Shown here: positions 1 to 64,000 of the stretch, piece by piece
Position numbering within the stretch: the first letter of the stretch is position 1
Layout: each line of letters begins with the position of its first letter
Assembly: GCF_016902415.1 (NCBI RefSeq)
Contig: NZ_JACJLV010000005.1
Span: 1-64,000 of the forward strand
DNA length: 64,000 nt
From: Mordavella massiliensis
GTDB lineage: Bacteria > Bacillota > Clostridia > Lachnospirales > Lachnospiraceae
Direction: 5' to 3'
Notes under the pieces: generated by a model
Told to the model about the DNA's origin: nothing
Seen by the model: only the letters and a program-made list of their open reading frames with translations
The model's database searches: none
Program-made: the position numbers and the translations under genes

Positions 1-1
1 G

Positions 2-325
2 TATAGTATATTAAATTGTTCAGATGCTTTATGGGGCATTGGAGTAGTAGAAGAACGTAAAAATAATTTCAAAACATCATTTGAGTATGGTAGACAAGCT
101 ATTGAGCTAAACAAATGGTTTGATGAAGAGAGAAAAAGGCATTGTTTATATACGATTGGATTACTATTACAAAGTGATCAACTCGTAACATTTGGTATAA
201 AAAGGGATTTAGAATGTTCGTATAATTATATTTCCCAAGCGGCAAAATTAGGAAGTGCAGGAGCACAACAAGAACTTAAGCATTATAAACGAGGGCTTTT
301 TGGGCAATTAAAATATGTTAAATAA
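2..325 (+). CDS. Sel1-like repeat protein, 3' end only
   Basis: This is an open frame running in from the left window edge to a TAA at 323-325, so only about 107 C-terminal residues are visible. The last part (AAKLGSAGAQQELKHYKRG) has the Ala/Gly/Leu spacing of a Sel1-type helical repeat, a solvent-exposed protein-protein interaction repeat. No signal peptide or catalytic motif can be judged because the N-terminus is missing. The next gene starts 15 bp downstream behind its own ribosome binding site, so the two are probably cotranscribed. The repeat assignment is from pattern only and is moderate; the biological role is unknown. Confidence 0.55.
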   Translation, partial: YSILNCSDALWGIGVVEERKNNFKTSFEYGRQAIELNKWFDEERKRHCLYTIGLLLQSDQLVTFGIKRDLECSYNYISQAAKLGSAGAQQELKHYKRGLFGQLKYVK

Positions 326-340
326 AAAGAGGATAAAAGA

Positions 341-832
341 ATGGCGGTAGATTATTGTTGCAAGTGTAAAGACTGTGAATATATTGATCCTACAGAAAAG
401 AATGGATATAAATGGTATTGTACATATCGCAGAACTTATGAAGATCCAGATGAAATAAAGGAATGTAGATATTATAAAGAGCGCGGTAGTGGAAGTGGTG
501 GATGTTTTTTAACAACCGTATGTTGTGAAGAAAAAGGACTTCCCGATGATTGTTATGAACTGACAATGATGCGGAAATATCGCGATGAAGTGTTAAAAAA
601 GACAGAACAAGGGAGAAAAATAATTGATTTTTACTATGAGCAAGCTCCACGTATTGTAAAGCAGATTAAAAAATCTGATAAGAAAAAAGAAATCTGCGAG
701 TGGATTTATAATGAAATTTATAAAGTAGTAAAACAATTTGAAAAGGGATGTTTAAATGAAGCCGGAAACAGATATTTGTTAATGATGTATCAAGCAGATT
801 TGCTGTCATTAAATTTAAAGACTATGATCTAA
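341..832 (+). CDS. CFI-box-like cysteine-rich protein
   Basis: A 163-residue soluble protein with a GAGG ribosome binding site just upstream. The N-terminus is cysteine-rich (CCKCKDCEYID around residues 6-16), which could bind a metal. Residues ~55-100 (CFLTTVCCEEKGLPDDC, then a Met/Arg-Arg-Asp-Glu helix and a GRKIIDFYYEQAPRI segment) resemble the short domain often called CFI-box C-terminal: a Cys-Phe-hydrophobic-Thr start, an L/M-RxFRD-like helix, then YY..(S/A)P. That domain is found at the end of many unrelated proteins and has no known activity. The gene follows a Sel1-like gene and lies in an AT-rich region, which suggests accessory DNA. Function not assigned. Confidence 0.6.
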   Translation: MAVDYCCKCKDCEYIDPTEKNGYKWYCTYRRTYEDPDEIKECRYYKERGSGSGGCFLTTVCCEEKGLPDDCYELTMMRKYRDEVLKKTEQGRKIIDFYYEQAPRIVKQIKKSDKKKEICEWIYNEIYKVVKQFEKGCLNEAGNRYLLMMYQADLLSLNLKTMI

Positions 833-976
833 AAGTAATATTTTAAAGCTCGAATTAATTCGAGAACTAAAGATATTCTAAACAGCAAAAATATTTTTTA
901 TGTTATATTATAGAACGTGTAGCAAGGAAATTACCTCAGAAAACAAATACGTTGTTAAGTCTATAGTGAAAGATGA

Positions 977-1360
977 ATGGGGCGTCTGATCAGCCTGGCT
1001 AATGTACTTCACTGTAAGAATCCCCTGAAAATTGAAGCTGAATGGATCGAAGAGTATAAGTTGGCAACAGGGAATTTTGATATCACGGATGTCGATTTAG
1101 GACTGAAAGACGAGAGCCCATCAGAAACACAGATGGGAAAGTATATACAAGGCTGATTCTGTCAACATTACAGCCGGAGGAAGATTATATTGATGAAATG
1201 ATTTGAGTATACAATGATGAAATATGTGACACGTTTGTTCCGTATTATGTAATAACAAGAGCCTATAATAATGGAGGATTTTAAAGAGCAGGCAACCGCA
1301 CTTGGATACGTTAAGGAGAACCATATCACAAGTAAGGGCGGTTTTTGTATTTGGTTGTAA
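977..1360 (+). pseudogene. eroded reading frame of unknown family
   Basis: Protein-like sequence can be followed through different frames. Frame one, ATG at 977 to TGA at 1154-1156, reads 59 residues including VLHCKNPLKIEAEWIEEYK. Near 1142 it continues in another frame (VYTRLILSTLQPEEDYIDEM), crosses an in-frame TGA, and goes on to about 1278. A third frame then gives ATALGYVKENHITSKGG, ending at TAA 1358-1360. The composition looks coding but the stops and shifts indicate decay. I do not recognise the parent family. The surrounding 833-1521 holds no intact gene; a further coding-like fragment (KDNDREINEWYNEVELG) sits at about 1440-1495. Confidence 0.4.
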
Positions 1361-1521
1361 TATGGTATGAAGTAATGAATCATATGGAATATTTAGAAGG
1401 GAGTGGACAGATGATGTTCCGCTCTCTTTTCGTATGGGTAAGAAAGACAATGACAGGGAAATAAACGAATGGTATAATGAAGTAGAACTAGGTCGACAGA
1501 TTAGAATTTGGAGGCACAAAA

Positions 1522-1902
1522 ATGAAACAAACAACAAAGAATGCAGGAACAGGTGCAGCATTAGGAATGTGTTTTGGTTTGGCTATCGGCTCTGCAATTG
1601 AGAGCTTAGGAATACCAATAGGGCTTTGTTTGGGAATGTCGATTGGTCTTGTCATTGGCGCAAAGAAGGATGAAATTGTTAATAAGCAAGTTGCTGAAAA
1701 AGGATATAAAATAAAAGCAATAGAAAAAAAAGAGGTATCCAATGAATACGGTATTACACTTGTAGATAATCAAGGAAATGAACAAACGGTTTCAATATCT
1801 TCATCAACGATGGAAACAGAATTGTTTAAAGTAGGAGATATTGTGTTTATTGATGAGGATGGAGACATAGAACAAGCCTTTGATGAAGATGAGATAAGCT
1901 AA
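1522..1902 (+). CDS. small glycine-zipper-like membrane protein
   Basis: A 126-residue protein with a good ribosome binding site (TTTGGAGG about 6 nt before ATG). Residues ~8-46 are two hydrophobic stretches with regular Gly/Ala spacing (GTGAALGMCFGLAIGSAIES and GLCLGMSIGLVIGAKKDE), a pattern typical of glycine-zipper helices that pack in membranes. The C-terminal ~80 residues are soluble, beta-rich in appearance and acidic at the end (DEDGDIEQAFDEDE). No family function is recognised. The gene ends directly before a truncated DUF4160 gene in the same frame and lies in the AT-rich accessory segment. Confidence 0.55.
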   Translation: MKQTTKNAGTGAALGMCFGLAIGSAIESLGIPIGLCLGMSIGLVIGAKKDEIVNKQVAEKGYKIKAIEKKEVSNEYGITLVDNQGNEQTVSISSSTMETELFKVGDIVFIDEDGDIEQAFDEDEIS

Positions 1903-1914
1903 ATTGGAATTACT

Positions 1915-2136
1915 ATGTATTATGATGACCATAATCCACCCCTCTTTCATGTGGAGTATAATGGGAGAAAGGCTTTGATTGATATAAATGATGCTTGTGT
2001 TTTGCAGGGAGCATTGCCATCAAGACAACTGAAGCTCGTGCTGGCATGGTGCGTGATCCATCAGGATGAATTAATGCAGAACTGGGAACTTGCAAAGGAT
2101 GGGAAACCGTTAAACAGAATCAATCCTTTGGTTTAA
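1915..2136 (+). CDS. DUF4160 protein, probably 5'-truncated
   Basis: The 73-residue product starts at MYYDDHNPPLFHVEYNG and contains the family's core block, followed by ALPSRQLKLVLAWCVIHQDE and ELMQNWELAKDGKPLNRI. DUF4160 proteins are small and usually paired with DUF2442 in toxin-antitoxin-like or mobile contexts; their activity is not established. Members normally have about 12 further residues before the Met used here. In this window those codons (Ile-Gly-Ile-Thr) run straight back into the stop of the preceding gene at 1900-1902 in the same frame, and there is no clear ribosome binding site. The N-terminus therefore looks lost, and the gene may be a remnant. Confidence 0.6.
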   Translation: MYYDDHNPPLFHVEYNGRKALIDINDACVLQGALPSRQLKLVLAWCVIHQDELMQNWELAKDGKPLNRINPLV

Positions 2137-2154
2137 ATATAAGGAGGCATTGTA

Positions 2155-2238
2155 ATGTTAGAATATATTCCAACTGTGATCCAGGTAATACCGTATGATG
2201 CTCTTGGCAGTATCGTAATCAAGACAAAACTATTATAG
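2155..2238 (+). pseudogene. 27-codon remnant, possibly of a DUF2442 gene
   Basis: A short frame follows the DUF4160 gene with a strong ribosome binding site (AAGGAGG, 8 nt before ATG). Its first residues, LEYIPTVIQVIPYD, fit the start of DUF2442 proteins, the usual partner of DUF4160, but the frame then ends at TAG after 27 codons. The most likely reading is a deleted partner gene. It is too short for a secure family call. Confidence 0.35.
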
Positions 2239-2256
2239 AATGATTTGGAAAAAACT

Positions 2257-3354
2257 ATGAATAAATATTTAAAAATCCAGTTCCTGCTGATTCTTTCTGT
2301 TCTCAGTGTTCTGCTTCTTTCCGGTTGCAGTCATCATCATTACAGTCGAAGGGATGCCATAAAGTGGTTTCAGGAAACGTATGTAGATGAAAAATTAGTG
2401 GTATCCAGGGATTATACGGAGAGGAAGAACTCTTCCGGCTACACGGACAAGGTCTGGAAAGCGCACTTAAAAGAACTGCCGGAAGTGGAATTTGAGTTGA
2501 TCAGTCATAAATATTATTCACTTTTTACTCAGTACGACTTGAAAACTTCCTATGAACTGGAAATGGCCAGCTATTATCTGGAACAGTATCAGAAACTGCA
2601 GGATGTAGAGACAGAATCTCTTTATAACGAGAAGCTTGCAATAAACGGAATATATCATGCCGTTCAGGAGATGGAAAATCTTTGTAAAGAACTGGGAGAT
2701 TTTGACGATTATGTAAGGGAACAGAAGTATCCATGTTCCATCCGGTACGGAGTCGCTTATGCGGAGCCTCTGACCTTTGTCAGCAAGGAAGAAGATCCGT
2801 CTGTTATGGACCATGAGACTTACGTATATGAAGACGGAGACAGCAGGCGTGATCCTGAAGAAGATGGGGAACTGGAAGAGGGCCTTGGGAAGATGGCAGA
2901 AAAATACTTTGCCGCCTATACGATTACTTACCGGGTCGAGATGGAACAGTTCACGGAAGAGGAACTGGAACGCGCAGCGGATTGGCGCGCCAATTATCGT
3001 TTTACAGTTATCAGGCCGGATGAGATGGAAATCTGTTATCCAGAATTGGTTCTGTGTGATACTGGCGGGATGTCCTTTGGCTGTCTTTATGAAGTGCTGA
3101 AAAGAGAGGGCATTCCGGTTACCGGTACCCCGGAGGAATTTTCATTTACCAATACAGACGGTGAAGTCTGTTCTTTCTCGTATGCCTATAAAGAGCCTCT
3201 TTTAGTGACAGATTATGGAGAAAAGAAAAAACTTTCTGATATATTTTATTATCTCTCGAATGGAAATCAGGTGGTTTTGTCTCAGACTCCGGATATTACA
3301 ATGGAGCAGTTCCATTCATTGACAGGGCTGAAATTTGAAGAAATGAATGATTAG
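2257..3354 (+). CDS. uncharacterised lipoprotein
   Basis: A secreted lipoprotein of about 365 residues. The N-terminus has Lys, then a hydrophobic stretch and a lipobox ending LLLSGC, followed by His-rich SHHHYSRR, so it should be processed by signal peptidase II (an lspA gene lies at 52492). I chose ATG 2257 over TTG 2245 because GGAAAA lies at a usable distance upstream of the ATG. The mature part is acidic with no recognised domain; an Asp/Glu-rich linker (EDGDSRRDPEEDGELEEG) lies around the middle. It precedes a dehydrogenase gene by 28 bp, but a functional link is not evident. Family unknown. Confidence 0.7.
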   Translation: MNKYLKIQFLLILSVLSVLLLSGCSHHHYSRRDAIKWFQETYVDEKLVVSRDYTERKNSSGYTDKVWKAHLKELPEVEFELISHKYYSLFTQYDLKTSYELEMASYYLEQYQKLQDVETESLYNEKLAINGIYHAVQEMENLCKELGDFDDYVREQKYPCSIRYGVAYAEPLTFVSKEEDPSVMDHETYVYEDGDSRRDPEEDGELEEGLGKMAEKYFAAYTITYRVEMEQFTEEELERAADWRANYRFTVIRPDEMEICYPELVLCDTGGMSFGCLYEVLKREGIPVTGTPEEFSFTNTDGEVCSFSYAYKEPLLVTDYGEKKKLSDIFYYLSNGNQVVLSQTPDITMEQFHSLTGLKFEEMND

Positions 3355-3382
3355 TAAATCTATAAAAGCGGGGGTGTAAGGA

Positions 3383-4423
3383 ATGAAAGCAGTTGTATAT
3401 AAAGGAAATGGAGAAATCAGACTGGAAGAACGCCCCATGCCGGTTCTTAAAAGCGCGCAGGATGCGATTGTTCAGGTGACGATGACAACCATCTGTTCCA
3501 GCGATATCCATATCAGACACGGGGCAGTTCCAAGAGCTGTGACGGGCGTCATACTGGGACATGAATTTGTCGGAAAAGTCGTGGAAACCGGGAGCGCCGT
3601 GACAAACATAAAACCCGGCGACCGGGTGGCAGTTAATGTGGAGACTTATTGTGGAGACTGCTTTTTCTGCAGGAGAGGGTTTGTCAATAATTGTACGGAT
3701 CCCCTGGGCGGCTGGGCGCTTGGATGCAGGATCGACGGCGGCCAGGCAGAATATGTGCGGATTCCCTATGCAGATAACGGACTGACACGGATTCCTGACC
3801 ATGTAACAGATGAGCAGGCTCTGTTTAACGGAGATCTCCTTTCTACCGGATACTGGGCTGCAAAACTGGGAGAGATCAGGAACGGTGATACTGTTGCTGT
3901 TATCGGAGCGGGCCCTGCCGGTCTCTGTACAATGCTTTGCGCAGGGCTTTATGCACCTTCCTGCATCATTGCCATTGATACAGATCCCTATCGGCTGAAT
4001 CTGGCAAAAGAAAAGGGTCTTGCAGACATTACGCTGGTTCCGGGGAAAGATCTGGTAGAAAAGGGGATCCGGGAACTTACAGAAGGCCGGGGAGCGGATG
4101 TGGTGATCGAAGCAGCCGGAGGAAAGGATACCTTTCAGCTGGCATGGGAGATTGCCAGACCCAATGCAAATGTAGTGGTCGCAGCCATGTATGAAGAATC
4201 ACAGATACTGCCTCTCCCGGAAATGTACGGCAAAAATCTGGTATTTAAAACCGGGGGAGTAGACGGATGCTATTGTCAGGAGATCATGGATCTGACTGCG
4301 GAAGGGAAACTGGACGCCAGCTTCCTGATCACTCACCGCTGCAGCTTTGCAGATATTATGAAAGCTTACGAGGTATTTGAAAAGAAAGAAGACCATGTGA
4401 TCAAATATGCGGTCACGCTATAA
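3383..4423 (+). CDS. zinc-dependent medium-chain alcohol/sugar dehydrogenase
   Basis: A 346-residue medium-chain dehydrogenase, the usual length, that oxidises an alcohol or polyol with NAD(P). Visible features are the catalytic zinc ligands Cys38 and His60-Glu61 (ILGHEFVGKVVETG), the four structural zinc cysteines at about residues 90, 93, 96 and 104 (CGDCFFCRRGFVNNC), and the Rossmann motif VIGAGPAG around residue 173. The ribosome binding site is GGGGGTGTAAGG. The sequence resembles the threonine/sorbitol dehydrogenase branch, but the substrate cannot be read from sequence. It sits between a lipoprotein and a zinc-ribbon membrane protein, and the latter starts 17 bp downstream. Confidence 0.85.
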   Translation: MKAVVYKGNGEIRLEERPMPVLKSAQDAIVQVTMTTICSSDIHIRHGAVPRAVTGVILGHEFVGKVVETGSAVTNIKPGDRVAVNVETYCGDCFFCRRGFVNNCTDPLGGWALGCRIDGGQAEYVRIPYADNGLTRIPDHVTDEQALFNGDLLSTGYWAAKLGEIRNGDTVAVIGAGPAGLCTMLCAGLYAPSCIIAIDTDPYRLNLAKEKGLADITLVPGKDLVEKGIRELTEGRGADVVIEAAGGKDTFQLAWEIARPNANVVVAAMYEESQILPLPEMYGKNLVFKTGGVDGCYCQEIMDLTAEGKLDASFLITHRCSFADIMKAYEVFEKKEDHVIKYAVTL

Positions 4424-4440
4424 AAAACATGGAGGGAAGC

Positions 4441-4965
4441 ATGGATATAAGAATTCTGATTCCAATAATAATGGCCGTGTTACTGCTTAGCTGGGTTATA
4501 TTCTGCGGGATTCAATTCATACGTCACAGTAAGGACGTGATCGTCCGTTCTGATTTTACAGGACATGTAAAGTGTGAAAAATGCGGTACTGAATATACGG
4601 TGAATGCTGCGGAATTTACGAAATCCGCCATGGCAAAATCTGTAAGTGTAACAAAAACAAAGTTTGTAAACGGGGCATTGATCAATCAGCCTCATTATAA
4701 ATACTATGCAAAGAAATTTTATTGTCCGGTTTGCGGAAAACGCAGATACGCCAGGGTTTTAAATATCAATGACATCAACCAGGCTATGAAAAAGCCGATG
4801 CTGCAAAGCGGCATACGATGGCTGATACTCATGATGACCGGCGGATTACTGATCCTTGCAGCGACCGGAATTCCGATGTATTTTGCTAATAAAGCTGCAG
4901 CACGTCAGGTGGAAGATTTAAAACAGCAGCAATATGAAGATTTTTTAGAAGATTATGTGGAGTAA
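4441..4965 (+). CDS. membrane-anchored zinc-ribbon protein
   Basis: A 174-residue membrane protein. An N-terminal transmembrane helix (residues ~4-26) is followed by two CxxC knuckles, VKCEKCGTEY and FYCPVCGKRRYARV, which together can form one zinc ribbon, then a second membrane helix near residues 122-145 and a charged C-terminal tail. An upstream in-frame ATG at 4429 is rejected because GGAGGG between the two ATGs is the natural ribosome binding site for 4441. It is followed after 12 bp by a DUF89 gene and probably belongs to the same transcript. Function unknown. Confidence 0.7.
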   Translation: MDIRILIPIIMAVLLLSWVIFCGIQFIRHSKDVIVRSDFTGHVKCEKCGTEYTVNAAEFTKSAMAKSVSVTKTKFVNGALINQPHYKYYAKKFYCPVCGKRRYARVLNINDINQAMKKPMLQSGIRWLILMMTGGLLILAATGIPMYFANKAAARQVEDLKQQQYEDFLEDYVE

Positions 4966-4977
4966 GAGGGCAATCAG

Positions 4978-5862
4978 ATGAGAATGAATCCGTTTTGCCT
5001 GACCTGTCTGATCCAGAGTCAGGAACTGCAGATCAGGAATTTTGAAGATGAAGAAAAGAAACTCCGATATATGAAAGAAATCCTTGGATATCTGTCTGCC
5101 AGCGATCCGGACGCTTCGGCCCCGGCCCTGGTGAAGTCCATTTCCAGAATATATGAAAACTACTGGGGAAAGAAAGACAGCATGGAAGAGGCCAAAAAAG
5201 AATTCAACGATTTTCTTTTGTCGATGGAAAAGGATCTGGAAGCGCAGATCCGGACACATACCGATCCTGTGGAGGCTGCGCTTTGTTTTGCAAGAACCGG
5301 GAATTATATTGACTATTCTGCAGTGAAGGATGTGTCCAGGGAGAAATTACTGGAATTATTTGAAGAGCAGGAAAAGGACGGGCTAGATCAGACGGAGTAC
5401 GCATATTTCAGACAAGAACTCACACATGCGTCGACACTGGTCTATCTTGCTGACAATTGTGGAGAGATTGTCCTGGATAAAATCGCGATCAGGATCATCA
5501 AAGAACAGTTCCCACATCTGAATATTACTGTCATTGTACGCGGGGCTCCTGTTGTCAATGATGTAGATCTGGACGCCGCTTATTATGTGGGTCTGGATAA
5601 AACTGCTTCGGTTATAGATAACGGAAGCGAGATCGCGGGAACGGTGCTTTCTGATATCAGTCCTGCCGCCCGTGGAGAACTGGAAAATGCCGATCTGATC
5701 ATTGCAAAAGGACAGGGTAATTTTGAGACGCTTCACGGCTGCGGACTTAATATCTATTATCTATTCTTATGCAAATGCGATTGGTTTATGAGACGCTTTG
5801 CGGCGGAACGGTTTCAGGGAATGTTGATCAACGAAAATCGGATACCTGCTGAACGGCAGTAA
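4978..5862 (+). CDS. DUF89/ARMT1-like metal-dependent phosphatase
   Basis: A 294-residue member of the DUF89 family, which contains metal-dependent damage-control phosphatases that act on sugar or nucleotide-type phosphoesters. Supporting blocks are the N-terminal CLTCLIQSQ pair (Cys7, Cys10), TGNYIDY near residue 107, the metal-binding LADNCGEIVLDK at ~157-168, and AKGQGNFETL at ~243. The last three match the order expected for the fold, including the Asp-Asn and Asn-Phe-Glu metal or phosphate ligands. The gene starts 12 bp after the zinc-ribbon gene and ends before a strong terminator, making it the last gene of the group. The physiological substrate is unknown. Confidence 0.85.
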   Translation: MRMNPFCLTCLIQSQELQIRNFEDEEKKLRYMKEILGYLSASDPDASAPALVKSISRIYENYWGKKDSMEEAKKEFNDFLLSMEKDLEAQIRTHTDPVEAALCFARTGNYIDYSAVKDVSREKLLELFEEQEKDGLDQTEYAYFRQELTHASTLVYLADNCGEIVLDKIAIRIIKEQFPHLNITVIVRGAPVVNDVDLDAAYYVGLDKTASVIDNGSEIAGTVLSDISPAARGELENADLIIAKGQGNFETLHGCGLNIYYLFLCKCDWFMRRFAAERFQGMLINENRIPAERQ

Positions 5863-5913
5863 ACGTATGTGGGATTTACAAAGTCAGAAGTTTATAAGAT
5901 GTGCAAAAAGTGA

Positions 5914-5948
5914 GGCGCTGTATCTATAACAGATACAGCGCCTTTACT
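5914..5948 (+). terminator. rho-independent terminator after DUF89 gene
   Basis: A perfect 12-bp inverted repeat (GGCGCTGTATCT at 5914-5925 and its complement at 5931-5942) with a 5-nt loop, followed by a TTTACTTGTATTTT tract. It separates the upstream genes from the sigI operon. Confidence 0.9.
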
Positions 5949-6018
5949 TGTATTTTACATAACCTTTACACAGTTTTGCTGGTTTTAGATGTAAATTATA
6001 AGTAAAATAAATTTGATT

Positions 6019-6053
6019 CTTACCCTGTTTTTCTGAAATGATATCCGTATTCT
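6019..6053 (+). promoter_or_regulatory. candidate sigma-I promoter of sigI-rsgI
   Basis: TACCCTG at 6021-6027 and CCGTATTC from 6045 give a -35-like CCC(T) and a -10-like CGTA separated by 19 nt. Sigma-I promoters in Bacillus and Clostridium thermocellum are known for a CCCC-type -35 and a CGWA-type -10. The whole block recurs before the lipoprotein gene at 7500 with the same spacing, which supports autoregulation by the sigI product. The start codon lies 26 nt past the CGTA. Confidence 0.75.
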
Positions 6054-6075
6054 ATATATGAGGAGGACTTAGGTC

Positions 6076-6804
6076 ATGCAAAGCGAGAATCAGATTGTAA
6101 AAATGGTCTATGACGCAAAAGAAGATCTGCAAAAGGCAGACAATCTGATCCGTACCTATATCCCCTTCATTCGATCTGAAGTGTCAAAATGTATTTCCCG
6201 ACTATGTACAGAACAAGACGATGAATTCAGCATCGCCATGATGGCCTTCCATGAAGCCATTATGGGATATGAGAAAAAAAGAGGAGCATTTTTGAATTAT
6301 GCGGCTTTATTGATTCGAAGCCGAATCGTTGATTTTCAAAGAAAAGAAGCCCGGCATCAGAACCATGTTTCTATTTATGAAGAAAGTGGAACTGAAGGTC
6401 GTTTGATCATTGATGAAATCACGGATGAACATGATTATTTTGAGGAGACGGCTTCCAGAGACGCCACAAAACAGGAAATCGAAGAGCTGGCCCTTGTTAT
6501 GGCAGAATTTGGGATTTCTTTTTCTGATGTAGCAGACAATTGCCCAAGGCAGGAACGGACAATAAAAGCCTGTTCTGCAGCCATTTCCTTTGCAGCAGAA
6601 AAACAGGAACTGCTGGATGAATTGTTAAGAACAAAAAAACTTCCTCTTGCCAGACTTGCTTCCGGCTCTGGAACAGAGCGGAAAACACTGGAACGTCACC
6701 GGAAATACATATTGGCAATGCTCTTGATCTACACAAATGGATATGAAATCATACGCGGACATTTGAAGCGCATCCTGAAAAGGGAAGGGGGGATGTCGGC
6801 ATGA
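6076..6804 (+). CDS. sigI: RNA polymerase sigma-I factor
   Basis: A 242-residue alternative sigma factor of the SigI family, close to the usual 240-250 residues. The region-2-like segment around residues 67-95 (GYEKKRGAFLNYAALLIRSR, then IVDFQRKEARHQNH) binds core polymerase and the -10 element; the C-terminal helix-rich part (LARLASGSGTERKTLERHRK) is the SigI-specific DNA-binding region. It has an AGGAGG ribosome binding site, overlaps rsgI by 4 bp (ATGA), and is preceded by a promoter of the type it is expected to read. In characterised systems SigI is held at the membrane by RsgI and released on an extracellular signal (heat in Bacillus, polysaccharides in C. thermocellum). Here the downstream genes suggest an envelope regulon. 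Confidence 0.9.
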   Translation: MQSENQIVKMVYDAKEDLQKADNLIRTYIPFIRSEVSKCISRLCTEQDDEFSIAMMAFHEAIMGYEKKRGAFLNYAALLIRSRIVDFQRKEARHQNHVSIYEESGTEGRLIIDEITDEHDYFEETASRDATKQEIEELALVMAEFGISFSDVADNCPRQERTIKACSAAISFAAEKQELLDELLRTKKLPLARLASGSGTERKTLERHRKYILAMLLIYTNGYEIIRGHLKRILKREGGMSA

Positions 6805-7484
6805 AATATATGGTCATGGAATGTCATCCGGGATATGCGGTGGTCCTGTCTGACGATGGAAATTTTCTGAAGGTTGCAAATATGCATTATGAAGTGGGGC
6901 AAACTGTTGCGGATGTGATTGAAATGCAGTATCCACTTCCAGAAAAGAAGAAAAAGAGCAGATGGATTTACACTATTGCAGCCACAGCAGCCTGCCTTGC
7001 ATTGATCATAACTTCTGTATTCCGAATGGGACACGGTACAGCCTATGCGTCTGTCTATATGCGGATTAATCCGGAGGTCAGGATTGATGTGACAAGAGAT
7101 GATCTTGTGGTAGGATTGGATGGTGTAAATGAAGATGGGGAGAAACTGGCAGATAACTACAATTTTACTGAAAAGAAACTAGATCAGGTAATGGATGAAT
7201 TAGTCGACAAAGCGGCAGATCAAGGATATCTACAGGAAGGCGGACGTATTTCCCTGACTCTGGATGCCGACGACGATGAATGGGTAGTATCACACAGTGC
7301 ATCCCTGAAAGATCACCTGAATCACCACCTTGAGGAACGAATGTCGGTTACCATTGAAGTAACAAACGATAGTTACAAAGACAATAAAGTAACGATACCC
7401 GTTTATCCAGATGCCAGTGGCTACGGAGATGATGGTGACAGCGGCTATGGTGAATCCGGATACGGCAACAGCGAATATGATTAA
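6801..7484 (+). CDS. rsgI: anti-sigma-I factor RsgI with Tyr/Gly-rich tail
   Basis: A 227-residue membrane anti-sigma factor. Residues 1-50 form the RsgI N-terminal sigma-binding domain (VMECHPGYAVVLSDDGNFL), followed by Lys-rich KKKKSRW, one transmembrane helix (~55-74) and an extracellular domain that starts AYASVYMRINPEV. Asn90-Pro91 is the motif at which RsgI proteins are reported to autocleave before regulated intramembrane proteolysis. After a ~100-residue domain the protein ends in a Gly/Tyr/Ser/Asp-rich tail (SGYGDDGDSGYGESGYG). Unlike C. thermocellum RsgI proteins it carries no carbohydrate-binding or enzyme module. It is translationally coupled to sigI (ATGA overlap). Confidence 0.88.
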   Translation: MKYMVMECHPGYAVVLSDDGNFLKVANMHYEVGQTVADVIEMQYPLPEKKKKSRWIYTIAATAACLALIITSVFRMGHGTAYASVYMRINPEVRIDVTRDDLVVGLDGVNEDGEKLADNYNFTEKKLDQVMDELVDKAADQGYLQEGGRISLTLDADDDEWVVSHSASLKDHLNHHLEERMSVTIEVTNDSYKDNKVTIPVYPDASGYGDDGDSGYGESGYGNSEYD

Positions 7485-7496
7485 AAAATATTTTTC

Positions 7497-7531
7497 CTTA
7501 CCCCGTTTTGGAAATGTCAGTTCCGTATTCT
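7497..7531 (+). promoter_or_regulatory. second candidate sigma-I promoter, before RsgI-like lipoprotein
   Basis: CCCC at 7501-7504 and CGTA at 7524-7527 are separated by 19 nt, exactly as in the block at 6023-6049. Flanking bases are shared too (CTTACCCyGTTTT, GAAATG, TCCGTATTCTAT, TATGA). An A/T tract precedes it. It would make the lipoprotein and the VTC-DUF4956-CotH genes a SigI-driven transcript separate from sigI-rsgI. Confidence 0.75.
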
Positions 7532-7606
7532 ATGTATGAAAGGCAAAAAAGGAACGCCTGAAAAATAATCTGCAGATAAATACACAGTCTGAAAGGAGAA
7601 TGAATT

Positions 7607-8275
7607 ATGAAAAAGAAATCTATGTTAGCACTGGTATTAGCAATGACAATGAGCACAGGTCTTCTGTTTGGATGTGGACAGAACAGTACAGAAGCAACTG
7701 TAACTGAGACCGTGGAGGAAACTTCCGCAGAACCCCAACCTGCCGGCGGGACACTGGTATTAAGTGTAAATCCGGAAATAGAGATTAACTATGATGAAAA
7801 CGGAAATGTAACGGAAATTTCCGGACGCAATGATGATGGAAATGCAATTCTTGCAAATTATTCCGGATATGAGGGCAAAGCAGCCCGCGAGGTTGTAACG
7901 GAACTGGTAACAGCAATCGGAGAAGCGGGTTATTTTGTCGAGGAGGTTGAGGGCGAAAACCGTCAGATCACCATTGAGATCGAGCCTGGTTCAGGTCTTC
8001 CTCATGAAACTTTTTTAGATGAAGTTGCATCTGATGTTCATGAATGTGTAAGCGCCAACAACTGGCAGAGTCCTGTAGATCTTCGTGGAGAGAGCGACTA
8101 TGGAATGAGCGATTACCAGGACACGGATTATGGTCCGGAAAACGATGGAGTTACAGATTACGGGGATGGACAGTCTAACTATGATGAAGGACAGTCTAAT
8201 TATGATGACGGGCAGTCTAACTACGACGACGGGCAGACCAACTATGACGATGGACAGTCCGACTATGATAACTAA
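7607..8275 (+). CDS. RsgI-paralogous lipoprotein with heptapeptide-repeat tail
   Basis: A 222-residue lipoprotein: signal peptide with a lipobox ending LLFGC23, then an acidic Thr/Glu linker, then a domain clearly related to the extracellular domain of the neighbouring RsgI. Shared are VLSVNPEIEINY (Asn55-Pro56, against INPEVRID in RsgI), a GxNxDG-type turn, LANY and an (E/D)LV...GY helix. The cytoplasmic anti-sigma domain and transmembrane helix are absent. The tail is rich in Tyr, Asp, Ser and Gly and ends in five heptads of type DGQSNYD. The ribosome binding site is AAAGGAGAATGAATT. Lipid-anchored outside the cell, it could compete with or modulate RsgI, or be a scaffold or substrate for the CotH kinase. 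Both roles are inference; I know of no characterised homologue. Confidence 0.7.
   Translation: MKKKSMLALVLAMTMSTGLLFGCGQNSTEATVTETVEETSAEPQPAGGTLVLSVNPEIEINYDENGNVTEISGRNDDGNAILANYSGYEGKAAREVVTELVTAIGEAGYFVEEVEGENRQITIEIEPGSGLPHETFLDEVASDVHECVSANNWQSPVDLRGESDYGMSDYQDTDYGPENDGVTDYGDGQSNYDEGQSNYDDGQSNYDDGQTNYDDGQSDYDN
8165..8269 (+). repeat. five tandem 21-bp repeats coding DGQSNYD-type heptads
   Basis: Five consecutive 21-bp units encode D/E-GQ-S/T-N/D-YD. Units differ at synonymous and a few replacement positions, so the array is somewhat diverged and not a fresh duplication. It forms the C-terminal tail of the lipoprotein. The start codon of the next gene lies inside the last unit in another frame. 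Confidence 0.9.
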
Positions 8276-8957
8276 GAATCCGGTAAAACTCCGGCATGAA
8301 CTGAAGCAATTAATCAATCCACAAGATGATTTAATACTGTCATCAAGGCTTAGGAAGTTGTTTCCACATGACAAACATTCCTGCTCACGCGGAACATACC
8401 GTGTGAGCAGCCTTTACTTTGACACACCGGATGATAAAGCATTGCGACAAAAACTGGACGGAGTAAACTTAAGAGAAAAATTTCGCATCAGATATTACGG
8501 AACAGATACTTCGTTTATCCGGTTGGAAAAAAAGTGGAAGATCAATGGTCTGTGTGGTAAATCAAGTGCCCGTATAACCAGCACGCAGGTGCAGGATCTT
8601 CTGGAAGGGAATTACCGGTTTTTACTTGTATCAAACGATCCCCTTCAGATAGAATTCTACAGCAAGATCAAAGGACAGTTGCTTTGCCCTAAGACAATCG
8701 TTGTATATGAAAGAGAAGCCTTCTCTTACTTACCTGGAAATGTCCGCATTACCATAGACAGAGATCTTAGAAGCAGTATGGGAAAACACGACTTTTTAAA
8801 TCCGGATGCATACCGTATCCCTGTTTCAGACTCCTTTTCCGTACTGGAGATCAAGTATGATGAGTACCTGCCGGATATTGTCCGGATGGCAGTTCAGTGT
8901 GAAAACAGGCGGACAACGGCTTTCTCTAAATATATGGTATGCCGAAGATACGATTAG
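8265..8957 (+). CDS. VTC-domain (polyphosphate polymerase-like) protein
   Basis: A 230-residue VTC-domain protein, the fold that in yeast Vtc4 makes polyphosphate from ATP inside a basic tunnel. Conserved blocks in order are LRHELKQLI near the N-terminus, YRVSSLYFDTP, REKFRIRYYG, RLEKKWKINGLCGKSS, VVYEREAF, VRITIDRDLRSS and LEIKYDEYLPD, supplying the basic and acidic tunnel residues. I place the start at ATG 8265, overlapping the previous stop by 11 bp; longer in-frame starts would only read the preceding gene's repeats in the wrong frame. It sits directly before DUF4956 and CotH genes, a recurrent neighbourhood in bacteria. Polymerase activity is inferred from family. Confidence 0.85.
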   Translation: MITKNPVKLRHELKQLINPQDDLILSSRLRKLFPHDKHSCSRGTYRVSSLYFDTPDDKALRQKLDGVNLREKFRIRYYGTDTSFIRLEKKWKINGLCGKSSARITSTQVQDLLEGNYRFLLVSNDPLQIEFYSKIKGQLLCPKTIVVYEREAFSYLPGNVRITIDRDLRSSMGKHDFLNPDAYRIPVSDSFSVLEIKYDEYLPDIVRMAVQCENRRTTAFSKYMVCRRYD

Positions 8958-8987
8958 ACAAACGGTACGGGAACAAGGAGAAGAATT

Positions 8988-9665
8988 ATGACATTTCAAT
9001 TTCAGGATATTTTTAAATCAAGTTTTCTGGAAAATTCAGCCTCAATTCATCCGATGGATATGATATTGGCGCTGGCGCTTTCATTTTTACTTGGCTTATT
9101 TATCTTTTTTATTTATAAAAAATGTTATGCCGGCGTTATGTACTCGGCAAGTTTTGGGGTAACACTGATCGCATTATGTATGATTACGGCGCTTCTGATT
9201 CTTGCAGTGACATCCAATATCGTGCTTTCTCTTGGTATGGTAGGCGCACTTTCAATTGTCCGGTTTCGCACAGCAATTAAAGACCCGTCAGACATTGCCT
9301 TCCTGTTCTGGGCAATCGCAGCAGGGATCGTTCTTGCGGCAGGTTTTCTTTTGCTTGCAGTGTTTGGAAGTGTTTTCATCGGTATAATTCTTATTATTTT
9401 TGCCGGCTATAAAGGATATGACAGACCGTATATCCTGGTCCTTCACTGCGAAAACCAGGACACTGAAAAAGAAGCCTGCGACTTTTTGGCTAAGAATGTA
9501 CAGAAAATATCATTAAAGAGCAAAAGCTTATCACGGGGCTGTATTGAACTAAACTATGAGATTCGCCTGAAAGATGCCAATACTGATTTTATCAACGAAT
9601 TATCCGGGTTTCCCGGTATCATGCAAGCAGTAATGGTTTCGTATAATGGCGATTATATGAATTGA
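8988..9665 (+). CDS. DUF4956 integral membrane protein
   Basis: A 225-residue membrane protein with about four hydrophobic helices between residues 22 and 145 and a soluble C-terminal domain (~150-225). The signature LGMVGALSIVRFRTAIKDPS followed by FLFWAIAAGI identifies DUF4956. The family is uncharacterised but very often encoded beside VTC-domain proteins, where it may be the membrane partner for polyphosphate or another anionic product. The ribosome binding site is AAGGAGAAGAATT. It starts 30 bp after the VTC gene and ends 4 bp before the CotH gene. Confidence 0.87.
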   Translation: MTFQFQDIFKSSFLENSASIHPMDMILALALSFLLGLFIFFIYKKCYAGVMYSASFGVTLIALCMITALLILAVTSNIVLSLGMVGALSIVRFRTAIKDPSDIAFLFWAIAAGIVLAAGFLLLAVFGSVFIGIILIIFAGYKGYDRPYILVLHCENQDTEKEACDFLAKNVQKISLKSKSLSRGCIELNYEIRLKDANTDFINELSGFPGIMQAVMVSYNGDYMN

Positions 9666-9669
9666 ACAT

Positions 9670-11064
9670 ATGCTGAAACATAAATATATTGATGCCATCT
9701 GCATCACAGGAATAATACTTGCTGTTCTTGGAACCATTTTATTTATAAACGGCGAGCAATGGGGGCTGCAAAAAGCCTCCTCAAAACCCGGCTATGTGTC
9801 GCGCCTGTTCGATAAAACAAAAGTACATCAGATTGACATTCATATGGATGATTGGAAAGGTTTTCTTGCAAATGCACACAAGGAAGAATACACCTCCTGT
9901 ACAGTAGTGATTGATGGTGAGATTTTTCATGATGTGGGAATTCGGGCAAAGGGGAATAATTCTCTGCGTCTGACAGAGAAGTATGGGCATGAACGATACA
10001 GTCTGAAACTGGAATTTGACCATTTTAAAGCTAACAGTTATTACGGATTAGATAAATTATGTCTGGATGCGTCCTTTCAGGATAACAGTTATCTGAAGAC
10101 CTGGATCACCTATGATATGATGGAACATATGAAGATTCCAACTCCTTTGTGCAGTTATGTGTGGGTCAGAGCCGGCGGAGAAGACTGGGGGCTTTTCCTG
10201 GCTGTGGAGGAACCAGAGGAAGCATTTGTCCGTCGTAATTTCGGAAAAGATCATGGTCAGCTTTATAAACCGGACTATAAATCTCTGGAGGATCCCAATC
10301 ATGATGTCTATCTTCAGTATACCGATGATTATGAGGATAGTTATGATAATATTTTCCGTAATGCTAAATTCGAGCCTGATACGGCAGATAAAAAAAGACT
10401 CATTCAGGCATTGAAAATCCTGGCATCTGGAGAGAATTTAGAAACGGCGGTTCATGTAGACGAAGTATTGCGTTATTTTACCGTCCAGGTTTTTGTAGTA
10501 AATCTGGACAGTTATCTTGGTAAAACCGGTCATAACTATTTTTTATATGAAGAAGATGGAATATTGCAAATAATACCCTGGGATTATAATTTAGCTTTCG
10601 CCACATATTCTCTGGGAATGCCTGAACCTATTAATGACTCCAGACTGTATGTTAATTATCCTATTAACACACCGGCATCAGGCGAGATTATGAAAAACAG
10701 GCCCCTCTATCATAATCTGATGAAAAGCCGAGAATATTATGCTCAATATCACATCTATTTTAATCAGCTGGTCGCAGAGTATTTTGAAAGCGGCCATTTT
10801 GAAAAATTTGTATCTGAAACACGAAATATGATCGAACCATACGTAAAAAAAGATCCGACGGCCTTTTGCACCTATGAAGAATATGTGGCAGGAGCAGAGA
10901 CCATCACCGATTTCTGTCTACTGCGCGCACAAAGTGTGCGCGGACAGCTTGACGGGACGATTCCATCCACAATTTCCGGACAAATGAAAGATCAAGATAG
11001 TTTTGTGGATGCATCTTCCGTATGGCTTCCGGATATGGGAGAGATAGCAGACTTGAAAGAATAA
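9670..11064 (+). CDS. CotH-family kinase, membrane-anchored
   Basis: A 464-residue CotH-type atypical kinase with an N-terminal membrane helix (~9-27) that places the kinase outside the membrane. Family motifs visible are DIHMDDWKGFL, VGIRAKGNNSLR (~residue 97), the VEEPEEAFVRRNFG block after DWGLFLAVEE, YFTVQVFVVNLDSYLGK, and the metal-binding IIPWDYNLAF near residue 300. Bacillus CotH phosphorylates serines of spore-coat proteins; related proteins also occur in fungi. There is no strong ribosome binding site and only 4 bp from the DUF4956 stop, so coupled translation is likely. The Ser/Tyr-rich lipoprotein and RsgI tails of the same locus are possible substrates, which is inference. Confidence 0.85.
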   Translation: MLKHKYIDAICITGIILAVLGTILFINGEQWGLQKASSKPGYVSRLFDKTKVHQIDIHMDDWKGFLANAHKEEYTSCTVVIDGEIFHDVGIRAKGNNSLRLTEKYGHERYSLKLEFDHFKANSYYGLDKLCLDASFQDNSYLKTWITYDMMEHMKIPTPLCSYVWVRAGGEDWGLFLAVEEPEEAFVRRNFGKDHGQLYKPDYKSLEDPNHDVYLQYTDDYEDSYDNIFRNAKFEPDTADKKRLIQALKILASGENLETAVHVDEVLRYFTVQVFVVNLDSYLGKTGHNYFLYEEDGILQIIPWDYNLAFATYSLGMPEPINDSRLYVNYPINTPASGEIMKNRPLYHNLMKSREYYAQYHIYFNQLVAEYFESGHFEKFVSETRNMIEPYVKKDPTAFCTYEEYVAGAETITDFCLLRAQSVRGQLDGTIPSTISGQMKDQDSFVDASSVWLPDMGEIADLKE

Positions 11065-11068
11065 TCGA

Positions 11069-11090
11069 AAAAAGAAAATATTCTTTTTCT
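11069..11090 (+). terminator. weak AT-rich terminator-like hairpin after cotH-like gene
   Basis: AAAAAGAA (11069-11076) pairs with TTCTTTTT (11081-11088) across an AATA loop. It is an 8-bp, mostly A-U stem ending in a U-run, weak but placed directly after the last gene of the SigI locus. Confidence 0.4.
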
Positions 11091-11156
11091 CAGTGTGTAA
11101 GTGTGGTACAATGAAAAGCGATGAAACCGAGATTCTTACATGCGGAGATCGATTAT

Positions 11157-13211
11157 ATGAAAAATGAACAGGGAAGGACAGAAACCCTTGAATTTATTCA
11201 AGATGTAACTGAAAAAATAAAAAACAAACTAAAGGAAATTGATCAGTCCCTTTTGGCTGGACAGAAAGATATTGAACGCATGCACGATTATTACTGGGAA
11301 AATTATACAGAAATGGACCAGTATGGTTACGAGGATTATGACAATCAGCAGGCGTTATTGAACCAGACAAACGCAAATCAGGAATTGATCCGCAGAAAAT
11401 GGAGATTTCAAAAGATGTTGGAATCTCCGTTTTTCGGGCGGGTCGATTTTTGTTATAAAAATGAATCTTCAGCAGAACAATTTTACATCGGCGTTGGCAA
11501 TTTTGCAGAAAAAACGGGCGGAACGCCTCTCATCTATGACTGGAGGGCGCCGGTCTGCGAATTGTTTTATGATTACGACAGCGGCCCGGCTTCTTATCAG
11601 GCTCCGGCCGGCACCATGGAAGGAGAGATCCTGTCCAAATGGCAGTATAAGATCCGCAGAGGAAAACTGGTCTATGCTTTTGAAAGTGATACCAAAATTG
11701 ATGACGAGATCTTAAAACAGGAACTGGGAAGCAACAGTGACGTAAAGCTGAAGAATATCGTACGCACCATCCAGAAGGAGCAGAATGCCATTATCCGCAA
11801 TACAAAGGATAAGATCCTTGTGATCCAGGGCGCAGCCGGAAGTGGCAAGACTTCGGTCGCCCTCCACCGGATCGCGTATCTTCTGTATCACGACCGCGGG
11901 AATCTGAAATCGTCGGATATTCTGATCCTGTCCCCGGGCAGTGTGTTTGCAGATTATATTTCTCATATCCTGCCGGAACTTGGCGAAGAAACCGTGCAGG
12001 AGATGAGTTTTGACCTCTTTGTCTACCGAGAACTTAAAGATGTGGCTCCTGACTGCGAAGACCGGTATCATCAGCTGGAGCGTCTGATGAAGTTCCCGGA
12101 TCCGGAAGCTTATGAAAGATATCTGAATAAACAGTCAGAATGGATGTCCGGACAGATGGAAGGATTTCTTGCCACACTGGAGGACAGCCTGATGGATTTC
12201 CGGGATCTGACATGGAACGGGCTTCATAAAACCGAACAGGAACTGATCCATCTGTTTTATTTTCGTTTTCAGAATGTGCCGCTGCTTGCGCGCATGAATG
12301 CTGTAATGGAATATGTGGTAGATGAATACGAGACTCTGAAAGGAAGAGAACTGTCTGAAGAAGAGTCCGAATATCTCCGGCAGAAATTTGACAGCATGTA
12401 TGTGACAAAAGATATCTATCAGATATACAGCCGGTTTCTGGAAAGCTGCGGATGGCAGCCTCTGCCGGACATCCCTTATGAACGCAGGCTGGTGGAGTAT
12501 GAGGACGCGGCGCCCATGCTGTATCTGAAATACCGGCTTCTGGGAAAAGGTTCCCACAAAAGGATCAAGCATCTGGTAATTGATGAGATGCAGGATTACT
12601 CCTATATCCAGTATCTGATCCTGGCAGAGTTGTTTTCCTGCAGTATGACGATCCTGGGAGACAAATATCAGACACTGGATGAAGAGATGCGGGACGTGAC
12701 TGCTTTTTTGCCCCGGATCTTTGGAAGTCATGTGAAAAAGATATCCATGAATAAAAGTTACCGTAACACAGTGGAGATTGCAGCCTATGCGGCAGGACTT
12801 TTGTCCCCGGGGGAAAAAGAAGCAGCCGAATATCTGGAACGGCACGGGAAGCCGGTGGACGAAGAAACCTTTCTGACCATCGACGAGATGCTGGATACAC
12901 TCTGCGGAAAACTTCGGATACAGGGGGAGAACAGTTTTGAGACAGCCGCTCTTCTGACGATGACTGAAGCAGAGGCTTATGATCTTTATCAGCTACTGAA
13001 GAACAAAGGACAGCCGGTTTCTTATATTGACAGGGACAGCAGCACTTTTCATCCCGGTCTGTCCGTAACCACCTTTTATCTGGCAAAAGGACTGGAATTC
13101 GACCAGGTGTTTATGGTAAGTGAGGACAGCAGCAATCCGTTCCTGCCCCGGGCTCGATATATCAGCGCCACAAGGGCGCTTCATGAACTCTATATGTATA
13201 AGATTCTGTAA
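11157..13211 (+). CDS. HelD-like superfamily 1 helicase/RNA polymerase recycling factor
   Basis: A protein of about 684 residues with the UvrD/Rep-type ATPase core of HelD proteins, which bind RNA polymerase and release stalled complexes using ATP. An N-terminal coiled-coil (residues 1-75, charged and Gln-rich) matches the HelD arm that enters the secondary channel. Walker A is IQGAAGSGKTSVALHR (~residue 225); a DEMQDYSYIQ motif II and a GDKYQTLD motif III follow, with motif VI-like SATRALHELY at the end. I prefer ATG 11157 (CGGAG 9 nt upstream) over ATG 11121, which has no ribosome binding site. It is somewhat shorter than B. subtilis HelD (774). It stands alone downstream of the SigI locus. 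Confidence 0.85.
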   Translation: MKNEQGRTETLEFIQDVTEKIKNKLKEIDQSLLAGQKDIERMHDYYWENYTEMDQYGYEDYDNQQALLNQTNANQELIRRKWRFQKMLESPFFGRVDFCYKNESSAEQFYIGVGNFAEKTGGTPLIYDWRAPVCELFYDYDSGPASYQAPAGTMEGEILSKWQYKIRRGKLVYAFESDTKIDDEILKQELGSNSDVKLKNIVRTIQKEQNAIIRNTKDKILVIQGAAGSGKTSVALHRIAYLLYHDRGNLKSSDILILSPGSVFADYISHILPELGEETVQEMSFDLFVYRELKDVAPDCEDRYHQLERLMKFPDPEAYERYLNKQSEWMSGQMEGFLATLEDSLMDFRDLTWNGLHKTEQELIHLFYFRFQNVPLLARMNAVMEYVVDEYETLKGRELSEEESEYLRQKFDSMYVTKDIYQIYSRFLESCGWQPLPDIPYERRLVEYEDAAPMLYLKYRLLGKGSHKRIKHLVIDEMQDYSYIQYLILAELFSCSMTILGDKYQTLDEEMRDVTAFLPRIFGSHVKKISMNKSYRNTVEIAAYAAGLLSPGEKEAAEYLERHGKPVDEETFLTIDEMLDTLCGKLRIQGENSFETAALLTMTEAEAYDLYQLLKNKGQPVSYIDRDSSTFHPGLSVTTFYLAKGLEFDQVFMVSEDSSNPFLPRARYISATRALHELYMYKIL

Positions 13212-13229
13212 CAGAGAGGAGAGAATACC

Positions 13230-14243
13230 ATGCAGAAAATCATTTTAGGGAAAACAGGGATCCAGGTCACCAAAAACAGTTTCGGCGCATTGCCTATCCA
13301 GAGGATCAGCAAAAAAGACGCGGTATATCTGCTTCAGAAGGCTTTCTACAACGGGATCAATTATTTTGATACGGCAAGAGCCTATTCTGACAGTGAAGAG
13401 AAGCTTGGCGCGGCATTTTCTTATATCCGCGGGAAGCTGATCATCAGCACCAAGACTGCCGCACAGACAGGCGAAGAGTTGAAGAAAGATCTGGAAGAAA
13501 GTTTAAGAATGCTTCAGACCGATTATATTGACATTTATCAGTTCCATAATCCGGCATTCTGCCCGAAGCCGGGGGACGGGACCGGACTTTATGAAGCGGC
13601 CGAAGAAGCAAAAAGAGAAGGAAAGATCCGGCACATCGGTATCACCAACCACCGGATCGCCGTGGCAAAAGAGGCAATCGCCTCCGGGCTCTATGAGACG
13701 ATGCAGTTTCCGTTCTCTTATCTGGCGGCGGACGCTGATCTGGAAATCGTAGAAATGTGCAGAGAAGTGAATATGGGATTTATTGCTATGAAGGCCCTGG
13801 CCGGAGGATTGATCCACAACTCTGCATGTGCCTATGCATTTATGGATCAGCCGCAGTTTTCCCATGTTGTACCCATCTGGGGCGTGCAAAGAGAATCGGA
13901 GCTGGATGAATTTCTTTCTTATCAGGTCTGTCCTCCAAGTCTCAATGATGAACTGAAGGCAGAGATTGAAAAGGATAAAAAAGAGCTTGCCGGTGATTTC
14001 TGCAGAGGATGCGGATACTGTATGCCCTGTCCTGCGGGAATTGAGATCAACAACTGTGCTAGAATGAGCCTGATGCTTCGCCGTGCGCCGCAGGAGGGAT
14101 GGCTTTCACAGGAATGGCAGGCAAAAATGAAGAAGATCGAAGAGTGTAAAAACTGCGGGCACTGCAAAAGCAAATGTCCGTACGGGCTGAACACACCGAA
14201 ATTACTGAAAAAGAATTATGAAGACTATAAAACCTTTTTATAG
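13230..14243 (+). CDS. aldo/keto reductase with two 4Fe-4S motifs
   Basis: A 337-residue aldo/keto reductase TIM barrel: catalytic Asp-Tyr in NYFDTARAYSDSEEKLG, Lys in LIISTKTA, and His in YIDIYQFHNP. The C-terminal ~80 residues add ferredoxin-like clusters, CRGCGYCMPC(PAG) and CKNCGHCKSKCPYGL. This architecture is common in anaerobes and implies electron transfer to iron-sulfur centres in addition to, or in place of, free NADPH. The substrate is unknown. GAGGAG lies before the start; the gene begins 18 bp after the helicase and ends 9 bp before the DUF5685 gene, so these may be cotranscribed. Confidence 0.87.
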   Translation: MQKIILGKTGIQVTKNSFGALPIQRISKKDAVYLLQKAFYNGINYFDTARAYSDSEEKLGAAFSYIRGKLIISTKTAAQTGEELKKDLEESLRMLQTDYIDIYQFHNPAFCPKPGDGTGLYEAAEEAKREGKIRHIGITNHRIAVAKEAIASGLYETMQFPFSYLAADADLEIVEMCREVNMGFIAMKALAGGLIHNSACAYAFMDQPQFSHVVPIWGVQRESELDEFLSYQVCPPSLNDELKAEIEKDKKELAGDFCRGCGYCMPCPAGIEINNCARMSLMLRRAPQEGWLSQEWQAKMKKIEECKNCGHCKSKCPYGLNTPKLLKKNYEDYKTFL

Positions 14244-14252
14244 GGGGATGGC

Positions 14253-15095
14253 ATGTTTGGATATGTGACAATCCTGGAGCCGGAATTAAAGGTAAAAGAT
14301 TTCCGGCGTTATAAATCTTTTTACTGCGGGCTTTGTCAGGAATTAAGAGAACGGTACGGACATCTGGGACAGCTGACGCTGACTTATGATATGACGTTTG
14401 CCATTCTTCTTCTGACCTCACTCTATGAGCCGGAGATTCATGCGGAGGAGATCCGCTGTAAAGTACATCCCGTGAAAAAGCAGCAGATCCTGCAGGATGT
14501 ATTTACCGGTTACGGAGCGGACATGAATCTGATCCTGGCTTATTATCACCTGAAGGACGACTGGGTGGATGAAAAGAAAATATCCGGTTTTCTTGGCACC
14601 TGCGCGCTGAGACGCCGGGTAAGAAAAGTCATCCGCAGGTATCCGCGCCAGTGCCGTGTGATTCAAAAAGAGTTGAAAAATCTGGCAGACTGTGAAAAAC
14701 GGAATGTTATGGAACTGGATGAACCGGCCGGCTGTTTTGGCCGGCTGATGGCGGAACTGATGGTATGGAAAAAGGATCACTGGGAAGAGACGTTACGCGC
14801 GCTGGGATTTTTCCTTGGAAAATTTATTTATATCATGGATGCTTATGACGACCTGAAAAAAGACCGGAAAGAAGGAAATTATAATCCTTTGAGGTCCATC
14901 TGCGGGGAACAGGATTTCCATGAACGGTGCAGGGAAATGCTGTGTATGATGATCGCCGAGTGTACAGCGCAGTTTGAGAAACTTCCCTGCATTCAGGATA
15001 TAGACATTTTGCGGAATATATTATATGATGGTGTCTGGAATAAATTCCGAAAGATAGAAAGAGAACGACAGAAAAGTGAGGATGAATCAGAATGA
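14253..15095 (+). CDS. DUF5685 family protein
   Basis: A 280-residue, mostly helical protein starting [17 protein letters not shown] with a [12 protein letters not shown] block near residue 27, typical of the DUF5685 family. Further on, [17 protein letters not shown] (~residue 203) is an Asp-rich helix of the kind that binds metal or diphosphates in helical enzymes, but whether this means catalysis here is unknown. A GGGGG ribosome binding site precedes it. The stop overlaps the start of a J-domain gene by 4 bp (ATGA), a sign of translational coupling and joint function with a chaperone-like partner. Confidence 0.75.
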
Positions 15096-15739
15096 GCAGG
15101 AATCCATATGATGTTTTAGGCGTATCTCCTAATGCGTCGGATGACGAGATAAAAAAAGCCTACCGGGAGCTTTCCAGAAAATATCACCCGGACGCAAATG
15201 CCAATAATCCGTTGGCGGATCTGGCGGAAGAGAAGTTTAAGGAAATTCAGGAAGCTTATGACACGATCATGAAAGAACGCCAGAACGGCGGAGGATATCA
15301 GTATGGTTATGGTTCTTCCGGCGGGTTTGGCGGTTATCAGAGACAAAGTTCCGGAGATTCCCAGAATGTGGAAATGCAGGCGGTTTATAATTTTATCAAC
15401 AACCGCAGGTTCCAGGAGGCGGTCAATCTTCTGAACCGTATGCCCAACCGTACAGCAGAGTGGTATTATTTAAGCGGCGCAGCCAATGCAGGGCTTGGCA
15501 ATAATATTGTGGCCAGAGATCACGCTGCCCAGGCCGTGAATATGGAGCCGAACAATCCCAGATACTGTCAGCTTTTAAATCAGCTGAGCTGGAACAGCCA
15601 GAGATATCAGGGAAGCCCCTACGGCGGAGGATATGGAATGGGAGGATCTTCTTGCGGAACCGGAAATATCTGCTGTGACCTGTGGTGTGCAGATACGTTG
15701 TGTGAATGTATGGGAGGAGATCTTTGTTCATGCATGTAA
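15092..15739 (+). CDS. DnaJ-like J-domain protein with Cys-rich tail
   Basis: A 215-residue protein. The N-terminal J domain (residues 4-67) has the HPD motif ([13 protein letters not shown]) and should stimulate a DnaK-type ATPase. A Gly/Tyr/Ser-rich linker follows (~70-92), then a TPR-like helical segment ([36 protein letters not shown]), and a terminal tail with eight cysteines in about 30 residues ([19 protein letters not shown], then CSCM). It lacks the DnaJ zinc-finger domain, so it is a specialised J protein. The tail could bind metal or be lipid- or disulfide-modified. It overlaps both neighbours, suggesting an obligate trio with DUF5685 and a membrane protein. Confidence 0.8.
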
Positions 15740-16263
15740 AAGCAAAAATCATAGCATTCGGCGGCCTTTTACTGGCGCTGACGGTGCTGTTCATGATGCT
15801 CGGAGGAATCATAGAGACCAACACCCTGTTCCTTCTTGCCGCAGCGTCCTACTTTGCAGGGATCATGATACGGGAAACCGGACTGCGGATGGGAGCGGCC
15901 TTTTATCTGGCCGGTGTGCTGCTGGGATTCATCCTTGTACCGAACAAATTTTATGTACTTTCCTATGCGGCTATGGGATTCTACATTGTGGCGGTTGAGT
16001 TTATCTGGAGAAAGATGGGGAACCTGCCTGCAAGATATCGGAAAAAGCAGGTGTTCTGGGTCATGAAATATCTGATCTTTAATCTGATCTATCTGCCTGC
16101 GCTGCTGTTTTTCCAGGAACTTCTTTTTTCCAGGAAGCTGTCGGCGCCTCTGTTGATCGGCGCTTTTCTTGCCGGGCAGATCGGTCTGCTGATTTATGAC
16201 AAGGCCTATGAATATGTCCAGGGACACATCTGGACCCGGATGCGGGGCAGATTTTTGAACTAA
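15730..16263 (+). CDS. uncharacterised polytopic membrane protein
   Basis: A 177-residue protein with about five hydrophobic segments ([43 protein letters not shown], a tyrosine-rich fourth, and [15 protein letters not shown]). I chose ATG 15730 because GGGAGGAGA lies 9 nt upstream; the longer in-frame start at 15706 would include that site. It overlaps the J-domain gene by 10 bp. No family is recognised. As the third member of a tightly overlapping DUF5685/J-domain operon it may be their membrane target or anchor. Confidence 0.65.
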
Positions 16264-16284
16264 AGAGCAGTCAGAGATAAAAAG

Positions 16285-16311
16285 GCGGGGCTCCTATTGA
16301 AGGAGTCCCGC
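16285..16311. terminator. bidirectional terminator between convergent genes
   Basis: An 11-bp stem (GCGGGGCTCCT and AGGAGTCCCGC, one G-T pair) with a 5-nt loop. On the minus strand it is followed by a TTTTT run (AAAAA before it on plus), so it mainly ends the DHHW/MBOAT transcript. The last codons of the DHHW gene lie in the stem. Confidence 0.8.
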
Positions 16312-17628
16312 TATTGTTGTTGCCACGTCTTTACTTCCAATGATAGAAATATTGTTCATTATGATCAGATCCTGGATCTGATGTTCTTTTACAAAATCCA
16401 TGACATTATTCTGTGCATAACGAAAATCAATGATATAAACTGTCTGATAATGGTCTACCAGAAAAGGAATAAAACAATTTCCGTAAGACTCCTTTACCAC
16501 CAGACAGGAAGAGCCGTCGTCAAGCGTTGGATTCTCAATGACTGATAATGGCTTGTCTCCGCCGATATAGCAATAATAACCGGAACTTTCATTCCAGGAA
16601 CTTACATCTTCAATTACGTGCCACTTTACTTCTGATCCATCTGTATCTGTATAAGTCATATCGTTGGTCGCCATGGGGACATAGGCGTCTACTGAGTCCG
16701 GATTTGCTGCCATATCCGCATTCTGAAGTTCCTGATAAAAAGTACCCAGGAAAGGAGAGAAGGTCATTTTATCAAATTCTGAGAGATCATTGGGCTCCAG
16801 GCCTTTCTCCTCACAGAAATTCAAATAAACATAATATGCGGCAAGTTGTGTCCAGTGATGGTCTGTGCGGAAATACAGGTACTCATCCCTGTGCTTGCGG
16901 AGTGTATCGATCGTATCGATCTTTTTCACTCCGTCCATCAGACTGTAATAATAATCAATCGCCTGCTTTTCATCCGCACCGGCCAGTTTTGCCTGTTCCT
17001 CCTCCGGAAGTACAACTCCTGTGCTGTTGGGTACAAGGATCGAATAGATATCAGTATCGCCTTTCAGCTTGGCGGCTGCATTTGACAATGCTGCGGTATA
17101 AATGTCTGCAGATTCCTGGTCATAGTAGTAGATGGTATATGCGGCGCCATCTTTCACATAGAGACTGTCCTGGATCTGATTCTGGATCTCGGCTTCCATC
17201 TCACGGCTGTCAGGAGCAGAGATTTCTTTTACTTCCTCTGCTTTTTTTGCGCCGCCGCTTTCTTTTTTCTTTTTATCCGGAATATCATCGCTCTGCTTTT
17301 GATTTCCAACCATCATGGTAGAAGTTTTGACGCCATATATGCTTTCCATCTTATGGTCGGCTGCGATCAAAGCATCCCGCATTGGAAACGTGTCAGAATA
17401 CCAGAGGGAAAGATCTGAGAAAAATTCCCCGTTCCAGAGAGCGGAAAGTGTAATCTTTGGAAACTCTGTCAATTTTCGCTTTTCTACGTCAGACGTATCA
17501 GGGCGGACAAAGAACATAAGGCCCAGCAGACCGCCCAATACCATAAGAGCCGCAAAGATCCGGACACTCAGGGCGCGGAATCTGGCAGCCTGTCTTTTCT
17601 GCTTTTTTGTAACTCTTTGCTTTTTCAT
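16294..17628 (-). CDS. DHHW family protein (AlgJ/AlgX-like O-acetylation partner)
   Basis: A 444-residue protein with an N-terminal membrane helix (~17-42, after Lys/Arg-rich KKQRVTKKQKRQ) and an extracellular SGNH-like domain. The name-giving motif is visible in YFRTDHHWTQLAAYY (~residue 240), and VVKESYGNCFIPFL carries the nucleophile-like Ser block late in the chain. In the AlgJ/AlgX family the DHHW His-Asp pair and a Ser transfer or remove acetyl groups on exported polysaccharides. It lies 15 bp downstream of an MBOAT gene, the membrane donor of the acetyl group, so the two form an O-acylation pair. The acceptor polymer is not known. Confidence 0.85.
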   Translation of the reverse strand: MKKQRVTKKQKRQAARFRALSVRIFAALMVLGGLLGLMFFVRPDTSDVEKRKLTEFPKITLSALWNGEFFSDLSLWYSDTFPMRDALIAADHKMESIYGVKTSTMMVGNQKQSDDIPDKKKKESGGAKKAEEVKEISAPDSREMEAEIQNQIQDSLYVKDGAAYTIYYYDQESADIYTAALSNAAAKLKGDTDIYSILVPNSTGVVLPEEEQAKLAGADEKQAIDYYYSLMDGVKKIDTIDTLRKHRDEYLYFRTDHHWTQLAAYYVYLNFCEEKGLEPNDLSEFDKMTFSPFLGTFYQELQNADMAANPDSVDAYVPMATNDMTYTDTDGSEVKWHVIEDVSSWNESSGYYCYIGGDKPLSVIENPTLDDGSSCLVVKESYGNCFIPFLVDHYQTVYIIDFRYAQNNVMDFVKEHQIQDLIIMNNISIIGSKDVATTIAGLLQ

Positions 17629-17642
17629 AAGTAATATCCTTC

Positions 17643-19064
17643 TTAAAACTGAAAATATAAAAATGGATTATAACTGTTTCCGATCAGCGCAAGCACTGAT
17701 AATATTAAAAGAACCGGTGGAACAATCAGCTCTGTAATATTAAAGACCGTAAATGAAACCGGGTTCTGTGTCCCATAGCGGATCAGAATATGCCGGACAG
17801 TCTTTCCAAGCGGCGTACAGGCAATAACACAGAAGATCAGCAGGAATAAGTTGCTCAGGAAGATTGTCGTCACATCCATCCCGACGAATCCGGAAGTACC
17901 GATCCCGAACAGTCCGATTAAGACGCTGCCAAGTTCACCGATATTTTCAAACTTAAAGATTACCCATCCAAAGAAGATTGCGATCAGCGCATAGATATGT
18001 TTCAGCGGTCCGGGTATCCGGTCTTTGATCACAAAACGTTCCAGCAAAAGGAAAGCAAGATAGTAAATACCCCAGAAAATGTAGTTCCAGCTGGCGCCGT
18101 GCCACATGCCGGTTAAAAACCAGACAACTGCCATGTTGCGGACATATTTTGCCGTAGAACAGCGGCTGCCTCCCAGCGGGATATAGACATAATCCCGGAA
18201 AAATGTACTCAGAGAAATATGCCATCTGCGCCAGAAATCCTGGACAGATTTTGCGATATAAGGATAATTAAAGTTTTCCAGATAATGGAAACCAACCATA
18301 CGTCCCATACCGATCGCCATATCAGAATAAGCGGAAAAATCCAGATAGATCTGCAGCATATAGGCAAATACACCCAGCCATAATCCCAGGGTTGACTGAG
18401 CGGCCAGAGCTTCACTGCCGGGCAGGATAAGAGCGTCGGCGATCTCTGCGCAGGAATTTGCCAGGATAGACTTTTTGGCAAGTCCGATAGAAAATCTGCG
18501 GATCCCCAGATAGATATCTGTCTGTGTCACTTTACGGTTGTCAATTTCATCGGCAACCGTTTCATAGCGGACGATCGGTCCGGCAATACACTGATGGAAC
18601 AGACTGGAATATAAAAGGAGTTTCCAGTATTTGGGCTGTGCCTTGATCTCACGCCGGTATACGTCGACCACATAGGAAAGCAGCTGAAACGTATAGAAAG
18701 AAATTCCGATCGGAAGAACAATATTGGGTATCTCTTTGGGCACGCCAAAAAGAGCATGGAAATTTTCCGCAAAAAATACAGCGTATTTAAAATATCCCAA
18801 AAGCCCCAGGAGAACCAGACATTCTCCGAGCATAAACATTTTTCTCTGCCATTTGTCTCTGGATTGTTCGATCATCAGGGCAAAAAACCAGCTGGCGAAT
18901 GTTTCTCCGGCCAGCAAGATCAGATATTTCGGCCCGCCCCATGCATAGAATATCAGCGAGAATATCAATAACACCTGATTTTTGTACTTATTATCAATAA
19001 AGAGATAAATGGTGAGATTTAACACCAAAAAGACAAATAAAAAAATCAAACTGGAAAAGACCAT
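17643..19064 (-). CDS. MBOAT family O-acyltransferase (AlgI/PatA-like)
   Basis: A 473-residue polytopic membrane protein with ~10 hydrophobic segments. The MBOAT core is visible: AYSDMAIGMGRMVGFHYLEN, then VQDFWRRWHISLSTFFRDYV, YIPLGGSR and the catalytic His in FLTGMWHGASWNYIFWG. It moves acyl groups from a cytoplasmic donor across the membrane. I start at ATG 19064 (MVFSSLIFLF) because GAGAGGAG lies just upstream; the longer frame to 19205 reads non-membrane sequence without a ribosome binding site. It partners with the downstream DHHW gene. The target could be peptidoglycan or a secreted glycan. Confidence 0.88.
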   Translation of the reverse strand: MVFSSLIFLFVFLVLNLTIYLFIDNKYKNQVLLIFSLIFYAWGGPKYLILLAGETFASWFFALMIEQSRDKWQRKMFMLGECLVLLGLLGYFKYAVFFAENFHALFGVPKEIPNIVLPIGISFYTFQLLSYVVDVYRREIKAQPKYWKLLLYSSLFHQCIAGPIVRYETVADEIDNRKVTQTDIYLGIRRFSIGLAKKSILANSCAEIADALILPGSEALAAQSTLGLWLGVFAYMLQIYLDFSAYSDMAIGMGRMVGFHYLENFNYPYIAKSVQDFWRRWHISLSTFFRDYVYIPLGGSRCSTAKYVRNMAVVWFLTGMWHGASWNYIFWGIYYLAFLLLERFVIKDRIPGPLKHIYALIAIFFGWVIFKFENIGELGSVLIGLFGIGTSGFVGMDVTTIFLSNLFLLIFCVIACTPLGKTVRHILIRYGTQNPVSFTVFNITELIVPPVLLILSVLALIGNSYNPFLYFQF

Positions 19065-19124
19065 TACTTTCTCCTCTCTCAGACTGCGGATAGAACTGTA
19101 TTTTCCACAGTTTACGACATTATC

Positions 19125-19153
19125 AGTATACTGTGTATGAAGTATAAACACAA
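19125..19153 (-). promoter_or_regulatory. possible sigma-A promoter of MBOAT-DHHW operon
   Basis: Read on the minus strand, TTGTGT (19153-19148) and TATACT (19130-19125) are 17 nt apart, ~60 nt before the start codon. The -10 is good, the -35 weak. No convincing sporulation-sigma promoter was recognised for yqfC on the other side of this 198-bp divergent gap. Confidence 0.4.
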
Positions 19154-19262
19154 GAATATCTTGCAGATTTTCTGCTAAAATGCAAAAAAGACGATGCAGA
19201 TACATATTTATTGAAAGAAATCACATAAATTAATAGTAATTTCTGGTAAAACGACGTGGGAC

Positions 19263-19562
19263 ATGAGCAAGGAAAAATCCAATTTTGAACATAAGATCAT
19301 GGACTGGGCCGGAGTCCCAAAGGACGTAGAGCCAGGCGTCCCTGTCCTGACTGTAACAGGCAGAACGGATCTCTGCCTTGAAAACTATAAAGGGATCCTT
19401 GAGTATACAGACTCCCTGATCCGGATAAAAATACGAGGCGGGCAGATCTGTATAGCCGGCAGTCATCTGCAGATCAGAAGCTATACCGGGGAAGAGATGA
19501 TCATCAGCGGCACTGTGGATATGATAGAATATATGGGACAAAAGGAGAGAAAAGATGCTTGA
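19263..19562 (+). CDS. yqfC: sporulation protein YqfC
   Basis: A 99-residue protein of the YqfC family, made in the mother cell during sporulation in Bacillus. It has the typical VTGRTDLCLENYKGILEY and IRIKIRGGQICIAGSHLQ blocks, with a single compact beta-rich domain and no signal peptide. The gene overlaps yqfD by 8 bp, the same arrangement as in other spore formers, so they act together. The ribosome binding site is weak (GTGGG). Its molecular role is unresolved in any organism that I know of. Confidence 0.85.
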   Translation: MSKEKSNFEHKIMDWAGVPKDVEPGVPVLTVTGRTDLCLENYKGILEYTDSLIRIKIRGGQICIAGSHLQIRSYTGEEMIISGTVDMIEYMGQKERKDA

Positions 19563-20823
19563 CCAAATGATCCGGTATGTCCGTGGATATGTAAGGATCC
19601 GGGTGTCCGGCCGGTTTGCGGAACGGTTTTTAAACAGCTGCAGCCATCACAAAGTCCGGCTCTGGGAACTTAAGCCTGTTCCGGAAGGCTACGAAATGAA
19701 TCTTTTCCTTTCGGGTTTTCGAAAAATGCAGCCGGTCATCAAAAAAACGGGGATCCGGTTCGTCATTATCAAACGGATCGGTTTTCCGTTCTGGATCTAT
19801 CAATACAGGAAACGCCATTTCTTCTTTCCCGGATTCTTTTTGTGTATCCTGGCAGTTTATTTCCTCTCTTCACATATCTGGGGGATCGAATTTTCCGGAA
19901 ACCTGACCCATACAGACGCATTGCTTTTGAAATATCTGGAATCTGAGAACGTACACAGTGGAATGAAAAGATCCGCCGTTGACTGCGCAGGCATTGCAGA
20001 AGACATGCGCAAAACCTTTCCGGACATTGTCTGGGTATCGGCGTCGCTGGACGGATCCAGACTGAAGATCCAGATCAAAGAAAACGACGGTTATCTGGAG
20101 TCTTCAGAAGAAACGGAAGAAGAAACAAAGGGAGCGTCGGCGCCCATGGATCTGACGGCGGATATGGACGGTGTGATAACGGATATTATTCCCAGGGAGG
20201 GCGTTGTCATGGTCACCGAAGGGACAGAGGTGAAAAAAGGAGATATCCTGGTGTCCGGTTATGTTCCTGTCCTGAATGACCAGAAAGAAATCATCGCATA
20301 CCAGGAACATAAGGCCGATGCCCGGATCATTGCACAGGTTTCTCTGGACTACCGGGATCAGATCCATCTGTTTTATACGCACAAGCAATACGATCTGGTA
20401 AAAAAACAGATGCAGTTTGTGCAGCTCGGGTCCGTCCGGTTTCTGTTCGGGAGTATCCGTCATTCTTACTCATACTGGACGATGGAAGGGGAAGAACGGC
20501 AGATCCATATCGGAAGTCTGATGCTTCCTGTAACCTACGGATCCCTGACGATCCGCCCCTATCATCCGGACGCCAGAAGATATACCACCCGGGAGATCAG
20601 ACAGCGTCTGACTGAGCGTTTTGTGCGGTATAAAAGCGATTTAGAGAAAAAAGGGGTAGAAATTATCGAGAATGATGTTAAAATATACACAGAGTCTGAA
20701 GAGGCTGTTGCCGCAGGAAGACTGAAAATCCTCACACCGATCGGAGTGCTGAAGGAATCAGAGCCTTTGCCCGTACCGGAGGAGGAAAAGGAGAAAGATA
20801 CATGGGATTTACAGAATCAGTAA
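19555..20823 (+). CDS. yqfD: sporulation protein YqfD
   Basis: A 422-residue membrane protein with one transmembrane helix around residues 89-105 (FFFPGFFLCILAVYFLSS) and a large extracytoplasmic C-terminal part. The conserved segments IWGIEFSGNLTHTDALLLKYL, DMRKTFPDIVWVSASLDGSRLKI and GVVMVTEGTEVKKGDILVSG are those of YqfD, a mother-cell sporulation protein. The last of these resembles a lipoyl/HlyD-like hairpin. It overlaps yqfC upstream and phoH downstream by 22 bp, so translation of the whole row is coupled. Confidence 0.85.
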   Translation: MLDQMIRYVRGYVRIRVSGRFAERFLNSCSHHKVRLWELKPVPEGYEMNLFLSGFRKMQPVIKKTGIRFVIIKRIGFPFWIYQYRKRHFFFPGFFLCILAVYFLSSHIWGIEFSGNLTHTDALLLKYLESENVHSGMKRSAVDCAGIAEDMRKTFPDIVWVSASLDGSRLKIQIKENDGYLESSEETEEETKGASAPMDLTADMDGVITDIIPREGVVMVTEGTEVKKGDILVSGYVPVLNDQKEIIAYQEHKADARIIAQVSLDYRDQIHLFYTHKQYDLVKKQMQFVQLGSVRFLFGSIRHSYSYWTMEGEERQIHIGSLMLPVTYGSLTIRPYHPDARRYTTREIRQRLTERFVRYKSDLEKKGVEIIENDVKIYTESEEAVAAGRLKILTPIGVLKESEPLPVPEEEKEKDTWDLQNQ

Positions 20824-21806
20824 TGGAGATACCCGCCGAACATCAGCGCAATGTGTTCGGCCAGTTTGATACATTTGCAAAGAAAATAGAACGGACTTTC
20901 CGCGTTACGCTGATCGCCCGGGAAGAGCATGTAAAGATCATGGGCGAGGCTGCAGCTGTGGAGAAGGCAAGAAAGGTGCTGTCACAGCTGACGGAACTGT
21001 CAAAACGGGGAAATACGATCCAGGAGCAGAACGTGGATTATACCATGTCGCTTACCATGGAAGATAATGAAGAGAGCGTGCTGGAGATCGATAAAGACAT
21101 TATCTGCCATACGCTGCAGGGGAAACCGATCAAGCCCAAGACTCTCAACCAGAAGAATTATGTGGACGCGATCCGACGTCAGATGATTGTCTTTGGCCTT
21201 GGCCCCGCCGGTACGGGAAAAACCTATCTGGCAATGGCAATGGCGATCACCGCTTTTAAGAACAACGAGGTAGGACGCATCATTCTTACAAGACCAGCCA
21301 TAGAAGCAGGAGAGAAGCTGGGATTTCTGCCAGGGGATCTGCAAAGTAAGATCGATCCCTATCTCAGGCCGCTTTATGATGCCCTTTACCAGATCATGGG
21401 AGCGGAAAGCTTCCTGAAAAATTCCGAAAAAGGTCTGATCGAGGTGGCGCCTCTTGCCTACATGCGCGGGCGCACACTGGACAATGCCTTTATTATCCTG
21501 GATGAAGCGCAGAATACGACGCCGGCGCAGATGAAGATGTTCCTGACCCGTATCGGTTTCGGCTCCAAAGTGGTGATCACCGGAGACGCTACACAAAAAG
21601 ACCTGCCTTCGGGGCAGATCTCCGGACTGGACGTGGCAGTTTCCGTTGTGAAGAATATTGAAGATATCAGCATCTGTAATCTGACCAGCAAAGACGTTGT
21701 CCGCCATCCGCTGGTCCAGAAGATCGTTAAGGCCTATGAAGATTATGAAAGACACGATAACCGGGGACGAAAGAAATCCGTCCGGGAGAAGAGGAGACAT
21801 TCATGA
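20802..21806 (+). CDS. phoH: PhoH family ATPase
   Basis: A 334-residue PhoH-type P-loop protein. An N-terminal ~100-residue domain is followed by Walker A GLGPAGTGKTYLAMAMA (~residue 133) and Walker B IILDEAQNTTPAQ (~227), then VITGDATQKDLP. PhoH proteins are ATPases or helicase-like enzymes linked to RNA metabolism and are commonly encoded next to ybeY, as here, with a 4-bp overlap. An AAGGAGA ribosome binding site lies inside the end of yqfD. The precise substrate is unknown. Confidence 0.92.
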   Translation: MGFTESVMEIPAEHQRNVFGQFDTFAKKIERTFRVTLIAREEHVKIMGEAAAVEKARKVLSQLTELSKRGNTIQEQNVDYTMSLTMEDNEESVLEIDKDIICHTLQGKPIKPKTLNQKNYVDAIRRQMIVFGLGPAGTGKTYLAMAMAITAFKNNEVGRIILTRPAIEAGEKLGFLPGDLQSKIDPYLRPLYDALYQIMGAESFLKNSEKGLIEVAPLAYMRGRTLDNAFIILDEAQNTTPAQMKMFLTRIGFGSKVVITGDATQKDLPSGQISGLDVAVSVVKNIEDISICNLTSKDVVRHPLVQKIVKAYEDYERHDNRGRKKSVREKRRHS

Positions 21807-22297
21807 CACTTTATTTTGAAGAAGAAGGAGAGATCAGGCTTCCGATCCCCTGTGAAGAAACGGCCCGTCTGGCCATAGAGACTGCGCTTGATGTGCTCGA
21901 CTGCCCCTATGAGACGGAAATAAATCTTCTTTTGACCACCAGTGAACAGATCCGGGAAATGAACCGGGAATTCCGGGACATTGACCGTGCCACAGATGTA
22001 CTGTCCTTCCCGATGATTGATTTTCCCGTGCCGGGGAATTTTGAAGGCCTGGAAGAGAAGGACGATTGTTTTGATCCTGAGACAGGTGAACTGACTCTTG
22101 GAGATATCGTGATCTCCAAAGAGAAGGTTCTGGAGCAGGCAGAGGCTTACGGTCATTCCGTTTTGAGAGAATTTGCTTTTTTAATCGTTCATTCTGTGTT
22201 ACACTTAACAGGATATGATCATATGGAGGATGAGGAGCGCGCCTGTATGGAGGCCCGCCAGAGAGAGATCATGGAGCAGGCAGATATCCTCCGCTGA
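21803..22297 (+). CDS. ybeY: endoribonuclease YbeY (rRNA maturation/quality control)
   Basis: A 164-residue zinc-dependent RNase involved in 16S rRNA 3'-end maturation and ribosome quality control. The metal site HSVLHLTGYDHMEDEE (the HxxxHxxxxDH pattern) is intact at about residues 132-147, and the family block RDIDRATDVLSFPM lies near residue 56. It overlaps phoH by 4 bp with a GAGGAG site before the ATG. Its length and motif are standard. Confidence 0.95.
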   Translation: MTLYFEEEGEIRLPIPCEETARLAIETALDVLDCPYETEINLLLTTSEQIREMNREFRDIDRATDVLSFPMIDFPVPGNFEGLEEKDDCFDPETGELTLGDIVISKEKVLEQAEAYGHSVLREFAFLIVHSVLHLTGYDHMEDEERACMEARQREIMEQADILR

Positions 22298-22337
22298 TCA
22301 GACAGTATCAAAGACGAAAGACAATTTGGAGTAATAT

Positions 22338-23999
22338 ATGACTGCAAAACAAAAAGAAAAAAACTTCATGGTGCAGGGATCGATCCTGGCCATCGCAGGC
22401 GTGATCACAAAGATCATCGGCGCGGTCTACCGGATCCCTCTTATGAATATTGTGGGCGACGAAGGAATGGGATACTATAATGTTGCGTTTTCCATCTACA
22501 CAGTGGCCCTTACTCTTACGTCCTACAGCCTGCCGCTGGCAGTGTCCAAACTAGTGTCCGCGCGTATTGCGGTAGGACAGTATCGAAATGCCTATAAAGT
22601 TTTTAAGGGTGCTTTTACCTTTGCCCTTTTATCCGGAGGCCTTGTGGCGCTGATCATTTTCTTTGGCGCGGAATTTATCGCCTCCAATATCATGTCAATG
22701 GATATGAGTGTTTACGCTCTGCGGATCCTGGCGCCCTGTATCCTGGTAGTCGCGCTTCTTGGCGTGCTTCGCGGATTTTTCCAGGGAAATGGTTCTATGG
22801 TCCCGACAGCGGTTTCCCAGATCCTGGAACAGATCGTCAATGCGGTTGCCTCTATCGCAGGGGCTTACCTTTTGCTTCAGGTGGGACTCGGGTTTGCAAA
22901 AACCAGCGGAAATGATTCCTTTGGCCCTGCTTATGCGGCGGCCGGCGGTACGGTCGGAACCATTGCCGGCGCTTTCTTTGCGCTGGTCTTTATCGCACTT
23001 CTCGCATCGGCCTATATGAAGATTTTTAAAAAGCGGATGCGCAGAGACAGAAGCCGCAGAAAAGAAAGCTACCAGCAGGTTTACCGGGTGCTTTTTATTA
23101 CCATTGCTCCGGTAATCTTAAGCGCGACAGTCTCGAACATCAGTGATTTCGTCGACAATGCGTTATTTAATAATATCATGGCCGCACAGGGATACGAAAA
23201 GACGGAATATGCAAGTCTTCTTGGAATCCTGGGCGGACAGTATACAACCATGATCAATGTGCCTCTGTCTGTGGCAACGGCCCTGGGAGCTTCCCTTATT
23301 CCCAGTCTGGTTGCGACTGTCCAGACGGGAAGCCGTAAACAGATCCATCAGAAGATCACTTCTGTCATCCGGTTTAATATGTGTATTGCCATCCCCTGCG
23401 CCATGGGATTTCTTGTACTGGCAAGACCGATCCTGGATCTGTTGTTCTTTACCCAGGATAATGAGACGGCTGCAAGAATGCTCCAGCTTGGCGCCATTTC
23501 CGTTGTGTTCTTCTGCCTTTCCACAGTGACCACTTCGGTGCTCCAGGGACTGGACGATATGATTACTCCGGTAAAGAATTCAGCGATCGCACTGGTGATC
23601 CATGTGCTTTCCCTGCTGTTGATGATGGTAGCCTTTGAATGGAATATTTATGCTGTCGTATTAAGTAAGATCGTATTTTCCGGAGCCCTGTGCATCCTGA
23701 ATGCCCATGCTTTACGGGAACGGATCAGCTATGTACAGGAACAGAGGCAGACCTTTGTGATCCCGGCCGCGGCATCTGCGGTAATGGGTATCGTCACGCT
23801 GGTCGTACATCTTCTTTTTGAACTGTTTGTGGGAGAGCATGTCGCAACGATCATTGCCATTCCAGTTGCAATGGCCGTTTATGCGGCAGCGATCGTTCTG
23901 TTCGGCGGAGTTTCACAAGAAGAGATCCTGGATATGCCAAAGGGTGCGAAAATGGTTGCGATCTGCCGGAAATTACATTTGTTCAGAGGAGAATATTAA
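22338..23999 (+). CDS. polysaccharide flippase, SpoVB/MurJ-like (MOP superfamily)
   Basis: A 553-residue integral membrane protein with about 14 hydrophobic segments, starting GSILAIAGVITKIIGAVYRIP with the internal PLMNIVGDEGMGYYNVAFS block of the SpoVB branch. These proteins flip lipid-linked oligosaccharides, in SpoVB's case for spore cortex peptidoglycan. Nearby yqfC/yqfD and a BofC-like gene fit a sporulation role, but a vegetative lipid II or exopolysaccharide flippase is possible. The TTTGGAG site is 8 nt before the ATG. Confidence 0.85.
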   Translation: MTAKQKEKNFMVQGSILAIAGVITKIIGAVYRIPLMNIVGDEGMGYYNVAFSIYTVALTLTSYSLPLAVSKLVSARIAVGQYRNAYKVFKGAFTFALLSGGLVALIIFFGAEFIASNIMSMDMSVYALRILAPCILVVALLGVLRGFFQGNGSMVPTAVSQILEQIVNAVASIAGAYLLLQVGLGFAKTSGNDSFGPAYAAAGGTVGTIAGAFFALVFIALLASAYMKIFKKRMRRDRSRRKESYQQVYRVLFITIAPVILSATVSNISDFVDNALFNNIMAAQGYEKTEYASLLGILGGQYTTMINVPLSVATALGASLIPSLVATVQTGSRKQIHQKITSVIRFNMCIAIPCAMGFLVLARPILDLLFFTQDNETAARMLQLGAISVVFFCLSTVTTSVLQGLDDMITPVKNSAIALVIHVLSLLLMMVAFEWNIYAVVLSKIVFSGALCILNAHALRERISYVQEQRQTFVIPAAASAVMGIVTLVVHLLFELFVGEHVATIIAIPVAMAVYAAAIVLFGGVSQEEILDMPKGAKMVAICRKLHLFRGEY

Positions 24000-24005
24000 A
24001 AGAAC

Positions 24006-24827
24006 ATGAGACCAATGAAGAAAATAGCCCTGCTCCACGATCTGTGCGGAGTGGGGAAGGCCGCACTGACCAATATGATGCCGATCCTAAGCGTAATGGG
24101 GATCGAGTCCTGCCCGATCCCTACGATGCTGTTATCTACGCATACCGGCGGATACGGGACACCGGCTGTTGCAAGGATCCCGGCAGAATATATCCGGAAC
24201 TGCGCGGATCATTTCAAAAACCAGGGCGTAGAGTTTGACGCGATTTTCATCGGATATCTGGGACATATGGAGGCCATCGACGCAGTCATTTACTTTGTGG
24301 AACAGTTTCCGGAAACCAGGGTGATCCTGGATCCGATCATGGGCGATCACGGCTCTTATTATCAGAATTTTGATGAAACCTATGCAGCCGCTCTTCGCAG
24401 GCTGTTGCCCTATGCGGATATCATACTTCCCAATCTGACAGAATGCTTTCTGCTGACCGGAAGACCGTATCAGATTACCGGCGATCACCGCAATGTGCTG
24501 ACTCTTTGCAAAGAACTGGAAGCATACGGCGCAAAAGATATGGTGATCACCAGCGTTCCAAAGGACGACTGTCAGAAAGGGATCGTTCTCTATGAAAACC
24601 AGGCGTTTTTATATCTGGGAAACGGACAGGTCTTAAGCGAATACCACGGCACAGGCGATGCTTTTGACGGAATGTTTCTTGCAAAACTTCTGCAGGGCTA
24701 CACGCTTCTGGAAAGTGTACAGGCCTCTCATGCATTTGTCTGCGCCTGCATACAGGAAAGCGAAAAATACAATTATCCGGAACGGGAAGGACTGCTGATC
24801 GAGAAAACCTTGCGAAAGCTTGTATAA
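24006..24827 (+). CDS. pyridoxamine/pyridoxal kinase (PfkB-like)
   Basis: A 273-residue ribokinase-fold enzyme that phosphorylates a B6 vitamer. It starts KKIALLHDLCGVGKAALTNMMPIL with the vitamer-binding TMLLSTHTGGYGTP; DPIMGDHGSYY carries the magnesium/phosphate site and EYHGTGDAFDGMFLA the GTGD anion hole with the catalytic Asp (~residue 219). The length fits PdxY-type kinases. The start is ambiguous between ATG 24006 and 24015; neither has an ideal ribosome binding site, since GGAG is 17 nt away. It lies 6 bp after the flippase gene and may share its transcript. Confidence 0.85.
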   Translation: MRPMKKIALLHDLCGVGKAALTNMMPILSVMGIESCPIPTMLLSTHTGGYGTPAVARIPAEYIRNCADHFKNQGVEFDAIFIGYLGHMEAIDAVIYFVEQFPETRVILDPIMGDHGSYYQNFDETYAAALRRLLPYADIILPNLTECFLLTGRPYQITGDHRNVLTLCKELEAYGAKDMVITSVPKDDCQKGIVLYENQAFLYLGNGQVLSEYHGTGDAFDGMFLAKLLQGYTLLESVQASHAFVCACIQESEKYNYPEREGLLIEKTLRKLV

Positions 24828-24874
24828 AACATATGATTTTCAGCCAATACTGTACTAAAAAAGGAGTTATCTGT

Positions 24875-25234
24875 ATGAGAAACAAGTATGGTATTGGTTT
24901 TTTTACGGCAGCGATCGTTCTGTTACTGGTGCTGACCTGCGCATATCAGTTCAGTTATTATAAGGCCAAAGAACGGGCGGCGCTGGAAGCAGAAGCAAAA
25001 GAAAAAACAGAATCCATCGCCACAGAAGGAGAGGCATCCAAAGAAGATGGATTTTACCTGATGGAAGTCAACGGATATCTCGTGGTTTATCTGGGCGACC
25101 GCAAGACGCCTTATGAATATACGGATATTCCTTATGACGAACTGCCGGCTCTTGTGCGGGAAGAAGTAAGAAATGGAAAGTATATAAAAAATGCGGAAGA
25201 ACTCTATGGTTTCCTGGAAAATTATTCCAGCTGA
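24875..25234 (+). CDS. BofC C-terminal-domain-like membrane-anchored protein
   Basis: A 119-residue protein with an N-terminal signal-anchor helix (~5-24, ending Tyr-Lys) and a short coiled, Glu/Ala-rich linker. Its C-terminal domain, GFYLMEVNGYLVVYLGDR followed by YEYTDI, and EELYGFLENYSS at the end, resembles the C-terminal domain of BofC, an intercompartmental regulator of sigma-K activation during Bacillus sporulation. The usual BofC N-terminal domain is missing. I use ATG 24875, with AAAAAAGGAG 8 nt upstream, over a longer in-frame start at 24833. It stands between the kinase and DUF896 genes. Confidence 0.65.
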   Translation: MRNKYGIGFFTAAIVLLLVLTCAYQFSYYKAKERAALEAEAKEKTESIATEGEASKEDGFYLMEVNGYLVVYLGDRKTPYEYTDIPYDELPALVREEVRNGKYIKNAEELYGFLENYSS

Positions 25235-25304
25235 TCAGGAACATATGGACACCTTCCACCAGATAGTGTAAGATAGGGAAAGCGAAAGAAACGAGGAGTA
25301 TTAC

Positions 25305-25523
25305 ATGGACAAACAAAAGATTGCAAGGATCAATGAATTATATCACAAATCAAAAGCAGAAGGGCTGACTGCGGCAGAGCGCAAAGAACAGCAGATCCTC
25401 CGCAGGGAGTATATCGATGCGTTTAAGCGGAATCTCCGCAGCCAGTTAAATCAGATCTCCATCCAGGAGGTGGATGGAAGCATCACGGATCTGGGACAGA
25501 AGTTTGGAAACCGGGAGGAATAA
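25305..25523 (+). CDS. DUF896/YnzC family protein
   Basis: A 72-residue, highly charged helical protein of the UPF0291/DUF896 family: KIARINELYHKSKAEGLTAA near the start, EQQILRREYIDAFKRNLRSQ in the middle, then a short ordered tail. The family forms a two-helix hairpin; in B. subtilis one member is SOS-linked, but the function is unknown. GAGGAG precedes the start. It ends 2 bp before miaB, so the two are cotranscribed. Confidence 0.88.
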   Translation: MDKQKIARINELYHKSKAEGLTAAERKEQQILRREYIDAFKRNLRSQLNQISIQEVDGSITDLGQKFGNREE

Positions 25524-25525
25524 GT

Positions 25526-26968
25526 ATGGATACAACAAATCTGGACATCAATCTTTCAGACAACATCCCGGAAGACGAGACCGGACGCCAGTATTATTAC
25601 ATAGAAAAGGCAAGACTATACGTACAGGAACTTTCACAGAGGATCGGACGTCCTCTGACTTTTTGCGTGACCACTTTCGGCTGCCAGATGAATGCAAGAG
25701 ATTCTGAAAAACTCAGAGGGATCCTGAAGGAGATCGGCTATCTGGAAGCAGAGGAGGAAACAGCGGATTTTGTGATCTACAATACCTGTACTGTGCGGGA
25801 AAACGCCAATACCCGCGTGTATGGACGGCTCGGACAGCTGAAACCCCGCAAAAAACAGAATCCGTATATGATGATCGGTCTGTGCGGCTGTATGATGCAG
25901 GAACCGGAAGTCATTGAAAAATTAAAGAAAAGCTATTCTTTTGTAGATATTATATTTGGCACGCATAATATTTTTAAGTTTGCAGAACTGATCGTCCAGA
26001 GATTTTCTTCTGGAAAACCGGTGATCGATATCTGGGAAGGCACCGATGCGATCGTGGAAGATCTGCCGAATCAAAGAAAATATTCTTTTAAATCCGGAAT
26101 CAATATTATGTTCGGATGCAACAATTTCTGCAGCTACTGTATTGTCCCATATGTACGCGGACGGGAGCGGAGCAGAGAACCACAGGCGATCTTAAGAGAA
26201 ATCCGGCGGCTTGCCGACGATGGTGTTGTAGAGATCATGCTGCTTGGACAGAATGTAAATTCTTACGGCAAGACACTGGACCATCCAGTTACCTTTGCCG
26301 AACTTCTTACGGAGATCGAAAAAATTGACAAGATCAAAAGAATCCGCTTTATGACTTCCCATCCCAAAGATCTTTCCGATGAACTGATCGAAGTCATGAG
26401 CCGGTCCACAAAGATCTGCCGGCATCTTCATCTGCCGGTCCAGTCCGGAAGCAGCCGGATCCTGCAGAAAATGAACCGGCGCTACACAAAGGAACAATAC
26501 CTTGAGCTGACGGAGAAGATCCGGAAGGCGGTTCCCGGTATCTCTCTTACCACAGACATCATCGTAGGGTTCCCCGGCGAGACGGAGGAGGATTTCCAGG
26601 AAACTCTGGATCTGGTAAGAAAAGTAAGGTATGACAGCGCCTTTACGTTTATCTATTCCCGCAGAACCGGCACCCCTGCTGCCAATATGGAAGATCAGGT
26701 CCCGGAGGATGTTGTAAAGAACCGCTTCCAGAGACTGTTAAAAGAAGTGCAGGACATTGCCTCGGAAGTGTGTGCCGTTCACGAAGGGACAACTCAGGAG
26801 GCCCTGGTAGAATCCCTCAGCGAGCATGATCCCTCCATGGTCACCGGAAGACTGAGCAACAATCTGCTGGTACATTTCCCGGGAGGGGAAGAGCTGATCG
26901 GGAAACTGGTTCCTGTGTATTTGAAAGAATGCAAAGGATTTTATTATCTGGGAGAACTGGCCGGATAA
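25526..26968 (+). CDS. miaB: tRNA-2-methylthio-N6-isopentenyladenosine synthase MiaB
   Basis: A 480-residue radical-SAM methylthiotransferase that adds the 2-methylthio group to i6A37 of tRNA. The N-terminal UPF0004 domain supplies three cysteines for the auxiliary cluster (TTFGCQMNARDS, YNTCTVRE, GLCGCMMQ); the radical-SAM motif is FGCNNFCSYCIVPYVRGRE (CxxxCxxC); a TRAM domain occupies the last ~65 residues. It follows DUF896 closely and its prenyltransferase partner miaA lies at 32132. It ends at a terminator at 26985. Confidence 0.95.
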   Translation: MDTTNLDINLSDNIPEDETGRQYYYIEKARLYVQELSQRIGRPLTFCVTTFGCQMNARDSEKLRGILKEIGYLEAEEETADFVIYNTCTVRENANTRVYGRLGQLKPRKKQNPYMMIGLCGCMMQEPEVIEKLKKSYSFVDIIFGTHNIFKFAELIVQRFSSGKPVIDIWEGTDAIVEDLPNQRKYSFKSGINIMFGCNNFCSYCIVPYVRGRERSREPQAILREIRRLADDGVVEIMLLGQNVNSYGKTLDHPVTFAELLTEIEKIDKIKRIRFMTSHPKDLSDELIEVMSRSTKICRHLHLPVQSGSSRILQKMNRRYTKEQYLELTEKIRKAVPGISLTTDIIVGFPGETEEDFQETLDLVRKVRYDSAFTFIYSRRTGTPAANMEDQVPEDVVKNRFQRLLKEVQDIASEVCAVHEGTTQEALVESLSEHDPSMVTGRLSNNLLVHFPGGEELIGKLVPVYLKECKGFYYLGELAG

Positions 26969-26984
26969 TACTTATATTTTATGT

Positions 26985-27033
26985 AAAAAACGCTCACACT
27001 ATGAACTGTATGACGATAGTGAGGGCGTTTTTT
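26985..27033 (+). terminator. terminator after miaB, adjoining the next start codon
   Basis: AAAAAACGC with CACTAT on the left arm (26985-27002) pairs with ATAGTG and GCGTTTTTT on the right (27016-27033) around a 13-nt loop. The U-run ends one base before the ATG of the next gene and its 3' arm contains the only GAGGG ribosome binding site candidate for that gene. Confidence 0.8.
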
Positions 27034-27450
27034 ATGAGAAAGATCAGCGAGTATGCATTTTTATGGGGACTGGGAGGCTGTCTCTATTACAGTTTTGAAC
27101 TTCTATTCCGTGGGTTTTCCCACTGGACCATGTTCCTGCTTGGAGGCATCAGCCTTTTGTTCTGTACCATACAGGGACAGATCCTGAAGTGGGAGGATCC
27201 GCTGTGGATCCAGATCCTGAGGTGTACGGTATTTGTCGTATCACTGGAATTCATAACCGGGATCATTGTGAATAAATGGATGGGACTCGCCATCTGGGAT
27301 TACACCGGTCTGCCGCTGCAGCTTTTTGGACAGATCTGCCTGCCGTTTGCCGTGATCTTTTCCGGGCTGTGCGCTTTTGCGATCCTGGCCGGCGGATATC
27401 TGGCCTGCTGGCTTTTTCAGGATATCCGTCCCCGCCTGCATTTTCTATGA
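27034..27450 (+). CDS. PF06541 (CmpB-like) membrane protein
   Basis: A 138-residue protein with four hydrophobic helices: LGGCLYYSFELLFRGF, WTMFLLGGISLLFCTIQG, CTVFVVSLEFITGIIVN and AVIFSGLCAFAILAGGYLA. The WDYTGLPLQLFGQICLPF block is characteristic of the putative ABC-transporter type IV (CmpB-like) family, small membrane proteins of unknown activity. I use ATG 27034; an in-frame ATG at 27001 would start inside the terminator loop. The start directly follows the terminator's U-run, so expression may depend on read-through or on unpaired GAGGG. Confidence 0.7.
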   Translation: MRKISEYAFLWGLGGCLYYSFELLFRGFSHWTMFLLGGISLLFCTIQGQILKWEDPLWIQILRCTVFVVSLEFITGIIVNKWMGLAIWDYTGLPLQLFGQICLPFAVIFSGLCAFAILAGGYLACWLFQDIRPRLHFL

Positions 27451-27469
27451 CAAAATCTCTTTCTTATTC

Positions 27470-27488
27470 TTGACAGAAATGCTATAAT
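27470..27488 (+). promoter_or_regulatory. probable sigma-A promoter elements before mutS
   Basis: A perfect TATAAT at 27483-27488 is the likely -10, ~37 nt before the GTG of mutS. TTGACA at 27470-27475 is only 7 nt away and cannot be its -35 at normal spacing; TTTCTT at 27460-27465 would be at 17 nt. The exact pairing is unclear. Confidence 0.45.
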
Positions 27489-27524
27489 AAAATGTAAAAA
27501 TTCAGACAGAAGAGGAGAAAAAAC

Positions 27525-30173
27525 GTGGCTGAACTTACACCGATGATGCGGCAGTATATGGAAACCAAAAAAGAGTATCCTGACTGCATCTTGTTTTATA
27601 GACTGGGCGATTTTTATGAAATGTTTTTTGACGACGCGCTGACTGCGTCCAAAGAACTGGAGATTACGCTGACTGGAAAAAACTGCGGTCTGGAAGAAAG
27701 AGCGCCCATGTGCGGAGTCCCCTATCATGCAGTGGACGGTTACCTGAACCGGCTGGTATCCAAAGGATACAAGGTGGCGATTTGTGAGCAGATGGAGGAT
27801 CCTGCCACAGCGAAGGGACTGGTAAAAAGAGACGTGGTCAGGATCGTCACACCGGGAACGAACCTGGACACACAGGCGCTGGATGAATCCAGGAATCAGT
27901 ATATTATGTGTATCGTTTACATTGCAGACCGGTACGGCCTGTCCGTGGCGGATGTAACAACAGGCGATTATTTTGTCAGCGAGATCGATGACAGTGAAAA
28001 ATTATTTGATGAAATTTACCGGTACATGCCCTCAGAGCTGATATGCAATGAGGCTTTTTATATGAGTGGGATGGATCTGGATCTTCTGAAAGAAAAGCTG
28101 GGGATCACCATCTATACGCTGGACGCCTGGTATTTTGATGATGAGATCTGCGCGCGTACGCTGAAAGATCATTTCCATGTGGGAGCACTGGAAGGCCTGG
28201 GGCTTGCAGATTATGACTGCGGCGTGATCGCGGCGGGAGCACTTCTGAAATATCTTCTGGAGACGCAGAAACAGGATCTGTCCCATATCACCGGGCTTAC
28301 GGTATACGCCAGCGGAAAATATATGCTGCTGGACAGTTCCACACGCAGAAATCTGGAGCTTTGCGAGACTCTCCGGGAAAAGCAGAAAAGGGGATCGCTT
28401 CTCTGGGTCCTGGACAAGACGAAAACCGCGATGGGAGCCCGTACCTTAAGGAAATACATCGAACAGCCGCTGATCCGGAAAAAAGATATTGAAGAACGGC
28501 TGGATGCAGTAGCTGAGTTAAAGGATCAGGCCATTTCCAGAGAAGAGATCCGGGAATATCTTTCCTCGGTCTATGATCTGGAACGGCTGATGTGCAAAAT
28601 CACGTATCAGTCTGCCAATCCCAGAGACCTGATCGCTTTTGAGCGTTCTCTTTCCATGCTGCCGCACATCCGGTGCATCCTTCAGGATATGTCTTCCACC
28701 CTGTTAAAAGAGCTGTACCAGGAGCTGGATCCTCTGGAGGATCTGTGCGCGCTGATCCAGAAGGCCATTGTAGACGATCCGCCGATCGCGATGAAAGAGG
28801 GCGGCATTATCAAGGATGGTTATCACGAGGAAGTAGACCGTCTCCGGACCGCCAAATCCAAAGGAAAAGAATGGCTGGCAAGGCTGGAAGAGCAGGAACG
28901 GGAAAAAACAGGGATCAAAAACTTAAGGATCCGTTACAACAAAGTGTTCGGATATTATCTGGAGGTTACCAATTCCTTTAAGAATCTGGTGCCGGATTAC
29001 TATACACGCAAGCAGACGCTTGCAAATGCGGAACGTTATATCATACCGGAATTAAAGGAACTGGAAGACACCATCCTTGGGGCGGAGGATAAGCTTTATG
29101 CCCTGGAATACGAATTATACAGCGAAGTCCGGGATGCGATCGCCGCTGAAGTTCTGAGGATCCAGAAAACGGCCAAGGCCGTCGCTCAGATCGATGCCTT
29201 TGCTTCTCTTGCGCTTACGGCAGAACGCAATCAGTACGTAAGGCCAAAGATCAACGAAAAGGGTACGATCGACATCCGGGACGGCAGGCATCCGGTGGTG
29301 GAAAAGATGATCCCCTCGGAAATGTTTATTGCCAATGACACCTATCTGGACGATAAGAAAAACCGGATCTCCGTGATCACCGGCCCGAACATGGCGGGAA
29401 AATCTACATATATGCGGCAGACCGCACTGATCGTCCTGATGGCCCAGATCGGTTCTTTTGTTCCGGCATCCAGCGCAAACATCGGACTGGTGGACCGGAT
29501 CTTTACCCGCGTGGGGGCTTCTGATGATCTGGCAAGCGGCCAGAGTACATTTATGGTAGAGATGACAGAAGTGGCAAATATCCTGCGCAATGCTACCAGC
29601 AAGAGCCTTCTGATCCTGGACGAGATCGGACGGGGGACCAGTACCTTTGACGGATTAAGTATCGCCTGGGCGGTGATCGAACATATCAGCAACAGTAAAC
29701 TTCTGGGAGCAAAGACTCTGTTTGCCACCCACTATCATGAACTGACAGAGCTGGAGGGCAAGATCAGCAATGTAAATAATTACTGCATTGCCGTCAAAGA
29801 AAAAGGGGACGACATTATCTTCCTTCGGAAAATTGTAAAAGGCGGAGCTGATAAAAGTTATGGAATACAGGTGGCAAGACTTGCCGGCGTTCCGGAATCT
29901 GTGACCAGCCGCGCAAAAGAGATCGTGGAAGAACTGGTGCAGGCGGATATCACGACACGGATCAAGGATATTGCCGTTCAGGGCGGCGAGAAGCCAAAGA
30001 TCAAGGCAAAACATTACGACGAAGTAGACCTTGCCCAGATGTCTCTTTTTGATACCGTCAAGGATGACGATGTGATCCAGGAGATCGAGGATCTGGATCT
30101 TGCCAACCTGACGCCGATCGATGCGTTAAACACACTGTATCAGCTGCAGAACAAATTAAAAAACAGGTGGTAA
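27525..30173 (+). CDS. mutS: DNA mismatch repair protein MutS
   Basis: An 882-residue MutS, full length. The N-terminal mismatch-binding Phe-x-Glu is in YRLGDFYEMFFDDAL, the connector and core domains follow, and the ATPase has Walker A TGPNMAGKSTYMRQTALI (~residue 618), Walker B LLILDEIGRGTSTFDG and the ATHYHELTEL motif. It recognises mismatches and recruits MutL, encoded 3 bp downstream. Translation starts at GTG with AGAGGAG upstream. The C-terminal ~80 residues are acidic and hold the dimerisation helix. Confidence 0.97.
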   Translation: MAELTPMMRQYMETKKEYPDCILFYRLGDFYEMFFDDALTASKELEITLTGKNCGLEERAPMCGVPYHAVDGYLNRLVSKGYKVAICEQMEDPATAKGLVKRDVVRIVTPGTNLDTQALDESRNQYIMCIVYIADRYGLSVADVTTGDYFVSEIDDSEKLFDEIYRYMPSELICNEAFYMSGMDLDLLKEKLGITIYTLDAWYFDDEICARTLKDHFHVGALEGLGLADYDCGVIAAGALLKYLLETQKQDLSHITGLTVYASGKYMLLDSSTRRNLELCETLREKQKRGSLLWVLDKTKTAMGARTLRKYIEQPLIRKKDIEERLDAVAELKDQAISREEIREYLSSVYDLERLMCKITYQSANPRDLIAFERSLSMLPHIRCILQDMSSTLLKELYQELDPLEDLCALIQKAIVDDPPIAMKEGGIIKDGYHEEVDRLRTAKSKGKEWLARLEEQEREKTGIKNLRIRYNKVFGYYLEVTNSFKNLVPDYYTRKQTLANAERYIIPELKELEDTILGAEDKLYALEYELYSEVRDAIAAEVLRIQKTAKAVAQIDAFASLALTAERNQYVRPKINEKGTIDIRDGRHPVVEKMIPSEMFIANDTYLDDKKNRISVITGPNMAGKSTYMRQTALIVLMAQIGSFVPASSANIGLVDRIFTRVGASDDLASGQSTFMVEMTEVANILRNATSKSLLILDEIGRGTSTFDGLSIAWAVIEHISNSKLLGAKTLFATHYHELTELEGKISNVNNYCIAVKEKGDDIIFLRKIVKGGADKSYGIQVARLAGVPESVTSRAKEIVEELVQADITTRIKDIAVQGGEKPKIKAKHYDEVDLAQMSLFDTVKDDDVIQEIEDLDLANLTPIDALNTLYQLQNKLKNRW

Positions 30174-30176
30174 ATT

Positions 30177-32132
30177 ATGAGTAAAATACAAGTACTGGAT
30201 CCTGTCACCATTGATAAGATCGCGGCCGGTGAAGTTGTAGAGCGGCCGGCCTCTATTGTAAAAGAACTGGCGGAAAACGCCATAGACGCAGGCGCCACCG
30301 CCATAACCGTGGAGATTGAAGAGGGCGGGATCTCTTATATCCGGATCGCGGACAATGGATGCGGGATAGAAAGAGAAGAAGTTCCGTCCGCATTTCTCCG
30401 TCATTCCACCAGCAAGATCCGTACCGTGGATGATCTGATACATATCCATTCCCTTGGATTCCGTGGAGAGGCTCTCTCCAGTATCGCCGCGGTCTCCCAG
30501 GTAGAACTGATCACAAAAACAGCAGAAGAGACCTTTGGAACACGATACCGCATCGCTGGCGGGAAAGAAGAAGGGCTGGAGGAAACCGGCGCAAAAGACG
30601 GAACAACCTTTGTGATCCGGCAGTTATTTTATAACACACCGGCCCGGCGTAAATTTTTAAAAACGCCTATGACAGAAGCCAGCCATGTCAGCGAATTGAT
30701 GACCCGTATGGCGCTGTCGCATCCGGAAATATCGTTTCAATTTATCAATAACGGCCAGTCCAGGATCCATACCTCCGGGAACGGCAGCTTAAAAGATGTG
30801 ATCTATCACATTTACGGTCGTGAGATCGCCATGAACCTGATCGAGATCCAGACAGAGGCAGGAGATGTGAAGATATCTGGTTTTCTTGGAAAACCTGTAA
30901 TATCCAGAGGAAACCGTAATTTTGAAAATTATTTCATCAATGGCAGATATGTAAAAAATCAGATCGTATCCAAAGCCATTGAGGATGCTTATAAGGATTT
31001 TACCATGCAGCACAAATATCCTTTTGTTGCGCTGCAGATCACGATGCCGGGCGAGGAGGTTGACGTCAATGTGCATCCTGCGAAGCTGGAGATCCGTTTC
31101 CAGAACCAGCAGGCCGTCTATAATGCTGTTTATGAGGCTGTGGACCGCGGGCTTCGAAAGGAAGAACTGATCCCCCAGGTTAAACTGGAGGAGCCAAAGG
31201 AAATCCCCAGAGCCGATGTACCATCTCCCGCGCCAGCGCCAATGCCAAAGAAAGAGACAAAACCACCGCAGGCTCCTGCAAAAGAGGAGCGGAACCTGGA
31301 CTACTTCATGCAGAAAATGAAGGAACGGGTGGCCGCCTATCACAACCGGGAGTCGTCAGCCGAAGTGGCGGCAAAAGATCAGATCTTCCGTCCCTTACAA
31401 CAGGCGGACCGCATCCGGGAAGCTGCAGTTTACGCGAACCTGTCCTCAGTTGGAGAAAAAGCGGAAAAAAAGATGGAAAATAAGACAGGAGAACAGGAAC
31501 CACCCCGGCAGATGGATCTCTTTGAAGAAAAATTCCTGGACCGGGAGATCCGCGCAGAATATCATTTGATCGGACAGGTGTTTGACACCTACTGGCTGGT
31601 AGAATTTCAGGATAATCTATATATCATAGATCAGCACGCGGCCCATGAAAGAGTGTTATACGAACGCACGCTGAAAAGCATGAAAACCAGAGAATATACG
31701 TCTCAGATGATCAGTCCGCCGGTGATCCTGGATCTTGGCATGCAGGAGGCGGCGCTTCTTAGAGAATACATGGACCGTTTCCTGCGGATCGGCTTTGAGA
31801 TCGAAGAATTCGGACAGGATTCTTTTGCGGTACGCGCTGTCCCGGACAATCTTTTCAGTCTGGCGAAAAAAGACCTGCTCCTGCAGATGATCGACAGTCT
31901 GTCCGATGAGGTAAGCCGGAAGCTTTCTCCGGAACTGATTGATGAAAAGGTGGCTTCCATGTCCTGTAAAGCGGCGGTCAAAGGGAAAATGAAACTTTCA
32001 GCCGCAGAAGCGGACGCTTTGATCGGAGAACTTCTGACACTGGACAATCCTTATCACTGTCCCCATGGAAGACCTACGATCATTGCCATGAGCAGACGGG
32101 AACTGGAAAAGAAATTCAAGAGGATTGTATAA
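30177..32132 (+). CDS. mutL: DNA mismatch repair protein MutL
   Basis: A 651-residue GHKL ATPase: ELAENAIDAGATAI, IADNGCGIEREE and HSLGFRGEALSSIAA form the nucleotide site in the first 110 residues. After a Pro-rich linker (~340-385, PAPAPMPKKETKPPQAPAKE), the C-terminal domain has the endonuclease motif IIDQHAAHERVLYERTL. MutL here is therefore a nicking endonuclease, as in organisms without MutH. It lies 3 bp after mutS and overlaps the miaA start by one base. Confidence 0.96.
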   Translation: MSKIQVLDPVTIDKIAAGEVVERPASIVKELAENAIDAGATAITVEIEEGGISYIRIADNGCGIEREEVPSAFLRHSTSKIRTVDDLIHIHSLGFRGEALSSIAAVSQVELITKTAEETFGTRYRIAGGKEEGLEETGAKDGTTFVIRQLFYNTPARRKFLKTPMTEASHVSELMTRMALSHPEISFQFINNGQSRIHTSGNGSLKDVIYHIYGREIAMNLIEIQTEAGDVKISGFLGKPVISRGNRNFENYFINGRYVKNQIVSKAIEDAYKDFTMQHKYPFVALQITMPGEEVDVNVHPAKLEIRFQNQQAVYNAVYEAVDRGLRKEELIPQVKLEEPKEIPRADVPSPAPAPMPKKETKPPQAPAKEERNLDYFMQKMKERVAAYHNRESSAEVAAKDQIFRPLQQADRIREAAVYANLSSVGEKAEKKMENKTGEQEPPRQMDLFEEKFLDREIRAEYHLIGQVFDTYWLVEFQDNLYIIDQHAAHERVLYERTLKSMKTREYTSQMISPPVILDLGMQEAALLREYMDRFLRIGFEIEEFGQDSFAVRAVPDNLFSLAKKDLLLQMIDSLSDEVSRKLSPELIDEKVASMSCKAAVKGKMKLSAAEADALIGELLTLDNPYHCPHGRPTIIAMSRRELEKKFKRIV

Positions 32133-33115
32133 TGATGAAACAACCATTAGTGGTTCTGACCGGGCCTACGGCAGTGGGAAAGACCAGACTGTCGATCAAC
32201 CTTGCGAAAGCAGTCGGCGGAGAGATCATTTCCGCGGATTCCATGCAGGTCTACCGGTATATGGACATTGGATCGGCCAAGATCCGTAAAGAAGAAATGG
32301 AAGGGGTTCCCCATCATCTGATCGATGTACTGGACCCCAGAGAAGAATTTCATGTACAGAAATTTCAGCAGATGGCAAAAGCTTCCATGGAAGGAATTTA
32401 CGAAAGAGGACATATCCCTATCCTCACCGGAGGAACAGGATTCTATATCCAGGCCGTGCTGTATGATATTGATTTTACAGAAGAAGAGACAGGCGGATCC
32501 TGCCGGAAAGAGCTGGAGCAGTACGTCAAAGAACACGGGCCCCTTGCCCTGCACCGCAGGCTGGAAGCTGTGGATCCCAAATCTGCCTGCGCGATCCACC
32601 CCAATAACGTAAAAAGAGTGGTCCGCGCGCTGGAATATTATGAACAGACCGGGGAGCAGATGTCTTTACACAATGAAAAGGAGCGGGAAAAAGCATCTCC
32701 TTATTCCTTCGCCTATTTTGTCCTGAATGAAGACCGCAGGAAGCTTTATGAAAAGATTGACCGCCGGGTGGATCTGATGATGGAAAAAGGCCTTGTGAAC
32801 GAAGTGCAGAAATTAAAAGACATGGGGTGCGACAGCCATATGGTATCCATGCAGGGACTGGGATATAAGGAAGTGCTGGCGTATCTGAACGGGGAATACA
32901 GTCTGAATGAAGCCGTCTATCGTATCAAACGGGACACCAGACATTTTGCAAAAAGACAGATCACATGGTTTAAGAGGGAGAGAAATGTGATCTGGGTAAC
33001 AAAAGAAGCATTTCAGAATGATGAAACGAAGATCCTGGCTTTTATGCTGGATCATATCGAGAAATTGGAGGGAGTATCATGTTTCAGAAATTATTCGGGG
33101 GATCCAGATTTTTAA
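32132..33115 (+). CDS. miaA: tRNA dimethylallyltransferase MiaA
   Basis: A 327-residue prenyltransferase adding the isopentenyl group to A37 of tRNA, the substrate of MiaB. Walker A TGPTAVGKTRLSINLAK is at residues 10-26; ISADSMQVYRYMDIGSAKI, PHHLIDVLDPREEF, LTGGTGFYIQA and RDTRHFAKRQITWFKRERN are family blocks. The start (TAATG) overlaps the mutL stop by one base. The 3' end overlaps a small TPR-like gene by 37 bp. Confidence 0.95.
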   Translation: MMKQPLVVLTGPTAVGKTRLSINLAKAVGGEIISADSMQVYRYMDIGSAKIRKEEMEGVPHHLIDVLDPREEFHVQKFQQMAKASMEGIYERGHIPILTGGTGFYIQAVLYDIDFTEEETGGSCRKELEQYVKEHGPLALHRRLEAVDPKSACAIHPNNVKRVVRALEYYEQTGEQMSLHNEKEREKASPYSFAYFVLNEDRRKLYEKIDRRVDLMMEKGLVNEVQKLKDMGCDSHMVSMQGLGYKEVLAYLNGEYSLNEAVYRIKRDTRHFAKRQITWFKRERNVIWVTKEAFQNDETKILAFMLDHIEKLEGVSCFRNYSGDPDF

Positions 33116-33372
33116 AAAGAATGAATACCCTGCTGGAAATCTATGCCTGCAGCCACAATGCCAGTGCAACGTACCGGGAGCTTCTCCGCCTGAAGCCTCT
33201 GATCCGGACAGAGGGGGAGAGAGCGCTTTACGAACTGAACCGGGCATCTCTTTTATACGATATGAAAAAATTCCGCGAAGCCGCGGATGTGATCGTAGAA
33301 ATTCCGGCTTTAAATCCGGAATTTGACGCAAGGTGCGCTTCGCTTCGGACCAAGATCATGAATGCGATGTAA
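33079..33372 (+). CDS. small TPR-like helical protein
   Basis: A 97-residue protein with a strong site (TTGGAGGGAGTATC) inside the end of miaA. The segment YELNRASLLYDMKKFREAAD followed by PALNPEF has the residue spacing of a tetratricopeptide repeat, preceded by another helical pair (TLLEIYACSHNASATYRELL). There is no signal peptide. The strong ribosome binding site and protein-like composition support it as real despite the overlap. Function unknown; it could be an adaptor. Confidence 0.6.
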   Translation: MFQKLFGGSRFLKRMNTLLEIYACSHNASATYRELLRLKPLIRTEGERALYELNRASLLYDMKKFREAADVIVEIPALNPEFDARCASLRTKIMNAM

Positions 33373-33413
33373 ACCAGGCACAACAGATAGAAAAGATAGA
33401 GAGGAAACCATTT

Positions 33414-34703
33414 ATGTCTTTGATCACAGAAGAATTATACCGCCAGATGGGAATCCGCAGAAGTGTTGTCACTTTTGGGGAATCCGTCTGCGAAGAATTG
33501 AAAGAACGCTTTGACGCCATTGACGCCATTGCAGAATATAATCAGTTGAAGGTTATCCACGCCATGCAGAAGAACAGGGTCAGCGACGCCTGCTTTCAGT
33601 TTGCCAGCGGGTACGGATATGACGACCTGGGAAGAGATACGCTGGAAAAGGTTTATGCAGATATCTTTCATACCGAGGACGCGCTGGTTCGTCCGCAGAT
33701 CACCTGCGGGACTCATGCCTTAAGCCTTGCGCTTGCCGCAAACTTACGTCCCGGGGACGAATTGTTATCCCCGGCAGGAAAGCCGTATGACACCCTGGAG
33801 GAAGTGATCGGGATCCGCCCGTCCAAAGGATCGCTGGCGGAGTATGGGATTACTTATTCCCAGGTGGATCTGCTGGAAAACGGATCATTTGATTATGAAG
33901 CGATCCGGCGTGCGATCAATGAAAAAACCAGGCTGGTGACCATCCAGAGATCCAAAGGCTACCAGACCCGTCCAAGCTTTTCCGTAAAGCAGATCGGCGA
34001 GCTGATCGCTTTTGTAAAAGAGATCAAACCGGAAGTGATCGTTATGGTGGATAACTGCTACGGAGAATTTGTAGAGACAATCGAACCCAGTGATGTCGGA
34101 GCGGACATGGTAGTGGGTTCTCTGATCAAAAATCCAGGCGGCGGGCTTGCTCCGATCGGCGGATATATTGCCGGACGCAAAGATCTGATCGAGAATTGCA
34201 GCTACCGGCTGACTTCTCCTGGACTGGGAAAAGAAGTCGGCGCTTCTCTGGGGATCATGCAGTCTTTCTACCAGGGACTGTTCCTGGCTCCAACCGTGAC
34301 CGCAAGCGCTCTGAAAGGAGCCATTTTTGCCGCGAATATTTATGAACGCCTGTCGTTTCCTGTGATCCCCGACGGAACAGAAGACCGGCATGATATTATC
34401 CAGGCAGTTACCTTTGGGAAACCGGAGGGCGTGATCGCTTTCTGCCGGGGGATCCAGGCTGCTGCCCCGGTAGATTCCTATGTCACGCCAGAACCGTGGG
34501 CGATGCCCGGATACGACAGTGATGTGATCATGGCGGCGGGAGCCTTTGTCCAGGGCTCTTCGATCGAACTGTCCGCCGACGGCCCCATCAAACCTCCCTA
34601 TGCCGTTTATTTCCAGGGAGGACTTACCTGGCCCCATGCAAAACTGGGGATCCTGATGTCGCTGGAATATCTGGTCCGGGAAGAGATCGTTTCCTTATCG
34701 TAA
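33414..34703 (+). CDS. methionine gamma-lyase family (PF06838) PLP protein
   Basis: A 429-residue PLP-dependent fold-type I protein of the family once called aluminium resistance protein. Blocks are ASGYGYDDLGRDTLEKVYAD, RPQITCGTHALSLALAANLR, VMVDNCYGEFVE, the PLP-lysine segment MVVGSLIKNPGGGLAPIGGY, and YDSDVIMAAGAFVQGSS. Annotation as a C-S lyase is by distant similarity only. I use ATG 33414, with GAGAGGAAACC upstream; the frame is open further upstream without a ribosome binding site. In Bacillus this family is encoded near hfq/glnR/miaA; here it also follows miaA. Confidence 0.87.
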   Translation: MSLITEELYRQMGIRRSVVTFGESVCEELKERFDAIDAIAEYNQLKVIHAMQKNRVSDACFQFASGYGYDDLGRDTLEKVYADIFHTEDALVRPQITCGTHALSLALAANLRPGDELLSPAGKPYDTLEEVIGIRPSKGSLAEYGITYSQVDLLENGSFDYEAIRRAINEKTRLVTIQRSKGYQTRPSFSVKQIGELIAFVKEIKPEVIVMVDNCYGEFVETIEPSDVGADMVVGSLIKNPGGGLAPIGGYIAGRKDLIENCSYRLTSPGLGKEVGASLGIMQSFYQGLFLAPTVTASALKGAIFAANIYERLSFPVIPDGTEDRHDIIQAVTFGKPEGVIAFCRGIQAAAPVDSYVTPEPWAMPGYDSDVIMAAGAFVQGSSIELSADGPIKPPYAVYFQGGLTWPHAKLGILMSLEYLVREEIVSLS

Positions 34704-34739
34704 CAGACAGTACAGGATGTGAAAAAGGAGAAAACCACG

Positions 34740-35987
34740 ATGCATATTGCAATCATCGGAGGCGGGGTCTCCGGACTGTCGGCAGCCATTGCCGCAGCCG
34801 GAGAAAATCCTTCCGCAAATATTACCATTTTCGAGCAAAAACCAGAACTGGGAAAGAAAATCCTGGTTACCGGGAACGGACATTGCAATCTGACAAACCG
34901 TTTTATGAAAGAGGACTGTTACAGAAGTGACAGGCCGTCTTTTGTAGCGCATCTGTTTACCCTTCCTGTATGGAACGATACCGGATCTTTTTTTGAGGGA
35001 CTCGGACTTCCTCTTAAAGAAAAGCAGGGATACGTTTATCCCCGGTCTTTTCAGGCTTCTTCGGTACGTAAGGTACTGGTCCGCCGGATCAAAGAACTGG
35101 GGATACAGCGCAGGTTTCCGGCACGGGTAACAGAGCTCCTTCCGGAAGGATCCGGTTTCACCATCCGGTTTCAGGAGGAGGGAAGGACTTCTTCTGGCCA
35201 GGCAGATAGGGTAATCCTTGCCTGTGGGGGAAAAGCTGCGCCCGTCCAGGGTTCTGACGGAAGCGGTTACGCTCTTGCAAGGTCCTTTGGCCACCGGATC
35301 ATCCCGGTTGTCCCGGCCCTGGTTCAGCTAAAGGTACGGAATCACCCCCTGGCAAAAGCCGCAGGGGTACGGACGGACGCAAAGATTACCATTCTCCTGA
35401 ACGGCCATCCGGAACAGGAAGATACCGGCGAGCTTCAGATCACTGCTTACGGGATCTCCGGCATTCCGGTCTTTCAGGTGAGCCGTTATGCATCCCGGGG
35501 ACTTTCAGAGAAAAAAGAAGTGACCGCAGAACTTGACCTGGTTCCGGAAATGACGGAACAGGAACTGGCCCGGTATTTTCTTAAGCGGATCCAGGAAAAG
35601 AACGCTGCCTGTCAATGCCTGGAAGATCTTCTTCTTGGTTTTTTCCCGGATAAACTGATCGTTCCTGTCCTGAAGATTGCAAAACTTTCCGGGCAGATGC
35701 GTGTTCCTGATATGGACTACGCTTTTGCAGCCAGACTGGCTTTGGCCTGTAAACAGATCACGCTTTCCATTGAAGGTACAAATGGCTTTGAAAACGCCCA
35801 GGTTTGTGCGGGAGGCGTTTCTTTAGACGAAATTGATCCGGATACCATGGAGTCCCGTCTGCAAAAAGGCCTCTATCTGGCCGGGGAACTTCTGGATATC
35901 GACGGGATCTGCGGCGGTTATAATATTCACTGTGCTGTGGCGACAGGCCGGATCGCCGGACGCTCCAGCGCAGGCAGTAGAAAATAA
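34740..35987 (+). CDS. BaiN/HI0933-like FAD-dependent oxidoreductase
   Basis: A 415-residue flavoprotein of the HI0933/BaiN family. The N-terminal dinucleotide fold is IAIIGGGVSGLSAAIAAAGE; FEQKPELGKKILVTGNGHCN is the family's second signature, and the C-terminal AGELLDIDGICGGYNIHCAV closes the FAD site. I start at ATG 34740 with AAAGGAGAAAACCACG; a GTG 21 nt upstream is less likely. The substrate is unknown; the family name BaiN (bile acid metabolism) is not evidence of that activity here. Another flavoprotein starts 11 bp downstream. Confidence 0.85.
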   Translation: MHIAIIGGGVSGLSAAIAAAGENPSANITIFEQKPELGKKILVTGNGHCNLTNRFMKEDCYRSDRPSFVAHLFTLPVWNDTGSFFEGLGLPLKEKQGYVYPRSFQASSVRKVLVRRIKELGIQRRFPARVTELLPEGSGFTIRFQEEGRTSSGQADRVILACGGKAAPVQGSDGSGYALARSFGHRIIPVVPALVQLKVRNHPLAKAAGVRTDAKITILLNGHPEQEDTGELQITAYGISGIPVFQVSRYASRGLSEKKEVTAELDLVPEMTEQELARYFLKRIQEKNAACQCLEDLLLGFFPDKLIVPVLKIAKLSGQMRVPDMDYAFAARLALACKQITLSIEGTNGFENAQVCAGGVSLDEIDPDTMESRLQKGLYLAGELLDIDGICGGYNIHCAVATGRIAGRSSAGSRK

Positions 35988-35998
35988 AGGAAAAAACT

Positions 35999-37672
35999 AT
36001 GATTCAATTACAGCAGGTTAAGTTGAAAATTCCACACACAAAAGCGGAGATTGAGAAAAAGGTCTGTAAGATCCTTCGCATTTCCAGAAACCAGCTTCTT
36101 TCGATGCAGATATCCAGAAGATCTCTGGATGCGAGACGAAAGCCGGATCTTTCTTATGTTTACACTCTGGAGATCGAAGTAAAGGACGAAAGTTCCCTGA
36201 AAAAGCGATGGAAGCAGAACCGCTCCATACAGTTTCATCCGCCCGTACCCCCTTATTCCTATCAGGTCAGCGGCACCAGGAACCTTTCTTACCGCCCGGT
36301 GATCGCAGGAACCGGCCCTGCCGGCCTGTTCTGCGGATATGCACTGGCTAAAATGGGATACCGCCCGATCCTTCTGGAAAGAGGCGCGTCTGTGGAGGAG
36401 CGCAGGAAGGATGTAGAAACTTTCTGGAAAACAGGACGCCTGGATCCGGAATCCAACGTACAGTTTGGAGAAGGCGGAGCCGGCACTTTTTCCGACGGTA
36501 AACTGAATACACTGGTCCATGATCCGGATGGAAGAGGACGCGAGGTCTTTCGTCTTTTCGTCCAGTACGGCGCGCCGGAAGAGATCCTGTATGACAGCAA
36601 ACCACATATAGGTACGGACAAACTGATCCAGATCGTCCGCTCCATGCGAAATGCGATCATCGAGATGGGCGGAGAATTTCATTTTCATTCCAGGATGACC
36701 GGGATCGATCTGGCTGACCAGGCTGACGGAAGTCCGCGTCTGAAAGCTGTCTTGGTAGAAAGCACAGCGGATCCACAGGCGGAAGAGAAGATCCCGGCCG
36801 ATCTTCTGGTCCTTGCCATTGGCCACAGCGCAAGAGATACCTTTGCCATGCTTGCAGAAAATCAGTTTTCCATGGAGCCCAAAGCATTCGCAGTCGGCGT
36901 GCGGGTGGAGCATCCCCAGCAGATGATCGATGAAAGACAGTACGGCGGCACTCCGGAAAGCAGAGCTTCCAGAGGCCTTCCATCCGCTGCCTACAAGCTT
37001 ACGGCAAATCTTCCAAATGGAAGAGGCGTCTATACCTTCTGCATGTGCCCGGGCGGGTACGTGGTAAACGCATCTTCAGAACCCGGATATCTGGCTGTCA
37101 ACGGCATGAGCTACAGCGGCCGGGACGGCGAAAATGCCAACAGTGCTGTCATTGTCACCGTGCGTCCGGAAGATTACCCCGGAAGCGGGCCTCTTTCCGG
37201 TGTGGAATTTCAGCGGGAACTGGAAAAAGCCGCTTACCGTGCAGGAAAAGGAAAGATACCGGTTCAGCTTTTTGAGGATTTCTGTGAAAACCGGTGTTCC
37301 GAAGGTCCGGGCGCGTTTGCACCCCAGATCAAAGGCTCTTATACCTGGAGCAATCTTCGGGATATCTTCCCGGAAGAGATCGCAGAATCTCTGAAAGAAG
37401 GCATCCTTGCCTTTGACAGAAAGATTCCCGGATATGCAAGAAAAGATGCGGTTATGTCCGGAGTAGAGAGCAGGACTTCGTCTCCCGTGCGGATTCTCAG
37501 GGATAAAGACTGTCTGGAGGCAAACGTCAAAGGAGTATATCCCTGCGGAGAGGGCGCAGGATATGCCGGCGGCATCACATCCGCCGCTATGGACGGTCTG
37601 AAAGTTGCCCGCATGATCAGTCAGACTTACCGTCCGTTCGACAAAGACTGCGAAGTCTCCTGCGAAGTTTAA
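35999..37672 (+). CDS. COG2509-type FAD-dependent dehydrogenase
   Basis: A 557-residue uncharacterised FAD protein. An N-terminal ~85-residue basic domain (IEKKVCKILRISRNQLLSMQ) precedes the Rossmann motif IAGTGPAGLFCGYALAKMGY (~residue 101), followed by the hallmark VQFGEGGAGTFSDGKLNT, and a C-terminal GEGAGYAGGITSAAMDG that contacts FAD. The length and order fit COG2509. It sits directly after the BaiN-like gene; neither has a known physiological reaction. The start ATG follows AAAGGAAAAAAC. Confidence 0.85.
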   Translation: MIQLQQVKLKIPHTKAEIEKKVCKILRISRNQLLSMQISRRSLDARRKPDLSYVYTLEIEVKDESSLKKRWKQNRSIQFHPPVPPYSYQVSGTRNLSYRPVIAGTGPAGLFCGYALAKMGYRPILLERGASVEERRKDVETFWKTGRLDPESNVQFGEGGAGTFSDGKLNTLVHDPDGRGREVFRLFVQYGAPEEILYDSKPHIGTDKLIQIVRSMRNAIIEMGGEFHFHSRMTGIDLADQADGSPRLKAVLVESTADPQAEEKIPADLLVLAIGHSARDTFAMLAENQFSMEPKAFAVGVRVEHPQQMIDERQYGGTPESRASRGLPSAAYKLTANLPNGRGVYTFCMCPGGYVVNASSEPGYLAVNGMSYSGRDGENANSAVIVTVRPEDYPGSGPLSGVEFQRELEKAAYRAGKGKIPVQLFEDFCENRCSEGPGAFAPQIKGSYTWSNLRDIFPEEIAESLKEGILAFDRKIPGYARKDAVMSGVESRTSSPVRILRDKDCLEANVKGVYPCGEGAGYAGGITSAAMDGLKVARMISQTYRPFDKDCEVSCEV

Positions 37673-37694
37673 GATTTTTTTAATGGGAATGCCC

Positions 37695-37725
37695 TATACA
37701 CATTTTCTGAAATGTGATAGAATGT
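37695..37725 (+). promoter_or_regulatory. possible promoter with internal palindrome before DUF4321 gene
   Basis: TATACA (37695-37700) and TAGAAT (37718-37723) are 17 nt apart. The spacer contains ACATTT-TCTG-AAATGT, a 6-bp inverted repeat (37700-37715) that could be a repressor operator. Pattern only. Confidence 0.4.
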
Positions 37726-37768
37726 ATTGAGTTTTGAGTTAGACTGCTTAAAATGAGGAGGAGTACAT

Positions 37769-38029
37769 ATGAAGGGAACAGGAAGTAAAAACGCCTGGGC
37801 TTTATTTCTGCTGTTACTGGCGGGAATTGTACTTGGGGGATTTATCGGGATGCTGGCAGAAGGAGTGCCGGCTCTTGACTGGCTGGCCTACGGCCAGTCT
37901 TTTGGACTGGACGAGCCGATCGTGTTGAACCTCGGTGTTCTGGTCGTTACCTTTGGTCTTACGATAAAAATAACCATTGCAAGTATTATTGGCGTGATTC
38001 TTTCCATTTTCATCTACCGTTTCTTATAA
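37769..38029 (+). CDS. DUF4321 small membrane protein
   Basis: An 86-residue protein with two transmembrane helices, WALFLLLLAGIVLGGFIGML (~11-31) and the C-terminal IKITIASIIGVILSIFIYRF, with LNLGVLVVTFGLTIKI between them. The pattern matches DUF4321, a short Firmicutes family often encoded near radC and mreB, as here. GAGGAGGAG precedes the ATG. Function unknown; a link to the cell-shape cluster is suggested only by position. Confidence 0.8.
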   Translation: MKGTGSKNAWALFLLLLAGIVLGGFIGMLAEGVPALDWLAYGQSFGLDEPIVLNLGVLVVTFGLTIKITIASIIGVILSIFIYRFL

Positions 38030-38069
38030 TACAGCATGGTCTGGAATATCGCACGAATCCAAAGAGAAA

Positions 38070-38774
38070 ATGAATCAGTCAAATACCATGAAAGAAATAC
38101 CCGAAGCAGAGCGTCCGTACGAAAAGTGTGAAAGGCTGGGCGCAGGCAGGCTGACAGACGTAGAGCTTCTCGCCGTTTTGCTCCGGACAGGCACCAGAGG
38201 AGAAAATGCCGTTTCTCTTGCAAGACGCATCCTTTATAATGCAGGAGAGACCGGGATCCTCGGGATCCATCAGTTCAGTATGGAACGATTGAAAAAGATC
38301 AAAGGGATCGGAAGAGTGAAAGCGATCCAGATATCCTGTATATCTGAACTTGCAAAAAGACTTGCAAAAGCTTCTTACAGCAATACGCTGTGCTTTTCCC
38401 GTCCGGATACGATTGCCCGGTACTACATGGAAGACCTGCGCCATGAAAAGCAGGAGGTCATGAAGCTTTTGATGTTGAATTCAAAAGCAAAACTGATCGG
38501 CGAGACCAATGTTTCAAAAGGCACGGTCAATTCTTCGCTGATCACACCAAGAGAACTTTTTATTGAGGCGCTGCAAAAAGACGCAGTGTCCATTGTACTT
38601 ATGCATAATCACCCAAGCGGTGATCCGACTCCCAGCCGGGAAGATATGCTGACAACCAAACGGATTCAGGACGCAGGCGCGCTGATCGGAATTGAATTGT
38701 TAGATCATATCATTATTGGCAATAATTGTTATATCAGTTTCCGGGAGGAGGGCATATTACAGAAAGGATTCTGA
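38070..38774 (+). CDS. radC: RadC/JAB-domain DNA repair-associated protein
   Basis: A 234-residue RadC-family protein. The N-terminal helix-hairpin-helix (KIKGIGRVKAIQISCISELA, ~72-91) is followed by a JAB/MPN-like metalloprotease fold with the metal site HNHPSGDPTPSREDM (~174-188) and ELLDHIIIG. Despite the name, a repair role for RadC is disputed. It precedes mreB by 3 bp, the usual radC-mreBCD order. The start could also be the in-frame ATG 38085, since neither has a strong ribosome binding site. Confidence 0.9.
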   Translation: MNQSNTMKEIPEAERPYEKCERLGAGRLTDVELLAVLLRTGTRGENAVSLARRILYNAGETGILGIHQFSMERLKKIKGIGRVKAIQISCISELAKRLAKASYSNTLCFSRPDTIARYYMEDLRHEKQEVMKLLMLNSKAKLIGETNVSKGTVNSSLITPRELFIEALQKDAVSIVLMHNHPSGDPTPSREDMLTTKRIQDAGALIGIELLDHIIIGNNCYISFREEGILQKGF

Positions 38775-38777
38775 CAA

Positions 38778-39800
38778 ATGGCAAGAAATATATACGGTCT
38801 TGATCTCGGTTCCTATGAGATCAAGGTCTATGATAAAAAGAAAGATACCATATGGAAAGAAAAAGACGCCCTTGCGCTTACGGATAAAAAGGAAATTTTT
38901 GCGGTGGGTGATGAGGCATATGAAATGTACGAAAAGACGCCGCCGTTCCTCGATGTAGTTTTCCCGATGAAGCAAGGCGTCATTTCCCGTTTTACAGACA
39001 TGCAGTTTCTTCTGCAGAACCTGCTGAAAAAAGACCGTCAGTTTGTACGGGGATCCGAATACGTGATCGCCGTTCCGACAGACGTAACGGAAGTGGAAAA
39101 AAAGGCTTTCTTTGACCTGGTCATCCATTCCAATGCAAAAGCAAAAGAGGTCAATATCGTGGAACGCGCGATCGCGGACGCGGTAGGGCTGAATCTGGAC
39201 GTACAGAATACCAAAGGCCTTTTCATCGCCAACTTTGGCGGTGAGACGACGGAACTGTCCGTACTGGCCGGCGGCGGAATGGTGCTGAACCGGCTTCTGA
39301 AAACCGGAGGCAGAACTTTTGATGAGGCAGTGATCAACCTGATCCGGCACAGCCATGACTTTCTGATCGGACGTCATACAGCGGAGAATCTCCGGAAAAG
39401 TTTTGGTATCTTTACCAGTGAGGTGGATGAAGTGATCCCTGCGGCGGGCCGTGACCTGATCACCAGAGTTCCGATGCAGAAACCCATATCCATCAATCTT
39501 GTTCGTACAGCCATGAAGGATCCGCTGCTGGAATGTATCCGCGCGATCCAGTCTCTTCTCGACCGCACGCCGCCGGAAGTCAGAAAAGCGATCGCAGACA
39601 ACGGTATTTTCCTTACCGGCGGGGTTGCCCATACCGCAGGTCTGGAAACCTATATAGAAGAAATGATCGGGATCCGGTGCCGTACGGCTCTGGAACCGGA
39701 TATCTGTTCTGTGACCGGTCTGAAAAAGATTATAGAGTCACCGGAACTACGGAAACTGGCATATTCAATGATAGAAGAAAATTACAGGTGGATGCGATAA
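38778..39800 (+). CDS. mreB: rod shape-determining protein MreB
   Basis: A 340-residue actin-fold protein organising lateral wall synthesis. The phosphate-1 loop GLDLGSYEIKVYDKK is somewhat unlike the usual DLGTANT of MreB, but phosphate-2 (LFIANFGGETTELSVLAGGG) and GIFLTGGVAHTAGLETYI are well placed, and mreC, mreD, mrdA and rodA follow at once. It is thus a divergent MreB, typical of this bacterial group. AAAGGATTCTGACAA before the ATG is the ribosome binding site, in the end of radC. Confidence 0.88.
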   Translation: MARNIYGLDLGSYEIKVYDKKKDTIWKEKDALALTDKKEIFAVGDEAYEMYEKTPPFLDVVFPMKQGVISRFTDMQFLLQNLLKKDRQFVRGSEYVIAVPTDVTEVEKKAFFDLVIHSNAKAKEVNIVERAIADAVGLNLDVQNTKGLFIANFGGETTELSVLAGGGMVLNRLLKTGGRTFDEAVINLIRHSHDFLIGRHTAENLRKSFGIFTSEVDEVIPAAGRDLITRVPMQKPISINLVRTAMKDPLLECIRAIQSLLDRTPPEVRKAIADNGIFLTGGVAHTAGLETYIEEMIGIRCRTALEPDICSVTGLKKIIESPELRKLAYSMIEENYRWMR

Positions 39801-39801
39801 T

Positions 39802-40680
39802 ATGAAAGTAAAAAATCAAACCTCTATGCCAAGTAAATACTGGCTGGTCATACTTGCCGTGATCTGCGTCATACTTCTGGGAATTGAAGGCGTATCTGAC
39901 AGCGGAGGCCCGTTGCGGTTTGTGGCAAATTATACGATCATCCCCATGCAGAAAGGGATCAGTTATGCCGGCAGATATTTAAGCGATCTTTCCGATAATC
40001 TGGATACGCTGGAAGAAGTACGGGCGGAAAATGAAGAACTACAGTCTAAAGTCGATCAGCTGTCCATTGATAACACAAGGCTGCGGCAGGAACAGTATGA
40101 ACTGGAGAGACTGCGGGAACTTTATCAGCTGGATGAAAACTATGCGGATTATAAGAAAACCGCCGCACATGTGATCGCCAACAACGGCAGCAACTGGTTC
40201 AATGATTTTACCATAGACAAGGGAAGCAACGACGGGATCAAAGTAGACTGTAATGTGCTTGCCGGAAGCGGTCTTGCGGGGATCGTTACGGAAGTGGGGC
40301 CTGATTATGCAAGAGTCCGTTCGATCATTGACGATTCCAGCAATATCAGCGCCATGATCCTGTCCACTTCAGACATCTGCATGGTCCGCGGAGACCTGCA
40401 GCTTGCTGCTGACGGAAGGATCCGGTTTGAAAATCTTCCCAATAATGATAACGAGATCGAAGTGGGAGAGCAGGTGGTCACTTCCCATGTGAGCAGCCGT
40501 TTTGTACAGGGATTGTTTATCGGCTACATCAGTGAGATTGAAGTGGATTCCAACAATCTTACCCGTTCGGGATATATTACACCGGCTGTTGATTTCAGCA
40601 ATCTGCAGGAAGTCCTTGTGATCACAGACACCAAGCAGGATCTGGTCAGTGAAAAGGAATCCACAGGCGAAGGAGAATAG
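39802..40680 (+). CDS. mreC: rod shape-determining protein MreC
   Basis: A 292-residue bitopic protein: N-terminal transmembrane helix (~14-30), a coiled coil (LEEVRAENEELQSKVDQLS onward, ~73-115) and two beta-barrel domains containing FTIDKGSNDGIKVDCNVLAG and GLAGIVTEVGPDYARVRSII. It links MreB filaments to PBP2 and RodA outside the membrane. It starts 1 bp after mreB, probably by coupling, as no clear ribosome binding site is seen. Confidence 0.94.
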   Translation: MKVKNQTSMPSKYWLVILAVICVILLGIEGVSDSGGPLRFVANYTIIPMQKGISYAGRYLSDLSDNLDTLEEVRAENEELQSKVDQLSIDNTRLRQEQYELERLRELYQLDENYADYKKTAAHVIANNGSNWFNDFTIDKGSNDGIKVDCNVLAGSGLAGIVTEVGPDYARVRSIIDDSSNISAMILSTSDICMVRGDLQLAADGRIRFENLPNNDNEIEVGEQVVTSHVSSRFVQGLFIGYISEIEVDSNNLTRSGYITPAVDFSNLQEVLVITDTKQDLVSEKESTGEGE

Positions 40681-40682
40681 CT

Positions 40683-41201
40683 ATGAAAAGAAAGATCATT
40701 ACGCTTATTATCATCCTTGTCTGCTTTCTGTTAGAATGTACTTTATTTGACCAGCTGTCTTTTGCATTGATCAAGCCGAACCTTTTGATCATCGTTACTT
40801 CTTCTTTCGGGTTTATGCGGGGAAGGAAAACGGGAATGTTTGTGGGATTTCTATGCGGACTGCTGGCAGATCTGTTCTGGGGTGGCACCCTGGGTTTATA
40901 TATGCTGATCTATACACTGATCGGATATGGAAACGGGACGTTTCAGCGGATGTTCTATGATGACGACGTAAAACTTCCTATCGGACTGATCGCAGGAAGT
41001 GAACTGGTATATGGGCTGAGCAGTTACGTCTGTCTCCATATGCTTCACGGCGATTTTCATTTTGCAGGTTATCTGTCAGAGATTATCCTGCCGGAACTGG
41101 TATACACGATACTGATTACTTTGCTGCTTTATCAGGTGATCTTACACATCAACAAGAAGCTGGAAGCAGAAGAACAAAGGAGTGCAAGTAAATTTGTCTA
41201 A
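40683..41201 (+). CDS. mreD: rod shape-determining protein MreD
   Basis: A 172-residue protein with about five hydrophobic helices, including FGFMRGRKTGMFVGFLCGLL and LLADLFWGGTLGLYMLIYT, the MreD signature region. It is the integral membrane partner of MreC. GAAGGAGAATAGCT before the ATG overlaps the mreC stop. It overlaps the start of mrdA by 8 bp. Confidence 0.92.
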   Translation: MKRKIITLIIILVCFLLECTLFDQLSFALIKPNLLIIVTSSFGFMRGRKTGMFVGFLCGLLADLFWGGTLGLYMLIYTLIGYGNGTFQRMFYDDDVKLPIGLIAGSELVYGLSSYVCLHMLHGDFHFAGYLSEIILPELVYTILITLLLYQVILHINKKLEAEEQRSASKFV

Positions 41202-44106
41202 TTTTTTAGAAAAAATCAAATACGGGATCTCCGAAGTTGCACGCTCCAGGACCTCTGTTGCCATCATCGTTTTCAGTGTTATGGCAGCTATTCTGGTACA
41301 GCGTCTTTTCTATCTGCAGATCGTCCGCGGTGAAGATTATGCGGAAGATTATGAACTTCAGATTCAGAAAAGCAAGGAGATTGAAGGCACCCGCGGTAAT
41401 ATCTATGACCGCAACGGCAATCTTCTGGCGTATAATGAACTGGCGTATTCTGTTACCTTTGAATACAGCGGAGATTATAAAAATAAAGAACTGAACCAGA
41501 TTGTCTCCACTGTGATCCAGATGGTAGAAAAAAACGGGGATTCTGTCATCAATGATTTCGGGATCGTACTGGATAATAACGACAATTACACCTACATTGC
41601 CGAGTCAGATACAGAACGTCTCCGTTTTCTTGCCGATGTGTTCGGATACAGAACGATTGATAAACTGACAGAAGAGCAGAGGAATATTTCTGCTGAAGGC
41701 CTGATCGATTATCTCTGTACAGACGAGACCTACGGCTATGGGATCAACCAGAAAAAAATGTCCAGAGCCGAAGTCTTAAAGCTGGTCAACATCCGTTATG
41801 CCATTTCTCTGAACAGTTACCAGCAGTGGCTGTCGACTACTCTGGCAGAAGACGTCAGCGACGAGACGGTAGCCGACATTATGGAGCATGCGGATACGCT
41901 TCCTGGCGTGAATATCGAAGAAATATCCATGCGACGGTATACGGACAGCTATTGTTTTGCCAACATGATCGGTTACACCGGACAGATCTCACAGGAAGAA
42001 TATGACGCCCTGTCCAAAAAGGAGCAGGAGAATTATTCTCTGACCGACACAGTAGGAAAGTCGGGCCTGGAGCAGGTAATGGACTCCTATCTGAAGGGAA
42101 AAAAGGGCAGTGAGACCTTGTATGTCAACAATGTAGGGCGCGTGATCGACCGGGAAAAGACAAAAGAAGAAAAAGCCGGAAATGATCTGTATCTGACCAT
42201 TGACGCAGATCTTCAGAAAGCCGCTTACCATATCATCGAACAGGAACTGGCTGGTATTCTGTTATCAAAGATTCAGAATACCCTGGATTTTGACCGTACA
42301 AAAGTTGATGACGGAAGTGATGTGATCATCCCCATCGGCGATGTATACAATGCTTTCATTGATAATGAGATGCTGGATATGACGCATTTCCAGGAAGAAG
42401 ACGCGGGCGCCGCCGAAAAGGAGATCGCCTCCGCTTTTGCAGAACGTAAAGAGCAGGTTCTGAAAGAATTAACCGATATTCTGTCTGATCCAGACGCCAG
42501 CGCCTATAAGGATGCCGGAAAAGAACAGCAGGCGTATCAAAGTTATATTGTCAATACCGTGTTGAACCAGAATTCCGGAATCTTAATGAGCGATGCCATT
42601 GACACAGGCGACGAGACTTATCAAGCCTGGAGAGAAAAGGAAACCATCAATATTTACACTTATTTAAATTACGCGATTTCCCAGAACTGGATCAATACGT
42701 CTCTTTTAAAAGACTATGTGCCTTCAGAGGGAGAATATTCCAGTTCCGGCGAAATATATCAGGCGATTCTTGCTTACGTGCTTGATCAGATCGGAAATGA
42801 TACCGAATTCGATAAACTGGTCTATCAGTATATGATCAAAGCCGGATCTGTAACAGGCAGACAGCTTTGCATGGCGCTTTATGAACAGGGTGTTCTTTCT
42901 ATGGATGAAGGGCTGTACAACGCTTTAAACAGCGGTGAGATGGAAGCCTATGACTTTGTCCGCGCGCGGATCCAGGCACTGGAACTGACGCCGGGACAGC
43001 TTGGACTGGAGCCTTGTACTGGATCCTTTGTTATGACAGATCCCGATTCCGGCGAAGTGCTTGCCTGTGTATCTTATCCTGGATACGATAACAACCGGCT
43101 GGCTAACACGATGGACTCCAATTATTTCAGCAAACTTGCCAAGGATAATGCAAGTCCGATGTATAATACAGCAACCCAGGAGCGTACCGCCCCCGGATCC
43201 ACTTATAAACCCCTGGTGTCCATCGCAGGACTGACAGAAGGACTGATCGATACCGGCACTTATTTCAACTGTACCGGCGAATATGATAAAGTAGAACCGC
43301 CGCCGCGGTGCTGGATCTATCCAAACGCCCACGGAAGTCTTGCCGTAGAAGGCGCGATCCAGAATTCCTGTAACTGCTTCTTTTACGAAGTCGGCTATCA
43401 GATGAGTATTGAAAGAAGCGGCCCGGATGAAGACGGCGACGGCAAAGCAGATAATGTTACCTTTTCCAGTGATCGCGGTACAGACACACTGGCAAAATAT
43501 GCGAAAGCTTTCGGACTGGGAGAGACCTCCGGGCTTGAGATCCCGGAATCAGATCCCCAGATTTCCGATGAAACATCGGTTCTGTCAGCGATCGGTCAGG
43601 GCAATAACAACTATACGACCAGTCAGCTTGCCAGATATATCACTGCCGTTGCCAATGAAGGAACGGTATACAATTTAAGCCTGCTGGATAAAGTGGTCTC
43701 TGTAGACGGAAAAACGGTGAAGGATTTTACTCCGGAAGTAAAAAATTCACTCACAGATGTTTCCGCCTCCAGCTGGACTGCAGTACACAACGGTATGCGC
43801 AACGTAATTAAGGTGGCGCAGGCACAGGTTTTTGCAAAACTGAATGCCAGCGGCGTGGAGGTTTCCGGAAAGACGGGTACCGCACAGCAGAGTAAAACCC
43901 ATCCGGACCATGCACTCTTTGTGGGATTTGCACAGAGCAGCGATCCGGAGGTTGCATTCGCCATCCGTATCGCAAACGGTTACAGTTCCACATACGCAGC
44001 GGAAGTCGGCAATGATGTGATGGAATATTATTATCAGATCACGCCGGAAGAAGAACTTATTACTGGAACGGCATCTGAAATTGCTGTAAGTACGACAGGA
44101 GATTAA
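41194..44106 (+). CDS. mrdA: penicillin-binding protein 2 (elongasome transpeptidase), extended
   Basis: A class B PBP of ~970 residues, far longer than the ~630 of E. coli PBP2. It has a membrane anchor (VAIIVFSVMAAILVQRLFYL), a PBP dimer/pedestal domain (GTRGNIYDRNGNLLAYN), and the catalytic domain with SxxK in RTAPGSTYKPLVSIAG, SxN in QNSCNCFFYE and KTG in EVSGKTGTAQQS. A ~250-residue acidic, helical insertion lies between LYLTIDADLQKAAYHIIEQE and GSFVMTDPDSGEVLACVSYP. I choose TTG 41194 (GGAG 11 nt upstream) over GTG 41182, whose ribosome binding site would overlap it. It builds lateral wall with RodA. Confidence 0.9.
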   Translation: MSNFLEKIKYGISEVARSRTSVAIIVFSVMAAILVQRLFYLQIVRGEDYAEDYELQIQKSKEIEGTRGNIYDRNGNLLAYNELAYSVTFEYSGDYKNKELNQIVSTVIQMVEKNGDSVINDFGIVLDNNDNYTYIAESDTERLRFLADVFGYRTIDKLTEEQRNISAEGLIDYLCTDETYGYGINQKKMSRAEVLKLVNIRYAISLNSYQQWLSTTLAEDVSDETVADIMEHADTLPGVNIEEISMRRYTDSYCFANMIGYTGQISQEEYDALSKKEQENYSLTDTVGKSGLEQVMDSYLKGKKGSETLYVNNVGRVIDREKTKEEKAGNDLYLTIDADLQKAAYHIIEQELAGILLSKIQNTLDFDRTKVDDGSDVIIPIGDVYNAFIDNEMLDMTHFQEEDAGAAEKEIASAFAERKEQVLKELTDILSDPDASAYKDAGKEQQAYQSYIVNTVLNQNSGILMSDAIDTGDETYQAWREKETINIYTYLNYAISQNWINTSLLKDYVPSEGEYSSSGEIYQAILAYVLDQIGNDTEFDKLVYQYMIKAGSVTGRQLCMALYEQGVLSMDEGLYNALNSGEMEAYDFVRARIQALELTPGQLGLEPCTGSFVMTDPDSGEVLACVSYPGYDNNRLANTMDSNYFSKLAKDNASPMYNTATQERTAPGSTYKPLVSIAGLTEGLIDTGTYFNCTGEYDKVEPPPRCWIYPNAHGSLAVEGAIQNSCNCFFYEVGYQMSIERSGPDEDGDGKADNVTFSSDRGTDTLAKYAKAFGLGETSGLEIPESDPQISDETSVLSAIGQGNNNYTTSQLARYITAVANEGTVYNLSLLDKVVSVDGKTVKDFTPEVKNSLTDVSASSWTAVHNGMRNVIKVAQAQVFAKLNASGVEVSGKTGTAQQSKTHPDHALFVGFAQSSDPEVAFAIRIANGYSSTYAAEVGNDVMEYYYQITPEEELITGTASEIAVSTTGD

Positions 44107-44147
44107 AGAATTTATTGACGTAAAACCAGTTATAGGAGGAAGTATTC

Positions 44148-44939
44148 ATGGGCGAAGTAATTGTAATCACATCAGGAAAAGGCGGAGTGGGTAAAACAAC
44201 CACTACCGCAAATATCGGCGCAGGCCTTTCAAAACTGGAGAAAAAAGTGGTTGTGATCGATACAGATCTCGGTCTTCGGAACCTGGACGTGGTAATGGGG
44301 CTTGAAAATCTGATCGTTTACAACCTGGTAGACGTGATCGAGGGTACCTGCAGATTGAAGCAGGCAATGATCCGGGATAAGAGATATGAGAATCTTTATC
44401 TCTTACCGTCTGCGCAGACCCGGGATAAAACAGCCATTTCTCCGGGGCAGATGAAAAAACTGACTTCTGAATTAAAAGAAGAGTTTGACTATATTCTTCT
44501 GGACTGCCCGGCAGGCATTGAGCAGGGCTTCCAGAACGCGATCGCAGGCGCGGACCGGGCCATTGTAGTAACAACTCCGGAAGTTTCTGCCATCCGCGAT
44601 GCGGACCGGATCATCGGCCTTCTGGAAAGCCAGAAGATCCCCAAGACAGATCTGATCATCAACCGGATCCGGATGGATATGGTAAGACGCGGGGATATGA
44701 TGTCTGTAGATGATGTGACAGAAATCCTGTCCGTCCCGCTGATCGGTGCGATCCCGGACGATGAAAAGGTCGTGATCGGCACAAATCAGGGAGAACCGGT
44801 TATCGGACTTGGCGGACCGGCCCAGACAGCATACATGAATATCTGCAGGCGGATCACGGGAGAAGAAGTGCCGTTCCTGGATCTGAATACAGGGAACGGA
44901 TTCTTTTCCAGACTTTCCAGTCTGTTTAAAAAGGATTAG
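44148..44939 (+). CDS. minD: septum site-determining ATPase MinD
   Basis: A 263-residue deviant Walker A ATPase: ITSGKGGVGKTTTTANIGAG at 7-26, DTDLGLRNLDVVMGLEN, and DYILLDCPAGIEQGFQNAI. The C-terminal amphipathic helix (GFFSRLSSLFKKD) is the membrane-targeting sequence. With MinE it positions division; the inhibitor MinC is not encoded between mrdA and minD as it often is. TAGGAGGAAG precedes the ATG. Confidence 0.96.
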   Translation: MGEVIVITSGKGGVGKTTTTANIGAGLSKLEKKVVVIDTDLGLRNLDVVMGLENLIVYNLVDVIEGTCRLKQAMIRDKRYENLYLLPSAQTRDKTAISPGQMKKLTSELKEEFDYILLDCPAGIEQGFQNAIAGADRAIVVTTPEVSAIRDADRIIGLLESQKIPKTDLIINRIRMDMVRRGDMMSVDDVTEILSVPLIGAIPDDEKVVIGTNQGEPVIGLGGPAQTAYMNICRRITGEEVPFLDLNTGNGFFSRLSSLFKKD

Positions 44940-44950
44940 GAGGGCGCGCC

Positions 44951-45163
44951 ATGCAGAAAAGATCTTCTGTATCAATCGCCCGGAATCGTCTGAAGGCGCT
45001 TGTTACTTCCGACAGGGTCAATTGTTCGCCGGCTGCATATGAAGATATCTGCCGGGAACTTTTCGAAACACTGTCAAAATACATGGAACTTACAGAAGAT
45101 AACTTTGATGTAGAGATCAATCGTAATCAAGTCATTATTACATTTTTAGGAGAAGAAACGTGA
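44951..45163 (+). CDS. minE: cell division topological specificity factor MinE
   Basis: A 70-residue MinE, shorter than the 88 of E. coli. The N-terminal MinD-binding helix region (SVSIARNRLKALVTSDR) and the dimerising beta strand-helix (YEDICRELFETLSKYM, then FDVEINRNQVIITFLGEE) are recognisable. It stimulates MinD ATPase and drives its release from the membrane. TTAGGAGGG precedes it; its TGA overlaps the rodA GTG start. Confidence 0.9.
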   Translation: MQKRSSVSIARNRLKALVTSDRVNCSPAAYEDICRELFETLSKYMELTEDNFDVEINRNQVIITFLGEET

Positions 45164-46284
45164 GATTGCCAAATTTCTTAAAACGGTATCACCTGAAAGA
45201 CTATAAAATGAATCTTGTCCTTCTGGTTCTTGCATTGTCCGTGATCGGCGTATTCGTGATCGGCAGCGCGGAACCGGACAATCAGTCCAGGCAGATCATC
45301 GGACTGGCCTTCGGCCTGTTTGTTATGGTGATCGTTTCGCTGATCGATTATGTCTGGCTCATGGATTTTTACTGGCTCATTTACGGCTTTGTCGTTCTGA
45401 TCCTGGGAGCAGTGCTTGTCATAGGAACAGAAGTAAACGGCGCCACCCGCTGGATCAACCTTGGCTTTACCCAGTTCCAGCCTTCAGAGCTTGCAAAAAT
45501 CCTGCTGATCCTGTTTTTTGCCAAATTTATCACTGAACATGAGGACGAGATCAGTGAACCGCGCACCCTGTTGAAATATGCAGTGCTCTGCGGGATCCCG
45601 CTGGCTCTGATCATCGCAGAGCCAAACCTTTCCACAACCATCTGTACAGCCCTGGTTCTGTGTCTGCTGATCTACATCGGCGGACTGAGTTACAAATTTA
45701 TCGGGACGGTTCTGATGATCCTGATCCCGGTGGCGGTGATCTTTTTAAGTATTGTGGTACAGCCAAACCAGCCATTCCTGAAAGATTATCAGCAGGAACG
45801 TATCCTGGCCTTTCTGGAGCCGGAAAAGTATGCAAGCGACGGCGCCTATCAGCAGCGAAATTCCGTCATGGCCATCGGCTCCGGACAGCTGACCGGTAAA
45901 GGACTTAATAATACGACGACCGAATCTGTCAAGAACGGGGACTTCATCCTGGAGCCCAGTACAGACTTTATTTTCGCTATTGTAGGGGAAGAATTAGGTT
46001 TCATTGGAAGTTGTATTATTATTGCTTTATTATTGTTGATTGTGATACAATGTATATTGATTGGAAGACGATCGCAGAACCTGTCAGGGCGTATTATCTG
46101 TTGCGGAGTCGGCGGCCTGATAGGGATACAAAGTTTTATTAATATTGGAGTTGCAACACAACTGATTCCAAATACGGGGGTTCCGCTGCCATTTATAAGT
46201 TACGGACTGACCTCTCTGGTCAGCCTCTATATTGGTATCGGTCTTGTCCTAAATGTTGGATTACAGCCGAAAAAATATCAGTAA
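45160..46284 (+). CDS. rodA: RodA peptidoglycan glycosyltransferase (SEDS family)
   Basis: A 374-residue SEDS membrane protein with ~10 helices. The key extracellular loop carries INLGFTQFQPSELAKILLIL, and GEELGFIGSCIIIALLLLI and TGVPLPFISYGLTSLVSLYI are SEDS blocks. It polymerises lipid II glycan strands together with the PBP2 encoded upstream. It starts at GTG with TTAGGAGAAGAAAC and overlaps minE by 4 bp. Position in the mre cluster favours RodA over FtsW. Confidence 0.93.
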   Translation: MRLPNFLKRYHLKDYKMNLVLLVLALSVIGVFVIGSAEPDNQSRQIIGLAFGLFVMVIVSLIDYVWLMDFYWLIYGFVVLILGAVLVIGTEVNGATRWINLGFTQFQPSELAKILLILFFAKFITEHEDEISEPRTLLKYAVLCGIPLALIIAEPNLSTTICTALVLCLLIYIGGLSYKFIGTVLMILIPVAVIFLSIVVQPNQPFLKDYQQERILAFLEPEKYASDGAYQQRNSVMAIGSGQLTGKGLNNTTTESVKNGDFILEPSTDFIFAIVGEELGFIGSCIIIALLLLIVIQCILIGRRSQNLSGRIICCGVGGLIGIQSFINIGVATQLIPNTGVPLPFISYGLTSLVSLYIGIGLVLNVGLQPKKYQ

Positions 46285-46296
46285 GGAGTGAAGAGC

Positions 46297-46692
46297 ATGA
46301 ATATTGGGCTGATAGCACACGATTCCAAAAAAACACTGATGCAGAACTTCTGTATTGCTTACAGGGGAATCTTAAGCAAACACAATCTGTATGCGACCGG
46401 AACGACCGGACGGCTGATCGAGGAAGTGACGAATCTGAACATCCACAAATATCTGGCCGGGCCGTTAGGAGGCAAGCAGCAGCTTGGCGCCCAGATCGCT
46501 CAGAATGATATTGATGCTCTTATTTTCCTTCGTGAGCCTTCCAACCCAAGGCCTCACGATCCGGATCTCAATGATGTGATCCGTCTGTGCGATATGTACA
46601 ATATTCCGCTGGCAACCAACCTTGCCACAGCGGAGCTGATTATTTTAGCAATTGACAGAGGAGATCTTGACTGGCGTGAAATGTATCGGTAA
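46297..46692 (+). CDS. mgsA: methylglyoxal synthase
   Basis: A 131-residue enzyme turning dihydroxyacetone phosphate into methylglyoxal, a phosphate-sparing glycolytic bypass. The family start is NIGLIAHDSKKTLMQNFCIA, the phosphate loop is ATGTTGRLIEE, and AGPLGGKQQLGAQIAQNDID and FLREPSNPRPHDPD carry catalytic Asp and His. I choose ATG 46297 (GGAG 8 nt upstream) over GTG 46288. It is encoded after rodA in several Clostridia; the reason for the linkage is not clear. Confidence 0.94.
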   Translation: MNIGLIAHDSKKTLMQNFCIAYRGILSKHNLYATGTTGRLIEEVTNLNIHKYLAGPLGGKQQLGAQIAQNDIDALIFLREPSNPRPHDPDLNDVIRLCDMYNIPLATNLATAELIILAIDRGDLDWREMYR

Positions 46693-47683
46693 ATGTTTTG
46701 GTTCTGTTGCGTGGATCCTGGCAGGTGCACTGTGCCTTACCGGCTGTTCTCTTTTTGAACCGGATCCGGTTGTGACAGAATACGAGACACAAACTTATAA
46801 TAAAAATATATATCGGGATCATCTGTTCGCAGAAGATCTCTGTGTTCCGGATGGAAATGTGGAAATGACCGGAGCGCCTGATACCTCAGGTCTTCATGCA
46901 GCCGCTTTATTTGACGTGGAGCAGGCGCAGACAGATTTTTCTTATCAGGTCTATGACCGGCTGTTTCCGGCCAGTACAACAAAGATCATGACTGCCCTTG
47001 TGGCGATTGAATCCGGAGATCTGTCTCAGACGGTAACCGTATCTGAGGCTGCAGCTGCTTCCAGTTTTGCGGCGGATGAATCTGTCTGTGAACTGGAGCT
47101 TGGAGACCAGCTTACTCTTAAGGATCTGCTATACGGTCTGCTTCTTTGCTCCGGCAATGATGCCGCAGTCGCAATTGCCGAAGCAGTAGGCGGTGATGTG
47201 GAAACCTTTGTGGGCATGATGAATGAGAAAGCCGAAGAATTGATGGCAACCTCTACGCATTTTGTAAATCCCCACGGGCTCCATGATGAAAATCATTACA
47301 CAACTGCCTATGATCTGTATCTGATTTTTAACGAATGTATCAAGCACGAGGAGTTTGTCCAGGTGATCAGCGCACAAGCCTATGATCCCCAGATTACCGG
47401 AGCTGACGGCAACCCCAGAAGCGTAGAGTGGGAGCCGACGAATTTTTATGCCACCGGCGAAGCCTCCCGTCCGGAATCCGTCACTCTTGTGGGCGGAAAG
47501 ACCGGTACAACAAAGCTTGCCGGAAATTGTCTGATCCTTCTGAGCAGAGATTCTTCCGACCAGCCGTATATTTCTGTTGTAATGGGGGCGGATTCCAAAG
47601 AACTGTTATATCAGGATATGACGACGATCCTGAACACGCTCCCTGCGGACAACCAGGCAGACGGGCAGCAATCATCACAATAA
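46676..47683 (+). CDS. D-alanyl-D-alanine carboxypeptidase, lipoprotein form
   Basis: A low-molecular-weight PBP (peptidase S11) of ~335 residues that trims D-Ala from peptidoglycan stem peptides. The catalytic motifs are SxxK in FPASTTKIMTALVAIES, SGN in LLLCSGNDAAVAIAEA and KTG in LVGGKTGTTKLAGN. The N-terminus has a lipobox-like ALCLTGC, so it is probably lipid-anchored, unlike DacA with its C-terminal amphipathic helix, which is absent here. The start is uncertain: GTG 46676 with AGAGGAG 12 nt upstream is my choice; TTG 46652 is longer. It overlaps mgsA. Confidence 0.85.
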   Translation: MKCIGKCFGSVAWILAGALCLTGCSLFEPDPVVTEYETQTYNKNIYRDHLFAEDLCVPDGNVEMTGAPDTSGLHAAALFDVEQAQTDFSYQVYDRLFPASTTKIMTALVAIESGDLSQTVTVSEAAAASSFAADESVCELELGDQLTLKDLLYGLLLCSGNDAAVAIAEAVGGDVETFVGMMNEKAEELMATSTHFVNPHGLHDENHYTTAYDLYLIFNECIKHEEFVQVISAQAYDPQITGADGNPRSVEWEPTNFYATGEASRPESVTLVGGKTGTTKLAGNCLILLSRDSSDQPYISVVMGADSKELLYQDMTTILNTLPADNQADGQQSSQ

Positions 47684-47691
47684 CATGCAAA

Positions 47692-47723
47692 AAAGGGGCA
47701 TCTCCGAAGCGGGATACCCCTTT
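47692..47723. terminator. bidirectional terminator between carboxypeptidase and DUF378 gene
   Basis: AAAGGGG-ATC (47692-47702) pairs with GAT-CCCCTTT (47713-47723) with one mismatch and a 10-nt loop. The A-run on its left becomes a T-run for minus-strand transcripts. Confidence 0.8.
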
Positions 47724-47747
47724 CCTCTATTCCAGAAGAATGTATGA

Positions 47748-47948
47748 TTAGGAAGCAGATGTGATTCTTCCATACAGGCTGATCAGGTATAAGCCGCATA
47801 GTCCTACCAGCGTATAGATAATACGTGACAGCCAGGACAGGTTGCCAAACAAAAAGGCGACCAGATCAAAACGGAAGATACCGACCAGAAGCCAGTTGAC
47901 TGCTCCGATGATCACCAGTGTGAGAGCAGTGTAATCAAACCATTTCAT
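47748..47948 (-). CDS. DUF378 small membrane protein
   Basis: A 66-residue protein with two transmembrane helices (TALTLVIIGAVNWLLVGIFR and IIYTLVGLCGLYLISLYG), typical of DUF378/YuzA proteins. The central FDLVAFLFG turn is conserved in the family. AAAAAAGGAGGAATTCAT precedes the ATG on the minus strand. It is a single-gene transcript convergent with the carboxypeptidase gene. Function unknown. Confidence 0.85.
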   Translation of the reverse strand: MKWFDYTALTLVIIGAVNWLLVGIFRFDLVAFLFGNLSWLSRIIYTLVGLCGLYLISLYGRITSAS

Positions 47949-48027
47949 ATGAATTCCTCCTTTTTTGGTATATCGTTAGTATTCTGGTTTTGGTAAAATT
48001 TATTCATTGTCAGATGAGGTTTAGAAA

Positions 48028-49008
48028 ATGCAGGAAGATTTCTTTTATTATCCATATTCCAGTTACCTGAAAAAGAAATATGGCGAAAAAGTATATAAGT
48101 TGCCGGTAAATCTTCCGGTTACCTGTCCAAACCGGGAAAATGGTTCCGGAGGATGCGCTTTTTGTGCGCGGTCAGGGACCGGATTTGAATCCTGTGAAAG
48201 CTGCACGCCGGTAAAAGAGCAGCTTGCGCATGCCCGTGGTATTATTTCCCGCAAATATCATGCAAAAAAGTATATCGCCTACTTTCAGAACTATACCAAT
48301 ACCTATCTGCCGGTTGGAGAGTTTTCCTGCTATTTACAGGAAGCCGCCGGTTTTCCGGACATCGTTGAAATCGCTGTCTCTACCCGTCCCGACTGCATCG
48401 CGCCTCCTTATCTGGAGGTTCTCGACCGGATCCGGAAAGAGTTCGGAGTTCAGATAACGATAGAACTGGGCCTGCAGACCGCAAATTATCATACGCTGCT
48501 ATCCATCAACCGCGGCCATACCCTGGCCGAGCTGATCGACGCGGTTCTTATGATCCGTCCCTATGGATTTGATATCTGCGCTCACGTGATTTTAAATCTT
48601 CCGGGAGACAACTTAAATGACGCCATAGAAACAGCCAGGATCTTGTCCGCTCTGCGAATCGATATTGTTAAGGCACATTCTCTGTATATTGCAAAAAACA
48701 CAAGGTTGTGCGAAGCGTACGAAAATGGTACAATAACTTTATGCTCCAAAGAGGAGTATTTCCGCCGTCTGATCGTATTTCTGGAGCACCTGTCTCCGGA
48801 AACCGCAGTGGAACGTCTTTTCAGCCGGATTCCCGAAAAGGATGCTGTATTCTGTAACTGGGGGACAAGCTGGTGGAAATTAAGAGAAGAACTTCTCTCG
48901 ATCATGGAAGCAGGGCATTATCATCAGGGAAGACGGTTTCATTACCTGAACGGCGCTGCTCTTGCCGGGATCCGGGAAGCGGGATCCGCGTCGCACAGAT
49001 CCGAATAA
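48028..49008 (+). CDS. TIGR01212-type radical SAM protein (YhcC-like)
   Basis: A 326-residue radical-SAM protein. The cluster-binding cysteines are in VTCPNRENGSGGCAFCARSG (C, nine residues, CxxC), near residue 31; EIAVSTRPDCIAPPYLEVL and TIELGLQTANYHTLLSINRG are later barrel strands. YhcC is linked in E. coli to cell envelope or tRNA-independent functions that remain undefined. There is no obvious GGAG close to the ATG (GATGAGG upstream is weak). Confidence 0.85.
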   Translation: MQEDFFYYPYSSYLKKKYGEKVYKLPVNLPVTCPNRENGSGGCAFCARSGTGFESCESCTPVKEQLAHARGIISRKYHAKKYIAYFQNYTNTYLPVGEFSCYLQEAAGFPDIVEIAVSTRPDCIAPPYLEVLDRIRKEFGVQITIELGLQTANYHTLLSINRGHTLAELIDAVLMIRPYGFDICAHVILNLPGDNLNDAIETARILSALRIDIVKAHSLYIAKNTRLCEAYENGTITLCSKEEYFRRLIVFLEHLSPETAVERLFSRIPEKDAVFCNWGTSWWKLREELLSIMEAGHYHQGRRFHYLNGAALAGIREAGSASHRSE

Positions 49009-49026
49009 CAGGGGAGGAAATATACT

Positions 49027-50394
49027 TTGAGCGGTAATAAAATGACAAACATAGAAGTTTATCGCAAAAAATGGCATTTTAATATTGGTATCTTTATATT
49101 TGGGGTAATATTTATCTATCTTGCCGCTACAGTGCTTTTGTATCTTACTGGTAATCACGTATCCATCTATGAGGTCCGGGAAGGTTCGATCCAGAAGGAT
49201 ACGGCATATACAGGACTGATCCTGCGGGAAGAAACGGTTGTAACAGCAGATACCTCCGGTTACGTCAATTATTTCCCGCTGGAGGGAAGTAAAGTAGGCG
49301 CACAGACAAAAGTCTACTGTATGACACCGGATAAGCTGGAATTCAAATCATCCGGTTCGGAGGAAGATACACAAGCACTTTCGGCAGAAGAGCAGGCATC
49401 GGTTCTGCAGCAGACACGAAGTTTCAGCGACAGTTTTGACAGTGATAAATTCAGCGATGTCTATGCTTTAAAGGACAGGGTTTCTACGATTCTGGAAAGT
49501 AAGTCTACTCAAAGCAGGCAGGCACAGCTTGACCAGATGGTGATAGATGGTTCCCAGCAGCTGCAGATCTATAATGCCGCCACGGACGGGATCATCCTGT
49601 TTTCTACAGACGGCTGTGAATCAGTTACCATGGATACCGTCACAGAAGACATGATCAGCAAGGCCGATTATAAGGCGTCTTATCTGCAGAATAATACATA
49701 CGTCAATGCAGGCGATCCTGTGTACAAGCTGGTCCGTTCCGATTTATGGCATATCGTGCTTTTGCTGGATGACGAAACAGCAGAAGAATTGAAAGAGAAC
49801 AGCAGTGTGTCGATCAAATTTTCCAAGGACAATCAAACGGCTGTGGCAAAATTAGAGATCAAGAAAAAAGGCAAGCAAAATTACGCTTTCCTGACCCTGG
49901 ATTCTTCTATGATACGCTATGCCTCTGACCGCTATGTGGATATTGAACTGATCCTGGAAGACCAGTCCGGATTGAAGATCCCGAAATCTTCCGTGATTAA
50001 AAAGGATTTTTATACTGTACCGGAAGATTATCTTTCCAAAAACGGAAGCGGTGTTCTGATCGACGACGGATCTGACAGCGCTAATTTCCAGGAGGCTGAG
50101 GTGTATTACCGAGATAATGAAAACGGTATGATCTATCTGGACGCAGATGCATTGAAAGAAGGAACGGTTCTAAGAAAAGAAGATTCAGAGGATACTTATG
50201 CGCTGAAGGTCAAAGAAACTCTTCGCGGCGTTTATAATATCAATAAAGGATACGCAGAATTCCGGCAGGTGCAGATCTTGTGTGAAAGCGATGAATATTA
50301 CATCGTGGAAAGCGGAAGCGATTACAGTCTGTCGAACTATGACCATATCGCCCTGAGCGGAGAGGGTATCCATGAAAATGACGTGGTTTTCTAG
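49027..50394 (+). CDS. HlyD-like membrane fusion family protein
   Basis: A 455-residue bitopic protein: one transmembrane helix (~21-42, IFIFGVIFIYLAATVLLYLT), then a HlyD-like extracellular domain with the first lipoyl half (ILREETVVTADTSGYVNYFP), a helical hairpin (~115-165) and the second half (YVNAGDPVYKLV). There is no transporter gene beside it; instead it heads the yggS-sepF-ylmH-lspA-rluD operon, so an envelope or division role is as likely as efflux. I accept a TTG start at 49027, with GGAGG 9 nt upstream, over ATG 49042. Confidence 0.75.
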   Translation: MSGNKMTNIEVYRKKWHFNIGIFIFGVIFIYLAATVLLYLTGNHVSIYEVREGSIQKDTAYTGLILREETVVTADTSGYVNYFPLEGSKVGAQTKVYCMTPDKLEFKSSGSEEDTQALSAEEQASVLQQTRSFSDSFDSDKFSDVYALKDRVSTILESKSTQSRQAQLDQMVIDGSQQLQIYNAATDGIILFSTDGCESVTMDTVTEDMISKADYKASYLQNNTYVNAGDPVYKLVRSDLWHIVLLLDDETAEELKENSSVSIKFSKDNQTAVAKLEIKKKGKQNYAFLTLDSSMIRYASDRYVDIELILEDQSGLKIPKSSVIKKDFYTVPEDYLSKNGSGVLIDDGSDSANFQEAEVYYRDNENGMIYLDADALKEGTVLRKEDSEDTYALKVKETLRGVYNINKGYAEFRQVQILCESDEYYIVESGSDYSLSNYDHIALSGEGIHENDVVF

Positions 50395-50422
50395 TACCAG
50401 TATAAAAAGGAGAGATGTTGCT

Positions 50423-51130
50423 ATGCTGCGTGAAAATCTGGAACTCGTAGAAAATAATATCCTGGAAGCCTGCAGGCGTTCCGGCCGCGACAGAAGCGAG
50501 GTGACGCTCATTGCGGTCAGCAAAACGAAGCCCGTCAGCATGCTCCGGGAGGCTTATGATCTTGGGATCCGAACCTTTGGTGAAAACAAGGTGCAGGAAC
50601 TGACTGATAAATACGAGGTTCTGCCTCATGATATTGAATGGCATCTGATCGGTCATCTTCAGAGAAACAAGGTGAAATACATCATCGATAAAGCCGCTCT
50701 TATTCATTCTGTGGATTCCCTGCGTCTTGCAGAGACCATCGAAAAAGAAGCTGCAAAACATCAGATGACCGTCGATATCCTGATTGAAGTCAATGTTGCA
50801 AAAGAAGAGAGCAAATTTGGCCTTATGCCGGAAGAATTAGACGCTTTTGTGGATAAAATCGCTGATTTTCCACACATCCGTGTAAAAGGTCTCATGACAA
50901 TCGCTCCATTTGTTGCTGATCCAGAAGAAAATCGCCCGATTTTCGCCCATTTACGTAAATTATCTGTTGACATAGCGGCAAAAAACATTGATAATATTAC
51001 TATGAGCATTTTGTCAATGGGTATGACCAATGATTATCAGGTGGCCATTGAAGAAGGCGCCACAATGGTTCGTGTAGGAACCGGTATTTTTGGCGCACGT
51101 GATTATGCTCAACAAGGAAACGTAAGATAG
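50423..51130 (+). CDS. YggS family PLP homeostasis protein
   Basis: A 235-residue PLP-binding TIM-barrel protein (YggS/PLPBP). LIAVSKTKPVSMLREAYD contains the PLP lysine, FGENKVQELTDKYEVLP and IEWHLIGHLQRNKVKYI follow, and LSMGMTNDYQVAIEEGATMV with RVGTGIFGARDY forms the phosphate site. It buffers free PLP and has no known catalysis. I choose ATG 50423 (AAAGGAG ~10 nt upstream). It lies directly before sepF, the common arrangement in Gram-positives. Confidence 0.93.
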   Translation: MLRENLELVENNILEACRRSGRDRSEVTLIAVSKTKPVSMLREAYDLGIRTFGENKVQELTDKYEVLPHDIEWHLIGHLQRNKVKYIIDKAALIHSVDSLRLAETIEKEAAKHQMTVDILIEVNVAKEESKFGLMPEELDAFVDKIADFPHIRVKGLMTIAPFVADPEENRPIFAHLRKLSVDIAAKNIDNITMSILSMGMTNDYQVAIEEGATMVRVGTGIFGARDYAQQGNVR

Positions 51131-51141
51131 GAGATTTAGTG

Positions 51142-51696
51142 ATGGGAGTATTAGACAAGTTTCTTGATATCATGAAACTGAACGACGGAGACGATTACGA
51201 CGACGATTTCTTCGATGATGATTATGAGGATGATTACGAAGAGGAAAAACCGAAAAAAAGTCTCTTTGGCGGACGCCCCAAAAAATATGAAGAAGAAGAG
51301 GATGAAGAGGAAAGCTACGAAGTGGCTCCAAGATCCTCCAGAAGTTCTTCTCATTCCAGCAATAAAGTAACTCCGATGCGCCAGCCGGCAAGAAGAAATA
51401 ACGTAAGCATGGAAGTCTGTGTGATCAAACCGACTTCTGTAGATGATGCCAGAGAGATTACAGAGACTCTGTTAAGCGGACGTACTGTAATCCTGAACCT
51501 GGAAGGTCTGGATCTGGAAGTTGCCCAGCGCATCATTGATTTTACTTCAGGCGCTACTTATGCGATCAGCGGTAATCTTCAGAAGATTTCCAATTATATC
51601 TTCCTGGTAACACCAACGAATGTTGATATTTCCGGAGATCTGCAGGATCTTCTGAATACTTCCTTTGATGCATCTTCCATGCGCACCAGGTTTTAG
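51142..51696 (+). CDS. sepF: cell division protein SepF
   Basis: A 184-residue FtsZ-membrane linker. The N-terminal MGVLDKFLDIMKLND is the membrane-binding amphipathic helix; an extremely acidic linker follows (~13-65, DYDDDFFDDDYEDDYEEEKP), then the C-terminal SepF domain (~85-170) with VCVIKPTSVDDAREITETL, GRTVILNLEGLD and DFTSGATYAISGNL. It assembles rings that bind the FtsZ tail. I use ATG 51142 (GGAG 8 nt upstream). Confidence 0.94.
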   Translation: MGVLDKFLDIMKLNDGDDYDDDFFDDDYEDDYEEEKPKKSLFGGRPKKYEEEEDEEESYEVAPRSSRSSSHSSNKVTPMRQPARRNNVSMEVCVIKPTSVDDAREITETLLSGRTVILNLEGLDLEVAQRIIDFTSGATYAISGNLQKISNYIFLVTPTNVDISGDLQDLLNTSFDASSMRTRF

Positions 51697-51699
51697 GAA

Positions 51700-52458
51700 A
51701 TGACAAAAGAGGAACTGCTTCTCCAGAAGCGATTCGTGGAGTTATCCAAGACCGCATTCAACCGCGGTATTGTAATGTTTTCAGATTTCTTGAATCTGAA
51801 CGAATTAAATATTTTACATACGACTCCGAAGGCAATGTTTTCTTCCCGTTATGAGACATTCGGAGGCTATGGATTATCAGAGCGTCAGATGGCTGCATTT
51901 CTACCTGATGCTCTTTATTATGAGTATCAATATCCGATCACAGCTCTGGAGATCCGGCCTGCAGCGCCTAAATTTGCCGAAGCGCTGACGCACCGGGACT
52001 ATCTTGGCGCTGTTATGAATCTGGGAATAGAACGGTCAAAACTGGGGGATATTCTCACTTATGAAGATGCAGCAGTTCTTTTTGTAAAAGAAGAACTGGC
52101 TTCCTACATTACAGAACAACTTTCCAGAGTCCGGCATACGGTTGTAAAGACAACGGTTCTTCCTTCTTTTCAGGAAGACTATGAGCCCAAATATGAGACC
52201 ATCAGGGGAACGGTTCCTTCCATTCGTCTGGATACCGTCCTTTCCCTTGCATTTCCCATGTCCCGGAGCAAGATCACGGACTTTATTGAGGGCGGAAGAG
52301 TGTTTGTGAATGGAAGACTGATCACCAGCAACGGATACCGCCTGAACAGCGGAGATTATATTTCTGTCCGGAAAATGGGGCGGATCATGTATGAAGATAT
52401 CATTTCCGGCACGAAAAAAGGACGCTTTCTGATCTCCGTCAGGAAGTATGGCTCATAA
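51700..52458 (+). CDS. ylmH: YlmH S4-domain RNA-binding protein
   Basis: A 252-residue protein of the YlmH family: an N-terminal ~170-residue domain (ELSKTAFNRGIVMFSDFLNL, LGAVMNLGIERSKLGDIL) and a C-terminal S4 RNA-binding domain (RLDTVLSLAFPMSRSKITDF, then VFVNGRLITSNGYRLNSGD). YlmH binds ribosome/peptidyl-tRNA complexes in quality control in Bacillus, and ylmH mutants show division phenotypes. It starts 3 bp after sepF. Confidence 0.92.
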   Translation: MTKEELLLQKRFVELSKTAFNRGIVMFSDFLNLNELNILHTTPKAMFSSRYETFGGYGLSERQMAAFLPDALYYEYQYPITALEIRPAAPKFAEALTHRDYLGAVMNLGIERSKLGDILTYEDAAVLFVKEELASYITEQLSRVRHTVVKTTVLPSFQEDYEPKYETIRGTVPSIRLDTVLSLAFPMSRSKITDFIEGGRVFVNGRLITSNGYRLNSGDYISVRKMGRIMYEDIISGTKKGRFLISVRKYGS

Positions 52459-52491
52459 TAAACAAGTTATATCATAAATCTGGAGGAACTT

Positions 52492-53025
52492 ATGCAGATC
52501 ACAAAACAAAGATGTGTCGTTTGTTTGAAAGCGCTTGCCGCCGCATTCGGGCTTGTTTTATTCGATCAGATCACAAAACTGATGGTAGTGGAAAATCTGA
52601 AGGACCAGAGTCCTTTTGTACTCCTGGATGGTATTTTTGAACTCCGGTATCTGGAGAACAGAGGGGCCGCTTTTGGAATTTTTCAGGGCTGGCAGTTTTT
52701 CTTTATCATCAGTGCCGTATTCATTACAGCAATCGTTGTATGGCTTTTTTGGAAAATTCCCCTGGAGCCCCGTTTTCTTCCGCTGCAGATCTGTGCTGTC
52801 CTGATTTTCTCCGGCGCGTGGGGAAATTGTATCGACAGGATAAGTCTGGGGTATGTCGTGGACTTTTTTTATTTTGTACTCATAGATTTCCCCATCTTTA
52901 ACATTGCAGATATTTATGTCACGGTTGCGGCATTTGCCCTTGTTCTTTTGTTATTCTTTTATTACAAGGAGGAAGATTTTGAAAGAATACTTCACCATAG
53001 AAAGCCAGGAAGGGGAACGGATTGA
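52492..53025 (+). CDS. lspA: lipoprotein signal peptidase II
   Basis: A 177-residue aspartic membrane protease cleaving lipoprotein signal peptides. Four helices are present. The conserved FELRYLENRGAAFGIFQ block and the catalytic aspartates in GNCIDRISLGYVVDFFYF and FPIFNIADIYVTV are intact. TCTGGAGGAACTT precedes the ATG. Its substrates in this window include the lipoproteins at 2257 and 7607 and possibly the carboxypeptidase at 46676. It overlaps the rluD-like start by 47 bp. Confidence 0.95.
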   Translation: MQITKQRCVVCLKALAAAFGLVLFDQITKLMVVENLKDQSPFVLLDGIFELRYLENRGAAFGIFQGWQFFFIISAVFITAIVVWLFWKIPLEPRFLPLQICAVLIFSGAWGNCIDRISLGYVVDFFYFVLIDFPIFNIADIYVTVAAFALVLLLFFYYKEEDFERILHHRKPGRGTD

Positions 53026-53896
53026 CCGATATCTGGCAGAAGAACTGGAAGATCAGTCCAGATCCTATATCCAGAAACTAATCAAAGAAGAACATGTTTT
53101 AGTAAACGGAAAGCCTGTAAAAGCCAATTACAGGCTTTTAGCAGGTGATAATATTTCTTTGTCACTTCCGGAAATCAAAGAACCGGACATTCCGCCTGAG
53201 AAGATTCCATTGGATATTTTATATGAAGATCAGGATCTGCTGGTCGTCAATAAGCCAAAACAGATGGTTGTCCACCCGGCTCCGGGGCATTATACCGGAA
53301 CACTGGTCAATGCATTGATGTATCATTGCGGATCTGAATTGTCCGGCATTAACGGCGTCATGCGTCCGGGGATCGTTCACAGGATCGATATGGACACCAC
53401 AGGATCTTTAGTTGTCTGCAAAACAGACGCCGCTCACCAGTGTCTGTCCGCCCAGCTGAAAGAACATTCGATTCACCGGATTTACGAAGCAATCGTTCAT
53501 GGCAATCTCAAAGAAGACAGCGGTACAGTCAATGCGCCGATCGGACGCCATCCAACCGACAGAAAGAAGATGAGTGTCCACACAAAGAACGGAAAACCTG
53601 CGATTACCCATTATCAGGTACTTCAGCGTTTTGGAAATTATACGTATATCCGTTGCAGGCTTGAGACCGGGCGGACCCATCAGATCCGTGTCCATATGGC
53701 AAGTATCGGGCATCCGCTTCTTGGAGATGCGGTTTATGGGCCGAAAAAATGTCCGTTCCCACAATTGCAGGGGCAGACCCTTCACGCCCGGATTATCGGG
53801 TTTATTCATCCTTCTACCGGCGAGTATCTGGAAATAGAAGCTCCTTTGCCACAATATTTTGTGGAATTATTAGACAAATTGATGTATAATACCTAA
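52979..53896 (+). CDS. RluD-family rRNA pseudouridine synthase
   Basis: A 305-residue pseudouridine synthase. An N-terminal S4 domain (GERIDRYLAEELEDQSRSYI) precedes the catalytic domain with MRPGIVHRIDMDTTGSLVVC (catalytic Asp in the HRIDxxT motif, ~residue 137) and RLETGRTHQIRVHMASIGHP. It belongs to the RluC/RluD/YlyB group; the target uridines cannot be told from sequence. The start is TTG 52979, with AAGGAGG 6 nt upstream inside lspA. Confidence 0.92.
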   Translation: MKEYFTIESQEGERIDRYLAEELEDQSRSYIQKLIKEEHVLVNGKPVKANYRLLAGDNISLSLPEIKEPDIPPEKIPLDILYEDQDLLVVNKPKQMVVHPAPGHYTGTLVNALMYHCGSELSGINGVMRPGIVHRIDMDTTGSLVVCKTDAAHQCLSAQLKEHSIHRIYEAIVHGNLKEDSGTVNAPIGRHPTDRKKMSVHTKNGKPAITHYQVLQRFGNYTYIRCRLETGRTHQIRVHMASIGHPLLGDAVYGPKKCPFPQLQGQTLHARIIGFIHPSTGEYLEIEAPLPQYFVELLDKLMYNT

Positions 53897-53921
53897 TATA
53901 CGATAAAGGAGCGTGAATAGT

Positions 53922-54566
53922 ATGGCAAAAACATCTACAATCATTACAATTGGAAGAGAATACGGCAGTGCCGGACGTGAAATCGGTTACAAAGTAGCAG
54001 ATGAGCTGGGGATTAAATTATATGATAAAGAAATGCTCAACCGCGCAGCAAAAGAAAGCGGTATCTGCCAGGAATTGTTTGAGACTCATGACGAAAAGCC
54101 CACAAACAGCTTCCTTTATTCTCTGGTGATGGATACCTATTCTTTCGGGTATTCTTCCGGAAGCTACACCGATATGCCGATCAATCATAAGGTGTTCCTG
54201 GCGCAGTTTGATGCGATCAAGAAAATTGCGGAAGAGGGACCTTGTATTCTTGTAGGCCGGTGTGCAGATTATGCGCTGGAAAATTATGATAACGTGCTGA
54301 GTATCTTTGTTCATGCCAATCTGGATGCGAGAATCCGCCGGATTGCCCGTCTCTACGACCTGACGGATGCAAAGGCAAAGGAGAAGATCCAGAAGATCGA
54401 TAAGCAGCGTTCCAGTTATTACAATTATTACAGCAATAAGAAATGGTCCGCAGCCGACAGTTACGATGTCTGCCTTGACAGCTCTGTTCTCGGAATCGAC
54501 GGAACGGCAGAAGCCATTCTTAAACTTGTAGAAATTAAAGAAAAAGATGAGCCTAAACGCTTGTAA
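53922..54566 (+). CDS. cytidylate kinase-like family protein
   Basis: A 214-residue P-loop protein resembling cytidylate kinases: ITIGREYGSAGREIGYKVAD holds a variant phosphate loop (G-x-x-x-S-A-G-R), followed by DELGIKLYDKEMLNRAAKES, ILVGRCADYALENYDNVLSI and a YYNYYSNKKWSAADSYDVCL segment. This subgroup is distinct from the essential Cmk, lacks proven activity and is common in gut Clostridia. AAAGGAG lies ~10 nt before the ATG. It ends at a terminator. Confidence 0.85.
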   Translation: MAKTSTIITIGREYGSAGREIGYKVADELGIKLYDKEMLNRAAKESGICQELFETHDEKPTNSFLYSLVMDTYSFGYSSGSYTDMPINHKVFLAQFDAIKKIAEEGPCILVGRCADYALENYDNVLSIFVHANLDARIRRIARLYDLTDAKAKEKIQKIDKQRSSYYNYYSNKKWSAADSYDVCLDSSVLGIDGTAEAILKLVEIKEKDEPKRL

Positions 54567-54591
54567 ACAACAATATAGCTATTTGATGAAT

Positions 54592-54629
54592 AAAAAACTG
54601 TCTGGTCAGACTAAGCCAGACAGTTTTTT
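54592..54629. terminator. strong bidirectional terminator
   Basis: CTGTCTGG (54598-54605) pairs with CCAGACAG (54616-54623); six A's lead in and six T's follow, so it serves both the kinase-like gene and the converging TtcA-like gene. Confidence 0.93.
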
Positions 54630-54633
54630 ATAT

Positions 54634-55368
54634 TTACCTGGTATGCGGGATACGTTCCGGCCATCCCTGAATATTTCCATTTAAGATAGCGGTAAACATT
54701 CGTTGCTTCACTCCCGGATTTTCCTGATTCAGCATACGGATCAGATCCTTCGCATACTGACGTTTCGTCAGACCGTCAATCGGACAGCGGCTTTTCACAA
54801 CCGGAAGATCATATTTATGCTGAAATCCAATCACATCCGCCTCATCTACAAACATGATGGGACGAATGACCGTCAGATCCATACGATCCAGATAAGTACG
54901 GGGCGAAAAAGAATAGAAGCGTCCCTCGAAGAAGAGGGAGAGCAGCATGGTTTCTACAATATCATCCTTGTGATGCGCATACGCCACCTTATTACACCCC
55001 ATCTTTTTCACTTCCTGATTCAGCGCGCCTTTTCGCATTTTCGCACATAAAGAACAGGGATTGGGTTCCTTCCGGTCTTCAAATAAAATATGTGCAATGT
55101 CTGTTTTTACAATATGATAAGGCACGTTCAGTTCTTTACAAAGTTCAACGACCGGAGAAAAATCACAGGCTTCATAGCCAAGATCAACTGTCACAGCGCT
55201 CAGTTCAAAATGATTGGGATAAAAACGCTTCAACCCGTGCAGGGCATACAGAAGTGTCAGACTGTCCTTTCCTCCGGATATCCCGACAGCAATATGATCG
55301 CCTTCCTCAATCATCTGGTATTCATCCACAGCTTTTCTCGTATAACTTAATAATTGTTGTAATTTCAT
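54634..55368 (-). CDS. TtcA-like PP-loop tRNA thiolation ATPase
   Basis: A 244-residue PP-loop ATPase of the TtcA/TilS superfamily: the ATP pyrophosphatase loop VGISGGKDSLTLLYALHG is at ~35, CSLCAKMRKGAL gives the CxxC used to bind a 4Fe-4S cluster in TtcA, and YAHHKDDIVETMLLSLFFEG is the family block. It probably 2-thiolates a cytidine in tRNA; whether it is true TtcA is not certain. I use the ATG at 55368 (MKLQQLLSYTRKAVDEY), AGGA being ~10 nt upstream. It is encoded downstream of the recombinase on the same strand. Confidence 0.85.
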   Translation of the reverse strand: MKLQQLLSYTRKAVDEYQMIEEGDHIAVGISGGKDSLTLLYALHGLKRFYPNHFELSAVTVDLGYEACDFSPVVELCKELNVPYHIVKTDIAHILFEDRKEPNPCSLCAKMRKGALNQEVKKMGCNKVAYAHHKDDIVETMLLSLFFEGRFYSFSPRTYLDRMDLTVIRPIMFVDEADVIGFQHKYDLPVVKSRCPIDGLTKRQYAKDLIRMLNQENPGVKQRMFTAILNGNIQGWPERIPHTR

Positions 55369-55396
55369 GATATGCGAATCCTTTCCTGTCACCTCT

Positions 55397-56461
55397 TTAG
55401 CTTTCCCGGAGTTTAACCGCTGATGCGGCCTGACGCCTCCGGTCTTCGTCAATCGCAGCGTAATGTTTCTTGGTGGTATTTACATCTTTGTGTCCGAGAA
55501 CATCAGCAACCAGATATATATCACCTGTTTCCTTGTATAAAGAAGTTCCATAGGTGCTACGAAGTTTGTGCGGAGTGATTTTTTTATATGGCGTCACCTG
55601 TTTTGCGTATTTTTTTACCATATTCTCCACTGCCTGTACGCCCATGCGCTTTTTCTGTGTAGAAAGAAACAGCGCATTTTCATGGCCGGAGAGGGGAGTG
55701 ATCATTTTTCGGTCTCCATTAATATAATTCTGCAGAGCTGAAGCGACCTCCTCTCCAAAATATACAACCATCTGATTGCCGCCTTTCCGTGTAACTGTAA
55801 TCCCGTTATTCTTAAAATCCACATCTCTAAGATCCAGGCCCACACATTCCGAAACACGGATCCCGGTCCCCAGAAGAAGCGTCAGGATTGCAAGGTCCCG
55901 GTCCCTGGTTTTCTTATAATAAGCAAGCGCCTGACCGGTCAATTTAGATCCTGCAGATTCCACAAAATCAAGCAAAAGAGCCACTTCATCGGCATCCAGT
56001 CTGATAATCGCCTTTTCGTGAAGTTTTGGCATATCCACCAATAACACCGGATTCTTTGTAATAATCTGATGTTTATAGTAATAGTTGTAAAAACTTCTCA
56101 AGGCAGACATTTTACGCGCCAGACCCTTTTCACCGTTCGTCATCAGCTCCTGATCCGAATCACGTTTGTAAACCTTCAGATATTCCATATATTCCTCAAT
56201 ATCCACAGGCTCCAGACGTTCCAGATCCTGCGCCGTAAACTGATCAATCGTATAATTCTTATAAACCGGATTATTTTCCATTAAAAAATGAAAAAACACA
56301 CGGATATCATAGGCATAATTCATGCGCGTCTTGGCAGAAGAACGCGGTTCAATGGCACGGAAAAAATCCTTAGCAAAGTCCGGAAGCGTCTTCAAAACCT
56401 CCCTGAGCCGAAGCGTCTGGTCAATCCGGGCCTGTTCATGATAAGTTCTGGTCTCAGCCAT
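55397..56461 (-). CDS. tyrosine recombinase, XerS/XerC-like
   Basis: A 354-residue tyrosine recombinase. The N-terminal core-binding domain (~40-150) is followed by the catalytic domain with Arg in LLGTGIRVSECVGLDLRDVD, Lys in the GITVTRKGGNQMVVYF hairpin, HKLRSTYGTSLYKETGD (His-x-x-Arg) and GHKDVNTTKKHYAAIDE with the His and the nucleophile Tyr. All are intact. The length and the KTRDRDLAILTLL segment recall XerS, the single recombinase resolving chromosome dimers in streptococci, more than phage integrases; no phage genes are near. I use ATG 56461 (GGGGG 9 nt upstream). Confidence 0.85.
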   Translation of the reverse strand: MAETRTYHEQARIDQTLRLREVLKTLPDFAKDFFRAIEPRSSAKTRMNYAYDIRVFFHFLMENNPVYKNYTIDQFTAQDLERLEPVDIEEYMEYLKVYKRDSDQELMTNGEKGLARKMSALRSFYNYYYKHQIITKNPVLLVDMPKLHEKAIIRLDADEVALLLDFVESAGSKLTGQALAYYKKTRDRDLAILTLLLGTGIRVSECVGLDLRDVDFKNNGITVTRKGGNQMVVYFGEEVASALQNYINGDRKMITPLSGHENALFLSTQKKRMGVQAVENMVKKYAKQVTPYKKITPHKLRSTYGTSLYKETGDIYLVADVLGHKDVNTTKKHYAAIDEDRRRQAASAVKLRES

Positions 56462-56851
56462 AACATAAAACCCCCTGTACAAAAATAGAAAAATCCCCTG
56501 AAATCTGGTATATTATATCACATGCAGGAAAAACTGTCCATATCTTTTGGAAAAATCGAGATTTGACGTATAGATTGATACAGTTCGCACTGCTTAGAAT
56601 TTCATACAGCATCTGTATGCTTGCATACATGAGGCAGGATGAAATTCTGGAAAGCAAGTGTATCTTGTATCTTTCACCGTTCATAATATAAGATCCGAAG
56701 CTCTTCGCTCCGGATCTTACGTGGGTGAGTATAATATATATATCAAATGCGGAATAAACATCTGTTTTTCAAAATACTGATGCAGGCGGCAACAAATAGC
56801 AAGCCAATATCAAATCAAATGTCATCCACATTGATATGCTATCTGCTTTCA
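56462..56851. other. 390-bp intergenic region with nested inverted repeats
   Basis: This gap between the recombinase and the LysM gene has no credible gene. It holds a direct repeat GGAAAAA (two copies 22 bp apart near 56527 and 56549), a nested hairpin at 56596-56648, and an imperfect hairpin AAGATCCG...CGGATCTT at about 56691-56719 lacking a U-run on either side. It could carry a recombination site, a small RNA or 3' signals of the LysM gene. Confidence 0.5.
56596..56648. repeat. nested inverted repeat upstream of the recombinase
   Basis: The outer arms AGAATTTCAT (56596-56605) and ATGAAATTCT (56639-56648) are perfect 10-bp complements; inside, TGTATG (56614-56619) pairs with CATACA (56624-56629), and ATACAG-CAT-CTGTAT (56604-56618) is a further overlapping palindrome. 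The alternatives are mutually exclusive folds. Confidence 0.6.
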
Positions 56852-57199
56852 TTAATCTGCATAATAGACAACTGTCAGGTATTCTCCTGCCTGTATGGAA
56901 TCTGCAGCCATGCCATTGATTTTCATGATCTCTCCAACATAACTACGGATAGTCTCCTGGTTATCTGTTTCTGCATATTCAGAGGCAATGTCCCATAAGG
57001 TATCGCCAGACTCCACCTCAATGCTCTTATAGTATTTATTTAAGGTATTCTGAGAATCATCGTGTGCGTCTGCCATACGACTTCCCGCCAGAATGCTGAA
57101 GCACAAAACAAATACAAGTGTTGCAAAACAGAAAGCCATTTTCTTTAAATAAACCTGTCTCATTCTTTTTCTCTGATGATGAAGTCTTCTGGTATTCAT
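56852..57199 (-). CDS. LysM protein, YneA-like SOS division inhibitor candidate
   Basis: A 115-residue protein with a basic N-terminus ([12 protein letters not shown]), one transmembrane helix (~22-43), and a C-terminal LysM domain ([16 protein letters not shown] through [12 protein letters not shown]). The architecture and divergent position next to lexA match B. subtilis YneA, the SOS-induced cell division inhibitor. Sequence identity beyond LysM is not evident, so the call rests on layout and context. GGAGGAAAGAGAAT precedes the ATG on the minus strand. An SOS box lies ~55 bp upstream. Confidence 0.75.
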
Positions 57200-57252
57200 A
57201 TTCTCTTTCCTCCCCAAATAATTTGTAATATTAATATCTCCCTTATTAATTC

Positions 57253-57264
57253 GAACAAGTGTTC
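57253..57264. promoter_or_regulatory. SOS/LexA box 1, perfect
   Basis: GAAC-AAGT-GTTC, a perfect match to the Gram-positive LexA site GAACN4GTTC. It is nearest to the LysM gene and overlaps its probable promoter. Confidence 0.88.
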
Positions 57265-57291
57265 AAAACTTATGTTCTTATTATATGTCCC

Positions 57292-57303
57292 GAACAGATG
57301 TTT
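57292..57303. promoter_or_regulatory. SOS/LexA box 2
   Basis: GAAC-AGAT-GTTT with flanking C and G (CGAACAGATGTTTG); one mismatch to the consensus. It is 39 bp, centre to centre, from box 1. Confidence 0.8.
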
Positions 57304-57328
57304 GTCAACTGTTTTTACGCAAAAAATC

Positions 57329-57340
57329 GAACATATTTTC
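57329..57340. promoter_or_regulatory. SOS/LexA box 3, degenerate
   Basis: GAAC-ATAT-TTTC, with a perfect left half and one changed base in the right half. Confidence 0.6.
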
Positions 57341-57342
57341 CG

Positions 57343-57354
57343 AAACATTTGTTT
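57343..57354. promoter_or_regulatory. SOS/LexA box 4, degenerate
   Basis: AAAC-ATTT-GTTT, symmetric but off consensus at both outer bases. It overlaps the candidate lexA -35, and its centre is only 14 bp from that of box 3. Confidence 0.5.
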
Positions 57355-57381
57355 GCTTTTTAATCTTTGCTGTGTTAAAAT
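57352..57381 (+). promoter_or_regulatory. candidate lexA promoter
   Basis: TTTGCT (57352-57357) and TAAAAT (57376-57381), 18 nt apart, lie about 60 nt before the lexA start codon and overlap SOS box 4, as expected for autorepression. Confidence 0.5.
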
Positions 57382-57439
57382 ATTTTATAAGAAATTTAAA
57401 GTAGTCATTTGTATGATCTTGCAATTCGGGAGGTATATC

Positions 57440-58054
57440 ATGGCACAGGGAAAAATCAGTGCAAAACAATTAGAAATATTAGAATACATTAAATCACAGA
57501 TTTTGGAGCGTGGTTTTCCTCCCTCAGTACGTGATATCTGTGAAGCAGTTCATTTAAAATCCACTTCTTCTGTTCACTCTCATCTCGAAACCTTGGAAAA
57601 GAACGGATATATCCGCAGAGATCCTACGAAGCCAAGAGCCATTGAGATCCTGGATGAATCATTTAACTTTACACGCCGGGAAATGGTCAATGTTCCGATC
57701 GTCGGTCGTGTTGCTGCCGGAGAACCTCTCCTCGCAGAACAGAATATTGAGAACTACTTCCCTATTCCTATGGAATACATGCCAAATCAGCAGACATTTA
57801 TGTTGAAGGTCCGTGGTGAAAGTATGATCAATGCCGGCATTCTTGATGGGGATTATGTACTTGTCGAGCAGGCACAGACAGCCAGAAACGGAGATATGGT
57901 TGTTGCTCTGATTGAAGACGGCGCAACAGTAAAAACATTTTATAAAGAAGAAGGGATCATCCGTCTGCAGCCGGAAAATGATTATATGGATCCGATTATT
58001 GTTCGAGATGTACAGATCATGGGAAAAGTCATTGGTGTATTCCGTTTCTTTTAA
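57440..58054 (+). CDS. lexA: SOS repressor LexA
   Basis: A 204-residue LexA. An N-terminal winged helix ([20 protein letters not shown], then [20 protein letters not shown]) binds DNA. The self-cleavage site is Ala93-Gly94 in [13 protein letters not shown], with Ser128 ([15 protein letters not shown]) and Lys165 ([12 protein letters not shown]) as the catalytic dyad, close to B. subtilis numbering. I use ATG 57440, which has CGGGAGG upstream; the frame stays open to 57176 but that part has SOS boxes and no ribosome binding site. It is divergent from the LysM gene. Confidence 0.96.
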
Positions 58055-58069
58055 GCTTCAGATTATAGA

Positions 58070-58116
58070 ACAAGCTTGTTTTCCAGGACTTCGGAAACAA
58101 GCTTGTTTTTTTCATT
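58070..58116 (+). terminator. terminator after lexA
   Basis: ACAAGCTTGTTTTCC pairs with GGAAACAAGCTTGT (one bulge) around an 8-nt loop, followed by seven T's. Confidence 0.9.
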
Positions 58117-58119
58117 CTA

Positions 58120-58326
58120 CTATTCTGTTGTATGCTTTATCGCTCCAATTATCTTACGGATCGTTTTTTCTTTTTCCTCTAAAGCATCCGCAATCTCTGG
58201 AAGTGACAAGCCTTTCGCCAGCTTCTTTTCAATCTGTAACCGTAAAAGCCGCTCCTTCCCCTGCTCAAGGCCTTTTTGGATTCCTAATTCTTCTACATAA
58301 TCACTTAGATTGCACATCTGATTCAA
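58120..58326 (-). pseudogene. C-terminal remnant of an Rpn-family nuclease gene
   Basis: A 68-codon frame reading YVEELGIQKGLEQGKERLLR followed by KKLAKGLSLPEIADALEEKE. This is the typical charged tail of Rpn/PD-(D/E)XK recombination-promoting nuclease (putative transposase) proteins, but the catalytic domain is absent. Upstream on the same strand (58327-58450) another short frame ends in TGA and does not restore it. A GAGAGGAG lies before the first Met, so the peptide could still be made. Most likely a decayed selfish-type gene left between lexA and rsfS. Confidence 0.6.
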
Positions 58327-58460
58327 CTCCTCTCTATCTTACCGTCATCACCCATATGGTTTACCGTGTACGCTTCCAGGTTTAAGGCTCCTTCGGAATA
58401 TGTTTGATGCACATATTGATATTCAACAGTATCTTCTAATGCGAATTTCTTGAGAAAGGA

Positions 58461-58814
58461 TTATGAAAGTTCCTCTTTTTCTACTCTTCTGCCGTCATTC
58501 CAGATCCGTTCCAGATTATAGAAACTCCGGTTTTCCCTGTCAAAGATGTGTACGATCACATCACCGTAATCCATCAGTACCCAGGTCCCGGAATTACGTC
58601 CTTCCTGCTGACGGATAGAATAACCGTTTTTGTGCATGATCTCTTCCACACTGTCTACCAGCGCCTGGATCTGACTGTCGCTTCCCGCGCTGCAGATTAC
58701 GAAATAATCTGCCAGAACAGAGATCTGTGAGATATCGATCATCACGATATCTTCCCCTTTTTTATCTTCTAATGCCTGATACACCAGCTGCAACATGTGT
58801 TTTGACTGCTCCAT
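58461..58814 (-). CDS. rsfS: ribosomal silencing factor RsfS
   Basis: A 117-residue RsfS/DUF143 protein that binds ribosomal protein L14 and blocks subunit joining in stationary phase or starvation. The blocks IVMIDISQISVLADYFVICS, EGRNSGTWVLMDYGDVIVHI and FYNLERIW are characteristic. AAAGGAGGAGAATCT precedes the ATG. It is the last gene of the nadD-yqeK-rsfS row on the minus strand, an order found widely in Firmicutes. Confidence 0.95.
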   Translation of the reverse strand: MEQSKHMLQLVYQALEDKKGEDIVMIDISQISVLADYFVICSAGSDSQIQALVDSVEEIMHKNGYSIRQQEGRNSGTWVLMDYGDVIVHIFDRENRSFYNLERIWNDGRRVEKEELS

Positions 58815-58837
58815 AGATTCTCCTCCTTTATCTCCAT

Positions 58838-59419
58838 CTATTCTTTCATTAATACTGTTTTATAATAATTATAAGTCTTTTCTGTCATCGGATCGATAGG
58901 CTTTGACAACCGGTTCAGATACTCCAGCGAATCTTCCAGGATCCGATACAGGCACTCATCAATATTCTGGAAAGCAAGATGCCTTACTTCTTCCATGTTT
59001 GCAAGTTCCGGCCTGCCCGGTTCAATATAGTCGGCAATGTAAATGATTTTTTCCAGGAGTGTCATATGCGGGTGCCCGGTTGTATGACTGGCGATCGCAT
59101 TGATAATTTCCTTATCTTCAATATGATATTTTTTCGCAGCCAGAAACGCCCCCAGCTTAGCGTGGAGAAGACTGGGATTCTCCCGTTCTACTTCCGACAC
59201 ATTCAGATGATACTTCTCACACATTTTAACCTTATTCTCTCCCGGAATACACTTTGCACAATCATGAAGAAGACCTGCTAACAGCGCCTGCTCCACATCT
59301 GCGCCGTGACACATCGCCATGGAAGCAGCGGTGTACATCACGCCAAGAGTATGTTCATACCGTTCTTTATCCAGTTCTGCTATTAATTTACGGCGTATTT
59401 TCGTAATCTGCTGATTCAT
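58838..59419 (-). CDS. yqeK: YqeK HD-domain hydrolase (symmetrical Ap4A hydrolase)
   Basis: A 193-residue HD-superfamily protein with the metal residues His and His-Asp in RYEHTLGVMYTAASMA and LAGLLHDCAKCIPG, and later HTTGHPHMTLLEKIIYIADY. YqeK proteins hydrolyse diadenosine tetraphosphate symmetrically. Two starts are possible, GTG 59425 and ATG 59419; neither has a strong ribosome binding site and I use the ATG. It is encoded directly after nadD, as in Bacillus. Confidence 0.92.
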   Translation of the reverse strand: MNQQITKIRRKLIAELDKERYEHTLGVMYTAASMAMCHGADVEQALLAGLLHDCAKCIPGENKVKMCEKYHLNVSEVERENPSLLHAKLGAFLAAKKYHIEDKEIINAIASHTTGHPHMTLLEKIIYIADYIEPGRPELANMEEVRHLAFQNIDECLYRILEDSLEYLNRLSKPIDPMTEKTYNYYKTVLMKE

Positions 59420-59445
59420 AGACACTCATTCTCTCTTTTCTGATT

Positions 59446-60054
59446 TCAAGAACGATATAGACCGTTCTCCTTTATATATTGAACCACCGGCTTCGGCACA
59501 TATGGGGAGATATCCTGCCCCTCTTTTATAAGCTGCCGAAGTTCATGGGACGCAACGTGCATCAGCGGCGTCACCAAAAGTCTTATGTCTGCATGATATT
59601 TTTCCTGCAGATCCCAGATCTTTTCCTCCATCATTTTTCTGGAGTTTACTTCATCCCGGTAAGCCGCCAGAATGGTACACCGGGGAAAAATCCGTTCCGG
59701 GTGAACCCAGCTTTCAATGGAAAAAAGCGAATCCGCGCCGATAATAAAATACATCTGATCATTCGGATATTTTTCATGGAAATATTCCAGGGTGCGGTAC
59801 GTGCAGGAAACCTCCTTACGCCTGGCCTCATATGTCTCTACCCGGAAGTAGGGAACCCCTGAAACCGCAAGCCTTGTCATGGTCACTCTGTCCGACGCAT
59901 CCGCTTCTATCCTGCTGTTCTTTTTATGGGGAGGGTTACCATTTGGCAGAAACCAGATCTGATCCAGTTCAAATGCTTCATAAGCCGCCTCCCCCAACAT
60001 CAAATGTCCATTATGGATCGGATCAAAGGTTCCGCCCATTATCCCGATTTTCAT
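59446..60054 (-). CDS. nadD: nicotinate-nucleotide adenylyltransferase
   Basis: A 202-residue nucleotidyltransferase of NAD synthesis joining nicotinate mononucleotide to AMP. The start GIMGGTFDPIHNGHLMLGEA has the GxFxPxHxGH motif; YFIIGADSLFSIESWVHPER and the C-terminal SHELRQLIKEGQDISPYVP (ISxTxxR-equivalent region, here SHELR) complete the site. It is part of the minus-strand row obgE-yhbY-nadD-yqeK-rsfS. Confidence 0.95.
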   Translation of the reverse strand: MKIGIMGGTFDPIHNGHLMLGEAAYEAFELDQIWFLPNGNPPHKKNSRIEADASDRVTMTRLAVSGVPYFRVETYEARRKEVSCTYRTLEYFHEKYPNDQMYFIIGADSLFSIESWVHPERIFPRCTILAAYRDEVNSRKMMEEKIWDLQEKYHADIRLLVTPLMHVASHELRQLIKEGQDISPYVPKPVVQYIKENGLYRS

Positions 60055-60081
60055 ATCCTGTCACCTTTGGTTTCTTTTTAC

Positions 60082-60372
60082 TTATGGAAGCTGGATCTTT
60101 TTATTTTTATCTTTGCCTTCTTTATAAAGAACGATTTTCTTGCCAATCACCTGGACCACCTGGGCATGTGTTCTCTCAGCCATCATCGCGGCCAGTTCTT
60201 TAGGATCATCTGCACAGTTTTTCAGTACGCTGATCTTAATAAGTTCTCTTGCGTCCAGCGCCTCTTTTACTGCCTGTGTAAGTTCCGGCGACATACTGTT
60301 CTTCCCGATCTGAAAGATCGGATCCATTGTCATGGCCAGACTCTTTAAATATGCTCTCTGCTTTGTTGTCAT
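60082..60372 (-). CDS. yhbY: YhbY CRM-domain RNA-binding protein
   Basis: A 96-residue CRM-domain protein associated with 50S precursor assembly. TTKQRAYLKSLAMTMDPIFQ, IGKNSMSPELTQAVKEALDA and the GKKIVLYKEG strand are diagnostic. I choose ATG 60372, with AAGGAG upstream; a TTG two codons earlier is less likely. It lies 11 bp after obgE on the minus strand. Confidence 0.93.
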   Translation of the reverse strand: MTTKQRAYLKSLAMTMDPIFQIGKNSMSPELTQAVKEALDARELIKISVLKNCADDPKELAAMMAERTHAQVVQVIGKKIVLYKEGKDKNKKIQLP

Positions 60373-60383
60373 CGTCAAACTCC

Positions 60384-61682
<1,299 letters not shown>

Positions 61683-61721
61683 CTAAAACTAATCCATCTC
61701 ACATCTGATATAAGTGCATTC

Positions 61722-61750
61722 ATTATAACAAAAAAGAGTGCTGCCTTCAA
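61722..61750 (-). promoter_or_regulatory. sigma-A promoter of obgE inside the rpmA terminator
   Basis: On the minus strand TTGAAG (61750-61745) and a perfect TATAAT (61727-61722) are 17 nt apart. The -35 lies in the terminator loop and the spacer holds its 3' arm and T-run. Confidence 0.75.
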
Positions 61751-61776
61751 CTGTTACCAGTCCATGCAACACTCTT
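61731..61776 (-). terminator. terminator of the rplU-prp-rpmA operon
   Basis: On the minus strand AAGAGTG-TGC pairs with GCA-CACTCTT (one mismatch; long 21-nt loop) followed by TTTT. The obgE promoter overlaps it. Confidence 0.75.
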
Positions 61777-61789
61777 CATATCGCTTTGA

Positions 61790-62077
61790 TTACTCAGCTG
61801 CCACCGGATAGATAGAAACCTGTTTCTTATCTCTTCCTTTTCTCTCAAATCTGACAACGCCGTCCACCAGTGCGAATAAAGTATCATCACCGCCGCGGCC
61901 TACATTGATGCCCGGATGGATCTTTGTTCCGCGCTGTCTGTAGAGGATGTTGCCTGCTTTTACGAACTGACCGTCCGCTCTCTTTGCTCCAAGTCTCTTG
62001 GACTCAGAATCTCTGCCGTTCTTTGTAGAACCAACACCCTTTTTATGAGCGAAATACTGAAGGTTTAATTTCATCAT
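61790..62077 (-). CDS. rpmA: 50S ribosomal protein L27, with cleavable N-terminus
   Basis: A 95-residue L27. The N-terminus [18 protein letters not shown] has the Firmicutes extension that must be cut after Phe-Ala by Prp before L27 can function at the peptidyl transferase centre; [19 protein letters not shown] and [16 protein letters not shown] are standard. Two ATGs (62077 and 62074) are adjacent; the second fits the usual length. It overlaps prp by 4 bp. Confidence 0.95.
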
Positions 62078-62415
62078 GGTTGCTGCACCTCCTCGAATGT
62101 TAAATCAATATATCCTGCATAGTTCTCATCGTCTTCCATCTGTGTCAGACCTAAGACCATGGTCTTAAAAAGGAGTTCTGTCTCCTTTGTGGGCTCGCTT
62201 TCCAGTATAACCCGGAGCTGTCCTTCATCCTCATTCCCGGATACGACAAGCCCGGCGTCTGCGTAAAGCTCCAGGGCGTTTGCCGTATTGATCATCAGTA
62301 TCGATGCGGCCGCACAGACGATATCGTCTCCGGCTTCGGCATACCCGGCATGTCCTTTTGCGTCAAATCCGAGATATTCACCCTTTTTATTCTGACAGAT
62401 GGTTACATGAATCAT
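62074..62415 (-). CDS. prp: ribosomal-processing cysteine protease Prp
   Basis: A 113-residue protease removing the N-terminal extension of L27. Catalytic His22 ([12 protein letters not shown]) and Cys34 ([11 protein letters not shown]) are at the same positions as in S. aureus Prp, and the active-site block is intact. It lies between rplU and rpmA, the standard arrangement where L27 carries the extension, so enzyme and substrate are co-expressed. Confidence 0.95.
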
Positions 62416-62431
62416 TGGATACTCTCCAGAA

Positions 62432-62740
62432 TTAAGCGTTGATCTTGTCGATCTTTACAGCAGTGTACTGCTGTCTGTGACCATTTTTCTTATGGTATCC
62501 AGTTTTTCTCTTAAACTTGTAAACAACGACTTTTTTTGCTTTTCCGTTTTCTACAACAGAAGCTTCAACGGTTGCGCCCTCAACAGTCGGATTACCGATC
62601 TTAAGGCCGTTATCGCTTACTGCAAGCACCTGGTCAAATGTATAAGTCTCTCCGGCTTCTACACCAAGCTTTTCTACTTTAATGATATCGCCTTCGGCTA
62701 CTTTGTACTGTTTACCACCTGTTGCTATAATCGCGTACAT
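62432..62740 (-). CDS. rplU: 50S ribosomal protein L21
   Basis: A 102-residue L21 with the typical start [20 protein letters not shown] and the C-terminal [23 protein letters not shown]-binding tail. I use ATG 62740, preceded by TAGGAGGTGCCAT; a longer frame to 62770 would begin in the leader. It is the first gene of the rplU-prp-rpmA operon and is preceded by an L21 leader. Confidence 0.96.
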
Positions 62741-62820
62741 ATGGCACCTCCTATTATCATTACTCGCCAACTACGGTGTCCTTTCACGGACTTTGAAACC
62801 TCATTGTGCGGCATACTGTA
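62741..62820 (-). ncRNA. L21 leader, autoregulatory 5'-UTR element
   Basis: On the minus strand the untranslated region contains a GCCGCAC segment, a GAGGTTTCAAAGTCC segment and the short hairpin GTCC-GTGAAA-GGAC followed by ACC, before the GGAGGTGC ribosome binding site. This matches what I recall of the Firmicutes L21 leader, bound by L21 to repress its own operon. A covariance search (Rfam L21_leader) would settle it. Confidence 0.75.
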
Positions 62821-62822
62821 AT

Positions 62823-62851
62823 ATAGTAGCACAGGATCATCCCTATTGCAA
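62823..62851 (-). promoter_or_regulatory. sigma-A promoter of rplU operon
   Basis: Minus-strand TTGCAA (62851-62846) and TACTAT (62828-62823), 17 nt apart, the latter with an extended TGC. It places the transcript start at the beginning of the L21 leader. Confidence 0.7.
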
Positions 62852-62910
62852 GATGTTTCGCCAACTTTTTTATGAAACTTTTTATAAAAACATTCCCGAA
62901 AAATAATCGT

Positions 62911-63708
62911 CTACTCGACGGGTATATCCAGCAGCCGGCAGGCATTTTCTGCGAAGATCATCTTCTTTTCCTGTTTAGATAAACTGCATGCAGACAGATA
63001 TCGGACAAATTCTTTCTGTCCTGCCCACGGAGAATCCGTTCCGAATAAGATCTTATCCGCGCCGTGCTTTCTTACGATCCGGACCAGCTGTTCTTCCGGA
63101 ACCACGCCAAGCACCACCGCTGTATCCAGGTAAACATTTTCACCTGCCAGGAGATCTTCTACTTCATCACAGCACTGATTGCCGCCCAGATGGGCAAGAA
63201 CCAGTTTTTCCGGCTGCACTTCCCGGATCACCTCTAGTGCCATCTTTGGCGTACAGTGGATATCTTCCGGGCACTTGGGGTCCAGGCCTGCATGGACACT
63301 GACGATCAGGCCAAGTTCCGATGCACAGGACACAATCCTTTTATACCGGATGTCATTAAAATATGTATCCTGGTAGTCCGGATGCAGCTTAATCCCTTTC
63401 AGACCGGCATCCCGGATCCCTTTCAGGATTTCTTTGTAATTCTCGCATTCCGGATGGATCCCGCCAAAAGAAAGGATCGGGCCCTCCTGAAATTCACAGG
63501 CAAACCGGTTGATTGAGTCCACCTGCGAAGGTTTTGTCACTGCCGGAAGCGATACGGACAGATCCACTCCCGCTTCTTTCGCGGATCGGATCAGATCTTT
63601 TGCAGTGCCATCGGTATCCGGCTCAGTCTGACAGATATCTTTTAAGAAATCCAATGTCCGCGCCGCAATCTTTTCCGGAAAAATATGCGTATGAAAATCA
63701 ATGATCAT
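62911..63708 (-). CDS. amidohydrolase family metal-dependent hydrolase
   Basis: A 265-residue TIM-barrel protein of the amidohydrolase-2 (PF04909) type: metal HxH in MIIDFHTHIFPEKI, strand 4/5 LKGIKLHPDYQDTYF and SVHAGLDP, LVLAHLGGNQCCDEVEDL, and the last-strand Asp in ILFGTDSPWAGQKEFV. It probably hydrolyses or decarboxylates a small substrate, not identifiable from sequence. The start overlaps the stop of the CBS-domain gene by 11 bp. Confidence 0.85.
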   Translation of the reverse strand: MIIDFHTHIFPEKIAARTLDFLKDICQTEPDTDGTAKDLIRSAKEAGVDLSVSLPAVTKPSQVDSINRFACEFQEGPILSFGGIHPECENYKEILKGIRDAGLKGIKLHPDYQDTYFNDIRYKRIVSCASELGLIVSVHAGLDPKCPEDIHCTPKMALEVIREVQPEKLVLAHLGGNQCCDEVEDLLAGENVYLDTAVVLGVVPEEQLVRIVRKHGADKILFGTDSPWAGQKEFVRYLSACSLSKQEKKMIFAENACRLLDIPVE

Positions 63709-64000
63709 GCTTTTTTTCGCACTCCTTTATCTTGTCATAGCAGAAACTGATGATATCCCTTCGGGTAATGATCCCGATAAAATGAGACTGATCATCTACC
63801 ACAGGAACAAAGTTCTGCTCCATTGCCCTTTCGATCAGATCCTCCATATTAGATTCCGCCGACACACTCAAATAATCCATACGTCTTTGCACCTTCAGGA
63901 TACTGATGTCCTCCGCATCCTTCAGATTCAAAAGATCCCGTTTTTTCAGCGACCACAAAAGATCACCTTCTGTAATGGTGCCTACATATTTCCCCTCTTT
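63698..64000 (-). CDS. CBS-domain protein, 5' end outside window
   Basis: The frame is open from the right window edge to its stop at 63698; about 100 residues are seen, all of CBS type. GKYVGTITEGDLLWSL is the end of the first CBS motif and SHFIGIITRRDIISFC that of the second, so a tandem CBS pair that senses adenosyl nucleotides is likely. Any other domain would lie beyond the window. It overlaps the amidohydrolase gene by 11 bp and is probably cotranscribed with it. Confidence 0.8.
   Translation of the reverse strand, partial: KEGKYVGTITEGDLLWSLKKRDLLNLKDAEDISILKVQRRMDYLSVSAESNMEDLIERAMEQNFVPVVDDQSHFIGIITRRDIISFCYDKIKECEKKHDH

Follow-up and report, generated by a model that had tools for sequence, protein, structure and literature searches.

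The best described relatives of the locus reported here are the SigI-RsgI systems of B. subtilis and C. thermocellum, in which, according to the accessible portions of the literature (PMC10575876, PMC6056542, PMC4711584, PMC12203970), a sigma factor is paired with an anti-sigma factor made of RsgI_N, a membrane segment and RsgI_M with an Asn-Pro pair, and sigI itself is preceded by a promoter whose -35 element contains an AT tract and whose -10 element contains CGWA (PMC10575876). There is a precedent for a CotH-domain gene governed by SigI: in C. thermocellum, SigI6 turns on the promoter of the CotH-dockerin gene cseP (PMC4711584, available in part). The same paper worked with C. thermocellum SigI in a Bacillus subtilis delta(sigI-rsgI) lacZ host. 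In Bacillus spore coats, CotH has both catalytic Asp residues, and its proposed substrates, CotB and CotG, are encoded nearby and carry repeat-rich, likely disordered tails (PMC7821199, in the sections available). In addition, a group of genes for CotH, a polyphosphate polymerase, DUF4956 and DUF4832 is described beside Gram-positive Pel operons (excerpts of PMC7112168), and in VTC-DUF4956-Cthe_2159 clusters, which we observed within the same family, the gene next to the VTC-DUF4956 pair codes for a secreted-type protein. A full-text literature search, in which sources were available only in part, found no description of SigI coupled to VTC-DUF4956-cotH, in agreement with the initial annotation, which had proposed an undescribed system.

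The window analysed is a stretch of 64,000 nucleotides from Mordavella massiliensis, and the six genes predicted for this locus were all found in place on the + strand, as are all features given below. The sigI gene (6076-6804, 242 aa) was assigned by profile matches; Sigma70_r2 scored over its cut-off, qualifying the product as a SigI-family factor with region 2, and the SigI models matched strongly (best E 3.7e-53) yet below their equivalog cut-offs. The start of rsgI (6801-7484) overlaps the end of sigI by 4 nt, and its product has the make-up of an adjacent RsgI, with RsgI_N and RsgI_M over the Pfam cut-offs and a membrane helix read from the sequence. Asn90-Pro91 (7068-7073) is the expected self-cleavage site, cleavage being inferred, and the tail (7413-7481) holds four [ST]xY motifs by count. 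In comparison to the known SigI-RsgI systems, Pfam finds no carbohydrate-binding domain in RsgI, the tail of which is a repeat, the second RsgI_M protein is a lipoprotein, and the output is a lipoprotein-VTC-DUF4956-cotH operon. The lipoprotein (7607-8275) combines an RsgI_M domain found by Pfam, Asn55-Pro56 and a tail with nine [ST]xY motifs (8087-8272), which we propose as the main CotH substrate; Cys23 was judged to be the lipid-bearing residue from its lipobox-like context. Among relatives, a lenient pattern found Asn-Pro in 77 of 77 RsgI proteins and 72 of 73 lipoproteins, self-cleavage itself again being inferred.

The VTC-domain protein (8265-8957, 230 aa; PF09359, E 4.3e-38; Vtc4 match, E 2.6e-06) is by homology a likely polyphosphate polymerase, its activity being inferred. 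Its mechanical ORF start at 8130 was rejected as too early; the likely ATG at 8265 overlaps the end of the lipoprotein gene. The DUF4956 membrane protein (8988-9665), assigned by Pfam, has no sequence relative in the PDB, and its structure was modelled with moderate confidence (mean pLDDT 71.9). A Foldseek search produced no match with an E of 0.001 or lower, and the ACT-like end domain alone could be matched, so that the membrane part remains unassigned. The cotH gene (9670-11064; PF08757, E 1.9e-57) encodes a kinase with an N-terminal membrane helix and no dockerin, in contrast to the C. thermocellum CotH-dockerin protein. Alignment to 5jd9 identified Asp280 (10507-10509) and Asp305 (10582-10584) as the catalytic residues, and both are kept in all 61 CotH rows.

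Sigma-I-type promoters were located by pattern search before sigI (6020-6054; ACCC, T-tract and CGTA) and before the lipoprotein operon (7498-7532). The promoter blocks indicated earlier are thus real: the window contains exactly two matches to TTACCC-N-GTTTT-N8..14-TCCGTATTCTA, 100 shuffles contain none, and a slightly shorter pattern is found only at these two places in the whole 2.61-Mb genome, while a looser form adds two matches (C118 and C123) that are near copies of each other. The T-tract and CGTA at 6020-6054 match the described promoter before sigI; the window's promoters have TTTT, whereas most known sigma-I promoters have an A-tract (PMC10575876, in the part available). A sigma-70-type scan gave 14 matches against a shuffle mean of 15.0, an Rfam search of 5500-11500 found no family, and a sequence scan placed a terminator-like hairpin (5912-5944) between the locus and the upstream gene. 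Across 61 related loci, from which L109 with its one RsgI_M gene was excluded, 95 of 97 strict matches precede sigI or the lipoprotein gene, with a strict match before both genes in only 33 loci (sigI 41, lipoprotein 47). A scan of 20 whole genomes gave 32 strict matches, 31 of them in this locus, and the reversed-pattern control gave one. The single regulon inferred in the initial annotation is supported by these comparisons, in the absence of transcript data. One six-gene operon was replaced by two promoter-headed units of one promoter type, because the sigI-rsgI unit is divergent from the lipoprotein-VTC-DUF4956-cotH unit in G032 (L035) and in G717 (L210), a genome of the same genus.

When the gene order was sought in relatives it was present in dozens of loci, and its absence, which would have refuted the proposed coupling, was thus ruled out. 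Lachnospiraceae, Oscillospiraceae, Erysipelotrichaceae and further groups all have members with the set; its occurrence in gut Clostridia and Erysipelotrichaceae, including some named isolates, makes it testable. Loci of Traorella massiliensis (L086), Merdimmobilis hominis (L111) and Gemmiger formicilis (L122), for example, are cultured carriers' loci among those compared here. Of the 77 decidable loci of this SigI type, 56 have VTC, DUF4956 and cotH, five have cotH alone (L106, L120, L192, L212 and L217) and 16 lack all three. The 80 named loci were selected from 456 as the best by likeness to this SigI, and so give no prevalence. L053, with the same SigI as the window, and the duplicates L084 and L110 were removed before the first count, and 24 of the 86 first-set loci, with less than 6 kb downstream and no cotH, were left undecided. 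A second set of 32 loci lost the duplicates L190, L195, L196, L215 and L220, ten loci of other SigI groups (L200-L209), and L211 and L213, which end too soon and show one motif each in the visible part; L216, with 5.0 kb downstream, was scored as without cotH. Some of the loci come from one genome, as L077 and L078 do, or are nearly identical, as are L131 and L132.

The locus ties one regulator to VTC, DUF4956 and non-spore CotH, three families of which little is understood. They could instead be ordinary neighbours, a sigma-I operon that happens to adjoin a spore-coat-like CotH and a polyphosphate cluster with separate jobs, given that each part belongs to a known family and that CotH, VTC and DUF4956 genes also lie beside Pel genes (PMC7112168, in part). 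We consider this highly improbable, as the set is kept across families, the promoter heads the lipoprotein-VTC-DUF4956-cotH unit even in the two divergent loci, and the M. massiliensis genome has no CotH other than that of the locus. The Pel accessory group itself is not matched, for according to Pfam none of the nine genes at 4429-13211 is a DUF4832 or pel gene, and the window differs from that group in its sigma-I promoter and its lipoprotein with tail repeats.

The initial annotation missed the substrate side, and the link between tail type and cotH is a new finding, established by sequence comparison. Repeats of [Ser/Thr]-x-Tyr occur in the C-terminal tails of the lipoprotein and RsgI in 61 of 61 cotH loci, and the tails of the 16 loci without cotH, mostly Asp-rich, have no more than one motif in every case. 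The rule was formed on 62 loci (at least 10 motifs in 53/53 with cotH versus 0-1 in 9/9 without) and held in 15 of 15 new loci, with at least 13 motifs in eight cotH loci and 0-1 in the seven others. On the SigI tree, 76 of 76 rows agree, with 11 matched changes, five of them forced by well-supported (starred) branches, in comparison to eight changes, three of them so forced, in the first, smaller tree; L076, whose sigI is split in two frames, was excluded from both. The bootstrap of the larger tree is not quite settled, and the starred branches give only five independent contrasts (sign test p 0.0625). Of the 1488 Tyr residues in the tails, 1303 have Ser/Thr at the second position ahead of them (shuffles: mean 257, maximum 298), and none of 50 tails from other RsgI groups, a control that holds a few genes twice, reaches four motifs per 100 residues. 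A bacterial surface kinase thereby gains a probable substrate and, in [ST]-x-Tyr, a probable recognition motif.

The notion that [ST]xY tails mark every CotH was rejected after inspection of 20 non-SigI VTC regions and 14 other CotH/VTC regions (L183 and L186, being SigI loci, lie outside the 14). In these regions only two frames reach five motifs per 60 residues; one owes this to a stretch inside an 824-aa ORF (L138), the other is a 138-aa frame (L181), and neither is a repeat; no such tail was found near the VTC-DUF4956-Cthe_2159 clusters, where the partner is the Cthe_2159 protein and not CotH. Other CotH loci show no such tails nearby, and another CotH is encoded elsewhere in five of nine genomes whose SigI locus is without cotH, so that the code would be special to this CotH clade; we weigh both points against the tails as CotH substrates.

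The tails might nevertheless be cation-binding or wall-spanning acidic repeats rather than substrates, with CotH modifying other surface proteins or polymers and tail type and cotH inherited as a cassette. The tails are acidic on average both with and without cotH, the repeat DTDYGPNNDGVTDYN bears a putative likeness to a calcium-binding loop, and the overlap of the VTC start with the tail end in the window would let tail and operon travel together. Cassette inheritance also predicts what was seen in G454, where cotH locus L190 has the motifs and a second locus without cotH (L198) has none. We hold this explanation to be unlikely, though by no means negligible. RsgI, in the other unit, shares the motif at least three times in 56 of 61 cotH loci and in differing repeats, the Ser/Thr-to-Tyr spacing is held across different repeat types, and the tie to cotH survives the 11 tree changes. 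The motif is also retained in the five cotH loci without VTC and DUF4956, and it therefore follows CotH. In five of the 61 cotH loci (L070, L087, L095, L192 and L193) the RsgI tail has only 0-2 motifs, so that RsgI is not always a target.

The reading we prefer, which on balance we regard as probable, is that of a largely self-contained sigma-I envelope circuit that switches on a surface CotH modifying the tails borne by the circuit's anti-sigma factor and by the companion lipoprotein; phosphorylation is inferred, without biochemical or transcript data. RsgI would keep SigI at the membrane until a surface signal, itself inferred, parts the self-cleaved outer domain, and the freed SigI would then fire its own promoter and that of the lipoprotein-VTC-DUF4956-cotH operon. 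CotH, from its presumed topology on the outer face of the membrane, would modify, most likely phosphorylate, Ser/Thr in the [ST]xY repeats of the outward-facing lipoprotein tail and usually of the RsgI tail too, making these tails more anionic. Lipoprotein tails have a net negative charge per residue of 0.30 with cotH and 0.61 without, and two charges per motif would raise the former to 0.56. The kinase made by the circuit would in this manner mark its controlling sensor and a companion bearing the same sensor domain, a feedback loop that, like its sign, is inferred; an anti-sigma outer tail targeted by the kinase of its own regulon, if true, would add a novel means of adjusting envelope signalling. 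In comparison to CotH-CotB/CotG, the repeats are acidic [ST]xY and not Ser-Lys-Arg, CotH is probably on the outer side of the membrane and under sigma-I control, and VTC and DUF4956 are linked. In the B. subtilis CotB peptide SLKSSDYQSSK, phosphorylation falls on other serines and not on the one two positions ahead of Tyr (PMC7821199, in the part available), a pattern that we counted against our reading.

Within the preferred circuit, VTC-DUF4956 would most likely make polyphosphate inside the cell and pass it outwards, which is likewise inferred. A different role for the polymer, that CotH joins polyphosphate and not single phosphates to the tails while VTC-DUF4956 makes and threads it to give polyphosphate-coated surface proteins, fits with the presence of VTC and DUF4956 in 56 of 61 cotH loci, with the gap of 3-5 nt between DUF4956 and cotH in 36 of those 56, and with the checked VTC basic and acidic residues, invariant or nearly so in 56 rows. 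VTC is also found elsewhere in 5/5 genomes of the VTC-less cotH loci versus 9/16 genomes behind cotH-less loci; this evidence is weak, as 112 of 150 genomes of the family have VTC. CotH is known for adding single phosphates, and these by themselves would leave the charge near that of the Asp tails; we find the joining of polymer quite doubtful. Rather unlikely, though not excluded, is a polyphosphate-fuelled extracellular kinase, in which VTC would turn cytosolic ATP into polyphosphate, DUF4956 would pass it through the membrane, and CotH would draw on it as phosphate donor when charging the [ST]xY tails both of the anti-sigma factor that controls it and of a decoy lipoprotein, closing the feedback loop. 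Such an arrangement sets CotH where ATP is scarce.

The six genes that the initial annotation had read on one strand, namely sigI, rsgI, the gene for a lipoprotein with an RsgI_M domain, VTC, DUF4956 and cotH, were borne out at 6076-11064 (+), as were the promoter blocks claimed with them: two near-identical copies were found, one before sigI and one before the lipoprotein gene, in comparison to 0 in 100 shuffles. The locus, which encodes the only CotH of the window genome, is followed by helD and is cut off by a terminator-like hairpin from an ARMT1-like damage-control phosphatase gene directly upstream (4978-5862). Another terminator-like hairpin, of 12 pairs, lies within the VTC coding sequence (8381-8410, +).

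The gene set was searched for in relatives and recurs, with VTC, DUF4956 and cotH together in 51/86 loci and in 5/15 new decidable ones. With the window genome included, the numbers of family genomes with an RsgI_M protein, VTC and CotH were 47, 112 and 75 out of 150, respectively; SigI of the clade found at the window locus occurred in 21/397 family genomes, and SigI above 350 bits in 10/391 genomes of a class-wide search. The named-genome scan retained the best 80 of 456 SigI relatives. The results showed that cotH was present in 53 of the 86 loci examined (51 of them also with VTC and DUF4956), absent from 9 despite at least 6 kb of downstream sequence, and undecided in 24, while the 15 new loci comprised 8 with cotH and 7 without. 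Among the families with cotH loci are Lachnospiraceae, Oscillospiraceae, Erysipelotrichaceae, Anaerovoracaceae and Eubacteriaceae. Among the variant loci, two are divergently arranged (L035 and L210), one has cotH relocated (L128), two carry an additional stretch ahead of the lipoprotein gene (L086 and L037), and five keep cotH with VTC and DUF4956 absent (L106, L120, L192, L212 and L217). At L126, perhaps a decaying locus, the clade SigI is followed by two short frames that look like remains of VTC, and no RsgI_M protein was found.

The promoter blocks read ACCC(C/T)GTTTT, a 14-nt spacer and CGTATTCT; in a genome-wide scan of the 2.61-Mb window genome a slightly shortened search pattern matched at this locus alone, and a loosened pattern gave two extra matches elsewhere. 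Sigma-I promoters are described as combining a -35 element that contains an A-tract with a -10 element that contains CGWA (PMC10575876; see also PMC6056542), CGTA being the -10 form used by SigI3 (PMC10575876). In 61 related loci, 95 of 97 strict matches precede sigI (41/61 loci) or the lipoprotein gene (47/61), with both genes matched in 33/61, and the reversed-pattern control gave 9 matches in all. Over 20 whole genomes a strict pattern gave 32 matches in 19 genomes, 31 of them at the SigI locus, in comparison to 1 for the reversed control; because this pattern requires ACCCC, it detected the second window promoter but not the first. The comparative data thus favour a small regulon, mostly this locus, in line with the single regulon proposed initially. 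The single off-locus match (G003:C21:16533-16564, -) is a sigma-I-type promoter before a gene for a small secreted-type protein of 172 aa (L251, 7962-8480, -), PepSY-like by eye and with an Asp-rich (D)n-RW tail; the SigI locus of that genome is without cotH. Four tandem copies of a sigma-I-type promoter, spaced 105-115 nt apart, were seen before the lipoprotein gene of another locus (L193, 7375-7732, -; G364:C2:134374-134731).

The C-termini of the lipoprotein and RsgI are acidic repeats, which should lie outside the membrane. Tails at cotH loci bear Ser/Thr-x-Tyr motifs, e.g., DSGYD, SNYDDGQ and DTDYGPNNDGVTDYN, and those at cotH-less loci, among the tails listed, are mostly Asp-rich without the motif. 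In the first set, 10-42 motifs per locus were found in 53/53 loci with cotH in comparison to 0-1 in 9/9 without; on loci not used to form this rule, the values were at least 13 in 8/8 and 0-1 in 7/7. Of the cotH loci, 61/61 have 9 or more motifs in the lipoprotein, and 56/61 have 3 or more in RsgI. In the first 53 cotH loci, Ser/Thr stands at -2 of 1303/1488 tail Tyr (shuffle mean 257) in comparison to 100/711 Tyr upstream of the tail, and the proportion at cotH-less loci is 2/64. In other RsgI groups, 50 tails peak at 2.35 motifs per 100 residues. The cotH and motif traits agree in 76/76 rows of a SigI tree, on which cotH needs 11 changes, 5 of them forced by starred branches; the two traits also agree in all five starred-branch contrasts (sign test p 0.0625). 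Two clade SigI loci share one genome (G454): L190, with cotH, has motifs, and L198, without cotH, has none. The motif is retained at the five loci with cotH although VTC is absent, and thus goes with CotH.

CotH occurs elsewhere in 5 of the 9 first-set genomes whose SigI locus is without cotH; their SigI-locus tails are motif-free, and these CotH proteins score at most 23 bits, or not at all, against the clade CotH model. Nor were [ST]xY tails found beside the non-SigI VTC or CotH genes examined, and the tail code, if real, therefore belongs to this CotH clade. Within the final 80 residues, lipoprotein tails carry a median net negative charge of 0.30 per residue with cotH (n=61) in comparison to 0.61 without (n=11), and RsgI tails 0.34 (n=60) in comparison to 0.50 (n=15); adding two charges per motif would bring the tails with cotH to 0.56 and 0.47, respectively. 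These figures agree with phosphate replacing encoded Asp, as a consistency check and not as proof.

CotH is alignable to the solved spore CotH across the catalytic region, and Asp280, Asp305, Lys94, Lys113, Glu115, Glu180 and Lys200 do not vary across 61 rows. From the alignment and an assumed numbering offset, we take Asp280 to be equivalent to D228 of CotH. A D228Q variant of CotH is reported to be catalytically inactive (PMC7821199). VTC is alignable to yeast Vtc4, with the checked residues conserved in 56 rows. The DUF4956 model, of moderate confidence, consists of five long helices followed by an ACT-like end domain, which resembles the MgtC C-terminal domain, among many like-shaped folds. 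The lipoprotein profile matches solved RsgI outer domains. When 27 lipoproteins are aligned with 5 RsgI, columns Cys23, Asn55 and Pro56 are invariant, where the Cys column cannot indicate a lipobox in the RsgI rows; a lenient pattern finds Asn-Pro in 77/77 RsgI and 72/73 lipoproteins.

RsgI outer domains self-cleave and must separate before RseP cuts within the membrane (PMC12203970). Beyond the genes, conservation, promoters, co-occurrence and catalytic residues, which the sequences themselves show, a mechanism may be inferred: a surface signal of unknown identity would free SigI, raising both units; the lipoprotein, having the same outer domain as RsgI, may compete with it for the signal; and CotH would add charge to the tail of each protein. 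The chemistry and topology, like the signal, the sign of the feedback and polyphosphate, remain inferences here. VTC is present in 5/5 genomes whose cotH loci are without VTC in comparison to 9/16 behind cotH-less loci, which leans towards a requirement for VTC, weakly because VTC is common.

SigI-RsgI pairs, like CotH kinases and VTC, belong to families already known. So is the occurrence of cotH with VTC and DUF4956 beside Pel operons (PMC7112168), and in C. thermocellum SigI6 activates the cseP promoter, which drives a CotH-dockerin gene (PMC4711584). The coupling had been proposed as undescribed, and within the open-licence full texts, as far as their content could be searched, neither SigI joined with VTC, DUF4956 and CotH nor a description of the tail code was found. 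Beside non-SigI VTC-DUF4956 pairs, 9 of 10 large adjoining or nearby genes tested encode Cthe_2159 (PF14262) proteins (loci L141, L143, L145-L149, L151 and L152) and the remaining one (L150) encodes CotH; the pair seems to exchange one secreted partner for another.
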